A stretch of 64,000 nt of DNA from an uncultured Rhizobiaceae bacterium (GTDB taxonomy: Bacteria > Pseudomonadota > Alphaproteobacteria > Rhizobiales > Rhizobiaceae): NCBI GenBank assembly GCA_951813045.1, contig CATOTF010000002.1, positions 806,001 to 870,000 on the forward strand, written 5' to 3'. Of this stretch, positions 1 through 64,000 are shown in pieces. Each line of letters starts with the position of its first letter. Position 1 is the stretch's first letter. The position numbers and the translations under genes are program-made. The notes below the pieces were generated by a model. The model did no database searches, was not told where the DNA came from, and saw only the letters and a program-made list of their open reading frames with translations.

Positions 1-315
1 GTTCATTCATTCGAGGAACAGCTTGAGCGCATAACCGACCCCGGTAACGGTCTGGATGAAGAGAAACGTACCAGGGCGCTTTCGATGCTTGCCAAGGGTT
101 TGGAGCCATTGGTTGCGCTGGCCGAGAAATTACGCCTGCAACCAGGTAGCCGTATCTCGGAGCCGCAAGACAAAAAACACAAAATGCACAATATCCAGCG
201 GGACCAGGTAAACCATGAGGCTAGCGCCGAGCAAGACGCAAATCGAACTGCGGAACTCGACCGACAAATCGAGGCGCTCATTGAAGGCCTTGCACAAGAA
301 GGGGAATTTGAATGA
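1..315 (+). CDS. GTA small terminase subunit-like protein (5' end outside window)
   Basis: The reading frame is open from base 1 and stops at 313-315, so the true start lies before the window. The visible part (about 104 residues) is charged, with helical heptad-like stretches near its beginning and end. Its place directly before the large terminase, overlapping it by a few bases, fits the first gene of Rhodobacter-type GTA clusters, whose product is the DNA-recognition small terminase. I recognise it mainly by position. An internal ATG at 85 could start a 76-residue product, but the frame carries plausible coding sequence upstream of it. Confidence 0.55.
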   Translation, partial: VHSFEEQLERITDPGNGLDEEKRTRALSMLAKGLEPLVALAEKLRLQPGSRISEPQDKKHKMHNIQRDQVNHEASAEQDANRTAELDRQIEALIEGLAQEGEFE

Positions 316-1582
316 ATTTCTGCAAAAGGGATCCGATGAATTAAAATGCCGATTAATAGAGTGTTGGCGGTTGTGGGCCCGATTGTCCCAACGGCCCCCA
401 CTTGATGTGTGGACAAATTGGCTTTTGCTCGGTGGTCGCGGGGCGGGAAAAACTCGAGCCGGGGCGGAATGGGCCAGAGGGATGGCGAACGGCGATTTGT
501 TCTTTACCAAACGGCCAGTCGCACGCATCGCGCTTGTTGGCGAAACTTATGCCGCAGCAAGGGAAGTCATGGTTGAGGGCCAATCAGGCATCCTGTCGTT
601 GCATCACGATGGGAATAGGCCAACCTGGACAAGCTCGCGTCGGCGGCTGGAATGGCCAAATGGCGCGATTGCACAGGTGTTTTCATCAGAGGACCTGGAT
701 GCTCTTCGCGGCCCGCAATTCGGCGCAGCCTGGTGCGATGAATTGTGCAAATGGAGTAATGCTCAGGAAACTTGGGATATGCTGCAATTTGGATTGAGGT
801 TGGGGGATTTCCCGCAGCAAGTGATTACAACAACACCGCGGCCAATAAAATTGTTGAAGGAGATTGTAGCGGATGAACGGACATCGATTTCGCGCATGAC
901 GACAGATCAAAACCGCGCCAATCTGTCCCCCGGTTATTTTGATCGTATCGTCAACGTATATCGCGGTACGCGGTTGGGGCGTCAGGAACTGGACGGGGAG
1001 ATAATCGATGACCGACCAGATGCATTGTGGCAACGAGACGCCTTAGAGCGGGCACGAGCCCGACAGGCACCGGATTTATCGCGGATCGTGGTCGCGATCG
1101 ATCCTCCAATTACGGGTAATGCTTCCTCTGATGCCTGCGGGATTGTGGTTGCCGGGCGCGGTTGGGATAATCGTTGTTACGTACTGGAAGACAAAACCTT
1201 ATCTGCAGTGTCTCCGTCCCGCTGGGCAGATATGGCTCTGCAGCTTTATCAAAAATACGATGCAGATCGTGTGGTAATTGAGACCAATCAGGGAGGCGAC
1301 ATGGCCGAAAGTGTCTTACGTGCAGCCGACCCAGCTTTACCAGTAAGGCAGGTTAAGGCGTCGCGTGGAAAATGGTTGCGCGCCGAGCCTGTTGCCCATT
1401 TGTATGAACGGGGATTGGTTTCCCACGTTGGAACATTACCTCTGCTGGAGGACGAAATGTGTGATTTTGGCCTAGAGGGTCTCTCAACCGGTAAGTCGCC
1501 TGATCGGCTTGATGCGCTGGTATGGGCACTCACAGAATTGATGCTGACAACAGGGGAACGTCCTCGTGCCAGAGTAGTTTGA
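308..1582 (+). CDS. terL: GTA terminase large subunit (gp2)
   Basis: ATP-driven DNA-packaging motor and nuclease of the GTA head. The Walker A motif GGRGAGKT lies at residues 42-49, followed by a Walker B-like WCDEL, and the C-terminal RNase H-like nuclease shows acidic motifs (AIDPP and DRLDALVWAL). The frame extends up to an ATG at 215, but that would overlap the small terminase gene by 100 bases. I prefer TTG at 308: AAGGGG lies just before it, the overlap is only 8 bases, and the resulting 424-residue protein has the usual 40 or so residues before Walker A. No frameshift or missing motif is visible. Confidence 0.9.
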   Translation: MNEFLQKGSDELKCRLIECWRLWARLSQRPPLDVWTNWLLLGGRGAGKTRAGAEWARGMANGDLFFTKRPVARIALVGETYAAAREVMVEGQSGILSLHHDGNRPTWTSSRRRLEWPNGAIAQVFSSEDLDALRGPQFGAAWCDELCKWSNAQETWDMLQFGLRLGDFPQQVITTTPRPIKLLKEIVADERTSISRMTTDQNRANLSPGYFDRIVNVYRGTRLGRQELDGEIIDDRPDALWQRDALERARARQAPDLSRIVVAIDPPITGNASSDACGIVVAGRGWDNRCYVLEDKTLSAVSPSRWADMALQLYQKYDADRVVIETNQGGDMAESVLRAADPALPVRQVKASRGKWLRAEPVAHLYERGLVSHVGTLPLLEDEMCDFGLEGLSTGKSPDRLDALVWALTELMLTTGERPRARVV

Positions 1583-1664
1583 AGCCTCTAAATAGTTATT
1601 GTAACGCGGTTCCGCTCTCAAATCTCACCGATTGATAGCGGAAGCTCATATTCAGGAAATAAGT

Positions 1665-2864
1665 ATGAAAAATTCATTCCGCTGGCTGCTGCCGGCGCGA
1701 TTCACTGTGAAAGATACTATTCCGCCAGAGCAGAAGGCTGGAGGTTTAACCAGTCTTTTCGCGATGTCCGGGGAGCGACACCTTCCATGGTCGAAGCCGG
1801 AATATTCCGTGATGGCTCGGAAGGGCTATATGTCCAATCCAATTGTTTATCGGTGTGTACGAATAATTTCTGAAACTGCCTCAGCCATTCCTAAACTGAT
1901 CTACGATGGAGCGGTTGAGCTGGACCAACATCCCATGCTGGACCTGCTTTCACGCCCCAATAACCGGCAGGCTGGTAACGAATTCTTCGAAACCCTGATT
2001 GGGCATCTTCTGGTGTCGGGTAACGCCTATATTGAACGACTCAATATTGACGCCATGCCCCGTGAACTCCATGCGCTTCGCCCGGACAGGGTCAAGGTAA
2101 AAAGCGACCGTCACGGTTGGCCGGAAACCTACGAGTACACATCAGGGCCCATAAAGAGCCAGCATAAGGTTTCTCCTTCGGGCGAATGTGATGTGCTTCA
2201 TTTAAGCCTGTTCCATCCACTGAATGACAATTCTGGCTTTCCTCCTCTGCAGGCAGCATTGATGGCACTCGATGTTCACAATGCCGCAAGCAAGTGGAAC
2301 AAGAGCCTGCTTGATAACTCGGCGCGCCCTTCTGGCGCATTGGTATATTCATCAACATCAGGTTCCAATCTGACGGAGGAACAATTCTCGCGGCTAAAGG
2401 GAGAGCTTGAAGACGGTTACACTGGCGCGTCTCGTGCGGGTCGCCCCATGTTGCTTGAGGGCGGGCTGGATTGGAAAGCTATGGGATACAGTCCCCGGGA
2501 CATGGATTTTGTCAATGCGCGCGCCGGTGCTGCACGGGACATTGCCTTAGCTTTTGGTGTGCCTCCCATGTTGTTGGGCATTCCCGGAGATAACACCTAC
2601 TCCAATTATCAGGAAGCGAACCGGGCATTCACCCGGCAAACGTTGCTGCCGCTGGTTCACCGAACGCTGGATTCCTTTACCCATTGGTTGAAACCAATAT
2701 TCGGTGATGGTTTGAGATTGGCAATTGATGAAGATCGTGTCGAAGGTCTGGGTTCTGAACGTGAGGCGGTTTGGCAGCGACTTTCAAACGCCGAGTTTTT
2801 GACGGAGGACGAAAAACGTGAGGCGGTTGGATATTCCCCTGTTGAAAGGGGGACCAGCACTTGA
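1665..2864 (+). CDS. GTA phage portal protein (gp3, HK97 family)
   Basis: Portal ring protein at the special vertex of the GTA head, through which DNA enters. At about 399 residues it has HK97-type portal features: the early segment NPIVYRCVRIISE, the RPNNRQ region, a central GNAYIE strand and a conserved helix with FGVPPMLLGI followed by DNTYSNYQEANR. The frame extends to a TTG at 1632, but ATG 1665 has an AGGAA about 7 bases upstream and is the better start. It sits between the terminase and a small membrane protein gene, whose TTG overlaps the portal stop. Confidence 0.9.
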   Translation: MKNSFRWLLPARFTVKDTIPPEQKAGGLTSLFAMSGERHLPWSKPEYSVMARKGYMSNPIVYRCVRIISETASAIPKLIYDGAVELDQHPMLDLLSRPNNRQAGNEFFETLIGHLLVSGNAYIERLNIDAMPRELHALRPDRVKVKSDRHGWPETYEYTSGPIKSQHKVSPSGECDVLHLSLFHPLNDNSGFPPLQAALMALDVHNAASKWNKSLLDNSARPSGALVYSSTSGSNLTEEQFSRLKGELEDGYTGASRAGRPMLLEGGLDWKAMGYSPRDMDFVNARAGAARDIALAFGVPPMLLGIPGDNTYSNYQEANRAFTRQTLLPLVHRTLDSFTHWLKPIFGDGLRLAIDEDRVEGLGSEREAVWQRLSNAEFLTEDEKREAVGYSPVERGTST

Positions 2865-3283
2865 TCGATCATATTTTGCGCGGCCTGGGAATAGGTAATT
2901 TTGGAGTGATATTCGGTGAGGCGACACCCGCTATCTGCCTGGCTAAACTACTCGGTGCCTTGGCAGGTTCTCTGATTTCGATTGCTTATATTTTACCCCG
3001 CGGGCGGCGTGAAGCCATGCTTCGGTTCACTGTTGGCGTAGTCACAGGGTTGGTCTTTGGGGGTACTGCAGGTGTGAAATTGGCAGACATTTTAGGCCTT
3101 TTAGAAAAGATTTCAGTTTTTGAAGTTTCGCTCATGGGTGCATCGTTTGCCAGCCTCAGTGCCTGGTGGGGGTTGGGTATCCTGCAACGGATATCTGAAA
3201 CCTGGTCTCCCCGGTTTTTTAGTACGGCAAAGACACACAACAACGTAAAAACCTCTGCGGGCGATAAGGAAAGCAGATCATGA
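2861..3283 (+). CDS. GTA-cluster small membrane protein between portal and protease
   Basis: A 140-residue protein with three or four hydrophobic segments (about residues 20-45, 55-75 and 90-110) and a polar C-terminal tail. It starts at TTG overlapping the portal stop (TTGA) and its own stop overlaps the protease start (ATGA), so it is translationally coupled on both sides. Rhodobacter-type GTA clusters of Hyphomicrobiales carry a small membrane protein of unknown function (DUF6107-like, by memory) at this position. Its role is not known to me; a head-assembly scaffold at the membrane would be speculation. Confidence 0.7.
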   Translation: MIDHILRGLGIGNFGVIFGEATPAICLAKLLGALAGSLISIAYILPRGRREAMLRFTVGVVTGLVFGGTAGVKLADILGLLEKISVFEVSLMGASFASLSAWWGLGILQRISETWSPRFFSTAKTHNNVKTSAGDKESRS

Positions 3284-3975
3284 AAAGACCGGATAATCTC
3301 CCAATCGAGCGTAAAAGAATACCTGTCCCCTTAGATAACGTCTCAAGCAATGGAACGTTCAGCGGATATGCAAGTCTGTTCGGGAAAGTCGACTTGGGCA
3401 AGGATAAGGTTGAACGGGGTGCATTCAGCCGGTCTTTAAAGACACGCGGAACATCGGGGGTGCGCATGTTGTTTCAACACGATCCAGCCGAACCCATTGG
3501 AACCTGGGAGGCCATATTTGAAGATGAAAAAGGCCTGTTCGTCCGCGGACAAATATTAGGTGGTTCATCAAAGAGTGCAGAAGTTTTGAACCTCATGCGC
3601 GAAGGGGCTATCGATGGTTTATCCATTGGCTTTCGAACTGAACGAAGCCGGACTGACCGGAAAACTGGTGTGCGATCAATTCTGGAGGCGGATTTATGGG
3701 AAATATCCGTTGTGACATTTCCGATGTTGCCGCAGGCAAGGGTGGAGCAGGTCAAGAACGTCGAAACTCAATCGAAAAAAGCGCTGCCATCGGTACGCGA
3801 ATTTGAACGCTGGCTCACGCGGGATGCTGGGTTGACGCGAAACGAAGCCAAAATCGTCATCGGTAAAGGCTTCCAACACCTGACCAGCAGACGGGATGCT
3901 GCGGTCTTAAACGGGGGGCAACTGGCGCGAAAACTACGTCGTGCGGCTCTCGAATTTACCTCACATCTCAACTGA
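3280..3975 (+). CDS. GTA prohead protease (gp4, HK97 family)
   Basis: Serine protease that matures the capsid by removing its N-terminal scaffold. The 231-residue sequence has the family pattern: FSGYASLFGKVD at the start, then RGAFSRSL, a histidine in MLFQHDPAEPIG and a DGLSIGF segment with the catalytic serine, followed by the WEISVVTFPM strand. The start codon overlaps the preceding stop by four bases. About the last 60 residues are a basic tail reaching the capsid gene, which begins 13 bases after the stop. Confidence 0.9.
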   Translation: MKRPDNLPIERKRIPVPLDNVSSNGTFSGYASLFGKVDLGKDKVERGAFSRSLKTRGTSGVRMLFQHDPAEPIGTWEAIFEDEKGLFVRGQILGGSSKSAEVLNLMREGAIDGLSIGFRTERSRTDRKTGVRSILEADLWEISVVTFPMLPQARVEQVKNVETQSKKALPSVREFERWLTRDAGLTRNEAKIVIGKGFQHLTSRRDAAVLNGGQLARKLRRAALEFTSHLN

Positions 3976-3988
3976 AAAGAGACAAACT

Positions 3989-5242
3989 ATGACGCAAATT
4001 ACCAAAGCTGCTCCGGAGTCCAAAATGGGGCCTGGTGCAGACATTGCAGATGCATTCGATGATTTTATGCATGCATTTGAAAGCTTCAAACATGCCAATG
4101 ATGATCGGTTGGAACAAATTGAATCACGGATGGGTTCAGATGTGATCACTGAAGAAAAGATGCACCGCATTAACAGAGCCGTTGATGAACAAAAACGCCA
4201 TCTTGATAATCTGATCCTTAAACAGCAACGACCGGCACTCGACGGTAAGATCAGTTCGAGTCCAATGCGGTTGGAACACAAGGAAGGATTTGACGCATAC
4301 CTTCGTGGTGGACAGGAACATGGACTTCGAGCGCTCGAGGAAAAAGCGATGTCCATTGGTTCGGATCCGGATGTTGGGTATCTCGTTCCCGAAGAATTGT
4401 CGAAAGATATTGGCAAGCGCCTTTCTGTAATTTCTCCAATTCGTTCCTTGTCGACAGTTCGTCAGGTGTCTTCGTCGGTATTTAAGAAACCCTTTGCTGC
4501 AACTGGTCCGGCAGTGGGTTGGGTTGGTGAGACGGATGTTCGTCCAGAAACGGCTACCCCTTCACTTGCAGAACTGCAATTTCCCACTATGGAATTGTAT
4601 GCGATGCCCGCGGCCACTTCGACATTGCTGGAAGATGCGGCAATTGACCTGGAAGCATGGATGGCGGGAGAAGTCGAAACCGCATTTGCGGAGCAGGAAG
4701 GTGCTGCCTTCGTAAACGGTGACGGGGTCAATAAACCAAGCGGATTTTTATCAGCGCCGGTTGTCGACGAAGTCAGTTGGAGCTGGGGCAATCTTGGATA
4801 TGTCGCTACAGGTTCCGACGGAAGCCTTGCCGCATCAGATGGCTCTGATGTCTTGATCGATACAATTTACGCATTGAAGGCGGGCTACCGCCAGAATGCG
4901 AACTTTGTCATGAATCGCAAGTCACAGGCTGAACTGCGAAAGCTTAAAGATGCCGATGGAAATTATCTGTGGCAGGCGCCAGCAGGTGCCGGATTGTCAG
5001 CCAGCCTAATGGGTTTTCCAGTTGTCGAAGTGGAAGACATGCCGGACTTTGCTGTCGACTCCCTGTCGATAGCATTTGGTGACTTCGCCAGAGGCTATCT
5101 GGTTGTGGACAGGGTTGGCGTTCGGGTTCTGCGTGACCCTTATTCTGCAAAGCCCTATGTCCTCTTTTACACCACGAAGCGGGTTGGCGGCGGTGTTCAG
5201 GATTTCGATGCCATCAAGCTCGTGAAATTCGGTACAGCGTAG
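3989..5242 (+). CDS. GTA major capsid protein (gp5, HK97 fold)
   Basis: Main shell protein of the GTA particle. The first 90 or so residues are charged and helical, like the delta/scaffold domain that the prohead protease removes. The body carries HK97 capsid hallmarks: SDPDVGYLVPEE, GWVGETDVRPET, the AAIDLEAWMAGEV helix and AFVNGDGVNKPSGFL. The frame opens upstream to 3941 inside the protease gene, but ATG 3989 has AGAGAC upstream and gives 417 residues, normal for the family. Two strong hairpins follow the gene, separating the abundant capsid message from the connector genes. Confidence 0.92.
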   Translation: MTQITKAAPESKMGPGADIADAFDDFMHAFESFKHANDDRLEQIESRMGSDVITEEKMHRINRAVDEQKRHLDNLILKQQRPALDGKISSSPMRLEHKEGFDAYLRGGQEHGLRALEEKAMSIGSDPDVGYLVPEELSKDIGKRLSVISPIRSLSTVRQVSSSVFKKPFAATGPAVGWVGETDVRPETATPSLAELQFPTMELYAMPAATSTLLEDAAIDLEAWMAGEVETAFAEQEGAAFVNGDGVNKPSGFLSAPVVDEVSWSWGNLGYVATGSDGSLAASDGSDVLIDTIYALKAGYRQNANFVMNRKSQAELRKLKDADGNYLWQAPAGAGLSASLMGFPVVEVEDMPDFAVDSLSIAFGDFARGYLVVDRVGVRVLRDPYSAKPYVLFYTTKRVGGGVQDFDAIKLVKFGTA

Positions 5243-5263
5243 GTTCCCTCCCTCCCAACGCCA

Positions 5264-5287
5264 GGTGGGTTTTGAAACCAACCCACC
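5264..5287 (+). terminator. Hairpin after the GTA capsid gene
   Basis: GGTGGGTT (5264-5271) pairs perfectly with AACCCACC (5280-5287) across an 8-base loop. No T-run follows immediately. It lies between the capsid stop and a second, terminator-like hairpin and may help protect the 3' end of capsid mRNA. Confidence 0.5.
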
Positions 5288-5302
5288 GCCTGTGCCGATA
5301 TG

Positions 5303-5337
5303 CGGCCTCACTCTTAACCGGAGTGGGGCCGTTTCTT
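5303..5337 (+). terminator. Intrinsic terminator/attenuator inside the GTA cluster
   Basis: An 11-bp stem (5303-5313 with 5321-5331, one G-T pair) with a 7-base loop is followed at once by TTTCTTT. It fits a Rho-independent terminator downstream of the capsid gene. The next GTA gene starts 35 bases later in the same direction, so partial termination would lower expression of the tail genes relative to the capsid. Confidence 0.7.
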
Positions 5338-5372
5338 TGTCTGGTTTCATTCTCAAACGGGAGTAAATTATT

Positions 5373-5942
5373 ATGACAATCGCCCTGATTACACCTCCGG
5401 CAAGTGAGCCGGTAACTCTGATTGATGTTAAAGCGCACCTCAGGATTGATCATGACCATGAAGATGCGTTGTTGCTGGAAACGATTAAAGCAGCGCGCCA
5501 ATATACGGAGTTGTCCTGCGGTCAAAAATTGATCACCCAGACATGGAGGCAATACGAAAGTGGGTTCTCAATTGATGGGGCAGTGGTTCTGAAATTGTCT
5601 CCGGTTCAAAATGTTCTTTCAGTTACGATGTTTGACCGTGATGGCAACCCGAGCGCTCTGCCTACGGAGGATTTTCAATTTCTCCGAGAAGACATTGGAA
5701 CGGTGTTGAAAGTCACCGGTGCGCTGAACTCTACCTTGGCCGACAACGGGTTGGAGATAGACGTCGTTGCGGGAATGGGAGATTTTGGTGTTGATGTCGC
5801 CGACACCCTTAAGCGAGCGATATTGCTTTTGGTTGCGCATTGGTACGAATTTCGCGGTGCTATCCCGCCGTCGCAGCAACCTGTTTCGGTTCCGCCCGGA
5901 TTTGACGCATTGATACAGCCCTACCGAAGGGTAAATCTATAA
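5373..5942 (+). CDS. GTA head-tail connector protein (gp6)
   Basis: Adaptor ring protein below the portal. The 189-residue protein resembles the phage gp6/phiE125 gp8-type connector family: an early IDVKAHLRIDHDHEDALLLETIKAARQ helix region, here ending in YTELSCGQ, then the LITQTW strand, and a C-terminal helix AILLLVAHWYEFRGA. It is the first gene after the capsid terminator and overlaps gp7 by one base. Confidence 0.82.
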   Translation: MTIALITPPASEPVTLIDVKAHLRIDHDHEDALLLETIKAARQYTELSCGQKLITQTWRQYESGFSIDGAVVLKLSPVQNVLSVTMFDRDGNPSALPTEDFQFLREDIGTVLKVTGALNSTLADNGLEIDVVAGMGDFGVDVADTLKRAILLLVAHWYEFRGAIPPSQQPVSVPPGFDALIQPYRRVNL

Positions 5943-6277
5943 TGGCGAAGGTCTCGTATGACCCGGGACAATTGCGCCATCGGCTGGAGTTGCAGAGTCT
6001 CACTGAAACTCCAGATGGCTGTGGTGGATTGATAACATCATGGAACCACATCGACCATGTTTGGGGACAGATAAAACCCAACAGACAGGTGCGACAGCTT
6101 CAGGGGCAACAAGTTACTGAATTATCGACCAATATAATCATCATACGATATCGTGAGGATGTCGCAAGTGGTTGGCGGCTGGTTTACGATGGTAGGATTT
6201 TCGAGATTCTCACACTAGCTGATTTGAACGAACGGACAGAATATCTCGAGTGTCATGCGCGTGAGGGCGGTCGATAA
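5942..6277 (+). CDS. GTA head closure/joining protein (gp7)
   Basis: A 111-residue small beta-rich protein of the phage head-tail joining family (stopper ring). It has the family opening DPGQLRHRLELQ, the GGLITSW turn and the final strand pattern RLVYDGRIFEILTLADLNERTEYLE. Its start overlaps the gp6 stop and its stop overlaps the next gene by one base each, so these genes are translated as a coupled set. Confidence 0.85.
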   Translation: MAKVSYDPGQLRHRLELQSLTETPDGCGGLITSWNHIDHVWGQIKPNRQVRQLQGQQVTELSTNIIIIRYREDVASGWRLVYDGRIFEILTLADLNERTEYLECHAREGGR

Positions 6278-6552
6278 TGCAGGTTCTCTCCCTAACTCTT
6301 GGAGATTTGAGTTCCGCGCTTCGGAAGCTCGATTTCAAATCGAAACTGATAAGTCAGGCGAACCGTGTTCTGGACGAAGTATCAGTCCAAGCTGAGTTCC
6401 GTGAACTGCCCATCAGCGCTGAAATTGCGGACGGAAGAAAAAATTCAGTAAATCTCAATATCCGGATTGATAGCCCCACGATTGGTTCCCAGCCAGATGC
6501 ACTGCAAGTCAAACTGTTGGATAGAATTGTTTCGAGGAGCTTAGAAAAATGA
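6277..6552 (+). CDS. GTA-cluster small protein of unknown function (between gp7 and gp8)
   Basis: A 91-residue protein that I cannot assign to a family. It has an N-terminal helical part (residues 1-40, with repeated Leu), then a polar segment, and ends with a short helix. It overlaps gp7 by one base and the tail terminator gene by four bases (ATGA), which argues that it is a real gene. The position would suit a neck protein such as an HK97 gp10-like product, but the length is short for that and the sequence gives no clear match. Confidence 0.6.
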   Translation: MQVLSLTLGDLSSALRKLDFKSKLISQANRVLDEVSVQAEFRELPISAEIADGRKNSVNLNIRIDSPTIGSQPDALQVKLLDRIVSRSLEK

Positions 6553-6956
6553 CCTTATCCAGTCAGGAATTGCAGTCATCAATTTTTAAAGTTCTTGCGG
6601 CTGACACAACTCTTGTTGAAAATTTGGGCGGATTGAAACTCTTTGAACGAATGCCGGAGCGCGCCCAATATCCTTATGTCGTATTGGGGAGGCAAACGAT
6701 CTCTGACTGGAGTACGTCGACGGAAGACGGGGAAGCAATTGTCTTTTTTGTTCATGTTTGGTCGCGCGCAAAAAATTATGACCAGTCCAGCATGCTGCAG
6801 GACCGCATAAAATATTTATTGACGGAAACACTCTCCGATCTGCCAACCCAAAAACTTATCCACCTGAGGTTCCAGTTGGCTGAAACTCGCCGTGACCGTT
6901 TAAACGGCCATCTTCACTCGATCATGCGTTTTCGGGCGGTGATTGAACCAAATTAG
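6549..6956 (+). CDS. GTA tail terminator protein (gp8, DUF3168 family)
   Basis: Ring protein that ends tail-tube polymerisation and joins the tail to the head. The 135-residue sequence shows the DUF3168 pattern: N-terminal helix with LQSSIFKVLAAD, then YPYVVLGRQT, a strand with VHVWSR, and the helix before LSDLP. Start overlaps the preceding stop (ATGA). A 24-base gap follows before the tail tube gene, which has its own ribosome-binding site (GCAAAGG). Confidence 0.85.
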   Translation: MTLSSQELQSSIFKVLAADTTLVENLGGLKLFERMPERAQYPYVVLGRQTISDWSTSTEDGEAIVFFVHVWSRAKNYDQSSMLQDRIKYLLTETLSDLPTQKLIHLRFQLAETRRDRLNGHLHSIMRFRAVIEPN

Positions 6957-6980
6957 CAGAATTAGCAAAGGGCAAAGTTC

Positions 6981-7397
6981 ATGTCAGCTCAAAAGGGTAA
7001 GGATCTTTTATTAAAGGTCGAGCCAATCATCGGTGGTGGATTTACCACTGTAGCGGGAATGCGGTCACGCCGAATTGCATTCGGTGCCGAAACCGTTGAC
7101 GTAACCGATTTTGAAAGTGCCGGGCGTTGGCGCCATCTACTTTCTGGCGCAGGTGTGCAGAGGGCGTCGATTTCTGGAAGCGGGATATTTAAAGATGCCG
7201 CGTCGGATGAACAAATTAGAAACCTGTTCTTTCAGACTCAAATTGTGAGCTGGCAACTTGTCATCCCGGATTTTGGGATGCTGACCGGACCATTCCAGAT
7301 TACTGCGCTTGAGTATGGTGGAGATCATACGGGTGAGGTGACTTTCGAGATATCGTTGGAGTCTGCGGGATCAATATCATTTGCGGCGTCTGTCTGA
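6981..7397 (+). CDS. GTA major tail tube protein (gp9, TP901-1 type)
   Basis: Main subunit of the tail tube. At 138 residues it has the start SAQKGKDLLLKVE, the motif AGMRSRRIAFGAETVDVTDFES near residue 27 onward and a C-terminal strand pair ending EVTFEISLESAG, typical of GTA gp9 and phi13/TP901-1 tail proteins. It overlaps the following gene by one base. Confidence 0.88.
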   Translation: MSAQKGKDLLLKVEPIIGGGFTTVAGMRSRRIAFGAETVDVTDFESAGRWRHLLSGAGVQRASISGSGIFKDAASDEQIRNLFFQTQIVSWQLVIPDFGMLTGPFQITALEYGGDHTGEVTFEISLESAGSISFAASV

Positions 7398-7711
7398 TGG
7401 TAAACAAGTATCGTGGAGAGGTGGCGGCGAACCTCGATGGTAAAACGTGGACACTTTGCCTGACTCTTGGTGCATTGGCTGAGTTGGAAGCTGCTTTTGA
7501 GGTGGATGATCTCACAGCATTAATCGCGCGGTTCTCCTCTGGTAATTTATCGGCAAGAGATATGTTACGCGTTATTGGTGCGGGCCTTAGAGGCGGTGGT
7601 TATACGGTGAATGATGCAGATGTGCGTGAAATGCAGGCGGAAGGTGGTGCCGTTGGTTACGCAAAGATCGTCAGCCAACTGCTGACTGCGACATTTGGAA
7701 AACAAGAATGA
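7397..7711 (+). CDS. GTA tail assembly protein (gp10)
   Basis: A 104-residue protein of the GTA gp10 family, counterpart of the tail-tube/tape-measure chaperone set. It begins with a basic segment (NKYRGEVAANLDGK) and a strand TWTLCLTLGALAELEAAFEV, the usual family signature, followed by helices. The next gene begins four bases before its stop (ATGA), the arrangement seen for the paired tail chaperones. Confidence 0.8.
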   Translation: MVNKYRGEVAANLDGKTWTLCLTLGALAELEAAFEVDDLTALIARFSSGNLSARDMLRVIGAGLRGGGYTVNDADVREMQAEGGAVGYAKIVSQLLTATFGKQE

Positions 7712-7926
7712 AGAACGAAACCAACTCATTTCCCTGGCAATGGGTGATGGAATTTGGATTCGGTGTGTTGAAACTATCGCCTGCGCAATTTTGGTCGCTT
7801 TCGGTTCATGAATTGAACGCGGCCGTCAAATCGCACTATCCCGCGGTGAATGGCCAGTTGGAGCGAACCGTTTTCCAAAACTTGATGACGAAGCATCCCG
7901 ATCAACCAACAAAAGGTGAATTATGA
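7708..7926 (+). CDS. GTA tail assembly chaperone (gp10.1, rcc01693-like)
   Basis: A 72-residue protein with the motif PWQWVMEFGFGVLKLSPAQFW, which marks the small tail assembly chaperone of alphaproteobacterial GTAs. It is overlapped at both ends: with gp10 upstream and with the tape measure gene downstream (ATGA at 7923). By analogy with phage chaperones it should bind the tape measure before tail assembly. Confidence 0.82.
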   Translation: MKNETNSFPWQWVMEFGFGVLKLSPAQFWSLSVHELNAAVKSHYPAVNGQLERTVFQNLMTKHPDQPTKGEL

Positions 7927-8489
7927 CTGACCCTCAAGACGGCATCCGTATCCCGATACGAGCAGATCTTTCTGAATTCGACGGGGCGTTAAAGGATTTG
8001 CAAACTCAGTCTCAAAAATTTGGGTCGGTATTTGCTGGAACCATAAAGGGCGCAATTGCCAGTGGACGGTCGTTTGACGACACCTTAAAAACACTGGTCC
8101 TTCGCCTGTCCAATCTGGCGCTTTCAGCGGGATTGAAACCATTGGAGACAGCAGCGTCAGGTTTGCTGAACAATCTTGTGTCAGGAATTGGTCAAAGCTT
8201 TGGCGGAGGGAGCATTGTCCCATTTGAAAAAGGTGGAGTTGTGTCATCGCCGACATTTTTTGGTGCTGGAGGACAACTCGGTGTCATGGGAGAGGCAGGT
8301 GCAGAAGCAATATTGCCCCTGTCGCGTGGGAGTGACGGACGGTTAGGCGTACGTAGTCAATCCAGTTCCAACCCAATCAACGTTACCTTTAACGTATCAA
8401 CCCCCGATGCCCAGAGCTTTCGACGTTCAGAAGCTCAATTGTCGTCAATGTTAGCACGGGCAGTAGGCCGAGGTCGACGAGCACTGTGA
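7923..8489 (+). CDS. GTA short tail tape measure protein (gp11)
   Basis: A 188-residue tape measure protein. GTA tails are short, so this length is close to normal for the family and not a truncation. The N-terminal part is helical and polar; the middle has the Gly-rich FEKGGVVSSPTFFGAGGQLGVMGEAGAEAILPL region that the family shares. It sets tail length and is expelled during DNA ejection in related systems. Confidence 0.83.
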   Translation: MTDPQDGIRIPIRADLSEFDGALKDLQTQSQKFGSVFAGTIKGAIASGRSFDDTLKTLVLRLSNLALSAGLKPLETAASGLLNNLVSGIGQSFGGGSIVPFEKGGVVSSPTFFGAGGQLGVMGEAGAEAILPLSRGSDGRLGVRSQSSSNPINVTFNVSTPDAQSFRRSEAQLSSMLARAVGRGRRAL

Positions 8490-8520
8490 GTTACGATTAT
8501 TTTTTGCAAGGGTTCATTGA

Positions 8521-9162
8521 ATGTTAGAGATGTCTTCCTTTCACGACGTACGATTCCCCACTGATATCTCAATCTCTTCAAGCGGCGGGCCGGTCCGGAG
8601 TACCGAGATTGTTACATTGGGGTCCGGTCGCGAACAACGTAACCAAAGATGGTCGCAATCGAGGCGCAGGTTTGACGCTGGATTTGGTGCGAAAGATCTG
8701 GTGAGATTACAAGATATAGTCGCCTTTTATGAAGCGCGTCGGGGGCCGCTTTATGCCTTTCGCTTCAAAGATCCGCTCGACTTCAAGTCGTGTTCTCCGG
8801 TGGCCGAGACTTCTGGAGAAGATCAAACAATTGGGACCGGTGATGGGAGTCAAACAGAATTCCAATTAATCAAGTCATACGGTGAAGAGGAACCATTTGT
8901 GCGGGCTATAACGAAACCTGTTGAAGGAACCGTATCTATCTCGATAAATGGTACGGCAGCAACTCTTGGAACAGATTTTGAGCTGAACTATTTAACCGGA
9001 TTGATGACAATCTTAACACCGCCAAACAGTGGTGATCTGATTACCGCTGGGTTTGAATTTGATGTTCCGGTTCGCTTTGAGGCTGACGAACTGAATATAA
9101 ACCTCGCTGCATTCACTGCCGGTGATATCCCAAATATTCCACTGATTGAGGTTAATGTATGA
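8521..9162 (+). CDS. GTA distal tail protein (gp12, DUF2460/TIGR02217)
   Basis: Distal tail/baseplate protein at the tail tip. At 213 residues it shows the family opening FHDVRFPTDISISSSGGP, then RRFDAGFGAKD, and FYEARRGPLYAFRFKDPLDF, which is characteristic. The start may be ATG 8521 or ATG 8530; AAGGG precedes the first. The stop overlaps gp13 by four bases. Confidence 0.9.
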   Translation: MLEMSSFHDVRFPTDISISSSGGPVRSTEIVTLGSGREQRNQRWSQSRRRFDAGFGAKDLVRLQDIVAFYEARRGPLYAFRFKDPLDFKSCSPVAETSGEDQTIGTGDGSQTEFQLIKSYGEEEPFVRAITKPVEGTVSISINGTAATLGTDFELNYLTGLMTILTPPNSGDLITAGFEFDVPVRFEADELNINLAAFTAGDIPNIPLIEVNV

Positions 9163-10046
9163 GAGCATTCTCAGCAGAACTTAAGCAGCATCTTGAGCAG
9201 CCATCGACCACGGTGTGCACCTGTTGGATTTTGGTGCGTAAAGACGGTACCAAACTTGGGTTTACAGACCACGATCAAACGCTTGAAATTGAAGGTGTCA
9301 GTTGTGCCGCAACGACTGGGTTTCAACCTACACAAGCTGTTAGCGAATTGGGGTTGTCACCTGACAATCAGGAAGTTGAGGGTGTGCTTAATAGTGAAGC
9401 TATCAGCGAATCTGATTTGATCGCGGGCAAATATGATGGAGCAAGTGTAGAAATCTGGTTGGTCAATTGGCGGGCGTCCCAACAACGACACCATATGCGA
9501 AGAGCGATCCTTGGGGAAGTAAATCGTGAGGACGGAATATTCAGGGCTGAACTGCGCAGCATGACTTCGTTATTGGACCAGGTTCAGGGAAGAACCTTCT
9601 CCCGCAATTGCGATGTTCAATTGGGTAGCGAACGGTGCGGAGTAGATCTGGATTTACTAGAGTTTTCGGCAACGGGCCAGGTGAGTGAAATATTGGATCG
9701 CCGCCGGCTCAGATGTGTTGGTTTGGAAGCATATGAAGCCGGTTGGTTTGGATATGGAAAACTGCAATGGACCAGCGGTGATAATGAATCTGCCGTTGTG
9801 GAAATTGTGGGCGGAAGCGCAAGTAGGATTGATGAATTGGAGATTTGGACGGCGATGCCATTTCCCATTCACGTTGGTGATACGTTTAACCTAACTGCCG
9901 GGTGCAATAAAACATTTGAAACTTGCAAATCCAAGTTCACCAATGGCCTGAATTATCAAGGCTGCCCACATATGCCGGGGACGGATTTTGTCCTGGGATA
10001 TGCCGACAGTGGTACGATTCATGACGGTTCAGCGTTGATTAAATAG
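9159..10046 (+). CDS. GTA tail hub protein (gp13, DUF2163)
   Basis: A 295-residue baseplate hub protein. It contains the DUF2163 signature TDHDQTLEIEGV near residue 35 and, toward the C-terminus, the Cys-rich motif TAGCNKTFETCKSKF with NGLNYQGCPHMPGTD, typical of RcGTA gp13, where the cysteines hold an iron-sulfur cluster. All these cysteines are present here. It overlaps gp12 by four bases. Confidence 0.9.
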   Translation: MRAFSAELKQHLEQPSTTVCTCWILVRKDGTKLGFTDHDQTLEIEGVSCAATTGFQPTQAVSELGLSPDNQEVEGVLNSEAISESDLIAGKYDGASVEIWLVNWRASQQRHHMRRAILGEVNREDGIFRAELRSMTSLLDQVQGRTFSRNCDVQLGSERCGVDLDLLEFSATGQVSEILDRRRLRCVGLEAYEAGWFGYGKLQWTSGDNESAVVEIVGGSASRIDELEIWTAMPFPIHVGDTFNLTAGCNKTFETCKSKFTNGLNYQGCPHMPGTDFVLGYADSGTIHDGSALIK

Positions 10047-10075
10047 CCCCAGCCCGGGCTGAAGTAAGGCATAAA

Positions 10076-10543
10076 ATGAAACGAGAAGAAAATGCCATGT
10101 TGGTCGTGCAATCGGCCCGCAAATGGCTGGGTACGCCCTATCTACACCAAGCTTCCTTGATCGGCGTGGGTTGTGATTGCCTAGGTTTAATTCGCGGTGT
10201 TTGGCGAGAGGTGGAAGGACAAGAGCCTGAATCAGCACCACCCTATTCCTCCGTGTGGGCAGAAGTTGGTAAAAACGAAAGCTTGCTTAATGCGGGATAT
10301 AATCATTTTCAGAATATTGAGCGGGCGGATTTAGCACCCGGTGACGTGCTTATTTTCCGATTGCGTGCCTCTGCACTGGCTAAACATGCAGGAATTTTAA
10401 CCCGCTCTGACAGGTTTATTCACGCCTATGATGGGGCCAGCGTTGTGGAATCATCCCTGGATAAATTCTGGCGCACAAGAATCGCAGGTATATTTCGGTT
10501 TCCTTGCGTCTTGCAAAATTCTTACTCAGGAGAGCAAGACTAA
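10076..10543 (+). CDS. GTA cell-wall peptidase (gp14, NlpC/P60 family)
   Basis: Cysteine peptidase carried at the tail tip, thought to open peptidoglycan during DNA delivery. The 155-residue protein has the catalytic Cys in GVGCDCLGLIRGVWRE, the His in LAKHAGIL and a following polar residue, in the order expected for NlpC/P60. TAAGG lies 5 bases before ATG 10076. Its last base overlaps the gp15 start codon (TAATG). Confidence 0.9.
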   Translation: MKREENAMLVVQSARKWLGTPYLHQASLIGVGCDCLGLIRGVWREVEGQEPESAPPYSSVWAEVGKNESLLNAGYNHFQNIERADLAPGDVLIFRLRASALAKHAGILTRSDRFIHAYDGASVVESSLDKFWRTRIAGIFRFPCVLQNSYSGEQD

Positions 10544-12855
10544 TGGCGACCGTAGTTCTTCAGGCGGTTGGTTCCGCCGTTGGCAGTTTTGTTGGAGGTC
10601 CGATTGGTGCTGTAGTCGGGCGAACACTTGGCGCGATTGGTGGCTCCTACCTAGACAACCAGGTACTTGGTCCGGGAGACCAATCGACGACCGGACCGCG
10701 CCTGGAAAACACCCAGCTTCTCTCCTCGCGCGAGGGATCTGTAATTCCTAAGGTTTTTGGACGGACAAGAGTTTCCGGCGAAGTTATCTGGGCAACTAAT
10801 TTTCGTGAGGTTCAGCAGGTAGAAGCCCAATCGCAAGGGGGCAAGGGTGGTGCACCAAAATCGACCGTGCGAACTTATTCCTATTTTGGGAGTTTTGCGG
10901 TTGGGTTATGTGAAGGCGAAATCGCAACAACCGGGCGTATCTGGGCTGATGGTAAACTTCTTGATCAAACGGAATTTACAATACGGACTCACACCGGCTC
11001 CGCTGAACAACAACCTGATAGTTTAATTGAGGCAAAGCAGGGAGCAGGTAATGCTCCAGCTTATCGGGGGCTTGCCTATATTGTTTTTGAAGAATTACCG
11101 CTAGATGAATTCGGTAACCGTATTCCTCAAATCTCAGTAGAAATCGTTAGGCCGATTGGCGCCCTGGAAAATTACGTTCACGGGGTGAATGTGATTCCAG
11201 GGGCGACGGAATTCGGGTATGATACCCAGCCGGTTATTGAAAAAACAAACGGGCTTGAGACCGCTCGATTAAACGTCCATCAAACCATAGCTGAAACAGA
11301 CTTTATTGCTTCGCTTGATGAACTGAAGGCAACCTGCCCGAATTTAAAGCAAATTGCTCTGGTTGTAGCTTGGTTTGGGGAAGATTTACGAGTTGGTGAA
11401 TGCACTGTTGCGCCCAGAGTAGAAGTTCCTAACAGGGTTTTGATTGCAGGTGAAGAATGGAGCGTTGCAGGACTGAACAGGCAATCAGCGCGGTTGGTCA
11501 CTTACCGCGAGGGAAGTCCTGCGTATGGTGGAACAGCATCGGATAGCTCAGTGTTACGCGCAATAGCGGCAATCAAATCAGCAGGATTGAAGGTTTGCCT
11601 CAATCCGTTCCTTTTGATGGATGTCGAGCAAGGCAATCAACTACCTGATCCTTATGGGGAGGATCAACAAGGCGCATATCCATGGCGTGGCAGGCTTACG
11701 TGTTATCCGGCTCAAGGTCAGCCGATGACGGTTGATAAAACCAGTTTAGCCGTGGATCAGATTGCTTCTTTTGTTGGAATGGTTTCCACGGCAGATATCG
11801 CAACCGGCGTAAACCTGACTGAATGGTCGTATCGGCGGATGATTCTCCATTACGCAAACCTCGCAACTGCGGCGGGTGGCGTAGATATGTTCCTCATTGG
11901 CTCAGAAATGGTTGGCCTCACCAGACTTCGGGATACCGATGATAATTTCCCTTTTGTAGATGCATTATTGGAGTTGGCTACCGATGTAAGAGGAATATTG
12001 GGAACTGACTGCATAATTACCTATGGAGCAGATTGGACAGAGTATTTTGGTTATCACCCACAGGACGGTTCGCAGGACGTGTATTTTAACCTGGATCAAC
12101 TCTGGTCCAGTAGCGCCATTTCGGCGGTTGGTATCGATAATTACATGCCACTTAGTGACTGGCGGCAGGACTATCGCGCAGATGACAAGGGGCGAAATAG
12201 CTCAGACATAGAAATGCTCGCTGAGCAAGTTGCTGGGGGAGAGGGGTTTGATTGGTATTACCAATCAAACGCTGATCGCGAGCAGGGGATACGGACCCCC
12301 ATTACCGATGGACAGGGAAGTCCTTGGGTATATCGCTATAAAGATCTGATAGGTTGGTGGGGAAATGAACATTTTGATCGCCGGGCGGGACTAGAGTTAT
12401 CGCTATCATCGGACTGGACCCCTGAAAGTAAGCCAATCATTTTTACTGAATTTGGTTGTGCATCGGTCCATAATGGTACCAATCAGCCCAACGTATTCAT
12501 TGACCGTAAGAGCTCTCAAAGCGCTCTCCCCTATTTTTCTAATGGTGGGCGAGATGATAAGAATCTCAATGCATATATTGATACCCATCAAGCTCATTGG
12601 GACGAAAGCCATCCACGATTTCAACAGCAAAATAATCCTGTTTCAACTGCATATAATGGTCGAATGGTGGACTTTGATAAGAGTCAACTTTGGGCGTGGG
12701 ACGCCAGGCCATATCCGTATTTCCCAGGGTTGGAAGACGTGTGGACCGATGGAGAAAATTGGAAGACAGGCCACTGGCTCAACGGCCGTCTTGGCGTAGC
12801 AAGGGTTGGTGACTGGACTTGTCCCGTATTAATTCCGCATCCTGTTCTCGTTTAA
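10543..12855 (+). CDS. GTA host-contact protein gp15, N-terminal part (interrupted by IS copy 1)
   Basis: First part of the very large GTA tail-tip protein (megatron). ATG 10543 has AGGAG upstream and abuts gp14. Native coding sequence runs to GAC 12811-12813, giving 757 residues. The first segment is Gly/Val-rich and membrane-like (SAVGSFVGGPIGAVVG), and residues about 410-750 look like the GTA TIM-barrel domain, with strings such as DMFLIGSEMVGLTRLRD and PIIFTEFGC. After 12813 the frame enters the IS and adds 14 foreign residues before a stop. The protein as encoded lacks its C-terminal region, so normal gp15 function is unlikely. Confidence 0.88.
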   Translation: MATVVLQAVGSAVGSFVGGPIGAVVGRTLGAIGGSYLDNQVLGPGDQSTTGPRLENTQLLSSREGSVIPKVFGRTRVSGEVIWATNFREVQQVEAQSQGGKGGAPKSTVRTYSYFGSFAVGLCEGEIATTGRIWADGKLLDQTEFTIRTHTGSAEQQPDSLIEAKQGAGNAPAYRGLAYIVFEELPLDEFGNRIPQISVEIVRPIGALENYVHGVNVIPGATEFGYDTQPVIEKTNGLETARLNVHQTIAETDFIASLDELKATCPNLKQIALVVAWFGEDLRVGECTVAPRVEVPNRVLIAGEEWSVAGLNRQSARLVTYREGSPAYGGTASDSSVLRAIAAIKSAGLKVCLNPFLLMDVEQGNQLPDPYGEDQQGAYPWRGRLTCYPAQGQPMTVDKTSLAVDQIASFVGMVSTADIATGVNLTEWSYRRMILHYANLATAAGGVDMFLIGSEMVGLTRLRDTDDNFPFVDALLELATDVRGILGTDCIITYGADWTEYFGYHPQDGSQDVYFNLDQLWSSSAISAVGIDNYMPLSDWRQDYRADDKGRNSSDIEMLAEQVAGGEGFDWYYQSNADREQGIRTPITDGQGSPWVYRYKDLIGWWGNEHFDRRAGLELSLSSDWTPESKPIIFTEFGCASVHNGTNQPNVFIDRKSSQSALPYFSNGGRDDKNLNAYIDTHQAHWDESHPRFQQQNNPVSTAYNGRMVDFDKSQLWAWDARPYPYFPGLEDVWTDGENWKTGHWLNGRLGVARVGDWTCPVLIPHPVLV

Positions 12856-13709
12856 CTCGTTTTTCGTTCAAATTTGATGGGCGACATTCCTCCTATTGCT
12901 GAGTGTCTTCTGCGGCTGTTGTAAAAGCCGTTGATGTATTGGAACAGGGCGTCGGTTGCTTGCTGTCGTGTTTGCCATGTGCCGCGCCAGATGAGTTCGG
13001 CTTTGAGTGTTTTGAAGAACGTCTCGACCACGGCGTTGTCCCAGCAATTGCCTTTTCGGCTCATGGACACTTTAAACTTCAGTTCACGCATTCGTTTTTG
13101 ATAATCATGAGAGCAGTATTGACTGCCACGGTCCGTATGATGAATGCAGCCCGGCGGTGGGTTTCGAAGGGCCAAAGCCCGGTTGAGAGCCTGCAATGCC
13201 AAGTCTTTCTTCAACCGGTTGCTGACAGCCCAACCCACCACACGGCGTGAATGTAGATCGATCATCACTGCCAGATACAGCCAGCCCTCACGGGTCCAGA
13301 TGTAGCTGATGTCACCTGCCCATTTCTGGTTGGGTTTATCCGCTTGGAAGTTCCGCCCCAGCAAGTTAGGCGCAATGTTGAAGCGGTGATTGCTATCGGT
13401 CGTAGCTTTGTATTTGCGTGTTCTGACCACTCGAATGCCGTTGTCGCGCATCAGGCGGCCAACACGGCGGTGACCAATAGCAAGGCCGGCTTCCTTCAAC
13501 TCCTGCGTCATTCTCGGGCGACCATAACTGCCAAGGCTCAAGTGATGCTGTTCACGGATGTGCGCCAGAACCACCATGTCATCGCGCTGCCGTTGACTAA
13601 CAGGGCGGTTGTGCCAGGCACGATAACCACGCGATGTAACATTCAGAATATGGCAAAGCCGATCCACCGGAACGTGTTTCCTGTGTTCTTCGACAAACGC
13701 AAATCTCAC
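12852..13709 (-). CDS. IS3-family transposase OrfB (copy 1)
   Basis: Catalytic half of the transposase, 285 residues, with an rve-type DDE core: Asp in WAGDISYIW, Asp in HHTDRGSQY and Glu in NAVVETFFKTLKAEL. An HTH_21-like segment with YRAWHNRP precedes the core. The GTG start overlaps the orfA stop (GTGA). OrfB is in the -1 frame relative to orfA, and that frame stays open back into orfA past an ATTAAAG stretch, so an OrfAB fusion by -1 frameshifting is likely, as usual in IS3 elements. Confidence 0.95.
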   Translation of the reverse strand: MRFAFVEEHRKHVPVDRLCHILNVTSRGYRAWHNRPVSQRQRDDMVVLAHIREQHHLSLGSYGRPRMTQELKEAGLAIGHRRVGRLMRDNGIRVVRTRKYKATTDSNHRFNIAPNLLGRNFQADKPNQKWAGDISYIWTREGWLYLAVMIDLHSRRVVGWAVSNRLKKDLALQALNRALALRNPPPGCIHHTDRGSQYCSHDYQKRMRELKFKVSMSRKGNCWDNAVVETFFKTLKAELIWRGTWQTRQQATDALFQYINGFYNSRRRHSAIGGMSPIKFERKTS

Positions 13710-13981
13710 TTGCTTTGACCCGCGAAGAACACTGTTGCCTTCTTTAATATCTCCCTCTCCTCCGTGAGGAGACGAACCTCTCTGCGAAGCCGCTCATTCT
13801 CTTTGGCCAGATCAATATCAACCGATGGTGGAAGGTCATCAGGCCGGGATTGTTGTATCCATTTCGATAACGTCGAAAAGCCGACCCCCAAATCTGATGC
13901 CACTTGTTTCCGGGTAAGTCCGCTGGTCAGCGCAATACGCACCGCTTCACGCTTGAATTCGTCTGTGTGGCCTCGTGCCAT
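13706..13981 (-). CDS. IS3-family transposase OrfA (copy 1)
   Basis: A 91-residue DNA-binding half of the transposase. It has an HTH (about residues 10-45, with TRKQVASDLGVGFSTLSKW) and a C-terminal leucine-zipper-like coiled coil (ENERLRREVRLLTEEREIL). It overlaps orfB and is probably also made as the N-terminus of an OrfAB frameshift product. Confidence 0.95.
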   Translation of the reverse strand: MARGHTDEFKREAVRIALTSGLTRKQVASDLGVGFSTLSKWIQQSRPDDLPPSVDIDLAKENERLRREVRLLTEEREILKKATVFFAGQSK

Positions 13982-14032
13982 AATAGTTCTCCTTGATGGG
14001 ATTAATCCAATTCAAGGACACGGAACTAAACC

Positions 14033-15658
14033 GTGACAAGTCCAGACCTAATTGGTGAAATATTGTGCTCGGCAGGAGTTGATCAGTTTGATGTTAGTCA
14101 AGTTTCCGGAGTCTTGGACGGTTATATTATCGCTGATCTTTCCTCTGGGAGGCAGTCAATCGAAGCATTGCTCAACATTTTTCAGATTGATGTATTTGAA
14201 GATGCTGGGACAATAATATTCAGGTCACCTGGTGTGGATCCAGTGAAGTCGCTTTCGAGGGACGATTTGGATCATTCTTTGGCTGAACCTGTAATCGCCA
14301 TTTCTCAAGAGCAGGAATCTGATGTCCCGGTTTCAGTTCACATTCGTCATTTAGATCCAGAAATTCAGTTTCAGGAAACAGAAACGGAAGCCGCGCGGGT
14401 GGACCGTTCCGGTATACGTAAACAAATCATTTCATTACCCGCAGTCAGTGATCGTGGGCGAATAGAAGGCCTTGCAGAAGATTGGATCCGCAATCGATGG
14501 TCTCAACGGGAAACCATTTCGCTTGGTCTCTCACGGCAAAATGCAGCGCTTAACGTTGGGGATTTAATTTCACTCGAGGAGGATTCCACCTCAAAGCTAT
14601 GGAAAATATCGAGGGTGGACATTGCAAGCGGTATATCGGTCCTTGCCAATTCTTACGAACAAGGTGAGCTGCGTTCGTCATTGTCTGATATTTCACCTCA
14701 ACGTTTCCAAAGCCCGATTAATTCCGGCTCGCCACAAATTACATTTTTGGACCTACCGTTGTTAAATGTTGGTGGCTTCCCGGGGGGCAATACCGTTGCA
14801 GCAGTTACGACTCCCTGGCCGGGCGAAATGGCGCTTTATTCGTCTGCCTCCGATACCGGATACACTTATCGTCAAAGTTTGGAAAACGCTGCGTTCGTGG
14901 GTGAATTGCTGGAAGAGTTACCGGGCAGCTCAATTACAAGTCGATGGAGTAGCGAACACAATCCGAAAATTACATTGCTAAATGGTATTCTTTCCTCCGT
15001 AGAAGAAATCCACGTATTAAACGGCGCCAACGGGTTAGCTCTTCAAAAACCTAATGGGCGCTGGGAAATTTTACAGTTTGCTGAAGCCCAATTAACTGGG
15101 AACCAAACCTGGTCTCTACAAAATTTGCTTCGTGGTCAGGCTGGCACAGAGGCCGAAGCTGCTACAAATTCTATCGCTGGTTCCAGAGTTGTGATTTTAA
15201 ACAGCGCTGTAAGCCCATTGAATCATACGACGTCGGAACGAGGTCTGTTGTTGAACTGGCTCGCGGGACCGGCAGGCAAAACGTTGGGCGGCCCTGCATT
15301 TGCAGTGGAACCTTTTGCTCCAGGGTATCGGTCGCTTGAGCCACTTTCACCTGTTCATTTGGACGTGAATTTGGGAGAGAATCAATCAATCGCGGCCAAT
15401 TGGATCCGCCGTGATCGTTCAGATGCCGATGACTGGCGGGTTCACGAAATTCAGATGAGCGAGGATAGCGAAATCTATGCCGTAAAAATATTGCATGAAA
15501 ATGAATTGGTGTACGCGTCACAAACCACACAACCATCAATAACGATCCCTTCAACTTCACTAACCGATCTCACAGGGGAAGCGGTGAAATTTAGTGTCGC
15601 GCAAGTGAGTGCGGCAGTTGGAGAAGGGCTGGCAGCAACTCAACTATTACAACTTTAG
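14033..15658 (+). CDS. GTA host-contact protein gp15, C-terminal part (interrupted by IS copy 1)
   Basis: Second part of gp15. Native sequence resumes after the target duplication at 14048 (CTA ATT GGT) in the same frame as the first part; joining GAC 12813 to 14048 gives one uninterrupted frame of 1,293 residues, close to the normal gp15 length. The open frame as it stands begins at a GTG (14033) inside the IS terminal repeat. The region resembles the phage tail_3-like and C-terminal rcc01698-type domains of GTA gp15 (LAEDWIRNRWSQRETISLGL, LQNLLRGQAGTEAEA). I see no other damage, which suggests that the insertion is recent. Confidence 0.88.
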   Translation: MTSPDLIGEILCSAGVDQFDVSQVSGVLDGYIIADLSSGRQSIEALLNIFQIDVFEDAGTIIFRSPGVDPVKSLSRDDLDHSLAEPVIAISQEQESDVPVSVHIRHLDPEIQFQETETEAARVDRSGIRKQIISLPAVSDRGRIEGLAEDWIRNRWSQRETISLGLSRQNAALNVGDLISLEEDSTSKLWKISRVDIASGISVLANSYEQGELRSSLSDISPQRFQSPINSGSPQITFLDLPLLNVGGFPGGNTVAAVTTPWPGEMALYSSASDTGYTYRQSLENAAFVGELLEELPGSSITSRWSSEHNPKITLLNGILSSVEEIHVLNGANGLALQKPNGRWEILQFAEAQLTGNQTWSLQNLLRGQAGTEAEAATNSIAGSRVVILNSAVSPLNHTTSERGLLLNWLAGPAGKTLGGPAFAVEPFAPGYRSLEPLSPVHLDVNLGENQSIAANWIRRDRSDADDWRVHEIQMSEDSEIYAVKILHENELVYASQTTQPSITIPSTSLTDLTGEAVKFSVAQVSAAVGEGLAATQLLQL

Positions 15659-15676
15659 CAGAAGGAACTGACTAAT

Positions 15677-15883
15677 ATGCCTGATTACAAACCTTGGTAT
15701 ACTTCTAAAACGATATGGGGATCTATTGTTGCGATTGCTGCAGTTGTTGCTTCCTTTTTGGGAGTCTGTATCAGCGAGCAATCTCAAGCGGAAATCGTGG
15801 AAGTAACATTACAGATTGTCGGTGTGGCCGGTTCACTTTTTGCGGTTCTTGGTCGGCTGAACGCCACTAGCGTGATTGAATGA
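15677..15883 (+). CDS. Holin-like small membrane protein
   Basis: A 68-residue protein with two hydrophobic segments (about residues 14-30 and 42-58) separated by a short polar turn and ending in GRLNATSVIE. This pattern (KPWY.SKTIWG at the start, GR..ATS.I at the end) is one I recall from small holin-like proteins in alphaproteobacterial prophages. AGAAGGAAC lies 8 bases before ATG. It starts 18 bases after gp15 and its stop overlaps the next gene (ATGA). Pore formation is inferred, not shown. Confidence 0.65.
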   Translation: MPDYKPWYTSKTIWGSIVAIAAVVASFLGVCISEQSQAEIVEVTLQIVGVAGSLFAVLGRLNATSVIE

Positions 15884-16113
15884 GCTCATCCTGGTGGGGA
15901 GTACTGTATCTACTTCGGGTCGGACTTGCAGCGTTACAGCGCTGGCATGATCTAGCTTTGGAGTCCAAAGTTTTGAAGCGTGCTCAACGGCAAATAATGC
16001 AAAGAGAGAAGGCGAAAATTGAGAAAGTACAAGATATTCGTCGCCAGTATCGCGGTAATCCTCACCATCAACCTGACGTCCTGCGCCACGATGACGGGCA
16101 CAAACGCGACTGA
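15880..16113 (+). CDS. i-spanin (Rz)-like protein overlapping an o-spanin gene
   Basis: A 77-residue protein with a weak N-terminal hydrophobic anchor (residues 5-19, WWGVLYLLRVGLAAL) followed by a highly charged helical segment (residues 28-55) like the coiled coil of inner-membrane spanins. Its start overlaps the holin-like gene (ATGA), and the o-spanin-like lipoprotein gene begins inside it in the +1 frame. Taken alone the sequence is not diagnostic; the overlap architecture makes the assignment plausible. It could instead be a non-coding carrier frame for the lipoprotein. Confidence 0.5.
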   Translation: MSSSWWGVLYLLRVGLAALQRWHDLALESKVLKRAQRQIMQREKAKIEKVQDIRRQYRGNPHHQPDVLRHDDGHKRD

Positions 16114-16222
16114 TGTGTCCTGCAGGGCGTTTATTCCCATAAAATGGTCCAGCAAAGATACAGATCTGACAATTCAACAGGTAAAAGAACACAATGCGGT
16201 CTGGAAAGCGCTTTGCCCTTAA
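16019..16222 (+). CDS. o-spanin (Rz1)-like lipoprotein
   Basis: A 67-residue lipoprotein with a basic start, a hydrophobic core and a lipobox LTSC at about residues 19-22, so the mature protein should be a small outer-membrane lipoprotein. The C-terminal half CRAFIPIKWSSKDTD, then QVKEHNAVWKALCP, fits the pattern of lysis lipoproteins I recall from alphaproteobacterial phages. It starts at TTG 16019 with AGAAGG six bases upstream and overlaps the i-spanin-like gene in another frame, the Rz/Rz1 arrangement. Confidence 0.65.
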   Translation: MRKYKIFVASIAVILTINLTSCATMTGTNATDVSCRAFIPIKWSSKDTDLTIQQVKEHNAVWKALCP

Positions 16223-16315
16223 TCAGTCGTAGACTTTCCTACGTGATATCGTTCATGTTTCATTCAGGCACAATTATTTAACGTCACGCTAAAGAAAGCT
16301 GGTTTGAGTGTTGAA

Positions 16316-16534
16316 ATGAGATGGATCTCGACAATTTTTTTGGTATTGGGGCTGGCATTACTCGCCTCGAGCGCAACCGCTGCCTCCTGTCAGACGCGTG
16401 CTGCGAGTTTGGCAGCATCTCAAAATGGGAGTGTTTTGAGCGTGGTTGCAATGGGAAATAAATGTAAGATCAAAATATTAATTCGCCCTAAAAATGGGCC
16501 ACCAAAACAAAAAACCTTTGTGGTTTCCAAATAG
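16316..16534 (+). CDS. Small secreted protein upstream of feuPQ (FeuN-like by position)
   Basis: A 72-residue protein with a clear signal peptide (hydrophobic residues 4-20, cleavage after ATA) and a short mature part containing two Cys. It ends 46 bases before the response regulator gene. In Sinorhizobium meliloti a small periplasmic protein, FeuN, encoded just upstream of feuP, restrains the FeuQ kinase; position, size and export fit, but I cannot confirm sequence similarity. ATG 16316 is preferred over TTG 16304. It could be an unrelated exported peptide. Confidence 0.6.
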   Translation: MRWISTIFLVLGLALLASSATAASCQTRAASLAASQNGSVLSVVAMGNKCKIKILIRPKNGPPKQKTFVVSK

Positions 16535-16580
16535 AACAGCTTCTTGATTGATAAATTGGCAGTTGGGACGTTGATATAAT

Positions 16581-17231
16581 ATGCGAATATTGGTTGTTGA
16601 AGATGACGCTGATTTAAATCGGCAATTGGTCGATACGCTTATCGATGCGGGCTACGCAGTCGATACTGCTATTGACGGAGAGGAAGGTCATTTTCTTGGA
16701 GATACAGAACCCTATGATGCGGTAGTTCTAGATATAGGCTTGCCGGAAATGGATGGAATTACCGTTCTGGAAAATTGGCGTAAAGAGGGCAGGAACATGC
16801 CAGTCTTGATGCTGACAGCCAGAGACAGGTGGAGCGATAAGGTCGCCGGCATTGACGCAGGTGCAGATGATTATGTTGCTAAACCATTTCATACCGAAGA
16901 AGTTCTTGCGCGATTAAGGGCTTTAATTCGACGGGCAGCAGGCCACGCAAGTTCTGAAATCACCATTGGCGATGTAATATTAGACACAAAACAATCCCGG
17001 GTAACATACGAGGGTAAGCCCGTGAAACTGACGTCTCATGAGTTTAGGTTATTGTCCTATTTGATGCATCACCAAGGTGAAGTTGTATCGCGTACGGAAC
17101 TTATTGAACATTTATACGATCAGGATTTTGATAAAGATTCCAATACTATAGAAGTGTTTATTGGAAGACTTAGGAAAAAACTCTATTCCGATATAGTTGA
17201 GACTGTCCGCGGCCTCGGTTACCGGGCATGA
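16581..17231 (+). CDS. feuP: Response regulator, OmpR/PhoP family (FeuP-like)
   Basis: A 216-residue DNA-binding response regulator. The receiver domain has the acidic pair EDD at residues 7-9, the phosphorylated Asp in VVLDIGLPEMDG, Thr in MLTARD and Lys in YVAKPF. The C-terminal winged helix ends with VETVRGLGYRA. It forms an operon with the kinase gene that follows 10 bases later. The order regulator-kinase-lipoprotein-ccmI is what I recall for rhizobial feuPQ, which responds to osmotic conditions and controls cyclic glucan export in S. meliloti. The symbol rests on that synteny. Confidence 0.85.
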   Translation: MRILVVEDDADLNRQLVDTLIDAGYAVDTAIDGEEGHFLGDTEPYDAVVLDIGLPEMDGITVLENWRKEGRNMPVLMLTARDRWSDKVAGIDAGADDYVAKPFHTEEVLARLRALIRRAAGHASSEITIGDVILDTKQSRVTYEGKPVKLTSHEFRLLSYLMHHQGEVVSRTELIEHLYDQDFDKDSNTIEVFIGRLRKKLYSDIVETVRGLGYRA

Positions 17232-17241
17232 ATAAATTGTC

Positions 17242-18630
17242 GTGAAGTCGTTATTTCCAAATTCGCTTGCATTTAGACTTCTGGCCATCACAACCAGTTG
17301 GACAATATTTGCATTGATTGTAACCGGAATTTTGCTATCTGCATATGTTCGAAAAAATGCCGAACGTGATTTTCAAAGCTTACTCCTCGCCTATACCTAT
17401 AATTTAATGGGCGCTATTGATGCAGATCAGGGTGGAAATGTTTCGGGAGACCCAAATCTTGGGGATCCGAGGTTTCAACAACCCCTGTCTGGCTGGTATT
17501 GGAGTGTCGCGACTGCCGCGGACCCTCGCAATCCGCTAATCCATTCCACGTCCATCGCAGGTGATCAATTGGACATGGCTCATAATGATCATAAACCGTT
17601 CAACGAGGAGTTCCAGCGTCTAACGGACGTCGTTGACGAAGCGGGAAATGCGGTTCAGCGCCTTGAAGCGCAGCTATTGGTTGGCGATAGTGGGACCCTG
17701 TTTCAAGTTCTGGTTGCGGGAAACAAACAGATAATCGAGACGACTGTCTCAGAATTTCAACGCACCTTGGTTTTGTTCTTTTTTCTATTTGGTGTGGGAA
17801 CAATTCTGGCAACATATTTCGTTATCCGGGTTGGGCTGCGCCCCTTATCTGTCGCGGCAGAATCGCTTCATAACGTTAGGGACGGTCGAGAGGAAACCCT
17901 GGTGGGAAAATTTCCGAATGAGATTCAACCATTAGTCAATGAAATTAATGGGTTAATTGGTGCTAACCGCTCTGTGGTAGAACGGGCTCGTACACAAGTT
18001 GGTAATCTTGCCCATGCATTAAAAACCCCCCTCGCTGTGATCATGAACGAGGTTCGAAAACCTGGTAAAGCGACGGCTAAAACTGTATCTGAACAGGCCA
18101 GTTTGATGCAATCTCAGGTCCAGACGTATCTCGATCGAGCCCGAATAGCAGCACAACGTAATGTGCTCGGCGGTCGAGTTGCGGTCGAACCCGTACTGGA
18201 AAAGATATCGCGGGTTATGTCCAAGCTAAACCAGAATGTTGATTTTGAACTGAAAACCATCAGTTCAGATGTAGTTTTCAAAGGGGAGGAACAGGATTTG
18301 GAGGAAGCAGTCGGCAATTTATTGGAAAATGCGAGCAGATTTGCGAATGCCCGTGTGCTAATGGAAGTAACAGAACCTGATGAGAATACCGAAACTCACG
18401 AAAGGTTTTTGATTAGCATAGAAGATGATGGACCGGGGTTGGACAAGGCTGCCCGAATAAAAGCATTGAAACGTGGTATTCGTCTTGACGAATCTCAACC
18501 AGGGTCCGGTTTAGGGCTTTCCATAGTGCGAGATATCGCTATGGAATATGGTGGAAGCTTACAGTTACAGGACAGTAGAATGGGCGGGCTAAGAGCGGTC
18601 TTGATTCTGCCAAAAGTTATTCCCAGGTAA
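17242..18630 (+). CDS. feuQ: Sensor histidine kinase (FeuQ-like)
   Basis: A 462-residue membrane kinase starting at GTG. Transmembrane segments lie at about residues 10-33 and 172-196, framing a periplasmic sensor region. A HAMP-like linker follows. The phosphorylated His is in NLAHALKTPLAV, and the ATPase domain has the N box (NLLENASRFA), DDGPGL and SGLGLSIV motifs. The PhoQ-type sequence and the pairing with the preceding regulator support FeuQ. The periplasmic domain is where a FeuN-like partner would act. Confidence 0.85.
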   Translation: MKSLFPNSLAFRLLAITTSWTIFALIVTGILLSAYVRKNAERDFQSLLLAYTYNLMGAIDADQGGNVSGDPNLGDPRFQQPLSGWYWSVATAADPRNPLIHSTSIAGDQLDMAHNDHKPFNEEFQRLTDVVDEAGNAVQRLEAQLLVGDSGTLFQVLVAGNKQIIETTVSEFQRTLVLFFFLFGVGTILATYFVIRVGLRPLSVAAESLHNVRDGREETLVGKFPNEIQPLVNEINGLIGANRSVVERARTQVGNLAHALKTPLAVIMNEVRKPGKATAKTVSEQASLMQSQVQTYLDRARIAAQRNVLGGRVAVEPVLEKISRVMSKLNQNVDFELKTISSDVVFKGEEQDLEEAVGNLLENASRFANARVLMEVTEPDENTETHERFLISIEDDGPGLDKAARIKALKRGIRLDESQPGSGLGLSIVRDIAMEYGGSLQLQDSRMGGLRAVLILPKVIPR

Positions 18631-18654
18631 CCAATTAACAGGGCTATCAATAAG

Positions 18655-19080
18655 TTGAGTACCAAAATTCGTTCTGCTGTTCTCATCGTTGGCTTGATTT
18701 CCTTGCCAATTATATCTGGTTGCACTCTGACCAGTTTAAAAAGAGCGAATCTTGAGAGTGATTTGTCTAAAAACGAACCTTTTGATGCACTAGCATTTCA
18801 GATTGATGAGAAGTTTGGTGTGGGTCTTTCGCCAACTGAACGTATAAATTTGGTTGAAGCCGAAAAAAATGCCTTGAATTTCGGCGAGCAAGGTTCACCA
18901 ATTCTGTGGAAAGGTGATGACGAAAATGTTGCCGGATCAGTGACAGTATTTTCACTATTTCGCGTGGGAAAGTCTAATTGTCGACGCTTCAATCATAAAA
19001 TTACACTGGGAGCAAAGGTCAGAGATGCCAGCGGCACTGCCTGCCAACGGGGCGGAGGCGAATGGAAGCTTGTCGTGTAA
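18655..19080 (+). CDS. Exported lipoprotein, surface-antigen-like
   Basis: A 141-residue protein with a signal sequence and lipobox (ISGC at about residues 20-23), starting at TTG 18655. The mature part contains a short domain like the rickettsial 17-kDa/RT0821 surface antigen C-terminus, ending ASGTACQRGGGEWKLVV. It lies between feuQ and ccmI, in the same direction. Function unknown; a lipoprotein at this site may be conserved in Hyphomicrobiales. Confidence 0.75.
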   Translation: MSTKIRSAVLIVGLISLPIISGCTLTSLKRANLESDLSKNEPFDALAFQIDEKFGVGLSPTERINLVEAEKNALNFGEQGSPILWKGDDENVAGSVTVFSLFRVGKSNCRRFNHKITLGAKVRDASGTACQRGGGEWKLVV

Positions 19081-19159
19081 AGATCTCGTACACAATTTAT
19101 CTCGTCAATGTGATGATTCACCACATTACTTATGCCGCCAAGAGGGATAAATATCTCGC

Positions 19160-20308
19160 ATGATATTTTGGGTTGTATATTTATTGATGCTTGCTGGGGC
19201 GATTTTGTGCGTCCTGCTTCCACTTGCGCGCCGGTCTGGAGAAACCGGTAATTCCATTGATGCTATGGATGTTTACAAGCAGCAACTCATGGAACTTGAC
19301 TCCTCTGAGTCAAATAATACAGATGAAGCAGCTGCAATTGAGCTCGAGCGCGCAGAAATATCTCGTCGGATACTTCGTCATGCCCGCAAAGGTGGTCGAA
19401 ACTCGGATACTGCCACACTAGCTGGAAACGCGGATGTAACGGCAAGTCTGACGATATTAATCCTGTTGCCCGCTATTGCTATCTCAACCTATTTTTTTAT
19501 TGGATCGCCGCAACTATCAGACCAGCCTCTGAGGTCGCAGGAAAAGGTTGCACTTGAAGGTCGTTCGATCAATGAAATGGTGCAGATTGCGGAACGCCAT
19601 TTGGCACAAAATCCCAATGACGTGAAAGGTTGGACTGTTCTTGCCGACGTATATGGTCGGACAAATAGGCCAAGTGATAAAGCTCGCGCACTTGACCAGG
19701 TCATCAAACTTTCCGGGGAAACCCCCGCCCTTTTGACTGATTTGGGCGAAGCTTTAACCGTGGCAAATGGGAATATTGTTTCTGAAAGCGCGCGGAAATT
19801 ATTTGAGAAAGCGCTTGTTCAAAAGCCTGATCACATTAAGGCGCGGTTCTACATGGCAACCACACTCCAACAGGAAGGTAGCGATGCCGAAGCACTGAAG
19901 GCTTGGCAGGCTCTTTCTTTGACACGCAGGAATGATACTCGTTGGCAGCAAATCGTAGACCGTAATATTGTCGAACTACGCAAAAAATTGGGTAAACCGG
20001 CATTGCCTGGCCCCACACAAGAAGACGTTAAGAACGCCTCGCAATTGTCAAGTACTGACCGTCAAGTCATGATCGAAACTATGGTGGCTAACTTGGCGGA
20101 TAAGTTGGAAGACAACCCCTTGGATATCGATGGTTGGGGCCGGCTTATACGCTCGTATTCAGTTTTGAAAAAGCAAGACGAGGCGTTGGAAGCACTGCAA
20201 TCCGCTCGGTCAGTGTTTAAAAACGAAGACGCTGCACTACAAACATTAGATGCCCTTGCCTCATCACTTGGATTGCAATCTGATAATCTGAAAGGTGAAT
20301 CGAAATGA
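19160..20308 (+). CDS. ccmI: Cytochrome c maturation protein CcmI (CycH)
   Basis: Membrane-anchored chaperone that presents apocytochrome c to the CcmF/H haem lyase. The 382-residue protein has two transmembrane segments (about residues 1-22 and 95-115), with a CcmI-typical cytosolic loop (VYKQQLMELD), then a periplasmic TPR region (repeats with DVKGWTVLADVYGRTNRP and DIDGWGRLIRSYSVL). It overlaps ccmE by four bases and heads the ccmI-E-F-H operon. Confidence 0.93.
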   Translation: MIFWVVYLLMLAGAILCVLLPLARRSGETGNSIDAMDVYKQQLMELDSSESNNTDEAAAIELERAEISRRILRHARKGGRNSDTATLAGNADVTASLTILILLPAIAISTYFFIGSPQLSDQPLRSQEKVALEGRSINEMVQIAERHLAQNPNDVKGWTVLADVYGRTNRPSDKARALDQVIKLSGETPALLTDLGEALTVANGNIVSESARKLFEKALVQKPDHIKARFYMATTLQQEGSDAEALKAWQALSLTRRNDTRWQQIVDRNIVELRKKLGKPALPGPTQEDVKNASQLSSTDRQVMIETMVANLADKLEDNPLDIDGWGRLIRSYSVLKKQDEALEALQSARSVFKNEDAALQTLDALASSLGLQSDNLKGESK

Positions 20309-20751
20309 GCCGCAAAACAAACCGTCTGTTTTGGATAGGGACCATTGGATGTGTCATGGCATTGGCACTTGGGTTATCAATGTATGCGCTAAGATCCGGT
20401 ATATCATTTGCCATGAGTCCAAGTGAACTAAAAGCGGCTTCTGTGACATCTGGCCAGAGAGTGCGGCTGTTTGGCTTAGTGGAGGAGGGATCGGTAAAAA
20501 AAGGCGAGGGTCTGAACGTAGAGTTCTCTCTCACTGATAATTCACAAACAATATCTGTGAGTTTCAACAAGATTTTGCCTGATCTCTTTCGAGAAAATCA
20601 AGGTATAATCACCGAAGGTTATTTAGATGCGGGTGGTCATTTTCAAGCTGATACAGTGTTAGCGAAACACGATGAAAACTATATGCCCGCTGACATGGCG
20701 GAAAAGCTGAAAGAACAGGGTGTCTGGCAAGGCGCAGGGGATGACAAGTAA
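20305..20751 (+). CDS. ccmE: Cytochrome c maturation haem chaperone CcmE (CycJ)
   Basis: Periplasmic haem carrier anchored by one N-terminal membrane helix (about residues 10-28). The OB-fold body shows RVRLFGLVEEGSV and the key motif VLAKHDENYMP near residues 118-128, whose His binds haem covalently and whose Tyr is the axial ligand. At 148 residues it is normal length. Start overlaps the ccmI stop, and its stop overlaps the ccmF start. Confidence 0.95.
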   Translation: MSRKTNRLFWIGTIGCVMALALGLSMYALRSGISFAMSPSELKAASVTSGQRVRLFGLVEEGSVKKGEGLNVEFSLTDNSQTISVSFNKILPDLFRENQGIITEGYLDAGGHFQADTVLAKHDENYMPADMAEKLKEQGVWQGAGDDK

Positions 20752-22733
20752 TGATAGTTGAACTTGGACATTTTGCGCTGGTTTTGGCGTTTTCATTGGC
20801 GGTTTTGCAAAGCGTTCTACCGCTTTGGGGCACAGTCTCCAACAACAACAGGTTAATGGCGACTGCGGACACCAGCAGCATCGGTATTTTGTTTTTCGTT
20901 ACCGCTGCGTTTGCGAGCCTCATGTGGTCATACGCAGTTAGCGATTTTTCTGTCGTAAACGTCTGGCAGAATTCCCATTCACAAATGCCGTTTCTCTACA
21001 AACTTACGGGGACCTGGGGCAATCACGAAGGCTCAATGTTATTGTGGGTGTTTATTTTGGCGCTTTTTGCAGCTGCTGTGAGTATGTTTGGTGCAAATCT
21101 CCCGAACAAACTACGTGCTAACGTTCAGGTTGTGCAGGCGTGGATGCTAGCGACATTCTTGTTGTTTATACTAGTCACATCAAACCCTTTTGCCCGCCAA
21201 CCTGCCGCTGTTGAAGGTCAGGACCTTAACCCAATTCTCCAGGATATTGGCCTCGCGATACATCCGCCAATGCTTTACCTTGGGTATGTTGGCTTCTCCA
21301 TCACGTTTGCTTTCGCCATTGCTGCGTTGATGGAAGGGCGGTTGGATTCCGCTTGGGCTCGTTGGGTGCGACCTTGGGCGATGATAGCCTGGACGTTTCT
21401 TACAGCTGGGATCGCAATGGGGTCTTATTGGGCCTATTATGAACTAGGATGGGGAGGTTGGTGGTTTTGGGACCCGGTGGAGAATGCATCATTTCTGCCT
21501 TGGTTATCGGGTACAGCGTTGCTTCATTCCGCGTTGGTTATGGAAAAGCGGGATGCATTGAAGATCTGGACCGTGTTATTGGCGATATTGACATTTTCGC
21601 TCTCTCTGTTGGGTACGTTTCTCGTGCGGTCCGGAGTGCTAACATCTGTACATACATTTGCAAGCGACCCTTCCCGAGGATTGTTCATTCTTGCAATATT
21701 GTGCGCATTTGTAGGTGGAGCGCTGTTCTTATTCGTCCTTCGCTCATCAAAGCTTGAAGAAGGCGGATTGTTTGCGCCGGTTTCTCGAGAGGGTGCGCTT
21801 GTCTTTAACAATGTTATATTGTCAGCAGCAGCAGCAACTGTGTTGATTGGGACGCTCTATCCCGTCATTTACGAAGCAATTACCGATGATAAGATTTCAG
21901 TTGGTGCCCCTTTCTTCAACCTATCGTTTGGGCTTGTCATGATCCCATTGTTGATCGCAATTCCTTTTGGTCCTCTGCTTTCATGGAAACGGGGGGATTT
22001 ACTCGGTATAGGTCAACGTCTCCTATTTGCGTTGGGAGTAGCGATTGCAGCAACAATTGCTATCGGTGTTTCGATTGAAGGCGGTCCGTGGCTCGCTCCA
22101 ATCGGGATTGGGTTATCAGTCTGGCTTATGGTTGGATCGTTCGCCGAACTCGTTCAAAGAGCCGGGTTTAGAAAGGTGGACTTTTCAACCTCTATTCGCC
22201 GTTTGAAGGGCTTGCCACGGTCTGTTTGGTCCACTGCATTTGCGCATTTTGGAATTGGTGTCACATTGTTTGGAATTGTTGCCGTTACCGCGTTTGAAAC
22301 TGAGACAATAGCTTCCATGAAACCAGACCAGACTGTGCAATCGGGTAAATTTGTCCTTCGTTATGACGGGGATATTTCAACAGTTGGCCCCAATTATTCT
22401 GAGCGTGGGGCTAATTTCTCCATACTTCGCGATGGAGAGTTAGTGGGTGTGGCACGCCCTTCAAAACGGTTCTTCCCCGCACGGCAGATGCCAACAAGTG
22501 AAGCCTCGATTCACACATTTGGGTTCTCGCAATTGTATGTTGCTCTGGGTGATGTGGAAGAAGGGGGAGCTGTTACTGTACGTATTTGGTGGAAACCTTT
22601 TATTACATTAATTTGGCTGGGTTGTGTTGTAATGGTGATTGCCGGTTCATTTTCACTTTCGGACCGTCGATTAAGGATCGGGGCACCACAAAAACGGAAA
22701 AAAAAGAAAAAGGGTGAATCCGTTGCTGCGTAG
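20751..22733 (+). CDS. ccmF: Haem lyase subunit CcmF (CycK)
   Basis: Multi-pass membrane subunit (660 residues, about 15 helices) of the haem lyase that attaches haem to apocytochrome c. It contains the tryptophan-rich WWD signature WGGWWFWDPVENASFLPWL and the periplasmic His regions of the family (GTWGNHEGSML, AIHPPMLYLGY). It overlaps ccmE by one base and ccmH by 20 bases. The C-terminus ends in a lysine-rich tail, which is longer than strictly needed but not unusual. Confidence 0.96.
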   Translation: MIVELGHFALVLAFSLAVLQSVLPLWGTVSNNNRLMATADTSSIGILFFVTAAFASLMWSYAVSDFSVVNVWQNSHSQMPFLYKLTGTWGNHEGSMLLWVFILALFAAAVSMFGANLPNKLRANVQVVQAWMLATFLLFILVTSNPFARQPAAVEGQDLNPILQDIGLAIHPPMLYLGYVGFSITFAFAIAALMEGRLDSAWARWVRPWAMIAWTFLTAGIAMGSYWAYYELGWGGWWFWDPVENASFLPWLSGTALLHSALVMEKRDALKIWTVLLAILTFSLSLLGTFLVRSGVLTSVHTFASDPSRGLFILAILCAFVGGALFLFVLRSSKLEEGGLFAPVSREGALVFNNVILSAAAATVLIGTLYPVIYEAITDDKISVGAPFFNLSFGLVMIPLLIAIPFGPLLSWKRGDLLGIGQRLLFALGVAIAATIAIGVSIEGGPWLAPIGIGLSVWLMVGSFAELVQRAGFRKVDFSTSIRRLKGLPRSVWSTAFAHFGIGVTLFGIVAVTAFETETIASMKPDQTVQSGKFVLRYDGDISTVGPNYSERGANFSILRDGELVGVARPSKRFFPARQMPTSEASIHTFGFSQLYVALGDVEEGGAVTVRIWWKPFITLIWLGCVVMVIAGSFSLSDRRLRIGAPQKRKKKKKGESVAA

Positions 22734-23187
22734 CCCGCAATTATTTATTTCACTGTTCGTTTTTCTTATGAGCTCCGTCGCTTGGGGGCAGCAGCGCCTT
22801 CCTGTGGAAATGGAAGATCGTGCCCGATTATTATTTTTAGAACTACGGTGCGTGGTTTGCCAAAACCAATCGATCGGCGATTCTGATGCAGATGTAGCGA
22901 AAGACCTGCGCGAAATCGTACGAGAGCAAATGATTCAGGGTAAAACAAACCAAGAAATTCGCGATTTCCTGGTGATACGCTACGGAGAGTTTATTCTGCT
23001 CAAACCCGTTTTCGCATGGCACACGGTGTTGTTGTGGGGCGCGCCGTTATTTCTGTTGCTGATTGGCGGGGTGTTGGTCTGGCGTGCAGGTCGTGGCCGC
23101 ACTAACCGACTATCCAGCATTGATACAAGTTTATCAGATCAGGAAAAAGCAGAACTTGATCAAATAATTGGTCGCGAAACAAACTGA
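22714..23187 (+). CDS. ccmH: Cytochrome c maturation thiol reductase CcmH (CycL)
   Basis: Periplasmic thioredoxin-like reductase of apocytochrome c haem-binding cysteines. The 157-residue protein has a signal/anchor, then the LRCVVCQNQSI active site (CxxC) and a second membrane helix at about residues 105-123. The start lies 20 bases inside ccmF. It is the last gene of the ccm operon; degP follows after 123 bases. Confidence 0.95.
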   Translation: MNPLLRSPQLFISLFVFLMSSVAWGQQRLPVEMEDRARLLFLELRCVVCQNQSIGDSDADVAKDLREIVREQMIQGKTNQEIRDFLVIRYGEFILLKPVFAWHTVLLWGAPLFLLLIGGVLVWRAGRGRTNRLSSIDTSLSDQEKAELDQIIGRETN

Positions 23188-23310
23188 CATCATTACGAAG
23201 TTTTAATTTCAACGCCCTTTCAATTTCACATTCCTCGTTACATTTGGGCATCAGAGCCAATCAGAACTCTTCAGATTGGCGTGCAATTGTTTGAAACTTA
23301 CGAGGAACGT

Positions 23311-24828
23311 ATGACTCTATCTCTCATTACGAAGAAAACACTTTTGGGCGGGACAACCGCCTTGGGCTTGGGTATTGCAGCTTTAGCAGGTGGAGTGATC
23401 AATCCAGTTACACCAGTTTACGCTGATGCGGTGCGTGTGATTGCTCCTCAGGCACCAAGTTTCGCTGATGTAGTTGAAGCCGTTTCTCCCGCAGTGGTGA
23501 GTGTTAGGGTAAAATCGGCTATCCAACCCGCAAGTAACAACAGTGGCCGCGGATTTAGAGGGTTTGGTTTCGATCAGTTGCCTGACGACCACCCGTTCAA
23601 AAGATTTTTTGACGGCCCAAGGGGAGAACGTCAGTTTAAAGATCGTAGGAATCGACGCAATCGCGGCGGTCGCCGTGGACCACGTCGCTTTGGTACGTCT
23701 CAGGGTTCTGGCTTCTTTGTGTCGGAAGACGGCTATATCGTGACCAATCATCACGTTGTTAAAGGTGGTACCGAATTTACGGTCGTTATGAATAATGGTG
23801 AGAAAATTGATGCCAAATTGATTGGAACTGATCCCAAGACAGATCTGGCTGTTTTGAAAGCCGACAGCAATGAGAAATTCACCTATGTTTCATTTGCAGA
23901 AAAGAAAAGTCGGGTGGGTGACTGGGTTGTTGCCGTTGGTAATCCATTTGGTCTTGGTGGAACTGTAACCGCTGGTATTGTTTCAGCAAGCGGTCGAGAT
24001 ATTGGTTCAGGGCCATATGATGATTTCATCCAAATAGATGCTGCAGTGAACAAAGGGAATTCCGGTGGGCCTGCATTTAATCTAAGTGGTGAAGTTATCG
24101 GGGTAAATACCGCGATATTCTCCCCGTCTGGAGGAAACGTGGGGATTGCTTTTGCGATCTCGGCAAAAACTTCTCAAGAGGTAATTGGCGACCTGATCAA
24201 AAACGGGTCTGTGACTCGTGGCTGGCTTGGCGTGCAAATTCAACCTGTGACCAAGGATATCGCGGAATCGCTTGGGTTAGAAAAAGCCGAAGGTGCGATT
24301 GTCGCTGGCGCGCAAGATGACGGGCCAGCTGCTATAGCGGGCATCACTAATGGAGACGTTATTCTTGAAGTCGATGCAAAAACTGTAAAAGGTCCGAAAG
24401 AGCTTGCAAAACTAATTGCAAATTACGAACCGGACGTGGTTGCAAAACTAACTGTTTTCCGCGATGGCGAACGCAAGATCATTGATGTGAAGCTTGGGTT
24501 GCTCCCTGGACCGGTCAAATCAGCCGCAGTGGAAAAATCACCCCAAACAAAGCCAGCGAGCGTAGATATAGAGGATTTGGGTCTCTCCATTACACCAAAA
24601 AATAACAGTGTTGTGGTGGCTGAAGTGTTTCCTGACGGTTCTGCTGCCGGCAAAGGGTTAAAATCTGGAGATGTGATTGTCTCCGTCAATGGTAAAGACG
24701 CGAAGTCCGTCAATGATGTCGGATTAGCTGTAAGTCAGGCGTTGGAAGAAGACCGCAAGGCAATTTTATTCCAGATCCAAAGTGGAGGCCGTAACCGCTT
24801 TGTCGCGCTTCCCGTCTCGAAGGGATAA
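23311..24828 (+). CDS. degP: Periplasmic serine protease DegP/HtrA
   Basis: Periplasmic protease/chaperone of the Do family, 505 residues. ATG 23311 is preferred over GTG 23281 because AGGAA lies just upstream. A signal peptide is followed by the trypsin-like domain with catalytic His (TNHHVV), Asp (KTDLAVLKA) and Ser (NKGNSGGPAF), then two PDZ domains (about residues 285-375 and 415-500). Between the signal region and the His loop there is an Arg/Gly-rich insert (about residues 83-132) within the LA-loop region. A terminator follows, and a two-component system lies downstream. Confidence 0.95.
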   Translation: MTLSLITKKTLLGGTTALGLGIAALAGGVINPVTPVYADAVRVIAPQAPSFADVVEAVSPAVVSVRVKSAIQPASNNSGRGFRGFGFDQLPDDHPFKRFFDGPRGERQFKDRRNRRNRGGRRGPRRFGTSQGSGFFVSEDGYIVTNHHVVKGGTEFTVVMNNGEKIDAKLIGTDPKTDLAVLKADSNEKFTYVSFAEKKSRVGDWVVAVGNPFGLGGTVTAGIVSASGRDIGSGPYDDFIQIDAAVNKGNSGGPAFNLSGEVIGVNTAIFSPSGGNVGIAFAISAKTSQEVIGDLIKNGSVTRGWLGVQIQPVTKDIAESLGLEKAEGAIVAGAQDDGPAAIAGITNGDVILEVDAKTVKGPKELAKLIANYEPDVVAKLTVFRDGERKIIDVKLGLLPGPVKSAAVEKSPQTKPASVDIEDLGLSITPKNNSVVVAEVFPDGSAAGKGLKSGDVIVSVNGKDAKSVNDVGLAVSQALEEDRKAILFQIQSGGRNRFVALPVSKG

Positions 24829-24887
24829 ATACAAGTAGCGAATGTGATAGATTCCTCTATCCGTCGACTCGAGATTTAACTACTTAT

Positions 24888-24920
24888 GGCAGCGGATGAT
24901 ATTCCTCCGCTGCCGTTTTC
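24888..24920 (+). terminator. Intrinsic terminator after degP
   Basis: A perfect 9-bp stem, GGCAGCGGA (24888-24896) with TCCGCTGCC (24906-24914), is followed by GTTTTC. It lies 59 bases after the degP stop and before the next two-component operon, in the right orientation for degP. Confidence 0.85.
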
Positions 24921-24953
24921 TATTATCCAAATATTTCATCCTTTGGGACAAAA

Positions 24954-25643
24954 ATGAATTTACTTATCGTGGAAGACGATCTTGAACTTGCCGACCAACT
25001 AGCGGAAGCGTTGCGTGAAAATGGCCATGAAATTGTTCATGCTGCAGATGGTGAGGTGGGTGAAAGACAGGCAAAAACTACAGCATTTGATGTTATCATC
25101 GTTGATCGGATGATGCCCAAGCAGGATGGTTTGACGATGCTTACCAACCTTCGTGACGCTGGGTTGAAAACCCCGGCTCTGATATTATCGGCGCTTGGTC
25201 AGGTCGATGATCGAGTAACCGGCTTGCGTGCGGGGGGAGATGATTATCTAACCAAGCCTTATGCATTTTCAGAACTATTGGCGCGTGTAGAAATTCTTGG
25301 GAAACGAAATGAAATTAGATCTTCGCAAACGTCGTTGACGATTGGAGATTTAACCCTTGATCGTATAAATCATTCAGCCGAGCGGCGTGGCGAAAAAATC
25401 GTTCTTCAACCCCGCGAATACCGTCTTTTGGAATATTTAATGCAAAATGAAGGACGCTTGGTTACGCGAACCATGTTACTGGAACATGTTTGGGACCTTC
25501 ATTTCGACCCTCAAACCAACGTCATTGATGTACACGTTTCCCGACTTCGAAGTAAAATTGACAGGGGTTTCGAGAGTTCGCTGTTACATACGGTTCGTGG
25601 CCGGGGTTATAGATTTGAGCTGCAAGATGACCCCGTAAATTGA
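24954..25643 (+). CDS. Response regulator, OmpR family
   Basis: A 229-residue transcriptional regulator. Receiver features: acidic pocket EDD at residues 6-8, phosphorylated Asp in IIVDRMMPKQDG, Ser in LILSALGQ, Lys in YLTKPYAF. The C-terminal winged helix ends TVRGRGYRF. It precedes a kinase gene by 9 bases. The degP-regulator-kinase-glnE order suggests a link to envelope quality control, as in CpxR-like systems, but this is inference from position. Confidence 0.9.
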   Translation: MNLLIVEDDLELADQLAEALRENGHEIVHAADGEVGERQAKTTAFDVIIVDRMMPKQDGLTMLTNLRDAGLKTPALILSALGQVDDRVTGLRAGGDDYLTKPYAFSELLARVEILGKRNEIRSSQTSLTIGDLTLDRINHSAERRGEKIVLQPREYRLLEYLMQNEGRLVTRTMLLEHVWDLHFDPQTNVIDVHVSRLRSKIDRGFESSLLHTVRGRGYRFELQDDPVN

Positions 25644-25652
25644 CTCGAATAA

Positions 25653-27017
25653 ATGTTGCGCCTCCGTCAAATGCTCAAAACAACTGCCGTTCGACTGACT
25701 TTGGTCTATACGCTCCTGTTTGGATTATTGGCAGTGGGTGTGGTTGCTTATGTAAGCTACAACACTGGACAGCTTATCCTATCTCAGGTCCGCATTGCAG
25801 TTGATGAAGAAGTTACCGAGATTGCGAGAATCTCCAATAGAAGCAGCCTGCGAAATCTTATCCCTTTGATTGAGAGACGTTCAAGAACGCCTGGAGCAAA
25901 TCTCTATCTCGTTGCAGATAATAACGGACGCATCATCGCGGGTAACGTGCGTGATTTGAACCGGGACTTGCTTGGAACAGACGGATGGCGTGATCCGCCT
26001 TTCGATTATCGGAGGTTTGACGAAGACGACGATCAGGGAAAAGCAATCGCCCGCGTTTTCACTTTACCTGGAGGCTTACGATTGCTTGTTGGGCGCGATA
26101 TCGGCGACGCGGAACGGTTTCGGGAAATTGTTAGACGAGCAACAACTCTATCACTTGTTATCATGGTTTTAACAGGATTGGTGCTTTGGTTTTTCGTCGG
26201 ACGAAGTGCATTGAAGCGCATCGATTCCGTTTCTCGTTCAAGTCAACGAATTATCGCTGGTGATCTGTCCCAACGACTTCCATTGTCTGGTGCCGGTGAT
26301 GAGTTTGATAGGCTATCAGACAGTCTCAACTTGCTCATCGCCCGTGTTGAAAAACTGAATAAAGGTGTTGTTACAATGTCAGATAGTATTGCACATGATT
26401 TGAAAACACCACTCACCCGGTTGCGGAACAAAGCAGAGGTTGCATTAAAAAATCCGGATCGGGATGATCTTACGGCAATCATTGCTGATGCTGATGGATT
26501 GATTAGTACCTTCAATGCACTATTGATGATTTCGCAAGCGGAGTCTGGCGCACGTACAATGCAGTTTGACGACGTACCGTTGGCTCCTATTTTATCCGAT
26601 ATGTGTGAATTGTTTGAACCGCTGGCGGAAGACGCAGGGTGTGTGCTCACTCTTTCTGTGAACAACGAAACTAATGTTCAATGTAATCGTGAATTGATCG
26701 CGCAAGCAGTTACCAACTTGATCGACAATGCTTTGAAATATGGCTTAACATCGCCCAAGCCAGAATTGATGCTGACCCTTGATATAGTGAAAGACAGCGC
26801 GGTGATCTCTGTTGCCGACAACGGCATCGGTATACCAAGCCAAGACTTGGAGACTGTTACTGAACGATTTGTCAGGCTCGATTCCAGTCGAACAAAACCT
26901 GGGTCAGGACTTGGATTGTCATTGGTAAAAGCAATTGCAGACCTTCATTCCGGTAGTCTCGAACTTGGTAACAATTATCCGGGGTTGAAAGCAGAATTGA
27001 GGTTGCCATTGGGATGA
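25653..27017 (+). CDS. Sensor histidine kinase
   Basis: A 454-residue membrane kinase with helices at about residues 12-35 and 166-185 and a periplasmic sensor between them. A HAMP domain follows (IIAGDLSQRLPLSGAGDEF). The phosphorylated His is in SIAHDLKTPLTRLRNKAE; ATPase motifs are NLIDNALKYG, DNGIGI and GSGLGLSLVKAI. Partner of the regulator just upstream. The signal is unknown. Confidence 0.9.
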   Translation: MLRLRQMLKTTAVRLTLVYTLLFGLLAVGVVAYVSYNTGQLILSQVRIAVDEEVTEIARISNRSSLRNLIPLIERRSRTPGANLYLVADNNGRIIAGNVRDLNRDLLGTDGWRDPPFDYRRFDEDDDQGKAIARVFTLPGGLRLLVGRDIGDAERFREIVRRATTLSLVIMVLTGLVLWFFVGRSALKRIDSVSRSSQRIIAGDLSQRLPLSGAGDEFDRLSDSLNLLIARVEKLNKGVVTMSDSIAHDLKTPLTRLRNKAEVALKNPDRDDLTAIIADADGLISTFNALLMISQAESGARTMQFDDVPLAPILSDMCELFEPLAEDAGCVLTLSVNNETNVQCNRELIAQAVTNLIDNALKYGLTSPKPELMLTLDIVKDSAVISVADNGIGIPSQDLETVTERFVRLDSSRTKPGSGLGLSLVKAIADLHSGSLELGNNYPGLKAELRLPLG

Positions 27018-27036
27018 GCAATGGCAACATGCACCG

Positions 27037-30009
27037 ATGAAAGAGCTGCCCCGTATAAAACCTATTCCTTCAATTGATGAAGATAATTGTATCCTCAATA
27101 CTCCATCGATAGAAATCATTTCGCGTAACCCGGACCGGGCACGTGAATTGTACAATGATTGGGCATCATTGTGCGAAGATGCCGACGGATCTACCAAATT
27201 TTTCATCAATGAAAACCACAGTGATGTGCAGAACTTTCTATCTGCTGTTTTTGAATTATCACCATACCTCCATTCGCTTTCTAAGCAGTTTCCGGCCGTC
27301 GTGTGTGAATGTCACACAAATGGATTCCAAAAATGCTTTGATGATGCGCTCGAAGAACTGGACACAGAATCTCATGTAACTGGTAATGAAGCGGAACTCA
27401 TGAGCAGTTTACGTCGTGCGAAAAAGCAGGCTGCTCTCATCAGTGGCCTGGCAGATTTAGGTGGATGGTGGTCGGCTGCGCGGGTCAGCCAAGCAATTTC
27501 TAAATTGGCCGATACGGCAGTTGAATTGACGGTAAATCACCTCATTCACCACGCAATACAATCCGGTAAATTGCAGGAAATCGATAGCGCAAATCTATCA
27601 ATTGGTTCGGGCTATACAGTGATTGCGATGGGTAAACACGGTGCAGGTGAGCTCAATTATTCCAGTGATATCGACTTGATAGTGTTTTTTGACCCGGATG
27701 CACCCGCAATCATTGATCGTGAGGAAAGTGTCAAACTGTTTGTAAGAATGACGAAATCGCTTGTCCGTATTTTGCAGGAAAGAACTGCGGATGGATATGT
27801 ATTCAGAACGGATTTGAGATTACGTCCTGACCCTGGCTCAATGCCACTGGCAATACCTTTACCTGTAGCGCTGAATTATTATGAATCGCGAGGGCAGAAT
27901 TGGGAGCGTGCCGCTCTGATTAAAGCACGAACCATTGCCGGTGACTGCGAGACAGGTGCGGAAATTTTGAACAACTTGGCGCAGTTCATCTGGCGACGTT
28001 ATCTCGACTACGCTGCGATTGCGGATGTTCACGCAATTAAGCGTCAAATTCAAACCCACAGGGAATACAACGATTTAAAGATAGCTGGCCATAATGTGAA
28101 GTTGGGCCGGGGAGGAATTCGAGAAATTGAGTTCTTTGTGCAGACTCAACAGTTGATTGCCGGTGGACGAAATCCTGAACTTCGGACAATAAAAACCGTT
28201 GACTCGCTCAAGGCACTTGTTGCAGCAGATTGGTTGCAACCGGAGCCTTGCGATCAACTGTTATCGAGTTACTCATTCCTTCGGGATGTGGAACACAGGC
28301 TGCAGATGGTGGCAGACGAGCAAACTCATACATTACCGGAGAATACTGAGGAATTAGAGGTCATTTCAAGACTGTGTGGTTTTCCTGCAGTTGAACATTT
28401 CTCCTCGGCACTCATGTCCCATCTTATTAACGTTGAAGGCCATTATGCTGCGCTGTTTGCCCACGATGAAGGGTTGTCCGGTGATGGGGGTAATCTTTCC
28501 TTCACTGGAGACGACGATGACCCGGGTACATTGGCCACATTGTCGGGAATGGGGTTTGCTGATCCGTCTGGTATAATAAAATTAGTGCGCTCGTGGCATT
28601 ACGGCCGTTATCCGGCCATGGCGTCGGAGAGTGCAAGGGAGCAATTAACAGAGCTAACCCCGGAATTGCTGGAGAGTTTCTCGCACTCAGGCAGAGGTGA
28701 TGAAACCATAAGGGCTTTTGATGAGTTCCTTCAGGGTCTGCCGTCTGGTTATCAGCTGTTTTCTCTCCTTAAAGCCAACCCTAAACTTCTTAGTTTGCTG
28801 ACATTGGTATTGAGCTCGGCACCCCGGTTAGCCCGAATAATCACCCGAAGGCCCCATGTATTTGATGGCGTGTTGGAGCCAGGTTTTTTTAATCTTCTTC
28901 CAGACGGGGCTATTTGGGAAGAGAGTTTGCAGCTGACACTGTCACAGGCCGTTGATTATGAAGATGGTCTTGATCGGGCACGCGTACTTGCCGCTGAGCA
29001 AAAGTTTCTAATTGGCATGCGTTTATTAAGCGGCGCTGTTAATCCTCAGCAGGTTGCGGAGCTGTATACGAAATTTGCGGAAGTCATATTGATCGGAATG
29101 GTCGATTGGGTTGCCAAAGCGTTTGAGGAACAATATGGACAAGTGCCGGGGGCGTCATTTGCAGTCGTGGGCCTAGGAAACCTGGGTACCCATGAGCTAA
29201 CGGCAAATTCTGATTTGGACATCATGCTGGTTTATGAATTTTCACCGGAACATGATTATTCAGATGGCGAAAAATCTCTTCATGCATCGCAATATTTTGG
29301 TCGATTTGCCCAGCGTTTGATTGCGGCCATGAGTGCTGCAACTGCTCAAGGTGTCATTTACGAGTTAGATTTCAGATTGCGACCAAATGGAGCGGCAGGG
29401 CCGATTGCGACAAGTCTGATCGCGCTGGAGAAATATTATAGCGAAAATGCATGGACTTGGGAGGAACTCGCCCTTACCAGAGCTCGTGTTCTTGGAAAAG
29501 AAACACCATTCACAACGAAACTGACTTCGGTGCTGACCAAGGCGTACGCAAATAATTCCAACCATCAAAAGGCGCTCAAAGATGTATTAGAAATGCGGGC
29601 ATTGATGGATAGGGAACGGCCAGCAAATGGGCCTTGGGATATTAAGCTTTCAAAGGGTGGTTTAGTTGATCTGGAGTTCCTCGCGCAGGCAGCGGTTATG
29701 GTGAACAAGGTGCAAATGGCGCGAACTACCACGGATGTATTGTCGTCATTAGATAGCGTAAAATTACACAATGATGATGTGACGTTCGCCAAGCAACATT
29801 CTATTTTCCAGGGCGTCGTGCAAGTCTTGCGACTATGTTTGGAAAAAAACAGACCTCATCACGAGGGGCCACCGGGTATGCAGGAACTGTTGTTAAAACA
29901 GCTCGAAATGCCGGATTGGAAATCCGCTGAAGCCTATTTGCGCGATGCCCAACGGGCGGTCCGGAAATCGTTTCTAACCGTATTAAAACAATGGTCAGAA
30001 AAATCTTGA
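27037..30009 (+). CDS. glnE: Bifunctional glutamine synthetase adenylyltransferase/deadenylyltransferase
   Basis: Adds and removes AMP on glutamine synthetase in response to PII proteins and glutamine. The 990-residue protein has two nucleotidyltransferase domains, each with the GxxELxxxSDxD signature: GAGELNYSSDIDLIVFF near residue 205 and GTHELTANSDLDIMLVYEF near residue 715. Each is followed by its helical domain (KLGRGGIREIEFFVQ and KLSKGGLVDLEFLAQ). Length is normal. It begins 20 bases after the sensor kinase gene and faces the kinase gene downstream. Confidence 0.97.
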   Translation: MKELPRIKPIPSIDEDNCILNTPSIEIISRNPDRARELYNDWASLCEDADGSTKFFINENHSDVQNFLSAVFELSPYLHSLSKQFPAVVCECHTNGFQKCFDDALEELDTESHVTGNEAELMSSLRRAKKQAALISGLADLGGWWSAARVSQAISKLADTAVELTVNHLIHHAIQSGKLQEIDSANLSIGSGYTVIAMGKHGAGELNYSSDIDLIVFFDPDAPAIIDREESVKLFVRMTKSLVRILQERTADGYVFRTDLRLRPDPGSMPLAIPLPVALNYYESRGQNWERAALIKARTIAGDCETGAEILNNLAQFIWRRYLDYAAIADVHAIKRQIQTHREYNDLKIAGHNVKLGRGGIREIEFFVQTQQLIAGGRNPELRTIKTVDSLKALVAADWLQPEPCDQLLSSYSFLRDVEHRLQMVADEQTHTLPENTEELEVISRLCGFPAVEHFSSALMSHLINVEGHYAALFAHDEGLSGDGGNLSFTGDDDDPGTLATLSGMGFADPSGIIKLVRSWHYGRYPAMASESAREQLTELTPELLESFSHSGRGDETIRAFDEFLQGLPSGYQLFSLLKANPKLLSLLTLVLSSAPRLARIITRRPHVFDGVLEPGFFNLLPDGAIWEESLQLTLSQAVDYEDGLDRARVLAAEQKFLIGMRLLSGAVNPQQVAELYTKFAEVILIGMVDWVAKAFEEQYGQVPGASFAVVGLGNLGTHELTANSDLDIMLVYEFSPEHDYSDGEKSLHASQYFGRFAQRLIAAMSAATAQGVIYELDFRLRPNGAAGPIATSLIALEKYYSENAWTWEELALTRARVLGKETPFTTKLTSVLTKAYANNSNHQKALKDVLEMRALMDRERPANGPWDIKLSKGGLVDLEFLAQAAVMVNKVQMARTTTDVLSSLDSVKLHNDDVTFAKQHSIFQGVVQVLRLCLEKNRPHHEGPPGMQELLLKQLEMPDWKSAEAYLRDAQRAVRKSFLTVLKQWSEKS

Positions 30010-30224
30010 AGCGATTGTTCAGTGGGGTTTGAAACCTGGATTATGAATTCGCACGTGATAAAACTTACGCCGACCATGACACCCTCGGTAATTATTTCGC
30101 CATTTGCTTATTTCGAAGACCAATGAGTCGACGCCGGGTATCAATAAAAACTTGCGTCCTAAGCATAGATGCCAAATTATCCGCGTTTCTGCATCAAGGT
30201 TGTGATGCGTTAGGTATGTTAAAA

Positions 30225-32621
30225 TTATGCGGCTTTTTCAGCTTCAATGCATTCAGGGCGCTGGCATTTCACAGGTAACCGAACAGCAACAGTTGTGCCC
30301 TCGCCAGGCTTTGAAGTGATCTTTAGTGAACCGCCATGGAGTAAGGAAAGTGAACGGGCGATAGCGAGGCCAAGGCCACTCCCTTTATGGTCTTTGGTAA
30401 ACTGATCTTGAACCTGTTCAAAGGGTTGTCCCAGCCGGTCAAGGGCGTCTTTGGAAATGCCAATTCCGTTGTCCCGAATAACGATGTTGACTGAATCCTT
30501 GAGCGTCTTGGCCGTGACGTCAATTTTGCCACCCGCAGGCGTAAACTTCACAGCATTTGAGAGTAGGTTGAGCAGTATTTGCTTAATAGCGCGGCGATCG
30601 GCTAATATTTCCAATGTTTTGGGAATTTTCTTACCCACAGTGATTTCCGCATCATCCGCTTGAATCTTGATTATGCGCAAAGTCTCGTCCAGCAGTTCAT
30701 GTAAGTGGACATTTTCAGGTTGAAGTTGGAAACGACCAGCTTCTATCTTCGACATGTCCAGTACATCATTGATAACACCGAGCAGGAAATTGCCGGATTG
30801 ATGGATGTCATCGGCGTACTCATCGTATTTTTCCGAACCCAGCGGGCCAAACATATTGGTTCGCATAATATCGGAGAAACCGATGATAGCATTTAGGGGC
30901 GTTCTCAGTTCGTGTGAAATGTTGGCGAGGAATTCCGATTTCGCCTGGTTTCCGGCGTCGGCCTTCATCTTTTGTTCGTTCAGGTTATCCGCAAATTCAA
31001 CCAACTTTTGTGCCTGGAGTTCCAATTCATGCTGGCTTTTTCGCAAATCCGCGATGGTTCCCATCTGCTTGCGTTCTGATTCTCGCAACTTCTCCTGATT
31101 GCGTTTTATTTGCGTAATATCGGTACCAACTGACACAAAGCCCCCATCCTGGGTACGGCGTTCGCTGATTTGTAACCAGCGACCATCTTCAATTTCCGCT
31201 TCGAATGTCTGGGTGCCGTTTTCCTGTATTTTGTCGGTGTTCAGCTGATGCCGGACACGGGGCTTGCGACTTGCTGCCATGACATCGTTAAAGGCTGATC
31301 CACTGACCACTGCACTGGCAGGAAGATTGTGTAATTGTTGATACTTGCTGTTACACATTACCAGACGCTTTCTGGAATCCCACAATACAAAAGCCTCCGA
31401 GATATTCTCGATTGCGTCCCGTAAGCGGATATCTGCATTACGGGTTTTTTGCTTCAGTGCTTCCTCTTCAGAGATATCTACAGCAATGCCAATCAAATGT
31501 GGATCGGCGCCTTTGTAGCGGGCCAATTCCGCGCGGATACGCATCCATATCCAACTGCCGGACGAATGCATAATTCGAAACCGGTGGTCAATCTGGCTCC
31601 CATTCGAGCTAAAAGCCGAATTAGCCAACATCATCATGTCCGCATCATCCGGGTGGAGCAGCATTGCAAGGTCGCCATACCCCATGACTTCTTCTGTCGG
31701 TTCCATTCCCAGCATTTCATACATGGAGCGGGACCAAACGATACGTCCGCGTGACAAATCCCAATCCCAGAGCCCGCAGTGGCCGCGGGCAAGAGCCGTG
31801 TCAAAACGGGCGTTTGTTTCCATATAAACGGCATCTGCTTCCCGGGCTCGTACCCCTTGGGCGAAATAGGCGTATAAAATTACCAGCAACACTGATCCAA
31901 TGGCGAGAAATGTGGTGATGCTCAAACGGGCCTGTTGATACCACGGAGCATAAATTGCTGAGTTTGGGAAGCTGATCAATACTGAACCAATTGGAGATGA
32001 AATACTCCCTAAAACCTTGCGGCGAGCCAAAGAAGGTTCCTTGCCATTGAGCATAATGTCATAGGTCTGCGAAAGTTTCTGGTTATTTGCGGTGATCATT
32101 GCACCGCCGGTAAGTTGGAATATGTTGAGTCCGGACAATTCAGGCTGTTTGGGGTAACTGCTGATTACTTTTCCTGAAGCGTCGAGCAAATACAGGCTTT
32201 GACCCGGTTTTAACCCATTTGCAGGCAGCGCTTCTTCAAGAAATACATCACCCAACGTCGGACTTACTATTGCGGCTTCCAAATTGGTTTGCAGTTTTAG
32301 TCTGACTGAAACCAAATCCGACAGAAGCGCAATTTCAGTTTTGGCTGTCGCATCAATGCTCTGGGATGACGAAAAAAGTGATGCGGAACGGACGCCTGCA
32401 ACAAGTGTAAGTAGCAAGACGATAAGGACTGGAATGGATCGGCGTAAAAATGTTTCAGACCTCAAAAACCGTGCCCACAAAGGAGCAGAGAGTTCTCTGA
32501 CATGGCCTCGCAGCGCGAGTAGGGGGGATACATAGGGCTTTTGTTTGGCTGATGGTGACAATTCCTGTTTGAAAGAATCAGTCCACCCGCCGCGTACGCC
32601 ATTGGCGTTCGCCTGCTCCAT
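30225..32621 (-). CDS. pleC: PAS-containing membrane histidine kinase, PleC-like
   Basis: A 798-residue kinase/phosphatase. Two membrane helices (about residues 62-82 and 232-252) frame an extracytoplasmic region; two PAS domains follow (WDWDLSRGRIVWSRSM; ENISEAFVLWDSRKRLVMCN), then a coiled coil. The phosphorylated His is in SEFLANISHELRTPLNAIIGFSDIM, a form shared by DivJ/PleC cell-cycle kinases, and the ATPase boxes are intact (NLLSNAVKF, DNGIGI, GSGLGLAIAR). In S. meliloti pleC lies near glnE as I recall, which supports the name. It could be a paralogue such as DivJ or PdhS. Confidence 0.72.
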   Translation of the reverse strand: MEQANANGVRGGWTDSFKQELSPSAKQKPYVSPLLALRGHVRELSAPLWARFLRSETFLRRSIPVLIVLLLTLVAGVRSASLFSSSQSIDATAKTEIALLSDLVSVRLKLQTNLEAAIVSPTLGDVFLEEALPANGLKPGQSLYLLDASGKVISSYPKQPELSGLNIFQLTGGAMITANNQKLSQTYDIMLNGKEPSLARRKVLGSISSPIGSVLISFPNSAIYAPWYQQARLSITTFLAIGSVLLVILYAYFAQGVRAREADAVYMETNARFDTALARGHCGLWDWDLSRGRIVWSRSMYEMLGMEPTEEVMGYGDLAMLLHPDDADMMMLANSAFSSNGSQIDHRFRIMHSSGSWIWMRIRAELARYKGADPHLIGIAVDISEEEALKQKTRNADIRLRDAIENISEAFVLWDSRKRLVMCNSKYQQLHNLPASAVVSGSAFNDVMAASRKPRVRHQLNTDKIQENGTQTFEAEIEDGRWLQISERRTQDGGFVSVGTDITQIKRNQEKLRESERKQMGTIADLRKSQHELELQAQKLVEFADNLNEQKMKADAGNQAKSEFLANISHELRTPLNAIIGFSDIMRTNMFGPLGSEKYDEYADDIHQSGNFLLGVINDVLDMSKIEAGRFQLQPENVHLHELLDETLRIIKIQADDAEITVGKKIPKTLEILADRRAIKQILLNLLSNAVKFTPAGGKIDVTAKTLKDSVNIVIRDNGIGISKDALDRLGQPFEQVQDQFTKDHKGSGLGLAIARSLSLLHGGSLKITSKPGEGTTVAVRLPVKCQRPECIEAEKAA

Positions 32622-32764
32622 ACCGTCGCTCCCGAACCTTGTAACTTACCAGAATTCGAAAGTATCAACCGCCATCCATACGATACATCGAATCACTTGC
32701 ATTTGAATCCAAGCGAATCGCCTTGTCCACCCCAATACAGCGTAAATTTTGCAAGATAATTATG

Positions 32765-35404
32765 CTATTTAAGCATTCGGTCCACAATTTCCTGCACGTC
32801 ACGCGATAATGCAGGAGTTTTAGCAATACGGGTCAACGCGGCTTTCGCCAGTTCGGTACGTTGTTTTTCCATGGAGCGCCAATTGTTCATAAGCGACAGG
32901 AGGCGGGCGGCAACCTGGGGATTGATCTTATCAAGTATAATGATCTGATCCGCGTAAAACTCGTATCCCTTGCCATCTGCACTATGGAACGCAGTCATAT
33001 TGCCGGCGGCAAATCCACCGAGCAACGAACGCGCTCGATTTGGGTTCTCATATGAAAATGCATCATGACTGGTAAGTCTGCGAATCCGGCTCAGACCATT
33101 ACTTCCCGGCATAAGTGCCTGGACGCCAAACCACTTGTCCACCACCAGGTGGTTGTTCTTATATCTGTCGTAAAACTCGGAAAGCGAGCCATCTACAATT
33201 TCAGTTGGCGCTTCCCCGTGGATGAGCGCGTTAAGCGCGGCTAAACAGTTTGTCATATTGTCGGCAGTTTGAAATTGCGAATGAGCCAGGCCGGTGGCAC
33301 CGTCAATCTCAGCGATGACCAACAGTGGAAGCAATGCGTTTTTAAGCGCGCGGATGCTTGCCTGCCCAATTGAACTTTCGGAATCTTGTTCGGACTGTTT
33401 GAGTTTTTCGTATAGTTCAATTCCCGATTGGCCAAATGCCGCACCGATCTCTTTCTGCAACCTGTTTCGGGCGTCAAATATTGCATCGGGATTGATATTA
33501 GTACCGGTTTCCCGCGCTATGTCCTGTGCGCTGGGGAGTGTTAACGCTTGTGCGCGAAATGCTGCATCCAAACTGTCCTCGTTTGAGATGCCAATCAATG
33601 TTTTGATAAATACCTGGTCAACCTTTCTTGCCTTTGGTTTTTGAAGGTTGATAATTTCATTGCAGGTGAAATTGTTAAGCGCCTGCCACTTGTTATACAA
33701 ATCAGTATCATGTCGCGCCCGCACAAGTTGAGATTGCTTGGTCTCCTTAAAATTTACGATGACTGGCGCAGAAAATCCGCGCAGCAAAGAAATAACGGGT
33801 TTTGCGGGAACTCCTTCAAATTTGACAGTTGTTTCCTTTTTATCGAGTACAAATACGTCGTTCCCGACAAGGGGGGTATTGGTGTTCACCACGAGCGGGT
33901 TGCCATTGGTATCCATTAAACCGAAACGAATTGGAATCGGAACAACGTTTTTCTTGGGCTGACCCGGCGTTGCCGACACTGTTTGACTGAACGTCACCGA
34001 ATAGGTTTCATTCTTACCATCGTATTTGTCCTTTATCTCGACAATAGGTGTCCCCGCCTGTCCGTACCACCTTGCGTAGAGATCAAGATTGATCCCCGCT
34101 GCGTCTTCGAAACACTTTAACCAGTCTTCTACAACTGCGGCTTCTCCATCGTGACGTTCGAAATAGAGATCGGTTGATTTCCGATACGCCTCCGGGCCGA
34201 CTAAAGTTGCCAACATACGCACAAGTTCGGCTCCTTTCTGGTAGACCGTCGCAGTATAAAAATTGTTGATCTCTTTGTAGGCTTCTGGGCGAACGGAATG
34301 GGCAAGCGGGCCCGCATCTTCCGAGAATTGACCCGCTTTGAGTGTGCGTACCTGTTGAATGCGCTGAACGGATCGCGAGCGTTGATCAGCAGAAAACTCC
34401 TGATCACGATAAACCGTCAACCCTTCTTTCAGGCATAATTGAAACCAATCGCGGCATGTTATTCGATTGCCAGTCCAATTATGGAAATATTCATGCGCGA
34501 TGATGGCCTCAATGTGCATCGCGTCTAAATCAGTCGCCACCTCCGGGTCAGCCAATACGTATTTATCATTGAAAATATTGAGCCCTTTGTTTTCCATCGC
34601 ACCCATGTTGAAGTCGGATACCGCAACAATATTGAAAACGTTCAGGTCGTATTCTCGCCCATAGACCTCTTCGTCCCAAGTCATTGACCGTTTCAGAGAA
34701 TCCATGGCGAACGCGGCCATGGCGGCTTTACCGGTTTCAACGTATATGTTGAGATCCACCGCACGACCGGATGCGGTTTTGAATTTGTCACGGTATACGT
34801 CGAGGTTACCGCCCACGATGGCAAAGAGATAGCTCGGTTTAGGGTGAGGATCGTGCCAAACAACAAAGTGCCGACCGTCGGCGAGTTCACCTGATTTTAC
34901 GTGGTTACCGTTGGATAGCAGGACGGGACAGGCCTTTCTGTCTGCCTCGATTTGTACTGTATAAATCGACAAAACGTCTGGACGGTCTGGAAAATATGTA
35001 ATTCTTCGGAAGCCCTCGGCTTCGCATTGGGTGCAGTAGACCCCGTTGCTTTGATAAAGCCCCATGAGTTTTTTGTTGGAGGCTGGGCTGAGTTCAGTGA
35101 CAATTTCCACTTTGAACATTTTGTCTTCAGGCAGATGGTGGAGTTCAATGCCATCTGCCTTTTCAACAATGCTATTATTCGGAACCGTTTTTCCGTTCAG
35201 CGATAAACTGATCAGAGTGAGCTCATCACCGTCTAAAGATAGAGGGGTTTCCAATGCGGTTTCATTTCTTCGAACCACCGTGATTGAAGAACGTACGCGG
35301 GTATTATCCGGGTCAAGTGAAAAGAACAGATGTACATCGCGGATATCAAAAGACGGCGGCGTGTAATCTTCAAGACGAATAGATGGAGCAGTTTCAGTAC
35401 GCAT
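32765..35404 (-). CDS. pepN: Aminopeptidase N, M1 family
   Basis: Zinc-dependent cytosolic aminopeptidase of 879 residues. It carries the substrate-binding GAMENKG motif (about residue 265) and the zinc site HEYFHNWTGNRI (about residue 300) with the downstream Glu in LKEGLTVYRDQEF. The C-terminal DUF3458-type domains typical of proteobacterial PepN are present. It is separated from the PleC-like gene by 143 bases and stands alone. Confidence 0.96.
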   Translation of the reverse strand: MRTETAPSIRLEDYTPPSFDIRDVHLFFSLDPDNTRVRSSITVVRRNETALETPLSLDGDELTLISLSLNGKTVPNNSIVEKADGIELHHLPEDKMFKVEIVTELSPASNKKLMGLYQSNGVYCTQCEAEGFRRITYFPDRPDVLSIYTVQIEADRKACPVLLSNGNHVKSGELADGRHFVVWHDPHPKPSYLFAIVGGNLDVYRDKFKTASGRAVDLNIYVETGKAAMAAFAMDSLKRSMTWDEEVYGREYDLNVFNIVAVSDFNMGAMENKGLNIFNDKYVLADPEVATDLDAMHIEAIIAHEYFHNWTGNRITCRDWFQLCLKEGLTVYRDQEFSADQRSRSVQRIQQVRTLKAGQFSEDAGPLAHSVRPEAYKEINNFYTATVYQKGAELVRMLATLVGPEAYRKSTDLYFERHDGEAAVVEDWLKCFEDAAGINLDLYARWYGQAGTPIVEIKDKYDGKNETYSVTFSQTVSATPGQPKKNVVPIPIRFGLMDTNGNPLVVNTNTPLVGNDVFVLDKKETTVKFEGVPAKPVISLLRGFSAPVIVNFKETKQSQLVRARHDTDLYNKWQALNNFTCNEIINLQKPKARKVDQVFIKTLIGISNEDSLDAAFRAQALTLPSAQDIARETGTNINPDAIFDARNRLQKEIGAAFGQSGIELYEKLKQSEQDSESSIGQASIRALKNALLPLLVIAEIDGATGLAHSQFQTADNMTNCLAALNALIHGEAPTEIVDGSLSEFYDRYKNNHLVVDKWFGVQALMPGSNGLSRIRRLTSHDAFSYENPNRARSLLGGFAAGNMTAFHSADGKGYEFYADQIIILDKINPQVAARLLSLMNNWRSMEKQRTELAKAALTRIAKTPALSRDVQEIVDRMLK

Positions 35405-35522
35405 ATCAACCGGAAACAGTGAACGAAAATCTTGCTAACTATGAACGTTCACAGTGTAAAAGTCATCTCACTACACCAGGATAAACCGGGATTTATGTCT
35501 ACATTGCCAATCAAGGACGTTG

Positions 35523-35990
35523 TCAATTACCTGCGTATACAAGTTTCGGTGGTCTGCTGGACCCTAGAAAATACACCGCTTTCGCTTTGACCGTAATACG
35601 GGTGTCTGCAAAGGGGTTAAGCTTGCCTGTTAAATTAACATTTTGTGCGGAGGCCGTGTATTCCAGGACAACTTTCCGGCGCTGGCGTTGCCCCCTTAGT
35701 TTCCGCTGGAGTTTCTCAACGCGGTGTTCATTTTGAAAATTAAAGTCGAAAAACCGATCTGCTCGTTTTATACGTTGTGGCCATCTCAGATCATTACCAT
35801 CGAACGCAGCCATTACAGCCGTATCGGCTGCATGTTGCATGGAACGTTTAACCCGGCTCACCTCGGCCATTTCGATGCCGCCCAAAACGAGTGCCAGCAT
35901 CGGCAAAATGGCGCCACCTGCCATGAAGGCAATGTTACCACTCTCATCCCGAATAAAATTCCGATATTGACGTTTCTTTCGCCAGACCAT
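35523..35990 (-). CDS. TadE/TadG-like protein (short)
   Basis: A 155-residue protein starting with a basic stretch and the segment DESGNIAFMAGGAILPMLALVLGG, then MQHAADTAVMAA. This is the N-terminal signature of Flp-pilus assembly TadE/G-like proteins: a type IV prepilin-like membrane helix. Typical TadG proteins are more than twice as long and carry a von Willebrand domain, which is absent. No other tad genes lie nearby, so it may be an orphan pseudopilin or a shortened gene. It ends with a normal stop and shows no obvious frameshift. Confidence 0.75.
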   Translation of the reverse strand: MVWRKKRQYRNFIRDESGNIAFMAGGAILPMLALVLGGIEMAEVSRVKRSMQHAADTAVMAAFDGNDLRWPQRIKRADRFFDFNFQNEHRVEKLQRKLRGQRQRRKVVLEYTASAQNVNLTGKLNPFADTRITVKAKAVYFLGSSRPPKLVYAGN

Positions 35991-36126
35991 TTATGTGCTC
36001 CCGTTCAGATGCACATAATCAAATAAAACGAGTAAACTGCATCCTAAGAATCAAAGTGAACAATATGCAAATTTGTAGCGTGGTTAAGACTGACTTCGCA
36101 CACGTAGTAATTCGGGAGCCCGGACA

Positions 36127-37758
36127 ATGATTGAACCAGCCAAGAGTGTGTTATCCAAGCTTGTTACAGGAAGGGAAAAAGGCACCGAACAATCAATCAA
36201 ATCGCTATTTGAAAGTGACCAAAATCGCTTCAATGACTATTCAGCAAATTGTGGCGATATCCTGTTTGACTATTCAAAAAATAATATCGACCGGGAAACC
36301 CGAGAACTGTTGTTTCAATTGGCTGATGCAGCAGATGTTAAAGGGCGTCGTGACGCACTGTTTTCAGGCCAACGTATAAACGTGACCGAAAACCGTGCAG
36401 TTCAGCATATGGCTCTGCGTCATCCAGGTGACGCTGAAGTGGAGGTCGACGGTGATGACGTGATGCCGCAGATCAAGGGTGTGCTGGCGAGGATGGGCTC
36501 CTTTAGCAAGGGCGTGCGAGACGGCACGATATCCGGCAAAGGGGGCAAATTTACTGATGTTGTCAACATCGGTATCGGCGGGTCCGATTTAGGGCCGGTT
36601 ATGGTAACAGCAGCACTTGCGCCATATCATGATGGTCCGCGTACCCATTTCGTATCTAACGTGGACGGGGCAGATATTTCCCAGGTCCTGTCGGCAGTTC
36701 GCGCAGAAACGACGCTTTTCGTAATCGCCTCAAAAACGTTCACGACGCAAGAGACCATGACGAACGCGCAAACGGCCCGTTCATGGTTTGTGGAGCAGTG
36801 CGGTGAAGCAGCTGTAAGAGACCACTTTGTCGCCCTGTCTACAGCTCTGGATAAAACCTCAGAATTTGGCATTGATGATGAACGGGCGTTTGGATTCTGG
36901 GATTGGGTCGGAGGACGTTACTCTGTCTGGTCGGCGATTGGTTTGTCGGTCATGTTGGCTGTGGGAGCTGAAGGGTTTGATGAGCTTCTCGCTGGCGGGC
37001 ATGCGGTTGACGTCCATTTTCAAACCGCATCAGATTCTGAAAATGTGCCACTTTTGATGGCGTTGATCGGAATCTATCATCGCAATGTTTGCGGTTACCC
37101 GTCACACGCCGTCCTGCCGTATGATCAGCACTTGCACAGGTTCGCAGCTTATCTGCAACAACTCGATATGGAATCGAATGGAAAGCGCATTGGCCTTGAT
37201 GGTGAACCGATCGACCATGATTCCGGACCGATAGTCTGGGGCGAACCCGGTACAAATGGCCAGCATGCGTTTTATCAATTGATCCATCAGGGGACGACTG
37301 TCATCCCCGCGGATTTCATTATCGCGGCAATCGCCAATAACCCAGTTGGCGACCACCATGAGAAACTGGCAGCCAATGCATTTGCTCAAACGGAAGCGTT
37401 GATGACGGGGAAATCACTTCAGCAGGCCCATGACGAACTAATGAAAAAAGGCATGAATGACGAACAAGCTGCAGCGCTAGCGCCACATAAGGTATTTCCT
37501 GGAAACCGCCCAACTAACACCTTTGTTTATCCCAAGCTTAACCCATTCATTTTGGGGCAGCTAATCGCGCTGTATGAGCATAAGGTATTTGTTCAGGGAG
37601 TAATCTGGAATATAAACTCCTTCGATCAATGGGGTGTTGAATTGGGCAAGGAACTGGCAGCTCAATTGCTGCCGATGGTTAAAAATGAAGCCAGAATTCA
37701 GGGCAGAGACGCCTCTACAGAGGGCCTGCTAAAGACCTTCCACGCGATGCGAGAGTAA
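36127..37758 (+). CDS. pgi: Glucose-6-phosphate isomerase
   Basis: Interconverts glucose 6-phosphate and fructose 6-phosphate. The 543-residue protein has the family signatures [14 protein letters not shown] (about residue 145), the catalytic Glu/His region ([18 protein letters not shown]) and [17 protein letters not shown] near the C-terminus. Full length and intact. It faces the DMT exporter gene, with only 6 bases between the two stops and no terminator visible there. Confidence 0.97.
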
Positions 37759-37764
37759 GAAAAT

Positions 37765-38715
37765 TTAAGTATTTGTGAAGCCACGTCCGTCGGGAGAACG
37801 CGCAAGGTTTTGCTTGCGTTTGCGTTCCCGTTGAACTGTATAAATCGATGCAGCAATGATAACGAACGCTCCAATCAACGTGTAGGGACCAGGCAATGTA
37901 TCATACACAAGCCAACCCAGGAACGTGGCGTAAAGCAGGCGAACATAATCGAGAGACGCTAATACAGACGCTTCACCCCATGTGTAGGCATAAATATTCA
38001 ACATTTGCGCGCCGTAAGAAATAACCCCAACGCCCAATAGCACTAACCATTCGGTAGCCGTTGGTGTTTGCCAATAGGAAATTGCTGGCAATGCAATAAT
38101 AATTCCAACGAGAAATGCCTGATAACTGAGCGTCGTTACAGGTTTATCGGTCAATGAGAGTTTCCTGATAATGACCATGACCAGACCAGCTGCCGCAGCG
38201 GCAATTAAGGCAAGCACAGAATTGGGGTCGAATTCGCTCATCCCGGGCCGCATCATCACCAACACACCGATGAATCCAACACCAACTGCAGTCCATCGCC
38301 TTAGTCCAACCACTTCCTTGAGGAATATGATGGCGAAGATGGTGACAAAAAAACTCTTTGCAAATCCTATGGCCACTGCATCTGCTAAGGGCATATGAAT
38401 CACAGCGTAAAACCCACACAACATAGCAATCAATGCAAATACAACGCGGATAAGTTGCAAATCCAGTCGAGCAGTTTTCAAACAACCGGGAAAGTGATTG
38501 AGAACTTTCGGCATCACAATACACATCATGATCAATTGTCGTACGAACAGAATTTGTGTGACATGTAATCGCTCACCGGCAATTTTTATCAATAACGTCA
38601 TCAGCGCAAAGCCACCTGCGGCAATCAACAACGTGAGCGCGCCCTTTAGGTTTCCGGGCAATCGCTCAAACCGGTGCGCTAGCGTATTCGAGCCTTCAGA
38701 AAGTCTTTCAGACAT
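37765..38715 (-). CDS. DMT-superfamily (EamA) transporter
   Basis: A 316-residue membrane protein with about ten hydrophobic helices in two EamA-type halves (about residues 27-155 and 170-295). Proteins of this family export metabolites or amino acids; the substrate cannot be read from sequence. A basic C-terminal tail faces the cytoplasm. ATG at 38715. It is convergent with pgi. Confidence 0.88.
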   Translation of the reverse strand: MSERLSEGSNTLAHRFERLPGNLKGALTLLIAAGGFALMTLLIKIAGERLHVTQILFVRQLIMMCIVMPKVLNHFPGCLKTARLDLQLIRVVFALIAMLCGFYAVIHMPLADAVAIGFAKSFFVTIFAIIFLKEVVGLRRWTAVGVGFIGVLVMMRPGMSEFDPNSVLALIAAAAAGLVMVIIRKLSLTDKPVTTLSYQAFLVGIIIALPAISYWQTPTATEWLVLLGVGVISYGAQMLNIYAYTWGEASVLASLDYVRLLYATFLGWLVYDTLPGPYTLIGAFVIIAASIYTVQRERKRKQNLARSPDGRGFTNT

Positions 38716-38937
38716 ACACTCCCAGATCTTTCTGCCAGTAATCGCGCCAAAGTGTTGTGGCAGGCGTGGTTAAGACTGGCAACAATGTAGGAAAATTTAG
38801 TCGAAGAATTTGATAATGCCGGTTGCAATATTCTGCCAAATGGCAAATCCTGTTAACTTGGCATCACGAACCCGGTTTATGGGAGTCGGTGCATATTGGA
38901 ATCATAGCCCGCTGACCGGGCCGATCAGGACATTATC

Positions 38938-41262
38938 ATGAACGCATTTACACCACCAAAGTTTGGTCGAAAAGTTGGTATGGGTAAATCTGTCACCCGT
39001 ATAGAGGACACCGCTTTTATCACAGGCAACGGGCGATATACCGATGATCATATGAGGGACAACACGCTCCATGCACATGTTCTGCGTTCCCCCCATGCAC
39101 ATGCAAAGCTCTCGGTTGTGGATAGTGAAACAGCACGATCCATGCCCGGCGTACATTTGGTTTTAACGGCGGCAGATATTGAAGATCACGGCCCCTTGAA
39201 ATGCCAGACAATATTGAAGCAGGTGGATGGCACGGATCATCCCTCTAAAGATATCCCATTACTGTGCGGGGATGTCGTTCGCCATGTGGGAGACGCCGTG
39301 GCATTTATTGTCGCTGATACTGTTGTGCAAGCGCAGGATGCGTCCGAAACGATTGTAATTGAATATGAAGAACTTGCAGCATCGGTTGATACGGAAGCTT
39401 CCTTGGCTCCCTCCGCTCCGCAAATATATGACGATATAACAGGAAACCTCGCCTTCACAGTTGAGATGGGCGATAGCGACAAGGTTCAGCGTGCATTCGA
39501 GGGTGCAGCGAATGTTACCGAACTCAAGCTGATCAACAACCGGTTGATCTGTAACTATATGGAAACGCGTGGCTGCCTTGCAGAATGGAATGCTGATGAC
39601 GATTTATATACGTTGACTGTTGGTTCGCAGGGCGTTCATGCAATGCGAGACAGGATTGCGGAACCATGTCTCAATATTAAAGCTGAGCAATTGCGGGTTA
39701 TTACGCCGGATGTCGGCGGCGGGTTCGGTACAAAAGTCTTTCCCTATCGGGAGTATCCATTGGCATTGATTGCTGCGCGTCGCATTGGAATGCCCGTCAA
39801 ATGGCGTTGTGACCGCACAGAACACTTTGTTGCAGATGCCCATGGCCGCGATAACGTTACGACGATGCGCATGGCCATGGATGAAGGTGGAAAGTTTCTA
39901 GCGCTGGACGTCGATTTGATTGCTGCAATGGGGGCGTACCTGCATACATTTGGTCCGTTCATTCCAACACTCGGGACGAGTATTGCGACCGGAATTTATG
40001 ATGTAGACGCATGTCGCTTTGGAATTCGAGGTGTATATAGCAATACAACACCCACCGACGCTTATCGTGGTGCCGGACGCCCGGAAGCGATCTACGCATT
40101 GGAACGGCTTGTTGATCAATGCGCCCGGGACCTTGGGCTCACACCTGACGAAATTCGCCGCCGAAATGCTATAGCACCGGAAAACCTGCCCTACACAACC
40201 GCATTTGGCCGCAAATATGATACCGGTGAATTCATGGCTCATATGGATAAATGTATAGATGTTGCCGGGTGGGATAGTTTTGGAGACCGCGCAGGCATTG
40301 CGAAAAAGAATGGCAAAATCCGCGGTATCGGCATGTCAACTTATGTTGAGGCTTGCGCGTTTGCCGGATCTGAGCCCGCGAAGTTGGAATTGGCAACAGA
40401 TGGTACCGTCAAGCTCTACATTGGCACCCAATCCAATGGGCAGGGGCATAAAACCGCATACGCGCAATTTGCCGCTGAAATCCTAGACCTTGATATTGAG
40501 TCAATTGAAGTTCGCCAAGGCGATACAGATGAACTTGCAGAAGGTGGTGGAACAGGTGGTTCCCGTTCGATCCCGTTAGGTGGAGTATCTGTAAAACAGG
40601 GGAGTGAAGCGCTCGTCGAGCTCATCAAGAATGTTGCGGCCGACAAACTGGAAGCCGCGGTTAGCGATTTGGAGATGGTTGAAGGTAAAGTCCGGATCGT
40701 GGGAACAGACCGAGCCATGACGCTTGTCGAAGTAGCATCTTCCAGCGAGGAGTTACTAACCGCCACCGGCGAATATACTCAAGATGAAGCCACCTATCCA
40801 AATGGAACGCATATCTGCGAGGTCGAGATTGACCCGGACACGGGGACCACCGAGATAATCGCCTACACGGCGGTCGATGATTTTGGTGTCACGGTAAACC
40901 CCGTGCTACTCGCAGGTCAGGTGCATGGCGGCATCGTTCAGGCCATCGGCCAGTGTGTCATGGAACATACTGTTTACGATGAAAATGGTCAGTTGATGTC
41001 GGCAAGTTTCATGGATTACCAAATGCCCCGCGCCAACGATATTCCGGATTTTCATTTTGAAACCCGCAATGTGCCCTCAACGACCAACGCACTTGGTATT
41101 AAAGGAGCAGGTGAGGCTGGAACGATTGGCGGTTGCCCAGCGGTCATGAACGCGATTGTCGATGCGCTCCACCGTGAATACGGCATCGACCATATTGATA
41201 TGCCCGTAACACCCCTGGTAATGTGGAACACAATACAATCTGCCGGTTCAGGGACTGCATAA
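38938..41262 (+). CDS. Molybdenum hydroxylase large subunit (xanthine dehydrogenase/CoxL form II type)
   Basis: A 774-residue molybdopterin-cytosine-dinucleotide-binding subunit. It has GGGFGTKVFPYREYPLA, the active-site loop AYRGAGRPEA (the form II pattern, not the AYxCSFR of true CO dehydrogenase), IGTQSNGQGHKTAYAQ, GGGTGGSRS and the catalytic Glu in KGAGEAGTIGG. So it probably oxidises an aldehyde or N-heterocycle rather than CO. The FAD-binding medium and iron-sulfur small subunits that normally accompany it are absent on both sides, so it is an orphan here. Confidence 0.9.
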   Translation: MNAFTPPKFGRKVGMGKSVTRIEDTAFITGNGRYTDDHMRDNTLHAHVLRSPHAHAKLSVVDSETARSMPGVHLVLTAADIEDHGPLKCQTILKQVDGTDHPSKDIPLLCGDVVRHVGDAVAFIVADTVVQAQDASETIVIEYEELAASVDTEASLAPSAPQIYDDITGNLAFTVEMGDSDKVQRAFEGAANVTELKLINNRLICNYMETRGCLAEWNADDDLYTLTVGSQGVHAMRDRIAEPCLNIKAEQLRVITPDVGGGFGTKVFPYREYPLALIAARRIGMPVKWRCDRTEHFVADAHGRDNVTTMRMAMDEGGKFLALDVDLIAAMGAYLHTFGPFIPTLGTSIATGIYDVDACRFGIRGVYSNTTPTDAYRGAGRPEAIYALERLVDQCARDLGLTPDEIRRRNAIAPENLPYTTAFGRKYDTGEFMAHMDKCIDVAGWDSFGDRAGIAKKNGKIRGIGMSTYVEACAFAGSEPAKLELATDGTVKLYIGTQSNGQGHKTAYAQFAAEILDLDIESIEVRQGDTDELAEGGGTGGSRSIPLGGVSVKQGSEALVELIKNVAADKLEAAVSDLEMVEGKVRIVGTDRAMTLVEVASSSEELLTATGEYTQDEATYPNGTHICEVEIDPDTGTTEIIAYTAVDDFGVTVNPVLLAGQVHGGIVQAIGQCVMEHTVYDENGQLMSASFMDYQMPRANDIPDFHFETRNVPSTTNALGIKGAGEAGTIGGCPAVMNAIVDALHREYGIDHIDMPVTPLVMWNTIQSAGSGTA

Positions 41263-41319
41263 TCCAAATCACTGGATTTTTGTCTTGCCCAATTCACGAG
41301 CAGGTCTTACATCTGAAAT

Positions 41320-41406
41320 CGATCTCATAGAGGTGCCCGCGTTGGGCTGAGAGGTGCTTAGCATCAACTCTTTGAACCTGATCCGGATTGTGCCGGCGGA
41401 GGGAAT
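41320..41406 (+). promoter_or_regulatory. TPP riboswitch (THI box)
   Basis: The stretch shows the conserved parts of the thiamine pyrophosphate aptamer in order: AGGTGCCC (from 41331), GGCTGAGAGG (from 41345), CTTTGAACCTGATCCGGAT (from 41370) and GTGCCGGCGGAGGGAA up to about 41405. It ends just before thiM, whose GTG start is at 41413. The GGAGGGAA at its 3' edge also serves as the likely ribosome-binding site, so control is probably on translation. Confidence 0.95.
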
Positions 41407-41412
41407 GGGAAA

Positions 41413-42183
41413 GTGAACAAGACTTTAAAAATTGACAGTGTCGAAATAGCCGATTGTGTTTTGCGGTTCCGCGACGCCCGTCCCCACGTTCACTGCATCA
41501 CCAACTCCGTTGCTCAGCGCTTCACTGCCAATGTTTTATTGGCCGCAGGCGCAACACCGTCCATGACAATCGCGGAAGAGGAAGTTGGTGACTTTGTTCA
41601 AATGGCTGATGCGTTATTGATCAATTTGGGAACGATGGATACGCAGCGTTCGAATGCTGTTGACCGGGCCATTACCGCTGCGAATGAAGATCATACACCA
41701 TGGGCATTGGATCCGGTATTTGTACAAGCGTCGCCAATTCGCCTCGATTTGGCAATCCGACTTTTGTCACGAAAACCGACATTGATGCGGTGCAATGCGC
41801 CTGAACTAGCAGCATTGAGTGGCGCAGATGTTGCAAATAAAACGTTGGGGGAAATATCAAACCAAATCGGCACAACAATTGCGCTGACCGGTGCGATTGA
41901 TTGTGTTTCCTCCACAAATGGTGCGGCTGAGATACGCAACGGTAGTCCAACGATGGACCGCATTACAGCAATGGGCTGTGCGCTCACAGCGCTGATTGCC
42001 GGTTTTTTAGGGGTGGAGGAAGCGCCTCATACCGCAGCAATTTCTGCACTCGTGTTGTTCGGATTGGCTGGCGAGTTGGCAGAAAGTAAAGCGCGTGGGC
42101 CTGGGAGCTTCGTGCCCCATTTTTTAGACGCCCTTGCAAATGTCAACAAAGACGAAATTGAAAAAGGAGCGAAAGTTCAGTGA
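41413..42183 (+). CDS. thiM: Hydroxyethylthiazole kinase
   Basis: Phosphorylates the salvaged thiazole moiety of thiamine. The 256-residue protein has the family features VHCITNSVAQRFTANVLLAAGATPSM near the start, WALDPVF and the C-terminal TAMGCALTALIAGFL region with the catalytic Cys. It starts at GTG, 7 bases after the riboswitch, and overlaps thiE by four bases (GTGA). First gene of a salvage operon. Confidence 0.95.
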   Translation: MNKTLKIDSVEIADCVLRFRDARPHVHCITNSVAQRFTANVLLAAGATPSMTIAEEEVGDFVQMADALLINLGTMDTQRSNAVDRAITAANEDHTPWALDPVFVQASPIRLDLAIRLLSRKPTLMRCNAPELAALSGADVANKTLGEISNQIGTTIALTGAIDCVSSTNGAAEIRNGSPTMDRITAMGCALTALIAGFLGVEEAPHTAAISALVLFGLAGELAESKARGPGSFVPHFLDALANVNKDEIEKGAKVQ

Positions 42184-42842
42184 GCGAACGTGTTCCAAAC
42201 CACTGCGATATTTCACTATACGCCATTCTCGACCCCCATCGTACGCGCGGCAGGGGACTTTCTGATCTGGTTAAAGCGTCCGCCGATGGTGGTATTACAC
42301 TTCTGCAGTATCGGGATAAGGACGCCAACACCCGTACTTTGGTCTCCAACGCTGAGATAATATTGAAAGCGCTGGAACCTTACGCAATTCCTCTGCTTAT
42401 TAACGATCGGGTTGATGTTGCCTTAGCGGTTGGTGCGCAAGGTGTTCATGTTGGTCAGTTGGATATGAAACCTTCTGACGCGCGTCGCCTTCTTGGTGAG
42501 GATGCAATCATCGGCTTAACAGTCAAGAATACCTCAAATGCTGAAGACGCACCTCTTGATGTGATCGATTACGCATGCATCGGTGGTATCTATTCAACTC
42601 TGTCGAAAGAAAATCCTTCGAATATCGGACTGGACGGTTGGCGGGATGTTGCATCTGTTCTTCGCAAGTCTGCCCCTGAACTTCCGCTAGGAGCTATTGC
42701 TGGTATTGATGAATCAAATCTGGAAGACGTGTTAAGAAACGGAGCCGATGGGTCTGCGATTATTTCAGCTATTTATATGGCTGATGATGTTACTGCCGCA
42801 ACTCAACACCTTAAGTCTATCACCAAGGCGTGCGTGTCATGA
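42180..42842 (+). CDS. thiE: Thiamine-phosphate synthase
   Basis: Joins HMP-PP and thiazole phosphate to thiamine phosphate. The 220-residue TIM barrel shows LLQYRDKDANTRTLV, LLINDRVDVALAVGAQGVHVGQLD and the glycine-rich phosphate loop, here GAIAGIDESNLEDVL. It starts at GTG overlapping the thiM stop and overlaps thiD by four bases. Confidence 0.95.
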   Translation: MSERVPNHCDISLYAILDPHRTRGRGLSDLVKASADGGITLLQYRDKDANTRTLVSNAEIILKALEPYAIPLLINDRVDVALAVGAQGVHVGQLDMKPSDARRLLGEDAIIGLTVKNTSNAEDAPLDVIDYACIGGIYSTLSKENPSNIGLDGWRDVASVLRKSAPELPLGAIAGIDESNLEDVLRNGADGSAIISAIYMADDVTAATQHLKSITKACVS

Positions 42843-43645
42843 CAGCAATCGCACTAACAATTGCAGGTTCTGATTCCGGTGGTGGAGCTGGTATTCAGGC
42901 GGACCTGAAAACATTTTCGGCACTTGGTGTATATGGCGCTTCCGTGCTCACCGCGTTGACCGCCCAAAACACGTTGGGGGTCAGCGCGATCCATGATGTT
43001 CCGACAGATTTTATTAAAGCGCAAATGGATGCTGTATTTTCTGATCTCAATGTCGATGCGGTAAAAATTGGAATGTTGTCGCAACCGGATACGATCCATG
43101 CGGTATCGGAAGGCTTAGAGTACCATTCACCTACAAGTGTTATTCTTGATCCTGTAATGGTGGCAGAATGTGGCGACCCGCTGCTTGCTGAGGAAGCGAT
43201 ATCTTCAATCATCGAGCGACTGTTTCCACTAGCAGATCTCATCACACCAAACTTGCATGAGGCGGCTAAACTGCTGGGAACTGAGATGGCGTTAACACCA
43301 TCTGCGATGGTGGAACAGGCGCGCGCACTGGTTCAAATGGGAGCAAGGGCTGTTCTTCTGAAAGGCGGGCATTCGGCAGGTGAAGATGCAGCAGACTGCT
43401 ATCTTTCGCAAAATGGTCAGATTGTGTGGTATTCTGCACCCTTCATTGACACAATAAATACCCATGGGACCGGGTGTTCCCTGTCATCGGCCATTGCTGC
43501 AGGGCAAGCGAAAGACCTTGGTCTTGCCACAGCAATCGAAGACGCAAAAAGCTGGCTTTCTTCCGCCATAGCTCAAGCTGATATCCTCGATATTGGGGCA
43601 GGGGCGGGGCCAGTCCATCATTTTCATAATTATTGGAATACATAA
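42839..43645 (+). CDS. thiD: Hydroxymethylpyrimidine/phosphomethylpyrimidine kinase
   Basis: Makes HMP-PP by two phosphorylations. The 268-residue ribokinase-fold protein has TIAGSDSGGGAGIQADLKTF at the start, VILDPVMVAECGDPLL in the middle and the catalytic NTHGTGCSLSSAIAAG near residue 210. ATG 42839 overlaps the thiE stop (ATGA); a GTG at 42830 is less likely. Third gene of the riboswitch-led operon. Confidence 0.95.
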   Translation: MTAIALTIAGSDSGGGAGIQADLKTFSALGVYGASVLTALTAQNTLGVSAIHDVPTDFIKAQMDAVFSDLNVDAVKIGMLSQPDTIHAVSEGLEYHSPTSVILDPVMVAECGDPLLAEEAISSIIERLFPLADLITPNLHEAAKLLGTEMALTPSAMVEQARALVQMGARAVLLKGGHSAGEDAADCYLSQNGQIVWYSAPFIDTINTHGTGCSLSSAIAAGQAKDLGLATAIEDAKSWLSSAIAQADILDIGAGAGPVHHFHNYWNT

Positions 43646-43647
43646 CC

Positions 43648-44721
43648 ATGAGCAGTATCAATCGTCGTAACACATTGGGATTAATTGCAACCGCTCCGGC
43701 TGCAATATTGGCGACACCCGCACTGGCCCAATCTACAATTGAATGGCGAATGGTGACTTCATGGCCCAAGAACCTTCCTGGCCCTGGAGTAACGGCTCAG
43801 CGGCTCGCCAATGCCATCACGCAAATGTCCGGTGGTCGACTTAAGGTGAAACTTTATGCTGCCGGTGAGATTGTTCCGGCGCTGGAGGTGTTTTCCGCTG
43901 TATCCAATGGCGCTGCTCAGATGGGGCACACTGCATCCTTGTTTTGGGGAGGTAAAATTCCCGCAGCCCCTTTGTTCACCGCAGGCCCATTTGGTCTCAC
44001 ACCAATTGAACATATTACCTGGATAAATCATGGAGGGGGGCAGGAGATATGGGACAAGCTTTATGAACCATTCGGGATAAAGCCATTTATGGGCGGAAAT
44101 ACCGGCTTTCAAATGGGCGGCTGGTTTAAAGAAGAATTGAAATCTGTTGCCGATTTGCGTGGATTGAAAATTCGCATGCCCGGTCTCGGTGGCGAAGTCT
44201 TGAGACTGTTGGGCGCATCGCCTGTTACAATCGCACCCGGCGAAATTCTGACAGCGCTGCAGACCGGCGTAATAGATGCAACAGAGTTTCTGGGACCATC
44301 CAGTGACTTCGCCATGGGGTTCTACAAGGCAGCCAAATTCTATTACGCTCCAGGGTTCCATGAACCAAACGGTACAGGGGAGGCATTGGTTTCAAAAAGA
44401 GCATTGGCGGAGCTGCCTCAGGATTTACGTGCCATCGTAGAAAGCGCCTGTGCTGCAGAAAATATTCTGGCGCTGGGGGAATCCGAGTGGATGAATGCGA
44501 CGCGTCTAAAGCTCTTGGTTGAGGAAAAAGGTGTGCAGTTACGCAATTATCCAGACGATATTATTAAAGCCGCGAAAGTCGCGACCGATGAAGCGTTGGA
44601 AAGTCTGGCTGCGCGTGATCCGCTGACGGCAGAAGCCGTCAACAGTTTTCGTGGCGCATCAAACCACCTGAAAGATTGGTCGAGCCAGTCAATACAAAAG
44701 TTTCTGGCCGCACGGGGCTAA
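43648..44721 (+). CDS. TRAP transporter substrate-binding protein (TakP/FcbT1-like)
   Basis: A 357-residue periplasmic binding protein of the DctP superfamily. The N-terminus has a twin-arginine-like INRRNTLGLIATAP and a cleavable signal ending ALA. Family regions include EWRMVTSWPKNLPGPG, FGIKPFMGGNTGFQMGGWF, LRGLKIRMPG and TGVIDATEFLGPSSD, close to the TakP/FcbT1 group, members of which bind 2-oxo acids or aromatic acids. It starts 2 bases after the thiD stop, so it is probably in the riboswitch operon, but no TRAP membrane subunits are nearby. The ligand is unknown. Confidence 0.88.
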   Translation: MSSINRRNTLGLIATAPAAILATPALAQSTIEWRMVTSWPKNLPGPGVTAQRLANAITQMSGGRLKVKLYAAGEIVPALEVFSAVSNGAAQMGHTASLFWGGKIPAAPLFTAGPFGLTPIEHITWINHGGGQEIWDKLYEPFGIKPFMGGNTGFQMGGWFKEELKSVADLRGLKIRMPGLGGEVLRLLGASPVTIAPGEILTALQTGVIDATEFLGPSSDFAMGFYKAAKFYYAPGFHEPNGTGEALVSKRALAELPQDLRAIVESACAAENILALGESEWMNATRLKLLVEEKGVQLRNYPDDIIKAAKVATDEALESLAARDPLTAEAVNSFRGASNHLKDWSSQSIQKFLAARG

Positions 44722-46028
44722 TTCAAATCTACTTTCACGGGTGGAGGCATCGGTGGAAGCTCATCGTCCTCGTCAAGTTGATATGCTTCCGGAGACGACC
44801 TCGGGTCGAGTGCATATGATTCTGGTGTCGTTGCCCTCGCAAGCCCAACAGTTTGGAAGTCATTGCGATCTTCCTCGTGTGCCTGTTGGCGACGGAACGT
44901 CCGATAGAGTGCGTAAGTTGCGAAAAGTCCGTGGGCAATCGTTGTCGTGGTGAATACGCCCACGGGGCCAATCATATCCATAAGTTGCGCAGCCATCAGC
45001 GGGCCGACCATGGTTCCAAACCCGTAGACAAGTAACAATCCGCTTGAAATTTTCACAAAATCATCTGCATCAGCAAAATCGTTCGCGTGAGCAACGGCGA
45101 GGGAATAGATCGAATATATCACACCGCCATATAAAACCACGGCACCAAAAAACAGGAAATTGTAATTTTCAGTTCCGGCCATGACGGTCATCAATGAACC
45201 GGATCCAATTCCGACCAATCCGGCAATCACCATGACATATCGTCTGTCGATAATGTCTGACAGTTTACCAAGCGGGTATTGGAATATCACCGACCCAGCC
45301 AGTGCGGCGGCCAGTAATGTTGCAATCAATGCACTACTCATTCCCGATTGCTGGCCAAATACGGGGCCGAAATTAGTCCAGGCTGACGTGATGATGCCGC
45401 TGAGAAAAGCACCTACAGCGGCTGCGGGGGAATTTTTGAACAGGCCGGCGATGTCCAAATTCACCTTGGTAAGTGGGGCGGGGGACTGCGCTTTTGAGAT
45501 TGCGGTTGGCACAACAGCAAGCGCGTAGAGTATTGCGCCGATCATGAACAATGTGTCTTTTTGCGGCTCTGCAACAACCAGCAAATATTGCCCGGCAGCC
45601 ATCGCAACCATGGTTGTTATGGCATATACGGAGAATAACGTTCCACGTTGCTCGTTGGAAACCCGTTCGTTGAGCCAGCTCTCTGCCACCATGTAGCACC
45701 CGGAAAAACAAAATCCGGCCATCGCCCGCAATAATATCCAAAAATATGCATCGACCCAGATCGCATTCAGCAACACGGAAACGGACAGAAGAGAAGTCAG
45801 GGTGCTAAATGTGCGAACGTGCCCGGCCCGGCGCACCAGATGGGGGACGATGATACATCCAATTGTGAATCCGATCGCCCAACCTGTGCCTATCCAGCCC
45901 AGCTGAAAAGACGTAAAATTTTCAATATTGCCGCGCACAGGGATTAAAATTCCCTGTAAGCCGCCACCGAGCATCAAAAAAATCATGCCGCCAAGAAGGG
46001 CGAATAAAGCTGCTATTTGACGAGCCAT
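44718..46028 (-). CDS. MFS transporter
   Basis: A 436-residue major facilitator with 12 predicted helices. The pattern (ESWLNERVSNEQRGTLFSVY in the loop after helix 4) matches the YcaD/UMF-type MFS group with unknown substrates. The polar C-terminal tail is Asp/Pro-rich. ATG 46028 has GGAG upstream and is preferred to TTG 46046. Its stop overlaps the end of the TRAP gene on the other strand. Confidence 0.88.
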   Translation of the reverse strand: MARQIAALFALLGGMIFLMLGGGLQGILIPVRGNIENFTSFQLGWIGTGWAIGFTIGCIIVPHLVRRAGHVRTFSTLTSLLSVSVLLNAIWVDAYFWILLRAMAGFCFSGCYMVAESWLNERVSNEQRGTLFSVYAITTMVAMAAGQYLLVVAEPQKDTLFMIGAILYALAVVPTAISKAQSPAPLTKVNLDIAGLFKNSPAAAVGAFLSGIITSAWTNFGPVFGQQSGMSSALIATLLAAALAGSVIFQYPLGKLSDIIDRRYVMVIAGLVGIGSGSLMTVMAGTENYNFLFFGAVVLYGGVIYSIYSLAVAHANDFADADDFVKISSGLLLVYGFGTMVGPLMAAQLMDMIGPVGVFTTTTIAHGLFATYALYRTFRRQQAHEEDRNDFQTVGLARATTPESYALDPRSSPEAYQLDEDDELPPMPPPVKVDLN

Positions 46029-46180
46029 GGCAAACAACTCCGGCAAGCACCCAATGGAATGGGTTATGGATATATTGGGGTACGAAACAGCGGCATAAAT
46101 TTACTGTCTTGCATGATCATTAGCCAAAAATTGTTGGAATTAGTATCTATTATGCGTCGGGAAAATGTCGATTATTTGGG

Positions 46181-47056
46181 CTAGATATTGTTCTGCGAGT
46201 CTAATGCGTCGAGTTTGGCCTTGATCGAGAGTAGATCAGCCCAAGCCATTTTTTTGTGCGACGGAACACGCAAAAGATAGGCGGGGTGTAGCGTTGGTAA
46301 TACAGGTATCACACGTCCTGCGATCTCAAGACTGGTCCATTTTCCGCGCAAACTCATAACACCAGACCGGGTTTTCAAGAGCGTTTTACTGGATGATCCG
46401 CCAATCAGTACAATTATGTCCGGACGTGCTAATTCGATATGTTTTTCGATGAACGGGCGGCAAATTTCGGTTTCCGCAGGGGATGGGGTACGGTTTCCCG
46501 GAGGGCGCCAGGGCAACACGTTCGATATATATACACTGGTTCTATCCAGCCCAATCGCGGCCAGCATTTTATTCAGCAGTTGGCCTGATTTCCCAACGAA
46601 TGGGAGGCCTTGAGCGTCCTCATCACGGCCTGGTGCTTCACCAATTAACATGATCCGGGCGGAAGGATTGCCGTCGCAGAATACAGTGGATCGCGCGGTA
46701 AATTTCAAATTACATCCGTCAAATCCTTCGATTGCTGACCTCAGTTCATCCAGTGTTGTGGCTGACGCTGACAGTGCAACTGCTTTTGAAACCGCATTGG
46801 CGTCTGGAATTGATCTTTCAGATTGATCAGGGACCATAGCTCGTGGCGGCGTTTTGGCCGGTGCTGGTTGGTTTTCTGGTCGGATATTTTGGGTGACCGT
46901 GGGTGTGACGCGTTGTTTAGCGAGATTTTGCGCTTTTTCCTTGGCTTTTGCCGCTTCATCAAATCTGTTGACCGGGGCATCCAGCAATGCGCAATCAACC
47001 CCAGAATCACTGTACCAGGCCAACAATTCCGCAGCACTAACGGTTTGTTCGATCAT
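46181..47056 (-). CDS. Uracil-DNA glycosylase, family 4
   Basis: Removes uracil from DNA. The 291-residue protein has an N-terminal extension of about 110 poorly conserved residues and then the family 4 core: [46 protein letters not shown] and the C-terminal [11 protein letters not shown] with the His-Pro. Cysteines for the iron-sulfur cluster are found near [15 protein letters not shown] and in EICRPF. The gene stands alone. Confidence 0.9.
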
Positions 47057-47127
47057 TATTTCTTGTCCGATTGATAGATAAACCTAGTGGCTACTGCAGC
47101 TTTTCGAAAGGTAATTTGAATTGAAAA

Positions 47128-48094
47128 CTACGATGTTTGTGGAAAACGTCGTGGAATTACAATTTCAGAAAATACTGGGAAATGATCAGAACCGCCATCG
47201 GCCAGGCTCCTGCGGTCCAGCAGTTGTATGCCGGGTGAAAGCAATAACTGATCGATTGGTAATATTGGCCCAACTCTGGTTTTGAATTCTTTGAACCTTG
47301 GCGCCCACGTATGGACCAACCCCTTGGCGACTATTGTGTTTGTTGTTCGGGCAACCCGTTGAACGGCAGCGCTCCATGGTGATGCATTGAAATCTCCGGC
47401 GAATACGAGTGGAGCACTTAATGACTGAAATCGGTCGTTGAGCCTGCGAATATGGGCTGCCTGATTTGCAGGCCAAGGCCACTTTGAATGGAAATTGGCC
47501 AGTGTTACCAATGTTCCGTCGACATCAACGGTCGCGCTGGCAAAACCAAGTGTGCGAACACATTCCCGTGGCGTATTTTTTGGCAAAAGGGTAGCGCGAC
47601 AAAATACCGACACTTCCCCAACTCCGGGATTGGCAGGAAATGTGATACGGATGGGTGTTGGATAAAGCAGCCAATGCACTTTGCGTTTTAGCGGTGACTT
47701 CCTGCAATAGAATTATATCAGGATTACCGGAACGAATGGCCAAAACTGCCTTTTGAGGGGTGGGATTGTTAAAGCGTAGATTCATTTGAACAACCCGTAA
47801 CGTGACGTCTCTTTTCGAAAGGGCAACGGAAGGCTGCGTGCCCGTTTGTGGCAAATAGGGCCAAGTTAACAGGACGGAAATGGCTACAATAGCGAAGAAG
47901 GTTCCGCCGCTTCGCCATCTGTGTCCCAGTAACAAAATTAACGCAGGAATAGTCAAAAACAGGCAAAAAATGAGGCGAAAGTGGCTTAAGCTATCAAAAG
48001 CGAGGTGAAAATCCTGAAACCATCCCAGAATTATTGCAATTGAAAGTAGCGCGCCGCCCAATTGGGTAACACGCCAAAATAGCGTCGCAATCAT
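47128..48094 (-). pseudogene. Endonuclease/exonuclease/phosphatase-family membrane protein, frameshifted
   Basis: Two overlapping frames make one protein. The N-terminal part (from ATG 48094) has three membrane helices and the start of the nuclease-like fold (VVQMNLRFNNPTP, IILLQEVTAKTQ). The C-terminal part holds LANFHSKWP, VFAGDFNASPWS and the final SDHFPV His. The break lies in an A6 run on the coding strand (47576-47581); one A fewer would give a continuous 321-residue protein. Either a real recent mutation or a homopolymer read error. The start overlaps the amn stop by four bases. Catalytic residues are present in both parts. Confidence 0.82.
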
Positions 48095-49593
48095 TGAAAA
48101 GCAGTTTCGAAGAAACTGCGCAATTTACGAGAATGGAGCTGTTCTGAAGGCATGTTACGCAGGCTTTCCAGGGCCTGGATACCAATTTGCAGATGCTGTT
48201 TCACCTGTGTGTTGTAAAAATCTGTCGCCATTCCCGGAAGTTTTAGTTCACCATGGAGAGGTTTGTCGGAAACGCATAAAAGCGTACCGTAGGGTACACG
48301 AAAGCGAAATCCATTAGCCGCAATTGTCGCTGATTCCATGTCCAATCCAATCGCTCGGCTTTGCGAAAGGCGCTGAACAGGGCCCGTTTGGTCACGTAAT
48401 TCCCAGTTTCTGTTGTCGATTGTGGCAACCGTGCCTGTGCGCATAACCTGTTTTAGGTCATAGCCAGTATATCCCGTCACATTGGCAACAGAGTTTTCCA
48501 GCGCAACCTGAACTTCTGCGAGGGCGGGCAACGGAACCCAAACGGGCAGATCATCATCAAGAACATGGTCTTCACGCACATAAGCATGGGCCAGCACATA
48601 GTCTCCGAGCCGCTGGCTGTTTCTCAAACCTGCACAATGGCCAAGCATGAGCCATGTGTGAGATCGTAAAACAGCTATATGGTCGGTGATTGTTTTCGCA
48701 TTTGATGGTCCAATCCCGATATTGACCATCGTAATTCCGCAATTGTTACCATGCTTGAGATGGTAGGTTGGCATTTGCGGTTGTCGGGTTAATTCAGGTT
48801 TTGAAGGAAGCTCGTCACGGGTTGTTATCCGGTTACCCGGTTCTACAAACGCGTAGTAACCACTGTTGGCGTCTTGTAACGCCTTTTTTGAAAATTCAAT
48901 AAATTCGTCAATGTAGAATTGGTAGTTGGTGAACAGGACATAGTTTTGAAAATGGCCGGGAGAAGTAGCGGTATAATGTGCAAGGCGATGAAGTGAATAA
49001 TCAACCCGTTGAGCTGTGAAAGGCGCGAGTGGGATCGGATCGTTCGCCGTCACCTCATATTGCCCGTTTGCAATACGGTCGTCCGTTGTTGCCAGATCTG
49101 GAACGTCGAATACATCGCGAATTGGGCGATCAATTTTGTCTTCGATCGACCCTTCCACATGAGCATCCTCAAGAAATGCGAAATGTAATGGAATCGGTGT
49201 TTTCGAGACGCCAACTGTCACGGGGCCCCCGTGATTTTTGATCAGGAGTTCGATTTGAGTTTCAAGGTAGGAGGCAAAGAGATCAGGTCGCGTGATGGTT
49301 GTTGCATAATGACCGGGTCCGGGAACGTAACCAAAGGCCAGTCTGGAATCCACTAGGGTGTGGGATGAGGTTGAAATTTGAATTTCCGGGTAGAATGCCT
49401 GATAGCGTGCTTCCGCTTTTTCCGCTTCCAGAGTCGCATTGAACTTCTCGCGAAGGAAAGAAGTCGCTGTTTCATATAGTAAATTCAGATATTTTACAGC
49501 TTCCGCAGCATCGGTAAATTGTTTCGATCCCGGCGTATCCGGGCATTTTCTTGTCAGATCATCGACAATTGTAAGTATAGGATTTTTTTTCAT
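48091..49593 (-). CDS. amn: AMP nucleosidase
   Basis: Cleaves AMP to adenine and ribose 5-phosphate. The 500-residue protein has an N-terminal AMP nucleosidase-specific domain (about residues 1-190) and a C-terminal phosphorylase-like domain with VNIGIGPSNAKTITDHIAVLRSHTWLMLGHCAGLR and the substrate Glu in GLDMESATIAANGFRF. Full length. The endonuclease-family gene follows, overlapping by four bases. Confidence 0.95.
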   Translation of the reverse strand: MKKNPILTIVDDLTRKCPDTPGSKQFTDAAEAVKYLNLLYETATSFLREKFNATLEAEKAEARYQAFYPEIQISTSSHTLVDSRLAFGYVPGPGHYATTITRPDLFASYLETQIELLIKNHGGPVTVGVSKTPIPLHFAFLEDAHVEGSIEDKIDRPIRDVFDVPDLATTDDRIANGQYEVTANDPIPLAPFTAQRVDYSLHRLAHYTATSPGHFQNYVLFTNYQFYIDEFIEFSKKALQDANSGYYAFVEPGNRITTRDELPSKPELTRQPQMPTYHLKHGNNCGITMVNIGIGPSNAKTITDHIAVLRSHTWLMLGHCAGLRNSQRLGDYVLAHAYVREDHVLDDDLPVWVPLPALAEVQVALENSVANVTGYTGYDLKQVMRTGTVATIDNRNWELRDQTGPVQRLSQSRAIGLDMESATIAANGFRFRVPYGTLLCVSDKPLHGELKLPGMATDFYNTQVKQHLQIGIQALESLRNMPSEQLHSRKLRSFFETAFQ

Positions 49594-49642
49594 ACGTAGG
49601 GCTATAGCGCAGAATCATGTCCGGAAAACAGTAGGATTTTAC

Positions 49643-49855
49643 CTAAGTCGTCGATTTTTCTGGAAGCCTGTTTGTGCGACACAAATGTGGGTTGGATTCG
49701 CATAATATTTTACGTTCGTACCGTCGCCATTCGATCAACCGTTCTTCAACCGTAAACCCATGATTCTTTGGCCTTGACGCTTGGACGAGGTTCGAAATCA
49801 GAATTCCAGCAAGTGTTATACATGCGGTAATTATTACGAAATGACGAAATAGCAT
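49643..49855 (-). CDS. Small hypothetical membrane-anchored protein
   Basis: A 70-residue protein with one N-terminal hydrophobic helix (residues 3-24) and a polar tail with two Cys (CESNPHLC). No family recognised. No clear ribosome-binding site upstream of ATG 49855. It lies between amn and the DUF2147-like gene on the same strand and could be a chance frame. Confidence 0.45.
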   Translation of the reverse strand: MLFRHFVIITACITLAGILISNLVQASRPKNHGFTVEERLIEWRRYERKILCESNPHLCRTNRLPEKSTT

Positions 49856-49976
49856 TTAGTGCATCCATGATTGGGTATGCTCAATTCATGGAATAATCAA
49901 AATGAACGGGCACTGACGCATTCGTTCATCTGCAATTCATATTAGTTAACAATCACCCGTATGGTCGGGGTAATAA

Positions 49977-50354
49977 TTAGAGCTTGCGCCAGTTTTGGGT
50001 TTTGCAAAATACCTTAAGGAAGCAACCGCGTAGTTTCATCCCGGAGCCTTTGATTTTTGCGCTTCCTGAATATTGTTTATCGTCTGTCGGGTCATTGACG
50101 GTGCCACTGTAGGCAGCCCCATTGCCCTTGAGCCGTCCGATTGTTTTTCCTGCATATTTTCCTGTAATCAGCTTTATGCAATAGGAGCCGCCACATGAGG
50201 ATATCTGGGCCTGTTCGCCGGATTCCGTTTTCCACTTTCCAACAATTGGTTCTTCCGCAAAAGCAACTTGCGATGCCACCAGAGCAATGCAAATTGCCAT
50301 AACACCTGAGAGTGTCAGACCGAACATCGAGTAATTGAGTTTGCGCCCCATCAT
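49977..50354 (-). CDS. Exported DUF2147-like protein
   Basis: About 125 residues: signal peptide ending AFA, then EEPIVGKWKTESG, a GGSYCIKLITGKYAGK strand region, and a final RGCFLKVFCKTQNW segment with Cys pairs. This matches the small DUF2147 beta-barrel-like family of exported proteins, whose function is unknown. ATG at 50354 or 50351 is preferred to 50372 because GGAG lies just upstream. Confidence 0.78.
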   Translation of the reverse strand: MMGRKLNYSMFGLTLSGVMAICIALVASQVAFAEEPIVGKWKTESGEQAQISSCGGSYCIKLITGKYAGKTIGRLKGNGAAYSGTVNDPTDDKQYSGSAKIKGSGMKLRGCFLKVFCKTQNWRKL

Positions 50355-50478
50355 ATTCTCCAGTTGACGCATGCCACAACGGGCGAATCATAAATACAGG
50401 TTATCATTCTATAGTGGTTTCGCGATACAGAGGCTCAGGTCCTAAGCTTACTGGGGTAGTCTTTCAGATTTGGATAAA

Positions 50479-50506
50479 AAAACGGGAACCAATAGGCTCC
50501 CGTTTT
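50479..50506 (-). terminator. Intrinsic terminator after the His/Arg-rich secreted protein gene
   Basis: A 9-bp perfect outer stem (50479-50487 with 50498-50506) plus two inner pairs closes a short loop. On the minus strand it is followed by a T-run (50474-50482 complement), right downstream of the gene ending at 50526. Confidence 0.75.
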
Positions 50507-50525
50507 CATCACATTTCATAACACC

Positions 50526-50846
50526 TTAAAAATTTAAATAAATTCCAACTCCGCCGCGCCGTCTTCTTCCGCGGTTCCTGTGGTGGCTGCTTGAGTGGCG
50601 GTGAAAATGGCAGCCGCGGCGATGGCAGTGCCGATGGCGGTGAATTCTCCGGCCCCGACGGATGCGTCGGCATCTGGAGCGATGGCCGCGCCGAATGCTA
50701 CAATGACGACCATGAATTTGTTGCACAGTAGTTGTGTCTGTTATGTCTACCGGTGCTGAACTCAATGGCATTGCATCTGCCGATGGGGCCATGAATGAAA
50801 GGCCTGCGCCAAATAAAGCAGCAGCTGCTAAAGTGGAGATTTTCAT
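50526..50846 (-). CDS. Small secreted His/Arg/Cys-rich protein
   Basis: A 106-residue protein with a clear signal peptide (cleavage after ADA, residue 25). The mature part from residue 45 on is almost entirely His, Arg, Gly, Cys and Ser, with repeated HRH and RRxR blocks, and ends GVGIYLNF. I do not recognise a named family. The composition suggests metal or polyanion binding in the periplasm or outside the cell, which is inference. It has its own terminator downstream. Confidence 0.72.
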   Translation of the reverse strand: MKISTLAAAALFGAGLSFMAPSADAMPLSSAPVDITDTTTVQQIHGRHCSIRRGHRSRCRRIRRGRRIHRHRHCHRRGCHFHRHSSSHHRNRGRRRRGGVGIYLNF

Positions 50847-50985
50847 TGTGTGGTCCTTTCCCTATGTATCTTCACTAACGTGTGATACCCCCGTGAACAC
50901 AACATGGACCACATGAACCCAGTATGAATGTGCAATTCGACACAATTCGTGATCTGGCAGGAATTTAGACGGAAAAGGTTTTTAA

Positions 50986-51366
50986 TTAAGGGGCGGGTGG
51001 GCCGCCGTGAGGTCGGATATCATTGTGGCGCGAATTCCTCCTCTGCACACGACATGATTCCCAAGCGTGGACATGGGTACTGCCAAAATGATCCTGAGTT
51101 GTTCGATGGCAATGACCGGCTCCAAACTTTCCCTTAATGACTTTTCGCTTGCCCACGACCTTTTCTCTTTTGCAGTTCGCTCCCACATGCCGGTGTCGAA
51201 ACCGTGTATCGCGGTGGCAGCCTCGGATTTTTATAAAAATATCCTGGTGAGTTGTTACAGCCACACTTCTAAATGACCTTGCGTCAGCGATGGATATCTG
51301 TGTGGCAAAGACAGCACCAGCGATCGCCAGGGTGGACAGGGAAGTCAGTTTGAATTGTCGAACCAT
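50986..51366 (-). CDS. Small secreted His/Arg-rich protein
   Basis: A 126-residue protein with a signal peptide ending ADA and a mature part rich in His, Arg and Lys with several Cys (GCHRD, GANCKREK, GHCHRTTQDH). No family recognised. ATG 51366 with AAAGG upstream is preferred to TTG 51387. Its composition echoes the neighbouring gene at 50526, but the two do not align in any obvious way. It is divergent from uvrB. Confidence 0.6.
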   Translation of the reverse strand: MVRQFKLTSLSTLAIAGAVFATQISIADARSFRSVAVTTHQDIFIKIRGCHRDTRFRHRHVGANCKREKVVGKRKVIKGKFGAGHCHRTTQDHFGSTHVHAWESCRVQRRNSRHNDIRPHGGPPAP

Positions 51367-51508
51367 ATTAAAGTGCCTTTTTTTCAATCACATTAGTAAC
51401 GTAATTGGTTTGTGTTCGGTTTCATCAGTTGGATGGATATTTTTGCATCAACTCGCCTCAACTTAATGCCAAAAACTGTCAGCATGTCGACACGCGCCTC
51501 TTCCATCC

Positions 51509-51523
51509 GTTCTCTATTCGTCC
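51509..51523 (+). promoter_or_regulatory. Possible LexA (SOS) box upstream of uvrB
   Basis: GTTC-N7-GTCC lies 13-27 bases before the uvrB start. The alphaproteobacterial LexA site is GTTC-N7-GTTC, so this has one mismatch in the second half. uvrB is a common LexA target, which makes the site plausible but not proven. Confidence 0.4.
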
Positions 51524-51535
51524 CATATATGCGTA

Positions 51536-54445
51536 ATGTCAGACTCCAAGAAAAACGCGAGCCCATCCGGCTTTGAAGAAGCACCTCAAACTCCGTTTGA
51601 GGGAGTGCCCCTTTCTACTGACATAAGTTCATGGGCCGAGGAAATTGAAACGGAATCCCTGAGCGACCGCACAACCGCTGCCTGGAAGGAAAAAGAAGCC
51701 GTTCGGGAAGCGGAAAAGGCGGCACGTGCTAAAAAAGCCAAGGCTGCTGCCAAAAAAGCCTCCGACCCGACCGTCGGTAACAAGCGCACTGGTGGTGGCA
51801 CCATCATCGGCGGGTCCAATGATGTGAAAGCGCGCGTGGCTGCCGGATTGAACCCGGTCGCCGGCCTTGACGTCTCCGCTGAAGAAGCGCTGGAAATGGC
51901 GTCGACCTCCGGGGTGACGGCGACAGTTTCTGCCCTGTCCGATCTCATTGAACATGGACGTGATGAGATGAAAGGGGACATCTGGGTTCCCCACCGTCCA
52001 GACCGCCCGGAAAAATCTGAAGGTGGTAAAGCCTTCCAGGTTGAAAGTGAGTTTGAACCGAAAGGCGATCAGCCAACAGCGATCAATGAACTCGTTGGCG
52101 GTTTGAAAAGCGAGGCCGGATCCAACGAAGGTGGCGAGCGTACGCAGGTTCTGCTCGGTGTCACCGGTTCCGGTAAGACCTTCACGATGGCGAAGGTGAT
52201 TGAGGAAACGCAACGCCCGGCACTCATTTTGGCGCCCAATAAAACCCTTGCGGCACAACTTTTTGGGGAAATGAAGGCGTTTTTTCCCGAAAATGCGGTG
52301 GAATATTTCGTTTCTTACTACGATTATTACCAACCGGAAGCCTATGTGCCCCGTTCCGACACCTTCATCGAGAAAGAATCGTCGGTCAACGAACAGATCG
52401 ACCGGATGCGCCATTCCGCCACCCGTTCCTTGCTGGAACGGGACGATGTGATCATCGTCGCATCCGTATCGTGCATCTACGGTATTGGCTCGGTGGAAAC
52501 TTACACCGCCATGACATTCCAAATGTCGATTGGCGATCAACTGGACCAGCGGCAACTGCTCGCCGACCTTGTGGCGCAGCAATATCGTCGCAGGGATGCT
52601 GATTTTCAGCGCGGTTCGTTCCGGGTGCGCGGCGATACCATCGAGATATTCCCGGCTCACCTTGAAGACCGGGCGTGGCGCATTTCCCTGTTCGGGGATG
52701 AAATCGAGACCATTACTGAGTTTGACCCGCTGACCGGCAAGAAAACTGACCAGCTCAAGTCCGTTAAAATCTACGCCAACAGCCACTATGTGACCCCGCG
52801 CCCGACGCTTAATCAGGCCGTGAAGGAGATCAAGGTCGAGCTGGCATGGCGGCTGGAAGAACTGACAAAAGCGGGGCGTCTGCTGGAAGCGCAACGGCTT
52901 GAACAACGGGTAAAATTCGACATTGAAATGATCGAGGCCACCGGCGCTTGTGCAGGCATCGAAAACTATTCACGCTATCTCACAGGCCGTAAACCCGGTG
53001 AACCGCCACCAACCCTGTTCGAATATCTGCCCGATAACGCCCTTGTTTTCACGGATGAATCCCACGTAACTATCCCGCAAATTGGTGGCATGTACCGTGG
53101 TGACTTCCGCCGCAAGGCAACGCTAGCTGAATACGGCTTCCGTCTGCCAAGCTGCATGGATAACCGTCCGTTGCGGTTTGAGGAATGGGACGCTATGCGT
53201 CCGCAAACCATCGCTGTATCCGCGACCCCCGGTGGCTGGGAAATGGAACAGGCCGGAGGCGTGTTTGCCGAACAGGTGATCCGACCAACAGGCCTTATCG
53301 ACCCGCCGGTGGAAATCCGCCCGGCCAAAAATCAGGTCGACGATGTGGTGGACGAAATCAAGATAGTCTCCGCCGAAGGCTATCGCACGCTCGTTACTGT
53401 GCTGACCAAACGCATGGCGGAAGACCTGACGGAATATATGCACGAACAGGGCGTTCGCGTACGCTACATGCATTCGGACATCGACACACTGGAGCGCATT
53501 GAGATCATTCGTGATTTGCGCTTGGGAGCATTCGACGTTTTGATCGGCATCAACCTGCTGCGGGAGGGACTCGACATTCCCGAATGCGGATTTGTTGCTA
53601 TTCTTGACGCGGACAAGGAAGGTTTCCTGCGCTCAGAGACCAGTCTGGTACAAACCATTGGTCGTGCGGCGCGAAATGTCGACGGCAAGGTTGTCCTTTA
53701 CGCGGATCAGAAAACCGGCTCGATGGAAAGGGCCATGGCCGAGACAGACCGCCGCCGGGAAAAACAGGTTGCTTACAACACCGAACACGGCATCACGCCG
53801 CAAAGCGTGAAGAAGAATATCGGAGATATTCTCGGCAGTGTTTACGAAGGCGACCATGTGCGCGTGGATGCGGGGCTGGCCGACGAAGGCCTTATGGTCG
53901 GCAATAATCTCAAGGCTCACCTTGAAGCGCTGGAAAAAGACATGCGCGACGCTGCGGCTGATTTGGACTTCGAAAAAGCCGCCAATCTGCGCGACGAAAT
54001 CAAACGCCTGCAGGAAACCGAATTGCTGGTCGCCGATGACCCGCTGGCGCGTAATGTTGGCATTGAAAATACGAAGAAAAGCAGGGCACAGGCGGCCAAA
54101 CAGGGTAAGGCCGGGGGCAGTGCGACGGATTCAAAGTCAAAGAACAAATCCCTGTTCGCCAAACCTGAACTCGACGAAATGACGGTAGGTCGAACGGAAA
54201 AACCGGCGACACCGGAAGGGTGGGAACCTCCGCGCAAAACCTGGCTGGAAGACAACCGCAAAGGCCTCTCCACCGATGGGGCGGCGCACGGTAGCGCCCC
54301 GGTATCAAGTGGTGCGGAAGATAGTGCGCATCTCGATGACGGCGCTAAACGTGCCAAAAGCGGTTCATCGCGTCCCGTTCCAAGAAGCACATCCGGTAAG
54401 CCGGGGCAGCGTGGCGGCTTTAAGCAGAACAAAGGGCGCAGATAA
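51536..54445 (+). CDS. uvrB: Excinuclease ABC subunit B
   Basis: Damage-verifying helicase of nucleotide excision repair, 969 residues. The core starts near residue 166 (FQVESEF), with Walker A GVTGSGKT (about 207-214), the beta-hairpin ([12 protein letters not shown]), helicase motifs ([29 protein letters not shown]) and the C-terminal UvrC-binding helix pair ([18 protein letters not shown]). About 165 Ala/Lys-rich residues precede the core and about 130 low-complexity residues follow it; such extensions are usual in Hyphomicrobiales. Codons are visibly richer in G and C than in the genes before it. Confidence 0.97.
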
Positions 54446-55014
54446 TGGCGACTGCGGGCAAACTGAACGTAACCCTACGGTCATTTATCGAAAAACAACC
54501 GATGTTCTTTGTTGCTACGGCTGGGTCTGAGGGGCGTGTAAATACATCGCCGAAGGGCATGGATACGCTCAAGATTATTGATGATAACCGCGTGGTTTGG
54601 TTGAACCTTAGCGGCAGTGGCAATGAAACCGCCGCCCATGTCGCGGAAAACGGGCGCATGACGCTGATGTTTTGCGCTTTTGAAGGCAATGCCCTCATTC
54701 TGCGGGTCTATGGCGCTGCAAAAGTCATTCATTCCCGGGACGCGCAATGGCCGGAACTGTCTGAAGGTTTGCCAAAGCTTGCTGGCAGCCGCCAGATATT
54801 TGATCTCACGATAGACCTTGTCCAGACGTCCTGTGGTACGGGAGTGCCGATAATGGAGTTCAAAGAAAGCCGGGGCGAGGAAGAACTCCTGCCGTATTAT
54901 GCTGATTTGGGTTCCGACGGTTTGGAGGCATTTTGGCGCAAGAAGAATGTGTTGACCATTGATGGAAAGCCAACCGGAATTTTCGGGGAAGCCGAAATCT
55001 CCGAGGAAAAATGA
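54445..55014 (+). CDS. Pyridoxamine 5'-phosphate oxidase-family protein
   Basis: A 189-residue FMN-binding split-barrel protein. The first part, FFVATAGSEGRVNTSPKGMDTLKII, and VVWLNLSGSGNETAAHVAENGRM match the family region that binds flavin. The exact reaction is unknown; many members reduce small substrates or bind haem or F420. It begins at the base where uvrB stops, so it is co-transcribed with it. Confidence 0.88.
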   Translation: MATAGKLNVTLRSFIEKQPMFFVATAGSEGRVNTSPKGMDTLKIIDDNRVVWLNLSGSGNETAAHVAENGRMTLMFCAFEGNALILRVYGAAKVIHSRDAQWPELSEGLPKLAGSRQIFDLTIDLVQTSCGTGVPIMEFKESRGEEELLPYYADLGSDGLEAFWRKKNVLTIDGKPTGIFGEAEISEEK

Positions 55015-55024
55015 CGTTAAGGCG

Positions 55025-55636
55025 ATGAAGCAACATTGGGGAATAACCGTTGCGCTGGTTGTATTAGCATTCAATCACCCCCTTTGCCTCCCGGCTCATG
55101 CCGCGCAGTGGCAGGCCAATGAGCAGATCAAACCCTATTCGATTTCCGGCAAAACCAGCCGGGAACTCTATCGTTCCATCGGGAAAAACGGCCCGCGCAT
55201 TGGTGACGGCAGAAAAACAATTGCCCACACCACGTTTGATCTGAAATGGCGGCGCAATTATAAGCCGCGCGGCAACTCCTGTGTTTTGGTGTCAGCAAAA
55301 CCGTTCATGACGATCATCTACACCATGCCAAAACCCCGGCTCAAACTCCGCGAACCCACCGCCAGCCAATGGAAACACTTCTACAACGGCATTCTAATCC
55401 ACGAAAAAGTCCACGGCACCTACGCAAGAGAACTGGTAGAACGCATCATAAAAACTACAGTCGGCCTGACCGTAAAAAACGACCGCAAATGCCAAAAGAT
55501 AAGAGCAGAAGTGCTAACCCGCGTAAAAGCAGCCTACGGAGAATATGGTGCAAGAAGCGGAAAGTTTGACCGCGCTGAGATGACCACGGGAGGCAATGTT
55601 CGCGGGCTGGTGAATGTGTTGTTGCGGGGGGAATGA
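55025..55636 (+). CDS. Exported DUF922-like putative metalloprotease
   Basis: A 203-residue protein with a signal peptide (hydrophobic residues 7-22, cleavage near AHA). The sequence YSISGKTSRELYRSI and the central HEKVHG, an HExxH motif, match the DUF922 group of putative zinc proteases. ATG 55025 is preferred over upstream starts inside the previous gene because it gives a proper signal peptide and has TAAGG just before it. Substrate unknown. Confidence 0.8.
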   Translation: MKQHWGITVALVVLAFNHPLCLPAHAAQWQANEQIKPYSISGKTSRELYRSIGKNGPRIGDGRKTIAHTTFDLKWRRNYKPRGNSCVLVSAKPFMTIIYTMPKPRLKLREPTASQWKHFYNGILIHEKVHGTYARELVERIIKTTVGLTVKNDRKCQKIRAEVLTRVKAAYGEYGARSGKFDRAEMTTGGNVRGLVNVLLRGE

Positions 55637-55672
55637 GGAGAGGCCGAACACTTTACCTTAAAATCGGGTCGA

Positions 55673-56650
55673 TCAACCCTTTAACCCTAAAAACTCCGCG
55701 GAATCTGCAGACATCGTTTCCAACATTTCTTTCTGAAATAAAACTTCCCTGTCAATATGTGCCTGATCTAATTTCCCCAAGATTGGGCTGGCTTCTGACG
55801 GGCGCCATGCTACAACTTTGCCTCTCGAGTCTTTCAAATTGCCTTTTCGAAATATATCTACAAATCTATTCGGCGTAATTCCAACAAATTGGACGAATTG
55901 AACTTTTGATACTTCCTGAGGTTCTATTTTTTCGACGTCGATTTCAATTGAGTCCGGATATAAATCATGAGCAAAGCTCTTGGGAAAAGGCTCTAGATAT
56001 GTAACGGAGGTAACGCCGCTGGCGACAATATGTTTAGCGCAATTATGACACGGAAAAGTGGTGCAATGTAGGTGGGAGTTTTGGACACTTAATCCTTGTT
56101 TTACCGCCGACGATAAGGCTGCCATTTCAGCATGAACAGCTCTTCCAAATTCCATTGTATCCATAATTTGACTTCGTTTCAGTGGCGCATCGGTAGAATC
56201 TAGGAGTTCAGATTCGATGTCTTCGTCATCCCATTTATGATCAATTAACTTCCCCGCTGCTTTTAGTCTTTGGACAATATCGATTACCATCTGCCGTTTT
56301 CGTACGGTGTTAGAATCGTGACCAAGTTTAATATCACGAGCATCTAGTCCGTCATCTGGCCAATATGTACCACCTCCTGCTTTTGGTGCTTCGTTGAAAC
56401 CAGTTGCAGTTATTTCACCATTTTTTTCAATTGCTGCTCCAACTTGTCGAGCGGTGTCACACGAAGTCAATGATACTTGAAAAGCAACGTTTTGAAAGAA
56501 TTCCGACTTTGTTGGCGATACATTAAAATTGCCAAACAAGGCTTCAAAAAAGCGTTTTAATAGCGGGGAAGCTGCTTCTTCGCTTCTAGCATTTATTACG
56601 ACATCTGCTTGAGGAAAAACATCGCTAACCCTTTGTCCAAATCGTTGAAG
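55673..56650 (-). pseudogene. Truncated AvcD-type anti-phage deoxycytidine nucleotide deaminase
   Basis: The C-terminal deaminase half of an AvcD/anti-phage dCTP deaminase protein. The frame runs without a stop from the IS edge at 56650 for 325 codons. It has the junction region LFGNFNVSPTKSEFFQ, SLTSCDTARQVGAAI and the zinc-site motifs AVHAEMAAL and TTFPCHNCAKHI. Full proteins are over 500 residues, with a P-loop NTPase domain in front; that domain is missing, cut by IS copy 2. Only a TTG at 56539 could start the remnant. Base composition is more A/T-rich than in neighbouring genes, suggesting acquisition by transfer. Confidence 0.88.
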
Positions 56651-56688
56651 TGGACTTGTCCCGTATTAATTCCGCATCCTGTTCTCGT

Positions 56689-57546
56689 TTAACTCGTTTT
56701 TCGTTCAAATTTGATGGGCGACATTCCTCCTATTGCTGAGTGTCTTCTGCGGCTGTTGTAAAAGCCGTTGATGTATTGGAACAGGGCGTCGGTTGCTTGC
56801 TGTCGTGTTTGCCATGTGCCGCGCCAGATGAGTTCGGCTTTGAGTGTTTTGAAGAACGTCTCGACCACGGCGTTGTCCCAGCAATTGCCTTTTCGGCTCA
56901 TGGACACTTTAAACTTCAGTTCACGCATTCGTTTTTGATAATCATGAGAGCAGTATTGACTGCCACGGTCCGTATGATGAATGCAGCCCGGCGGTGGGTT
57001 TCGAAGGGCCAAAGCCCGGTTGAGAGCCTGCAATGCCAAGTCTTTCTTCAACCGGTTGCTGACAGCCCAACCCACCACACGGCGTGAATGTAGATCGATC
57101 ATCACTGCCAGATACAGCCAGCCCTCACGGGTCCAGATGTAGCTGATGTCACCTGCCCATTTCTGGTTGGGTTTATCCGCTTGGAAGTTCCGCCCCAGCA
57201 AGTTAGGCGCAATGTTGAAGCGGTGATTGCTATCGGTCGTAGCTTTGTATTTGCGTGTTCTGACCACTCGAATGCCGTTGTCGCGCATCAGGCGGCCAAC
57301 ACGGCGGTGACCAATAGCAAGGCCGGCTTCCTTCAACTCCTGCGTCATTCTCGGGCGACCATAACTGCCAAGGCTCAAGTGATGCTGTTCACGGATGTGC
57401 GCCAGAACCACCATGTCATCGCGCTGCCGTTGACTAACAGGGCGGTTGTGCCAGGCACGATAACCACGCGATGTAACATTCAGAATATGGCAAAGCCGAT
57501 CCACCGGAACGTGTTTCCTGTGTTCTTCGACAAACGCAAATCTCAC
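56689..57546 (-). CDS. IS3-family transposase OrfB (copy 2)
   Basis: A 285-residue protein identical to OrfB of copy 1 at 12852-13709, with the same D, D, E catalytic motifs (WAGDISYIW, HHTDRGSQY, NAVVETFFK). The GTG start overlaps orfA, and production as an OrfAB fusion is likely. Confidence 0.95.
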   Translation of the reverse strand: MRFAFVEEHRKHVPVDRLCHILNVTSRGYRAWHNRPVSQRQRDDMVVLAHIREQHHLSLGSYGRPRMTQELKEAGLAIGHRRVGRLMRDNGIRVVRTRKYKATTDSNHRFNIAPNLLGRNFQADKPNQKWAGDISYIWTREGWLYLAVMIDLHSRRVVGWAVSNRLKKDLALQALNRALALRNPPPGCIHHTDRGSQYCSHDYQKRMRELKFKVSMSRKGNCWDNAVVETFFKTLKAELIWRGTWQTRQQATDALFQYINGFYNSRRRHSAIGGMSPIKFERKTS

Positions 57547-57818
57547 TTGCTTTGACCCGCGAAGAACACTGTTGCCTTCTTTAATATCTCCCTCTCCTCC
57601 GTGAGGAGACGAACCTCTCTGCGAAGCCGCTCATTCTCTTTGGCCAGATCAATATCAACCGATGGTGGAAGGTCATCAGGCCGGGATTGTTGTATCCATT
57701 TCGATAACGTCGAAAAGCCGACCCCCAAATCTGATGCCACTTGTTTCCGGGTAAGTCCGCTGGTCAGCGCAATACGCACCGCTTCACGCTTGAATTCGTC
57801 TGTGTGGCCTCGTGCCAT
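57543..57818 (-). CDS. IS3-family transposase OrfA (copy 2)
   Basis: A 91-residue protein identical to OrfA of copy 1, with an HTH and a C-terminal coiled coil. Both copies therefore encode an apparently intact transposase. Confidence 0.95.
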   Translation of the reverse strand: MARGHTDEFKREAVRIALTSGLTRKQVASDLGVGFSTLSKWIQQSRPDDLPPSVDIDLAKENERLRREVRLLTEEREILKKATVFFAGQSK

Positions 57819-57881
57819 AATAGTTCTCCTTGATGGGATTAATCCAATTCAAGGACACGGAACCAAACCGTGACAAGTCCA

Positions 57882-58610
57882 TCGTTTCTAAACGGTCTGG
57901 CGGATGCATCCAACACAGGTCTGGTCGGCTATTCCATGGGCGGTTACGGTGCGGTGATTACTATGGGCGGTGGTGTGACGCAGAAATCTATTGAACTTAC
58001 CTGGGGTGCGCCCCACGGCACTCTGGGTGTCCATAAAGGTGGCTCCGACAGCCACAATTCTTTGGGCGATCCGCGCATTAAGACGGCCGTCGCCTTCGCG
58101 CCATGGGGCATGAACACAGGCTTTTGGGACGCAGAAACCCTAAAGGGGATCAAAGCACCCATGATGTTCGTGGCAGGCTCTGTCGACGATGTATCCGGAT
58201 ACGAGAATGGCACACGGGCGATCTGGAAAGCGGCGGTAAACGCCAACCGCTCCCTGCTAACGCTCGAAAACGCCAATCACAACGCCGCCGCGCCCATGCC
58301 CGCGCCTGCAGAGTCGAACAAATACGATGAAGAGCTTAAATTCAATCTCAGCGAACATTACAGCGACGCGGTGTGGGACAATGCACGCATGAATAATATC
58401 GCCCAGCATTTTGTGACTGCATGGCTTGGAAAATACCTCAAGGCTGACGTAAAAATGGAAACCTATCTCGACCTCGTTCCCAAATCCAACGATGGCGTAT
58501 GGGCAAAGAATGAGGATGGCACCAACAAGCCGGAACACAATCACTGGACGGGCTTCCCAAACCGCACGGCTAAAGGGCTGCGTTACGAGGTGTTGAAGGC
58601 TGGAGATTGA
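57882..58610 (+). pseudogene. Truncated alpha/beta hydrolase (dienelactone hydrolase-like)
   Basis: The C-terminal 242 residues of an alpha/beta hydrolase. The nucleophile elbow GYSMGG comes only about 15 residues after the IS edge, so the first strands and oxyanion region are lost. Downstream are FVAGSVDDVSGYENG, holding the acid region, and the candidate catalytic His in LENANHNAAAP. An in-frame GTG inside the IS end (57870) could start a shortened product, but without the front of the fold it is unlikely to work. Confidence 0.8.
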
Positions 58611-58646
58611 TGTCAGAGCCGATGCTTCGGCAGAATTTAGAATTAG

Positions 58647-59120
58647 ATGAATATTGCCCTGCGAACTATGGCGGTTGTACTTGCATCACCCCTCTTAACA
58701 TTCCTCACCACTATTCCATTCCCGTTTAGCCACAGCCATCCAGATTACGAGTACTACAAGGGACAGATTGCCCAGCTATCCAAGACTAAGCAGCTTGACC
58801 TTAGTGAGCTTAATGCAGGGAAGTGGAAGATCGCATGCTTGTTTGGTGGTTACACCATACCTTCGATTACCATGCGTAAATATGGTGTGGTTTCAAAACT
58901 GGACCGGTTCTATCAGCCACTTAAAGATTGGCCGCTGATGCGATTTGGTGAGATTGAAGAACATGAAACTATGATAGCTTACGTTGATCAAGATGACTTG
59001 GTCTACTTTGTACATTTTGGCGTCGCGCCTGATCAATTCTCATATCGTCATTTCACACAGGAGCACGTGGAGCGATGCGTTAGCCGGGAAAATGCAATTA
59101 TCAACTTGGCAGATATTTAG
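58647..59120 (+). CDS. Hypothetical exported protein
   Basis: A 157-residue protein with an N-terminal hydrophobic signal (about residues 6-24) and a mature part without recognised domain. It contains two Cys, one in WKIACLFGGY and one in VERCVSREN, that could pair. It follows the truncated hydrolase by 36 bases in the same direction. Function unknown. Confidence 0.65.
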   Translation: MNIALRTMAVVLASPLLTFLTTIPFPFSHSHPDYEYYKGQIAQLSKTKQLDLSELNAGKWKIACLFGGYTIPSITMRKYGVVSKLDRFYQPLKDWPLMRFGEIEEHETMIAYVDQDDLVYFVHFGVAPDQFSYRHFTQEHVERCVSRENAIINLADI

Positions 59121-59210
59121 TTTTGAGGTTTGAATACATGATCTGCGCTTGCCCCGAACGAATTCACTTGGCACATAGGATGGAAATTCAAACACTGCAG
59201 AGACCCTTCC

Positions 59211-60008
59211 ATGCAATTTGCCAAGGTTAACGATGTAACGCTGCACTATCAGGTTATTTCAGCGCCTGAAAACAAGCCGACCATCGTGTTTTCCAATTCA
59301 CTTGGAACAGATTTCCGGATTTGGCGTGACTGTATCGTGCGCCTCGTCGGTGAGTGTTCAATCGTCATGTACGACAAGCGCGGCCACGGCCTTTCCGATG
59401 TAGGCCTGTCGCCATACAAACTTGATGATCATGTGAACGATCTAGCTGGGCTGATGGATCATCTCGGCATCAACAATGCAATCATTTGCGGTCTTTCCGT
59501 TGGCGGTATGATCGCCCAGGGTCTGTTGTTTACCCGGCCCGACCTCGTGCGCGCCATGATCCTGTGTGATACAGCCGCGAAAATCGGCGATGAGACCATG
59601 TGGAACGATCGTATCGCAACAGTGCGCGAGAGCGGTTTGGAGGCGCTGGTTGAAAGCAATATGCAGCGCTGGTTCACGCCGGAATTTCATAAAAACCGAG
59701 CTGATGATCTGACCGGTTACAGCAATATGTTCACCCGCACTCCTGTGGAAGGTTATCTTGGAACGGCCGCAGCATTGCGCGATGCGGACCTTCGGTTGGC
59801 GGCAATTGAGGTGAAAGTGCCAACGATCTGTATTGTCGGGGACCAGGATAAATCAACGACACCGGAACTGGTACTGTCGACTGCCAAGCTTATCCCAGAC
59901 GCCCGATATGAAGTGATCAAGGGGGCAGGGCATATTCCCTGCGTCGAACAGCCGGAAGTTCTGGTGGAAATTATCAAGGCTTTCCTGAAAGACGCAGATA
60001 TTACCTGA
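59211..60008 (+). CDS. pcaD: 3-oxoadipate enol-lactonase
   Basis: A 265-residue alpha/beta hydrolase. Family features are SNSLGTDFRIW, YDKRGHGLSD, the nucleophile CGLSVGGMIAQGL, the Asp in VGDQDKSTTPE and the His in GAGHIPCVEQPE. These match PcaD, which opens the enol-lactone in the beta-ketoadipate pathway for aromatic breakdown. No other pca genes are adjacent, so the assignment rests on sequence alone; a related lactonase or esterase is possible. Confidence 0.83.
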   Translation: MQFAKVNDVTLHYQVISAPENKPTIVFSNSLGTDFRIWRDCIVRLVGECSIVMYDKRGHGLSDVGLSPYKLDDHVNDLAGLMDHLGINNAIICGLSVGGMIAQGLLFTRPDLVRAMILCDTAAKIGDETMWNDRIATVRESGLEALVESNMQRWFTPEFHKNRADDLTGYSNMFTRTPVEGYLGTAAALRDADLRLAAIEVKVPTICIVGDQDKSTTPELVLSTAKLIPDARYEVIKGAGHIPCVEQPEVLVEIIKAFLKDADIT

Positions 60009-60282
60009 ATTGATTAGTTTGTTCTGGCTGACGCGTATTCTGCCAGGTTTTCAGCGCAATCCCCACCGCACCAAACAGGATCCAGAATATCTGGATCAAC
60101 GCCGAGGCGAGATTAAAATGTTCAGACAGGCTGATCAGAACTAGTGTAGCATTTAAAATATTGATTAAGGAATACCAACGGCTGTTTCCATCGATCTGCC
60201 CCAATTGAAGGGCAGCGAACGCCGACACATATCCGGCAACACCTATTAGGCCAATAATTTCGTAAAGAGAGACCGTATTCAT
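60001..60282 (-). CDS. Small membrane protein, CBU_0592-like
   Basis: A 93-residue protein with three hydrophobic segments (about residues 6-26, 37-52 and 58-78) and the pattern GVAGYVSAFAALQLGQIDGNSRWYSLINILNA, here shared with small CBU_0592-type membrane proteins of unknown function. It converges on pcaD, and the two overlap by 8 bases. Confidence 0.8.
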   Translation of the reverse strand: MNTVSLYEIIGLIGVAGYVSAFAALQLGQIDGNSRWYSLINILNATLVLISLSEHFNLASALIQIFWILFGAVGIALKTWQNTRQPEQTNQFR

Positions 60283-60400
60283 TATTATAATTCCTCGGGC
60301 CCCCGAGAACTTGATCAGCTCCTCCTGATCTTGTTGAAAGTAATAAAGGAATCATGGCAGCGCGGATGTGTATTGACGCACATAACTTCACGTGAATTTA

Positions 60401-61315
60401 CTAGTCGGTCATTGTTGATGAGTGCAGTGTGAGAAACCGCACAATATTTTCCGCAACCCATTGAGGTTGCTCGTGGAGAATCCAGTGACTTGCGATTTCT
60501 GTTTCTTCCAACGTTAAATCCTTGCAGAACAGATGCAAATCTTCGCGCGCTTCCGGCAGCAATGCGGTATCTTTCAAACCCCAGAGTAGGAGGTGGGGGA
60601 CTGTAATCTTGAACTGTTCCTTCATCTTTTCAGTTATCGGAAACGGCGTGGAAAGTTCACCTGATTGTGGAACATCCATGCGTGCAGCTCGATACCAATT
60701 CAACATGGCGGTTAATGCGCAGGGGTGAGACCAAGCGTTGCGATATTCGTCGCGAGTATCGTTATCCAGCCACGGGGCGGCGGAAAACTTCTCGAACATG
60801 TCCAGCAGTTTTTTGAAATTATTGGCACTCAATCGATCTTCAACTCCGTCGGCTTTCAACACGTTCATATACTGACTGGCGTCAGTTTGCGCACCACCGG
60901 CATAAAGCGCCTTTTGAAAACACATAGGGTGCACACCGTTAGCGATGATGAGGTGCGAAACCCGGTGAGCATGGTGCATTGCCAGCGCATAGGCGACCGA
61001 AGCTCCCCAATCGTGGCCACATATAACGGCGGGGCTGTTTGGTGACACGATATCCAACAGAGCAACCATATCTTCAGTCAGATGTTTGGTCTCATAGTCT
61101 TCGCGCAACTCAGGCTTGGACGAGAGATTATAACCGCGCTGGTCGGGCAGGACGACCCGATGATCGCTTGAAAGATGACGGGCTACGTCGGCCCAGGCTT
61201 TCCAGTATTCCGGAAAGCCATGGAGCATCAATATCACCTGCGCGTCTTCCGGGCCTATTGCCATGACGTGAATGGATTGGCCGTTCACTGCATATGTTTG
61301 AGAAGTGAAATCCAT
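60401..61315 (-). CDS. Alpha/beta hydrolase, epoxide hydrolase/haloalkane dehalogenase-like
   Basis: A 304-residue hydrolase. It has the oxyanion motif HGFPEYWKAW, DQRGYNLSSKP and the nucleophile GHDWGASVAYALA, where the nucleophile is Asp, as in epoxide hydrolases and dehalogenases. A helical cap covers about residues 135-230, followed by the acid region LLWGLKDTALLPE and the His in SHWILHEQPQWV. The substrate cannot be told. A terminator lies between it and the binding protein gene upstream. Confidence 0.85.
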   Translation of the reverse strand: MDFTSQTYAVNGQSIHVMAIGPEDAQVILMLHGFPEYWKAWADVARHLSSDHRVVLPDQRGYNLSSKPELREDYETKHLTEDMVALLDIVSPNSPAVICGHDWGASVAYALAMHHAHRVSHLIIANGVHPMCFQKALYAGGAQTDASQYMNVLKADGVEDRLSANNFKKLLDMFEKFSAAPWLDNDTRDEYRNAWSHPCALTAMLNWYRAARMDVPQSGELSTPFPITEKMKEQFKITVPHLLLWGLKDTALLPEAREDLHLFCKDLTLEETEIASHWILHEQPQWVAENIVRFLTLHSSTMTD

Positions 61316-61333
61316 AAGCTAGTCCTGAAATGA

Positions 61334-61357
61334 AAAGAGGCGCCGAAGCGCCTCTTT
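61334..61357 (-). terminator. Intrinsic terminator after the ABC binding protein gene
   Basis: A perfect 10-bp stem, AAAGAGGCGC (61334-61343) with GCGCCTCTTT (61348-61357). On the minus strand the loop is TTCG and the stem ends in TTT followed by TCATTTC. It lies 23 bases after the stop of the gene ending at 61380. Confidence 0.88.
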
Positions 61358-61379
61358 GATTGATGATTGAACCTGCAAT

Positions 61380-62543
61380 CTATTCCACGCGGGCCAGTTC
61401 TTTCCAGTTACCATTTTCGATGACGGAAATGATGATTTCATCGGCACCCTGGTGATCCGTCGCGGAATAATCCACGTGGTTTCCGGATACGTTATCCGCA
61501 TAATCGAGGCTTTCCATGCCTTTTTGGAAGGATGCTGAGTTTAGATCTTTACCGGCAGCTTCAAGTGCCTTGACCATGGAAACCGCAGCGGAATGGCCCA
61601 AGAGTGCACCTGTACCTGGCAGTTTTTCACCTGTGGCGGTTGTGTATTCCTTGAAGAATGCTGCTACTTCCGGATTGTCCATTCTTGCTAACAGGTCGGC
61701 CCAACCGGCGGCTGCATACATGCCTTCCGTAACACCACCTGGCACTTTCGCCATGACGGAGTGGAAACCTGCGGACGCGTTCAACAAAGACATATCGGTG
61801 ATGCCCAGTTTCTTCGCAGTACCTGAAACCGTAATGGCCTGACGAACGCCAAGTGCCATGGTTGTAATCTGGCAGCCAGCTGCCTTGAGTTTTTGCAACG
61901 CACCCACGAAATCAGAATCGTCAGGCTTGTGTGTTGTTTCGCTTACGAACTCGATACCGAGCTCTTTTGCAGCTTCAACAGAACCTTGTTGTATTTCCTT
62001 ACCAAAGTCGGTTGGCAGATACATGGAGCAGACCTTCGTCGCGCTTTTTTCTTTTACGAGGTATTTCACTCCAGCGCGAATCTGGTCGTAGTAGGAAGCG
62101 GTGCCTGCATAATGAAGCGGGCTGAGCGGCTCATTCATCTGGCGGGCGGCGGAAAGCGGGGATACGTTGGGAACCCCTTTTGCGTCCTGTAATTTAAATG
62201 CTGCGATATTCATCGGTGTGCCCAGCGACAACAGCATTGCAAACACTTTGTCGCCATTGATCAGCTTGTTCATGCCTGCAATGGCTTTGGGCATTTGGTA
62301 AGCATGGTCTTCGACGATGAAGCGAATTTTACGTCCATGGATACCGCCTGCGGCGTTCGCCTTGTCGAAAACGAGTTGTGCGGCTTTGGTTGCAGGGCCA
62401 CCGAAGGCTGCAAAAATTCCGGAAAGATCGTTGTTTGAACCGATAAGCACTTCTGTGTCGGTTACGCCCTGTTCCGCAAAGGCTGCGCCGGTCATCACGG
62501 TTGTCGCAGCTGCTGCAATTAGCAGTTTTCTCAGTTTTTTCAT
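61380..62543 (-). CDS. ABC transporter substrate-binding protein, branched-chain amino acid type
   Basis: A 387-residue periplasmic binding protein of the LivK/Peripla_BP_6 type. It has a signal peptide (MKKLRKLLIAAAATTVMTGAA), then VLIGSNNDLSGIFAAFGGP and ARKIRF-like GIHGRKIRFIVEDHAYQ. ATG 62543 with GGGAGGA upstream is preferred to the upstream ATG 62603. It follows an acyl-CoA synthetase gene by 43 bases. Such pairs occur in clusters that take up aromatic or fatty acids through Liv-type transporters, so the ligand need not be an amino acid. Confidence 0.9.
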   Translation of the reverse strand: MKKLRKLLIAAAATTVMTGAAFAEQGVTDTEVLIGSNNDLSGIFAAFGGPATKAAQLVFDKANAAGGIHGRKIRFIVEDHAYQMPKAIAGMNKLINGDKVFAMLLSLGTPMNIAAFKLQDAKGVPNVSPLSAARQMNEPLSPLHYAGTASYYDQIRAGVKYLVKEKSATKVCSMYLPTDFGKEIQQGSVEAAKELGIEFVSETTHKPDDSDFVGALQKLKAAGCQITTMALGVRQAITVSGTAKKLGITDMSLLNASAGFHSVMAKVPGGVTEGMYAAAGWADLLARMDNPEVAAFFKEYTTATGEKLPGTGALLGHSAAVSMVKALEAAGKDLNSASFQKGMESLDYADNVSGNHVDYSATDHQGADEIIISVIENGNWKELARVE

Positions 62544-62586
62544 TTTAGTTCCTCCCAAGGATAATATTGAAATGAAATTCGGTGGT

Positions 62587-64000
62587 TTAGTACATATCGG
62601 CAATCAGTGCCGCGTGTTTGGTTTCCACAAAGCTGCGCTTCAGCTTTAGCGTCGGGGTCAGTTCATCATCTTCTGCCGTCAATAAAATGTCGATCAGGCG
62701 AAAATCTTTGATTTGTTCAACACGGGCAAAATCCTTGTTGACGGTGTCAATCTCACCTCGCACCAGTTCCTGAACTTCTTTTGCAGCACATAGTGATTGG
62801 AAGTTATTGAACGGTATTCTTTTGTCTTGCGCAAACTTTTCAACGTTTTCCTGGTCGATCATGATCAAGCAAGTGAGGAACTTTCGCTTGTCCCCAATGA
62901 GAACGGCGTCAGTAATGTAAGGCGAAAACTTAAGGCGATTTTCAATTTCGGCCGGCGTAATGTTCTTACCACCTGCCGTAATGATAATATCTTTCAGCCG
63001 ACCCGTGATTTTCAGGAACCCCTGATTGTCTAACATTCCCACATCACCGGTTCGCAACCAGCCGTCATTTGTGAAGGTTTCAGCTGTTTTTTCCGGTTTG
63101 TTCCAATACCCCTGAAACACATTTCCCGCGCGATATTGAATCTCGCCGTCGGGTGCAATACGCAGCTCAGCGCCATTAATGGCTGGACCAACAGTCCCAA
63201 CTTTATTTGATTGATGGGAATTAATGGAGATGATGCCGGAGCTTTCGGTCATGCCATAACCTTCAAGTAATGGTATGCCAATACTGTGGAACCAGTGCAG
63301 CAGTTCTGGTGAAATGGGTGCTGCTCCAGAACCGCCGCGGCGAATCCTGTCCATGCCCAACATACGGCGAAGGTTTTTGAGGACAAGGAAATCCCAGAAT
63401 TGATAATTGAGCGTAATACTGGAGGGTACTTCCTTGCCTTCCAATTCTAACTCGGCCTTTTTCTGCCCGGCAGAGATGGCCATGGAAAACGCCCATTTTT
63501 GCATGGTTGTGGCATCAGAAAGCAGGATCGCAACGCGAGAATATATCTTTTCCCAAAGGCGGGGGACGGCAACGAATGTATGGGGGGAAACTTCCTGGAG
63601 ATTGTCGAATACGGTTTCTGGGCTTTCCGCGAAATTCAATGTTGATTTATACGCGATTGGGCCAAGGCCAGAAAACGCCCGTTCCAGAATATGACAGAGT
63701 GGGAGAAAACAAATCTGCTCATCCGTCTCGTATACAGGCGCATCATCAATGCTCGATGAAAGGGAATACATGATATTACCATGACCAATCATTGCACCTT
63801 TGGGCATTCCGGTTGTGCCGGATGTATAGACAAGTATGGCGGTATCGTCGGGTTGCGACAGAGCTATCTCATCCTCAAACCGGGTCTTGTGTTCCTTTTC
63901 AAATGCGCGTCCAAGCGCATATAGATCATCGAGAAACATGACCGTGTCATCTTCAAAACCGTGAAGACCGTCGCGGTCTAGAACAATTGCCTTTGTCAGG
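62587..64000 (-). CDS. Long-chain acyl-CoA synthetase, AMP-binding family (5' end outside window)
   Basis: The frame is open to the right edge of the window; about 470 C-terminal residues are visible. It has the AMP-binding P-loop YTSGTTGMPKGAM, the GYGMTESSG motif, the adenylate motif GWLRTGDVG and the hinge and Lys region ITGRLKDIIITAGGKNITPAEIE. It activates carboxylic acids to CoA thioesters. The long form with a C-terminal segment around TPTLKLKRSFV resembles FAA1/FadD15-type synthetases. It probably shares an operon with the binding protein downstream. Confidence 0.92.
   Translation of the reverse strand, partial: LTKAIVLDRDGLHGFEDDTVMFLDDLYALGRAFEKEHKTRFEDEIALSQPDDTAILVYTSGTTGMPKGAMIGHGNIMYSLSSSIDDAPVYETDEQICFLPLCHILERAFSGLGPIAYKSTLNFAESPETVFDNLQEVSPHTFVAVPRLWEKIYSRVAILLSDATTMQKWAFSMAISAGQKKAELELEGKEVPSSITLNYQFWDFLVLKNLRRMLGMDRIRRGGSGAAPISPELLHWFHSIGIPLLEGYGMTESSGIISINSHQSNKVGTVGPAINGAELRIAPDGEIQYRAGNVFQGYWNKPEKTAETFTNDGWLRTGDVGMLDNQGFLKITGRLKDIIITAGGKNITPAEIENRLKFSPYITDAVLIGDKRKFLTCLIMIDQENVEKFAQDKRIPFNNFQSLCAAKEVQELVRGEIDTVNKDFARVEQIKDFRLIDILLTAEDDELTPTLKLKRSFVETKHAALIADMY

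What the first reader, a model, noticed from the sequence alone, without database searches (positions are those of the whole stretch)
10543..15658. GTA gp15 is split by an IS whose exact removal restores a 1,293-residue protein
The native codon GAC at 12811-12813 is repeated at 14045-14047 on the other side of the IS. Removing the element and one GAC joins 12813 to 14048 in frame, with no stop, for 757 + 536 residues. That is close to a normal GTA gp15. The other GTA genes visible look intact, so the cluster was lost as a working transfer agent by a single and probably recent event.
Basis: seen in the sequence. Interest (0 to 1): 0.8.

Follow-up and report, generated by a model that had tools for sequence, protein, structure and literature searches.

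The report
Jumping gene breaks gene-transfer agent gene
A recently multiplied jumping gene has landed inside the tail-tip gene of a bacterium's virus-like gene-transfer particle, probably disabling a machine whose other genes still look intact; this is an ordinary kind of damage, cleanly preserved.

Summary
A 1,231-bp IS3-family element (12814-14044, transposase on the minus strand) sits in the GTA megatron gene (gp15, 10543-15658), flanked by the duplication GAC (12811-12813, 14045-14047). The 757 and 536 native residues match the megatron profile at positions 1-760 and 766-1297 of 1299 and the solved RcGTA protein up to 761 and from 771. In 184 of 199 related loci the halves meet here in one frame; the other 15 lack one or both halves. 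This genome shows no other gp15. Of 17 other cluster genes looked at, 16 match congeners, and gp15 shows no decay. 47 copies of the IS have both exact ends and 30 of 32 inspected are identical, so the insertion is young. About 0.14-0.18 hits in the cluster are expected by chance. The cut falls in the domain that fixes the baseplate to the tail, so transfer is probably lost; that is inferred. Two polypeptides that still assemble are not excluded but unlikely. It is an ordinary IS disruption of a known GTA.

The parts
10543..12813 (+). GTA gp15 (megatron), N-terminal 757 native codons: iris/penetration, adhesin-like and peripheral (GTA_TIM) domains and the start of the central domain
   Evidence: NF048004 positions 1-760, 1151.5 bits; PF13547 GTA_TIM; RcGTA 6tba residues 1-761; domain names from PMC7296036
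12811..12813 (.). target-site duplication, left copy (GAC)
12814..14044 (-). IS3-family insertion sequence, 1,231 bp, transposase antisense to gp15
   Evidence: ends and length; many identical copies in the own genome
12852..13709 (-). IS3 transposase OrfB, rve integrase core (285 aa)
   Evidence: NF033516 357.9 bits, PF00665
13706..13981 (-). IS3 transposase OrfA, HTH_Tnp_1 (91 aa)
   Evidence: PF01527; NF033516 positions 1-83, below its cut-off alone
14045..14047 (.). target-site duplication, right copy (GAC)
14048..15658 (+). GTA gp15, C-terminal 536 native codons: most of the central domain and the fibre-binding domain
   Evidence: NF048004 positions 766-1297; PF13550, PF23666; RcGTA residues 771-1298
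14033..15658 (+). ORF that could make the C-terminal part from a GTG inside the IS (541 aa)
   Evidence: translation not shown
1..303 (+). candidate GTA small terminase, begins 195 bases left of the window (G000:C2:805806)
   Evidence: similar ORF in 9 sibling loci, 26-36% identity
215..1582 (+). GTA large terminase
   Evidence: 64-70% identity to congeners
1632..2864 (+). GTA portal
3280..3975 (+). GTA prohead protease (named from position, recalled)
   Evidence: congener matches; in 2 of 9 sibling loci only up to residue 161
3941..5242 (+). GTA major capsid protein
   Evidence: TIGR01554 398 bits; 69-79% identity to congeners
5373..7711 (+). GTA head-tail connector and tail-tube genes (orfg6 to orfg10; names by position, recalled)
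   Evidence: congener matches for all except a 91-aa ORF at 6277-6552
7708..7926 (+). GTA gp10.1, tail assembly chaperone
   Evidence: PF09550; congener matches
7923..8489 (+). GTA tape measure protein, 188 aa
   Evidence: NF058675 150.5 bits, below its cut-off of 220, but nearly full length against congeners
8521..9162 (+). GTA gp12 distal tail protein
   Evidence: TIGR02217
9159..10046 (+). GTA gp13 baseplate hub
   Evidence: TIGR02218
10076..10543 (+). GTA gp14 NlpC/P60 peptidase
   Evidence: TIGR02219

Best explanation
An IS3-family element, of which this genome holds at least 47 copies with both ends exact, inserted by ordinary transposition after codon 757 of the only GTA megatron gene found and duplicated 3 bp (GAC). 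Shown: the insertion, its duplication, the continuous state in relatives, the intact rest of the cluster as far as compared, the lack of decay. Inferred: the iris/pore, adhesin-like and TIM-barrel parts are now separated from the central domain that binds the distal tail protein and from the fibre-binding domain, so the baseplate cannot work and gene transfer is lost. The event is young: the IS copies are nearly all identical and neither half evolves faster than in congeners.
For: IS boundaries and GAC duplication; transposase families; 55 left and 52 right ends, 47 pairs at exactly 1,231 bp; 40 of 40 scored long copies print as 100% identical, 74 candidates in all; 30 of 32 inspected copies have 0 mismatches, though these were chosen by exact ends. 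Megatron profile split 1-760 / 766-1297; RcGTA 1-761 / 771-1298. Junction continuous and in frame in 184 of 199 loci, the other 15 incomplete; among 14 congeners, 8 have one full-length gp15. Two megatron matches in the own genome, the two halves. Terminal branch of this genome over the mean of 8 siblings: gp15N 0.98, gp15C 1.11, 11 other genes 0.62-1.29. Deviations at columns invariant in the other 8: gp15N 10/247 and gp15C 6/57, within the siblings' own range. RcGTA megatron: central domain residues 745-984, which takes part in attaching the baseplate to the distal tail protein (PMC7296036, passages).
Against: No functional test. Both halves remain open, and a GTG inside the IS could start the C-terminal part, so some two-piece function cannot be excluded. 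No conspecific strain was found, so the site without IS was seen only in relatives of about 56-63% identity or less (N half) and 33-44% or less (C half). The decay tests compare distant siblings and would miss a few substitutions.
Confidence: 0.9

Rival explanations
1. The two pieces are both made (770 aa, and 541 aa from the GTG at 14033) and assemble into a working split megatron.
For: Both pieces are open. The cut lies between PF13547 (to residue 728) and PF13550 (from about residue 789). No decay in either half.
Against: No natural split at this point in the 184 of 199 loci that could be judged. The cut lies about 24 residues inside the RcGTA central domain. No sigma-70-like promoter in 12700-14200, though shuffles give only 1.4 on average, so this is weak. 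Lack of decay is expected from youth alone.
Confidence: 0.04
2. The insertion is selectively favoured: turning off a costly or lytic GTA benefits the carrier, and the gp15 hit is one of repeated GTA inactivations.
For: G002, G009 and G014 of the same genus show neither gp12 nor gp15. In G008 (same genus) the gp15 sequence from residue 623 on is preceded by 144 bases that are not gp15. In G040 (same order) gp15 is split by roughly 15 kb that carry an integrase gene.
Against: With 47-60 insertion places in 4.84 Mb, 0.14-0.18 hits in the cluster are expected (P 0.13-0.17), so no selection is needed. G014 is a 0.9-Mb genome, G009 is 92% complete, and G008 is a draft in about 430 contigs, so the absences and the break may have other causes.
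Confidence: 0.1
3. Assembly or culture artefact: the repeated IS was placed in gp15 wrongly, or only some cells carry it.
For: The IS is multicopy and longer than short reads; the genome's sequencing method is unknown.
Against: The GAC duplication fits a real simple insertion, and the flanks are gp15 continuing in the right frame. The assembly has only 2 contigs, which suggests long reads (inference).
Confidence: 0.03

Closest known systems
RcGTA (Rhodobacter capsulatus gene transfer agent), megatron Rcc01698, PDB 6tba/6teh
   Same: both halves match the megatron over nearly all of its length; the gene order from terminase to gp15 is that of RcGTA (order of RcGTA recalled)
   Different: gp15 interrupted by an IS between residues that map to about 768 and 769 of Rcc01698
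IS3 family insertion sequences
   Same: OrfA with HTH_Tnp_1, OrfB with rve core, 3-4 bp target duplication; TG...CA ends (as recalled for the family)
   Different: nothing of note except the high copy number; subgroup not assigned
IS-rich alphaproteobacterial genomes, such as Octadecabacter
   Same: IS expansion with many interrupted genes (PMC3646047, passages)
   Different: that paper reports GTAs as conserved in both strains; here the GTA itself is hit

Membership tests
RcGTA-like gene transfer agent cluster | ordered head-tail genes from terminase to gp15 | tested here: met
RcGTA-like gene transfer agent cluster | intact megatron gene | tested here: not met
   split by IS; only the two halves found in the genome
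RcGTA-like gene transfer agent cluster | particles that transfer random host DNA | not testable with these tools
   needs culture
RcGTA-like gene transfer agent cluster | accessory GTA genes outside the main cluster (regulators, head spikes, tail fibre) | not tested
   -
GTA_megatron NF048004 | whole-protein score over 800 bits | tested here: inconclusive
   N half alone 1151.5 bits (passes), C half alone 389.5 (below cut-off)
IS3 family | two-ORF transposase with HTH OrfA and rve/DDE OrfB | tested here: met
IS3 family | short target-site duplication | tested here: met
   GAC here; 17 of 32 inspected copies with 3-4 bp, 15 without
IS3 family | programmed frameshift making OrfAB | not tested
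   -

The most novel reading that the evidence does not exclude
The IS has turned the megatron into a two-piece protein whose C-terminal part starts from an IS-supplied GTG, and the GTA still assembles particles, perhaps with altered delivery.
Probability: 0.04. Interest if true: 0.6.

Novelty: new member of a known kind. Interest (0 to 1): 0.25.

Why it matters
It is a clean snapshot of the first step of GTA loss: one young lesion in a cluster that otherwise looks functional. It gives a natural reference for how fast the remaining genes decay once transfer stops, and a caution for surveys that score GTA presence by capsid or terminase genes.

Tried and rejected
Looked for a second intact gp15 in the own genome: none among the matches. 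Looked for the IS in sibling GTA regions: no hit in the 11 loci tried. Looked for a conspecific: the best matches in the named genome and viral collections have 54% identity (both tools warn that records very near the window may be left out), so strain-level sites without the IS were not available. Looked for the IS in named plasmids to learn the organism: 3 records, 60-80% identity, none covering 80% of the query. A count of split megatrons over the order (178 of 249 genomes with a match, 164 over the cut-off) could not be finished because the list of matches is cut. Literature: the listings (titles and starts of abstracts; some returned 0 papers) show no report of an IS in a GTA gp15; only open-licence papers are held, and only passages of PMC7296036, PMC3646047, PMC9836097 and PMC9632790 were seen, so this is weak. 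An adaptive-loss reading was considered and not preferred, because the hit is unsurprising for the IS load. Exchange of IS flanks by recombination (15 of 32 copies without a duplication) was noticed but not resolved.

Full report
What is there. The window starts inside an RcGTA-like gene cluster. Reading the sequence and a script check give an insertion at 12814-14044, 1,231 bp, with ends TGGACTTGTC and GACAAGTCCA and the 3-bp duplication GAC at 12811-12813 and 14045-14047. Its two minus-strand ORFs match the IS3 family (OrfA HTH_Tnp_1; OrfB rve core, NF033516 357.9 bits). The left gp15 piece runs from ATG 10543 through codon 757; the right piece is 536 codons, 14048-15658 with the stop. As they stand, the ORFs end at 12855 (13 IS codons appended) and can begin at GTG 14033 inside the IS.

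Is it one gene split? Searched apart, the pieces match the NCBIfam GTA megatron model at 1-760 and 766-1297 of 1299 and the solved RcGTA megatron at residues 1-761 and 771-1298 of 1304. Counting on from the ends of these alignments, the cut falls between residues that map to about 768 and 769 (inference). I ran both pieces against 199 loci (20, 80 named genome loci, 80 IMG/VR loci, 19 fetched by place; some genomes occur more than once). In 184 the two pieces abut in one frame with length differences of -15 to +12 bases; 12 loci had only the N piece, 2 only the C piece and 1 neither. At least one of the 184 (L235, G040) is split elsewhere in the gene. Of 14 other genomes of the genus, 8 have one full-length gp15, 2 (G007, G008) have pieces, and 4 (G002, G009, G010, G014) have no match. 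G007's piece reaches the end of its contig. In G008 the N piece stops at a contig end at residue 439, and on another contig the sequence from residue 623 on is preceded by 144 bases that are not gp15 in any frame and match nothing else in the pool: another break, or an assembly fault. G010 keeps the cluster up to gp14, where its contig ends. G002, G009 and G014 also lack gp12. The own genome shows no further megatron.

The IS. Exact left ends occur 55 times and exact right ends 52 times in the own genome, with 0 for the reversed control patterns. Paired at exactly 1,231 bp they give 47 copies, with 8 left and 5 right ends unpaired, 60 places in all. The 40 long copies scored all print as 100% identical (74 candidates, 40 scored). 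Of 32 distinct copies with readable flanks, 30 have 0 mismatches, one 2 and one 11; this set was chosen by exact ends and so leans towards young copies. 14 have a 3-bp and 3 a 4-bp duplication, 15 have neither. In the genus the nearest full-length element is 85% identical, in G002; end pieces of up to 139 bases reach 94% there. The element has therefore multiplied lately in this lineage. With 47 to 60 insertion places, 0.14 to 0.18 hits in the 14.6-kb cluster are expected by chance: the hit is unsurprising.

Is the rest intact? Of 15 other cluster genes compared, all are open and 14 match sibling loci, most over nearly the whole length; the protease matches only up to about residue 160 in 2 of 9 sibling loci. 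A 91-aa ORF at 6277-6552 matches none, so it says nothing. gp10.1 is PF09550 and matches siblings. A candidate small terminase lies across the window's left edge, with 26-36% identity to ORFs in 9 sibling loci. That makes 17 other genes looked at, 16 with matches. Accessory GTA genes elsewhere in the genome (regulators, head spikes, tail fibre) were not examined.

Has gp15 decayed? On a fixed tree from 13 gene blocks (4 of the 17 query pieces were left out; three inner nodes have support of 50, 72 and 81), the terminal branch of this genome relative to the mean of 8 siblings is 0.98 for gp15N and 1.11 for gp15C; the 11 other genes range from 0.62 to 1.29. At columns invariant in the other eight, this genome deviates at 10 of 247 (gp15N) and 6 of 57 (gp15C); siblings range over 0.01-0.08 and 0.02-0.19. 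There is no sign of relaxed constraint, which fits a recent insertion. The siblings are distant (56-63% identity in gp15N, 33-44% in gp15C), so these tests would miss a few substitutions.

Mechanism. In RcGTA the megatron has iris/penetration (1-46), adhesin-like (47-229), peripheral (230-744), central (745-984) and fibre-binding (985-1304) domains; the central domain helps to fix the baseplate to the distal tail protein, and the iris helices close the tail channel and may form the outer-membrane pore (PMC7296036, passages). The cut, about 24 residues into the central domain, leaves iris, adhesin-like and peripheral parts on one chain and tail attachment and fibre binding on another. Loss of a working baseplate is the likeliest result, but this is inference. 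That IS3 elements move by copy-out/paste-in and rarely excise precisely is recalled, from no call.

Context. A relative of the same order, G040, has gp15 split at about residue 570 by roughly 15 kb that carries genes with phage integrase, resolvase and tape-measure domains: an independent mobile-element hit in the same gene. I could not count such cases over the order because the match list is cut. Organism: unnamed; the best named gp15 relative is a Hyphomicrobiales metagenome assembly (54%).

Verdict. A real, simple, young IS disruption of a known gene in a known kind of cluster.

Noticed in passing
window 56651-57881: A second copy of the same IS, 1 mismatch, without target duplication (AAG / TCG flanks), followed by an ORF with a hydrolase-like motif (read by eye); possibly a product of IS-mediated rearrangement.
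   Followed up: partly
G000, IS copies in L004-L007, L121, L123, L127, L133, L134, L138-L140, L145, L146, L149: 15 of 32 inspected IS copies lack a 3-4 bp duplication, which suggests recombination between copies; L139 has a reversed fragment of the IS left end directly beside the IS.
   Followed up: partly
G000:C2:1340460-1344369: Two identical IS copies in opposite orientation about 1.4 kb apart, a possible composite transposon.
   Followed up: no
L235 (G040:C3:351700-371650): GTA gp15 split at about residue 570 by roughly 15 kb with phage integrase, resolvase and tape-measure domains; a 14-bp direct repeat lies some 60-75 bases off the two homology ends. Perhaps an integrative element that uses gp15 as its site.
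   Followed up: partly
L117 (G008:C349), bases 7210-7353: 144 bases before gp15 residue 623 are not gp15 in any frame; gp15 of this congener may be broken too, or the draft contig is faulty.
   Followed up: partly
window 15677-15883: A 68-aa small ORF, probably membrane-spanning by eye, right after gp15: matches 55 of 199 loci, in all 55 within 22-150 bases after the gp15 match, and has no Pfam match; possibly a holin or an unrecognised GTA gene.
   Followed up: partly
genus of the window: G002, G009, G014: Neither gp12 nor gp15 found, so the GTA may have been lost more than once in this genus.
   Followed up: partly
L238 (G018), L239 (G022): Open frames of about 840 aa that match only the profile from about 643 on: a shorter megatron form without most of the N-terminal part.
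   Followed up: no
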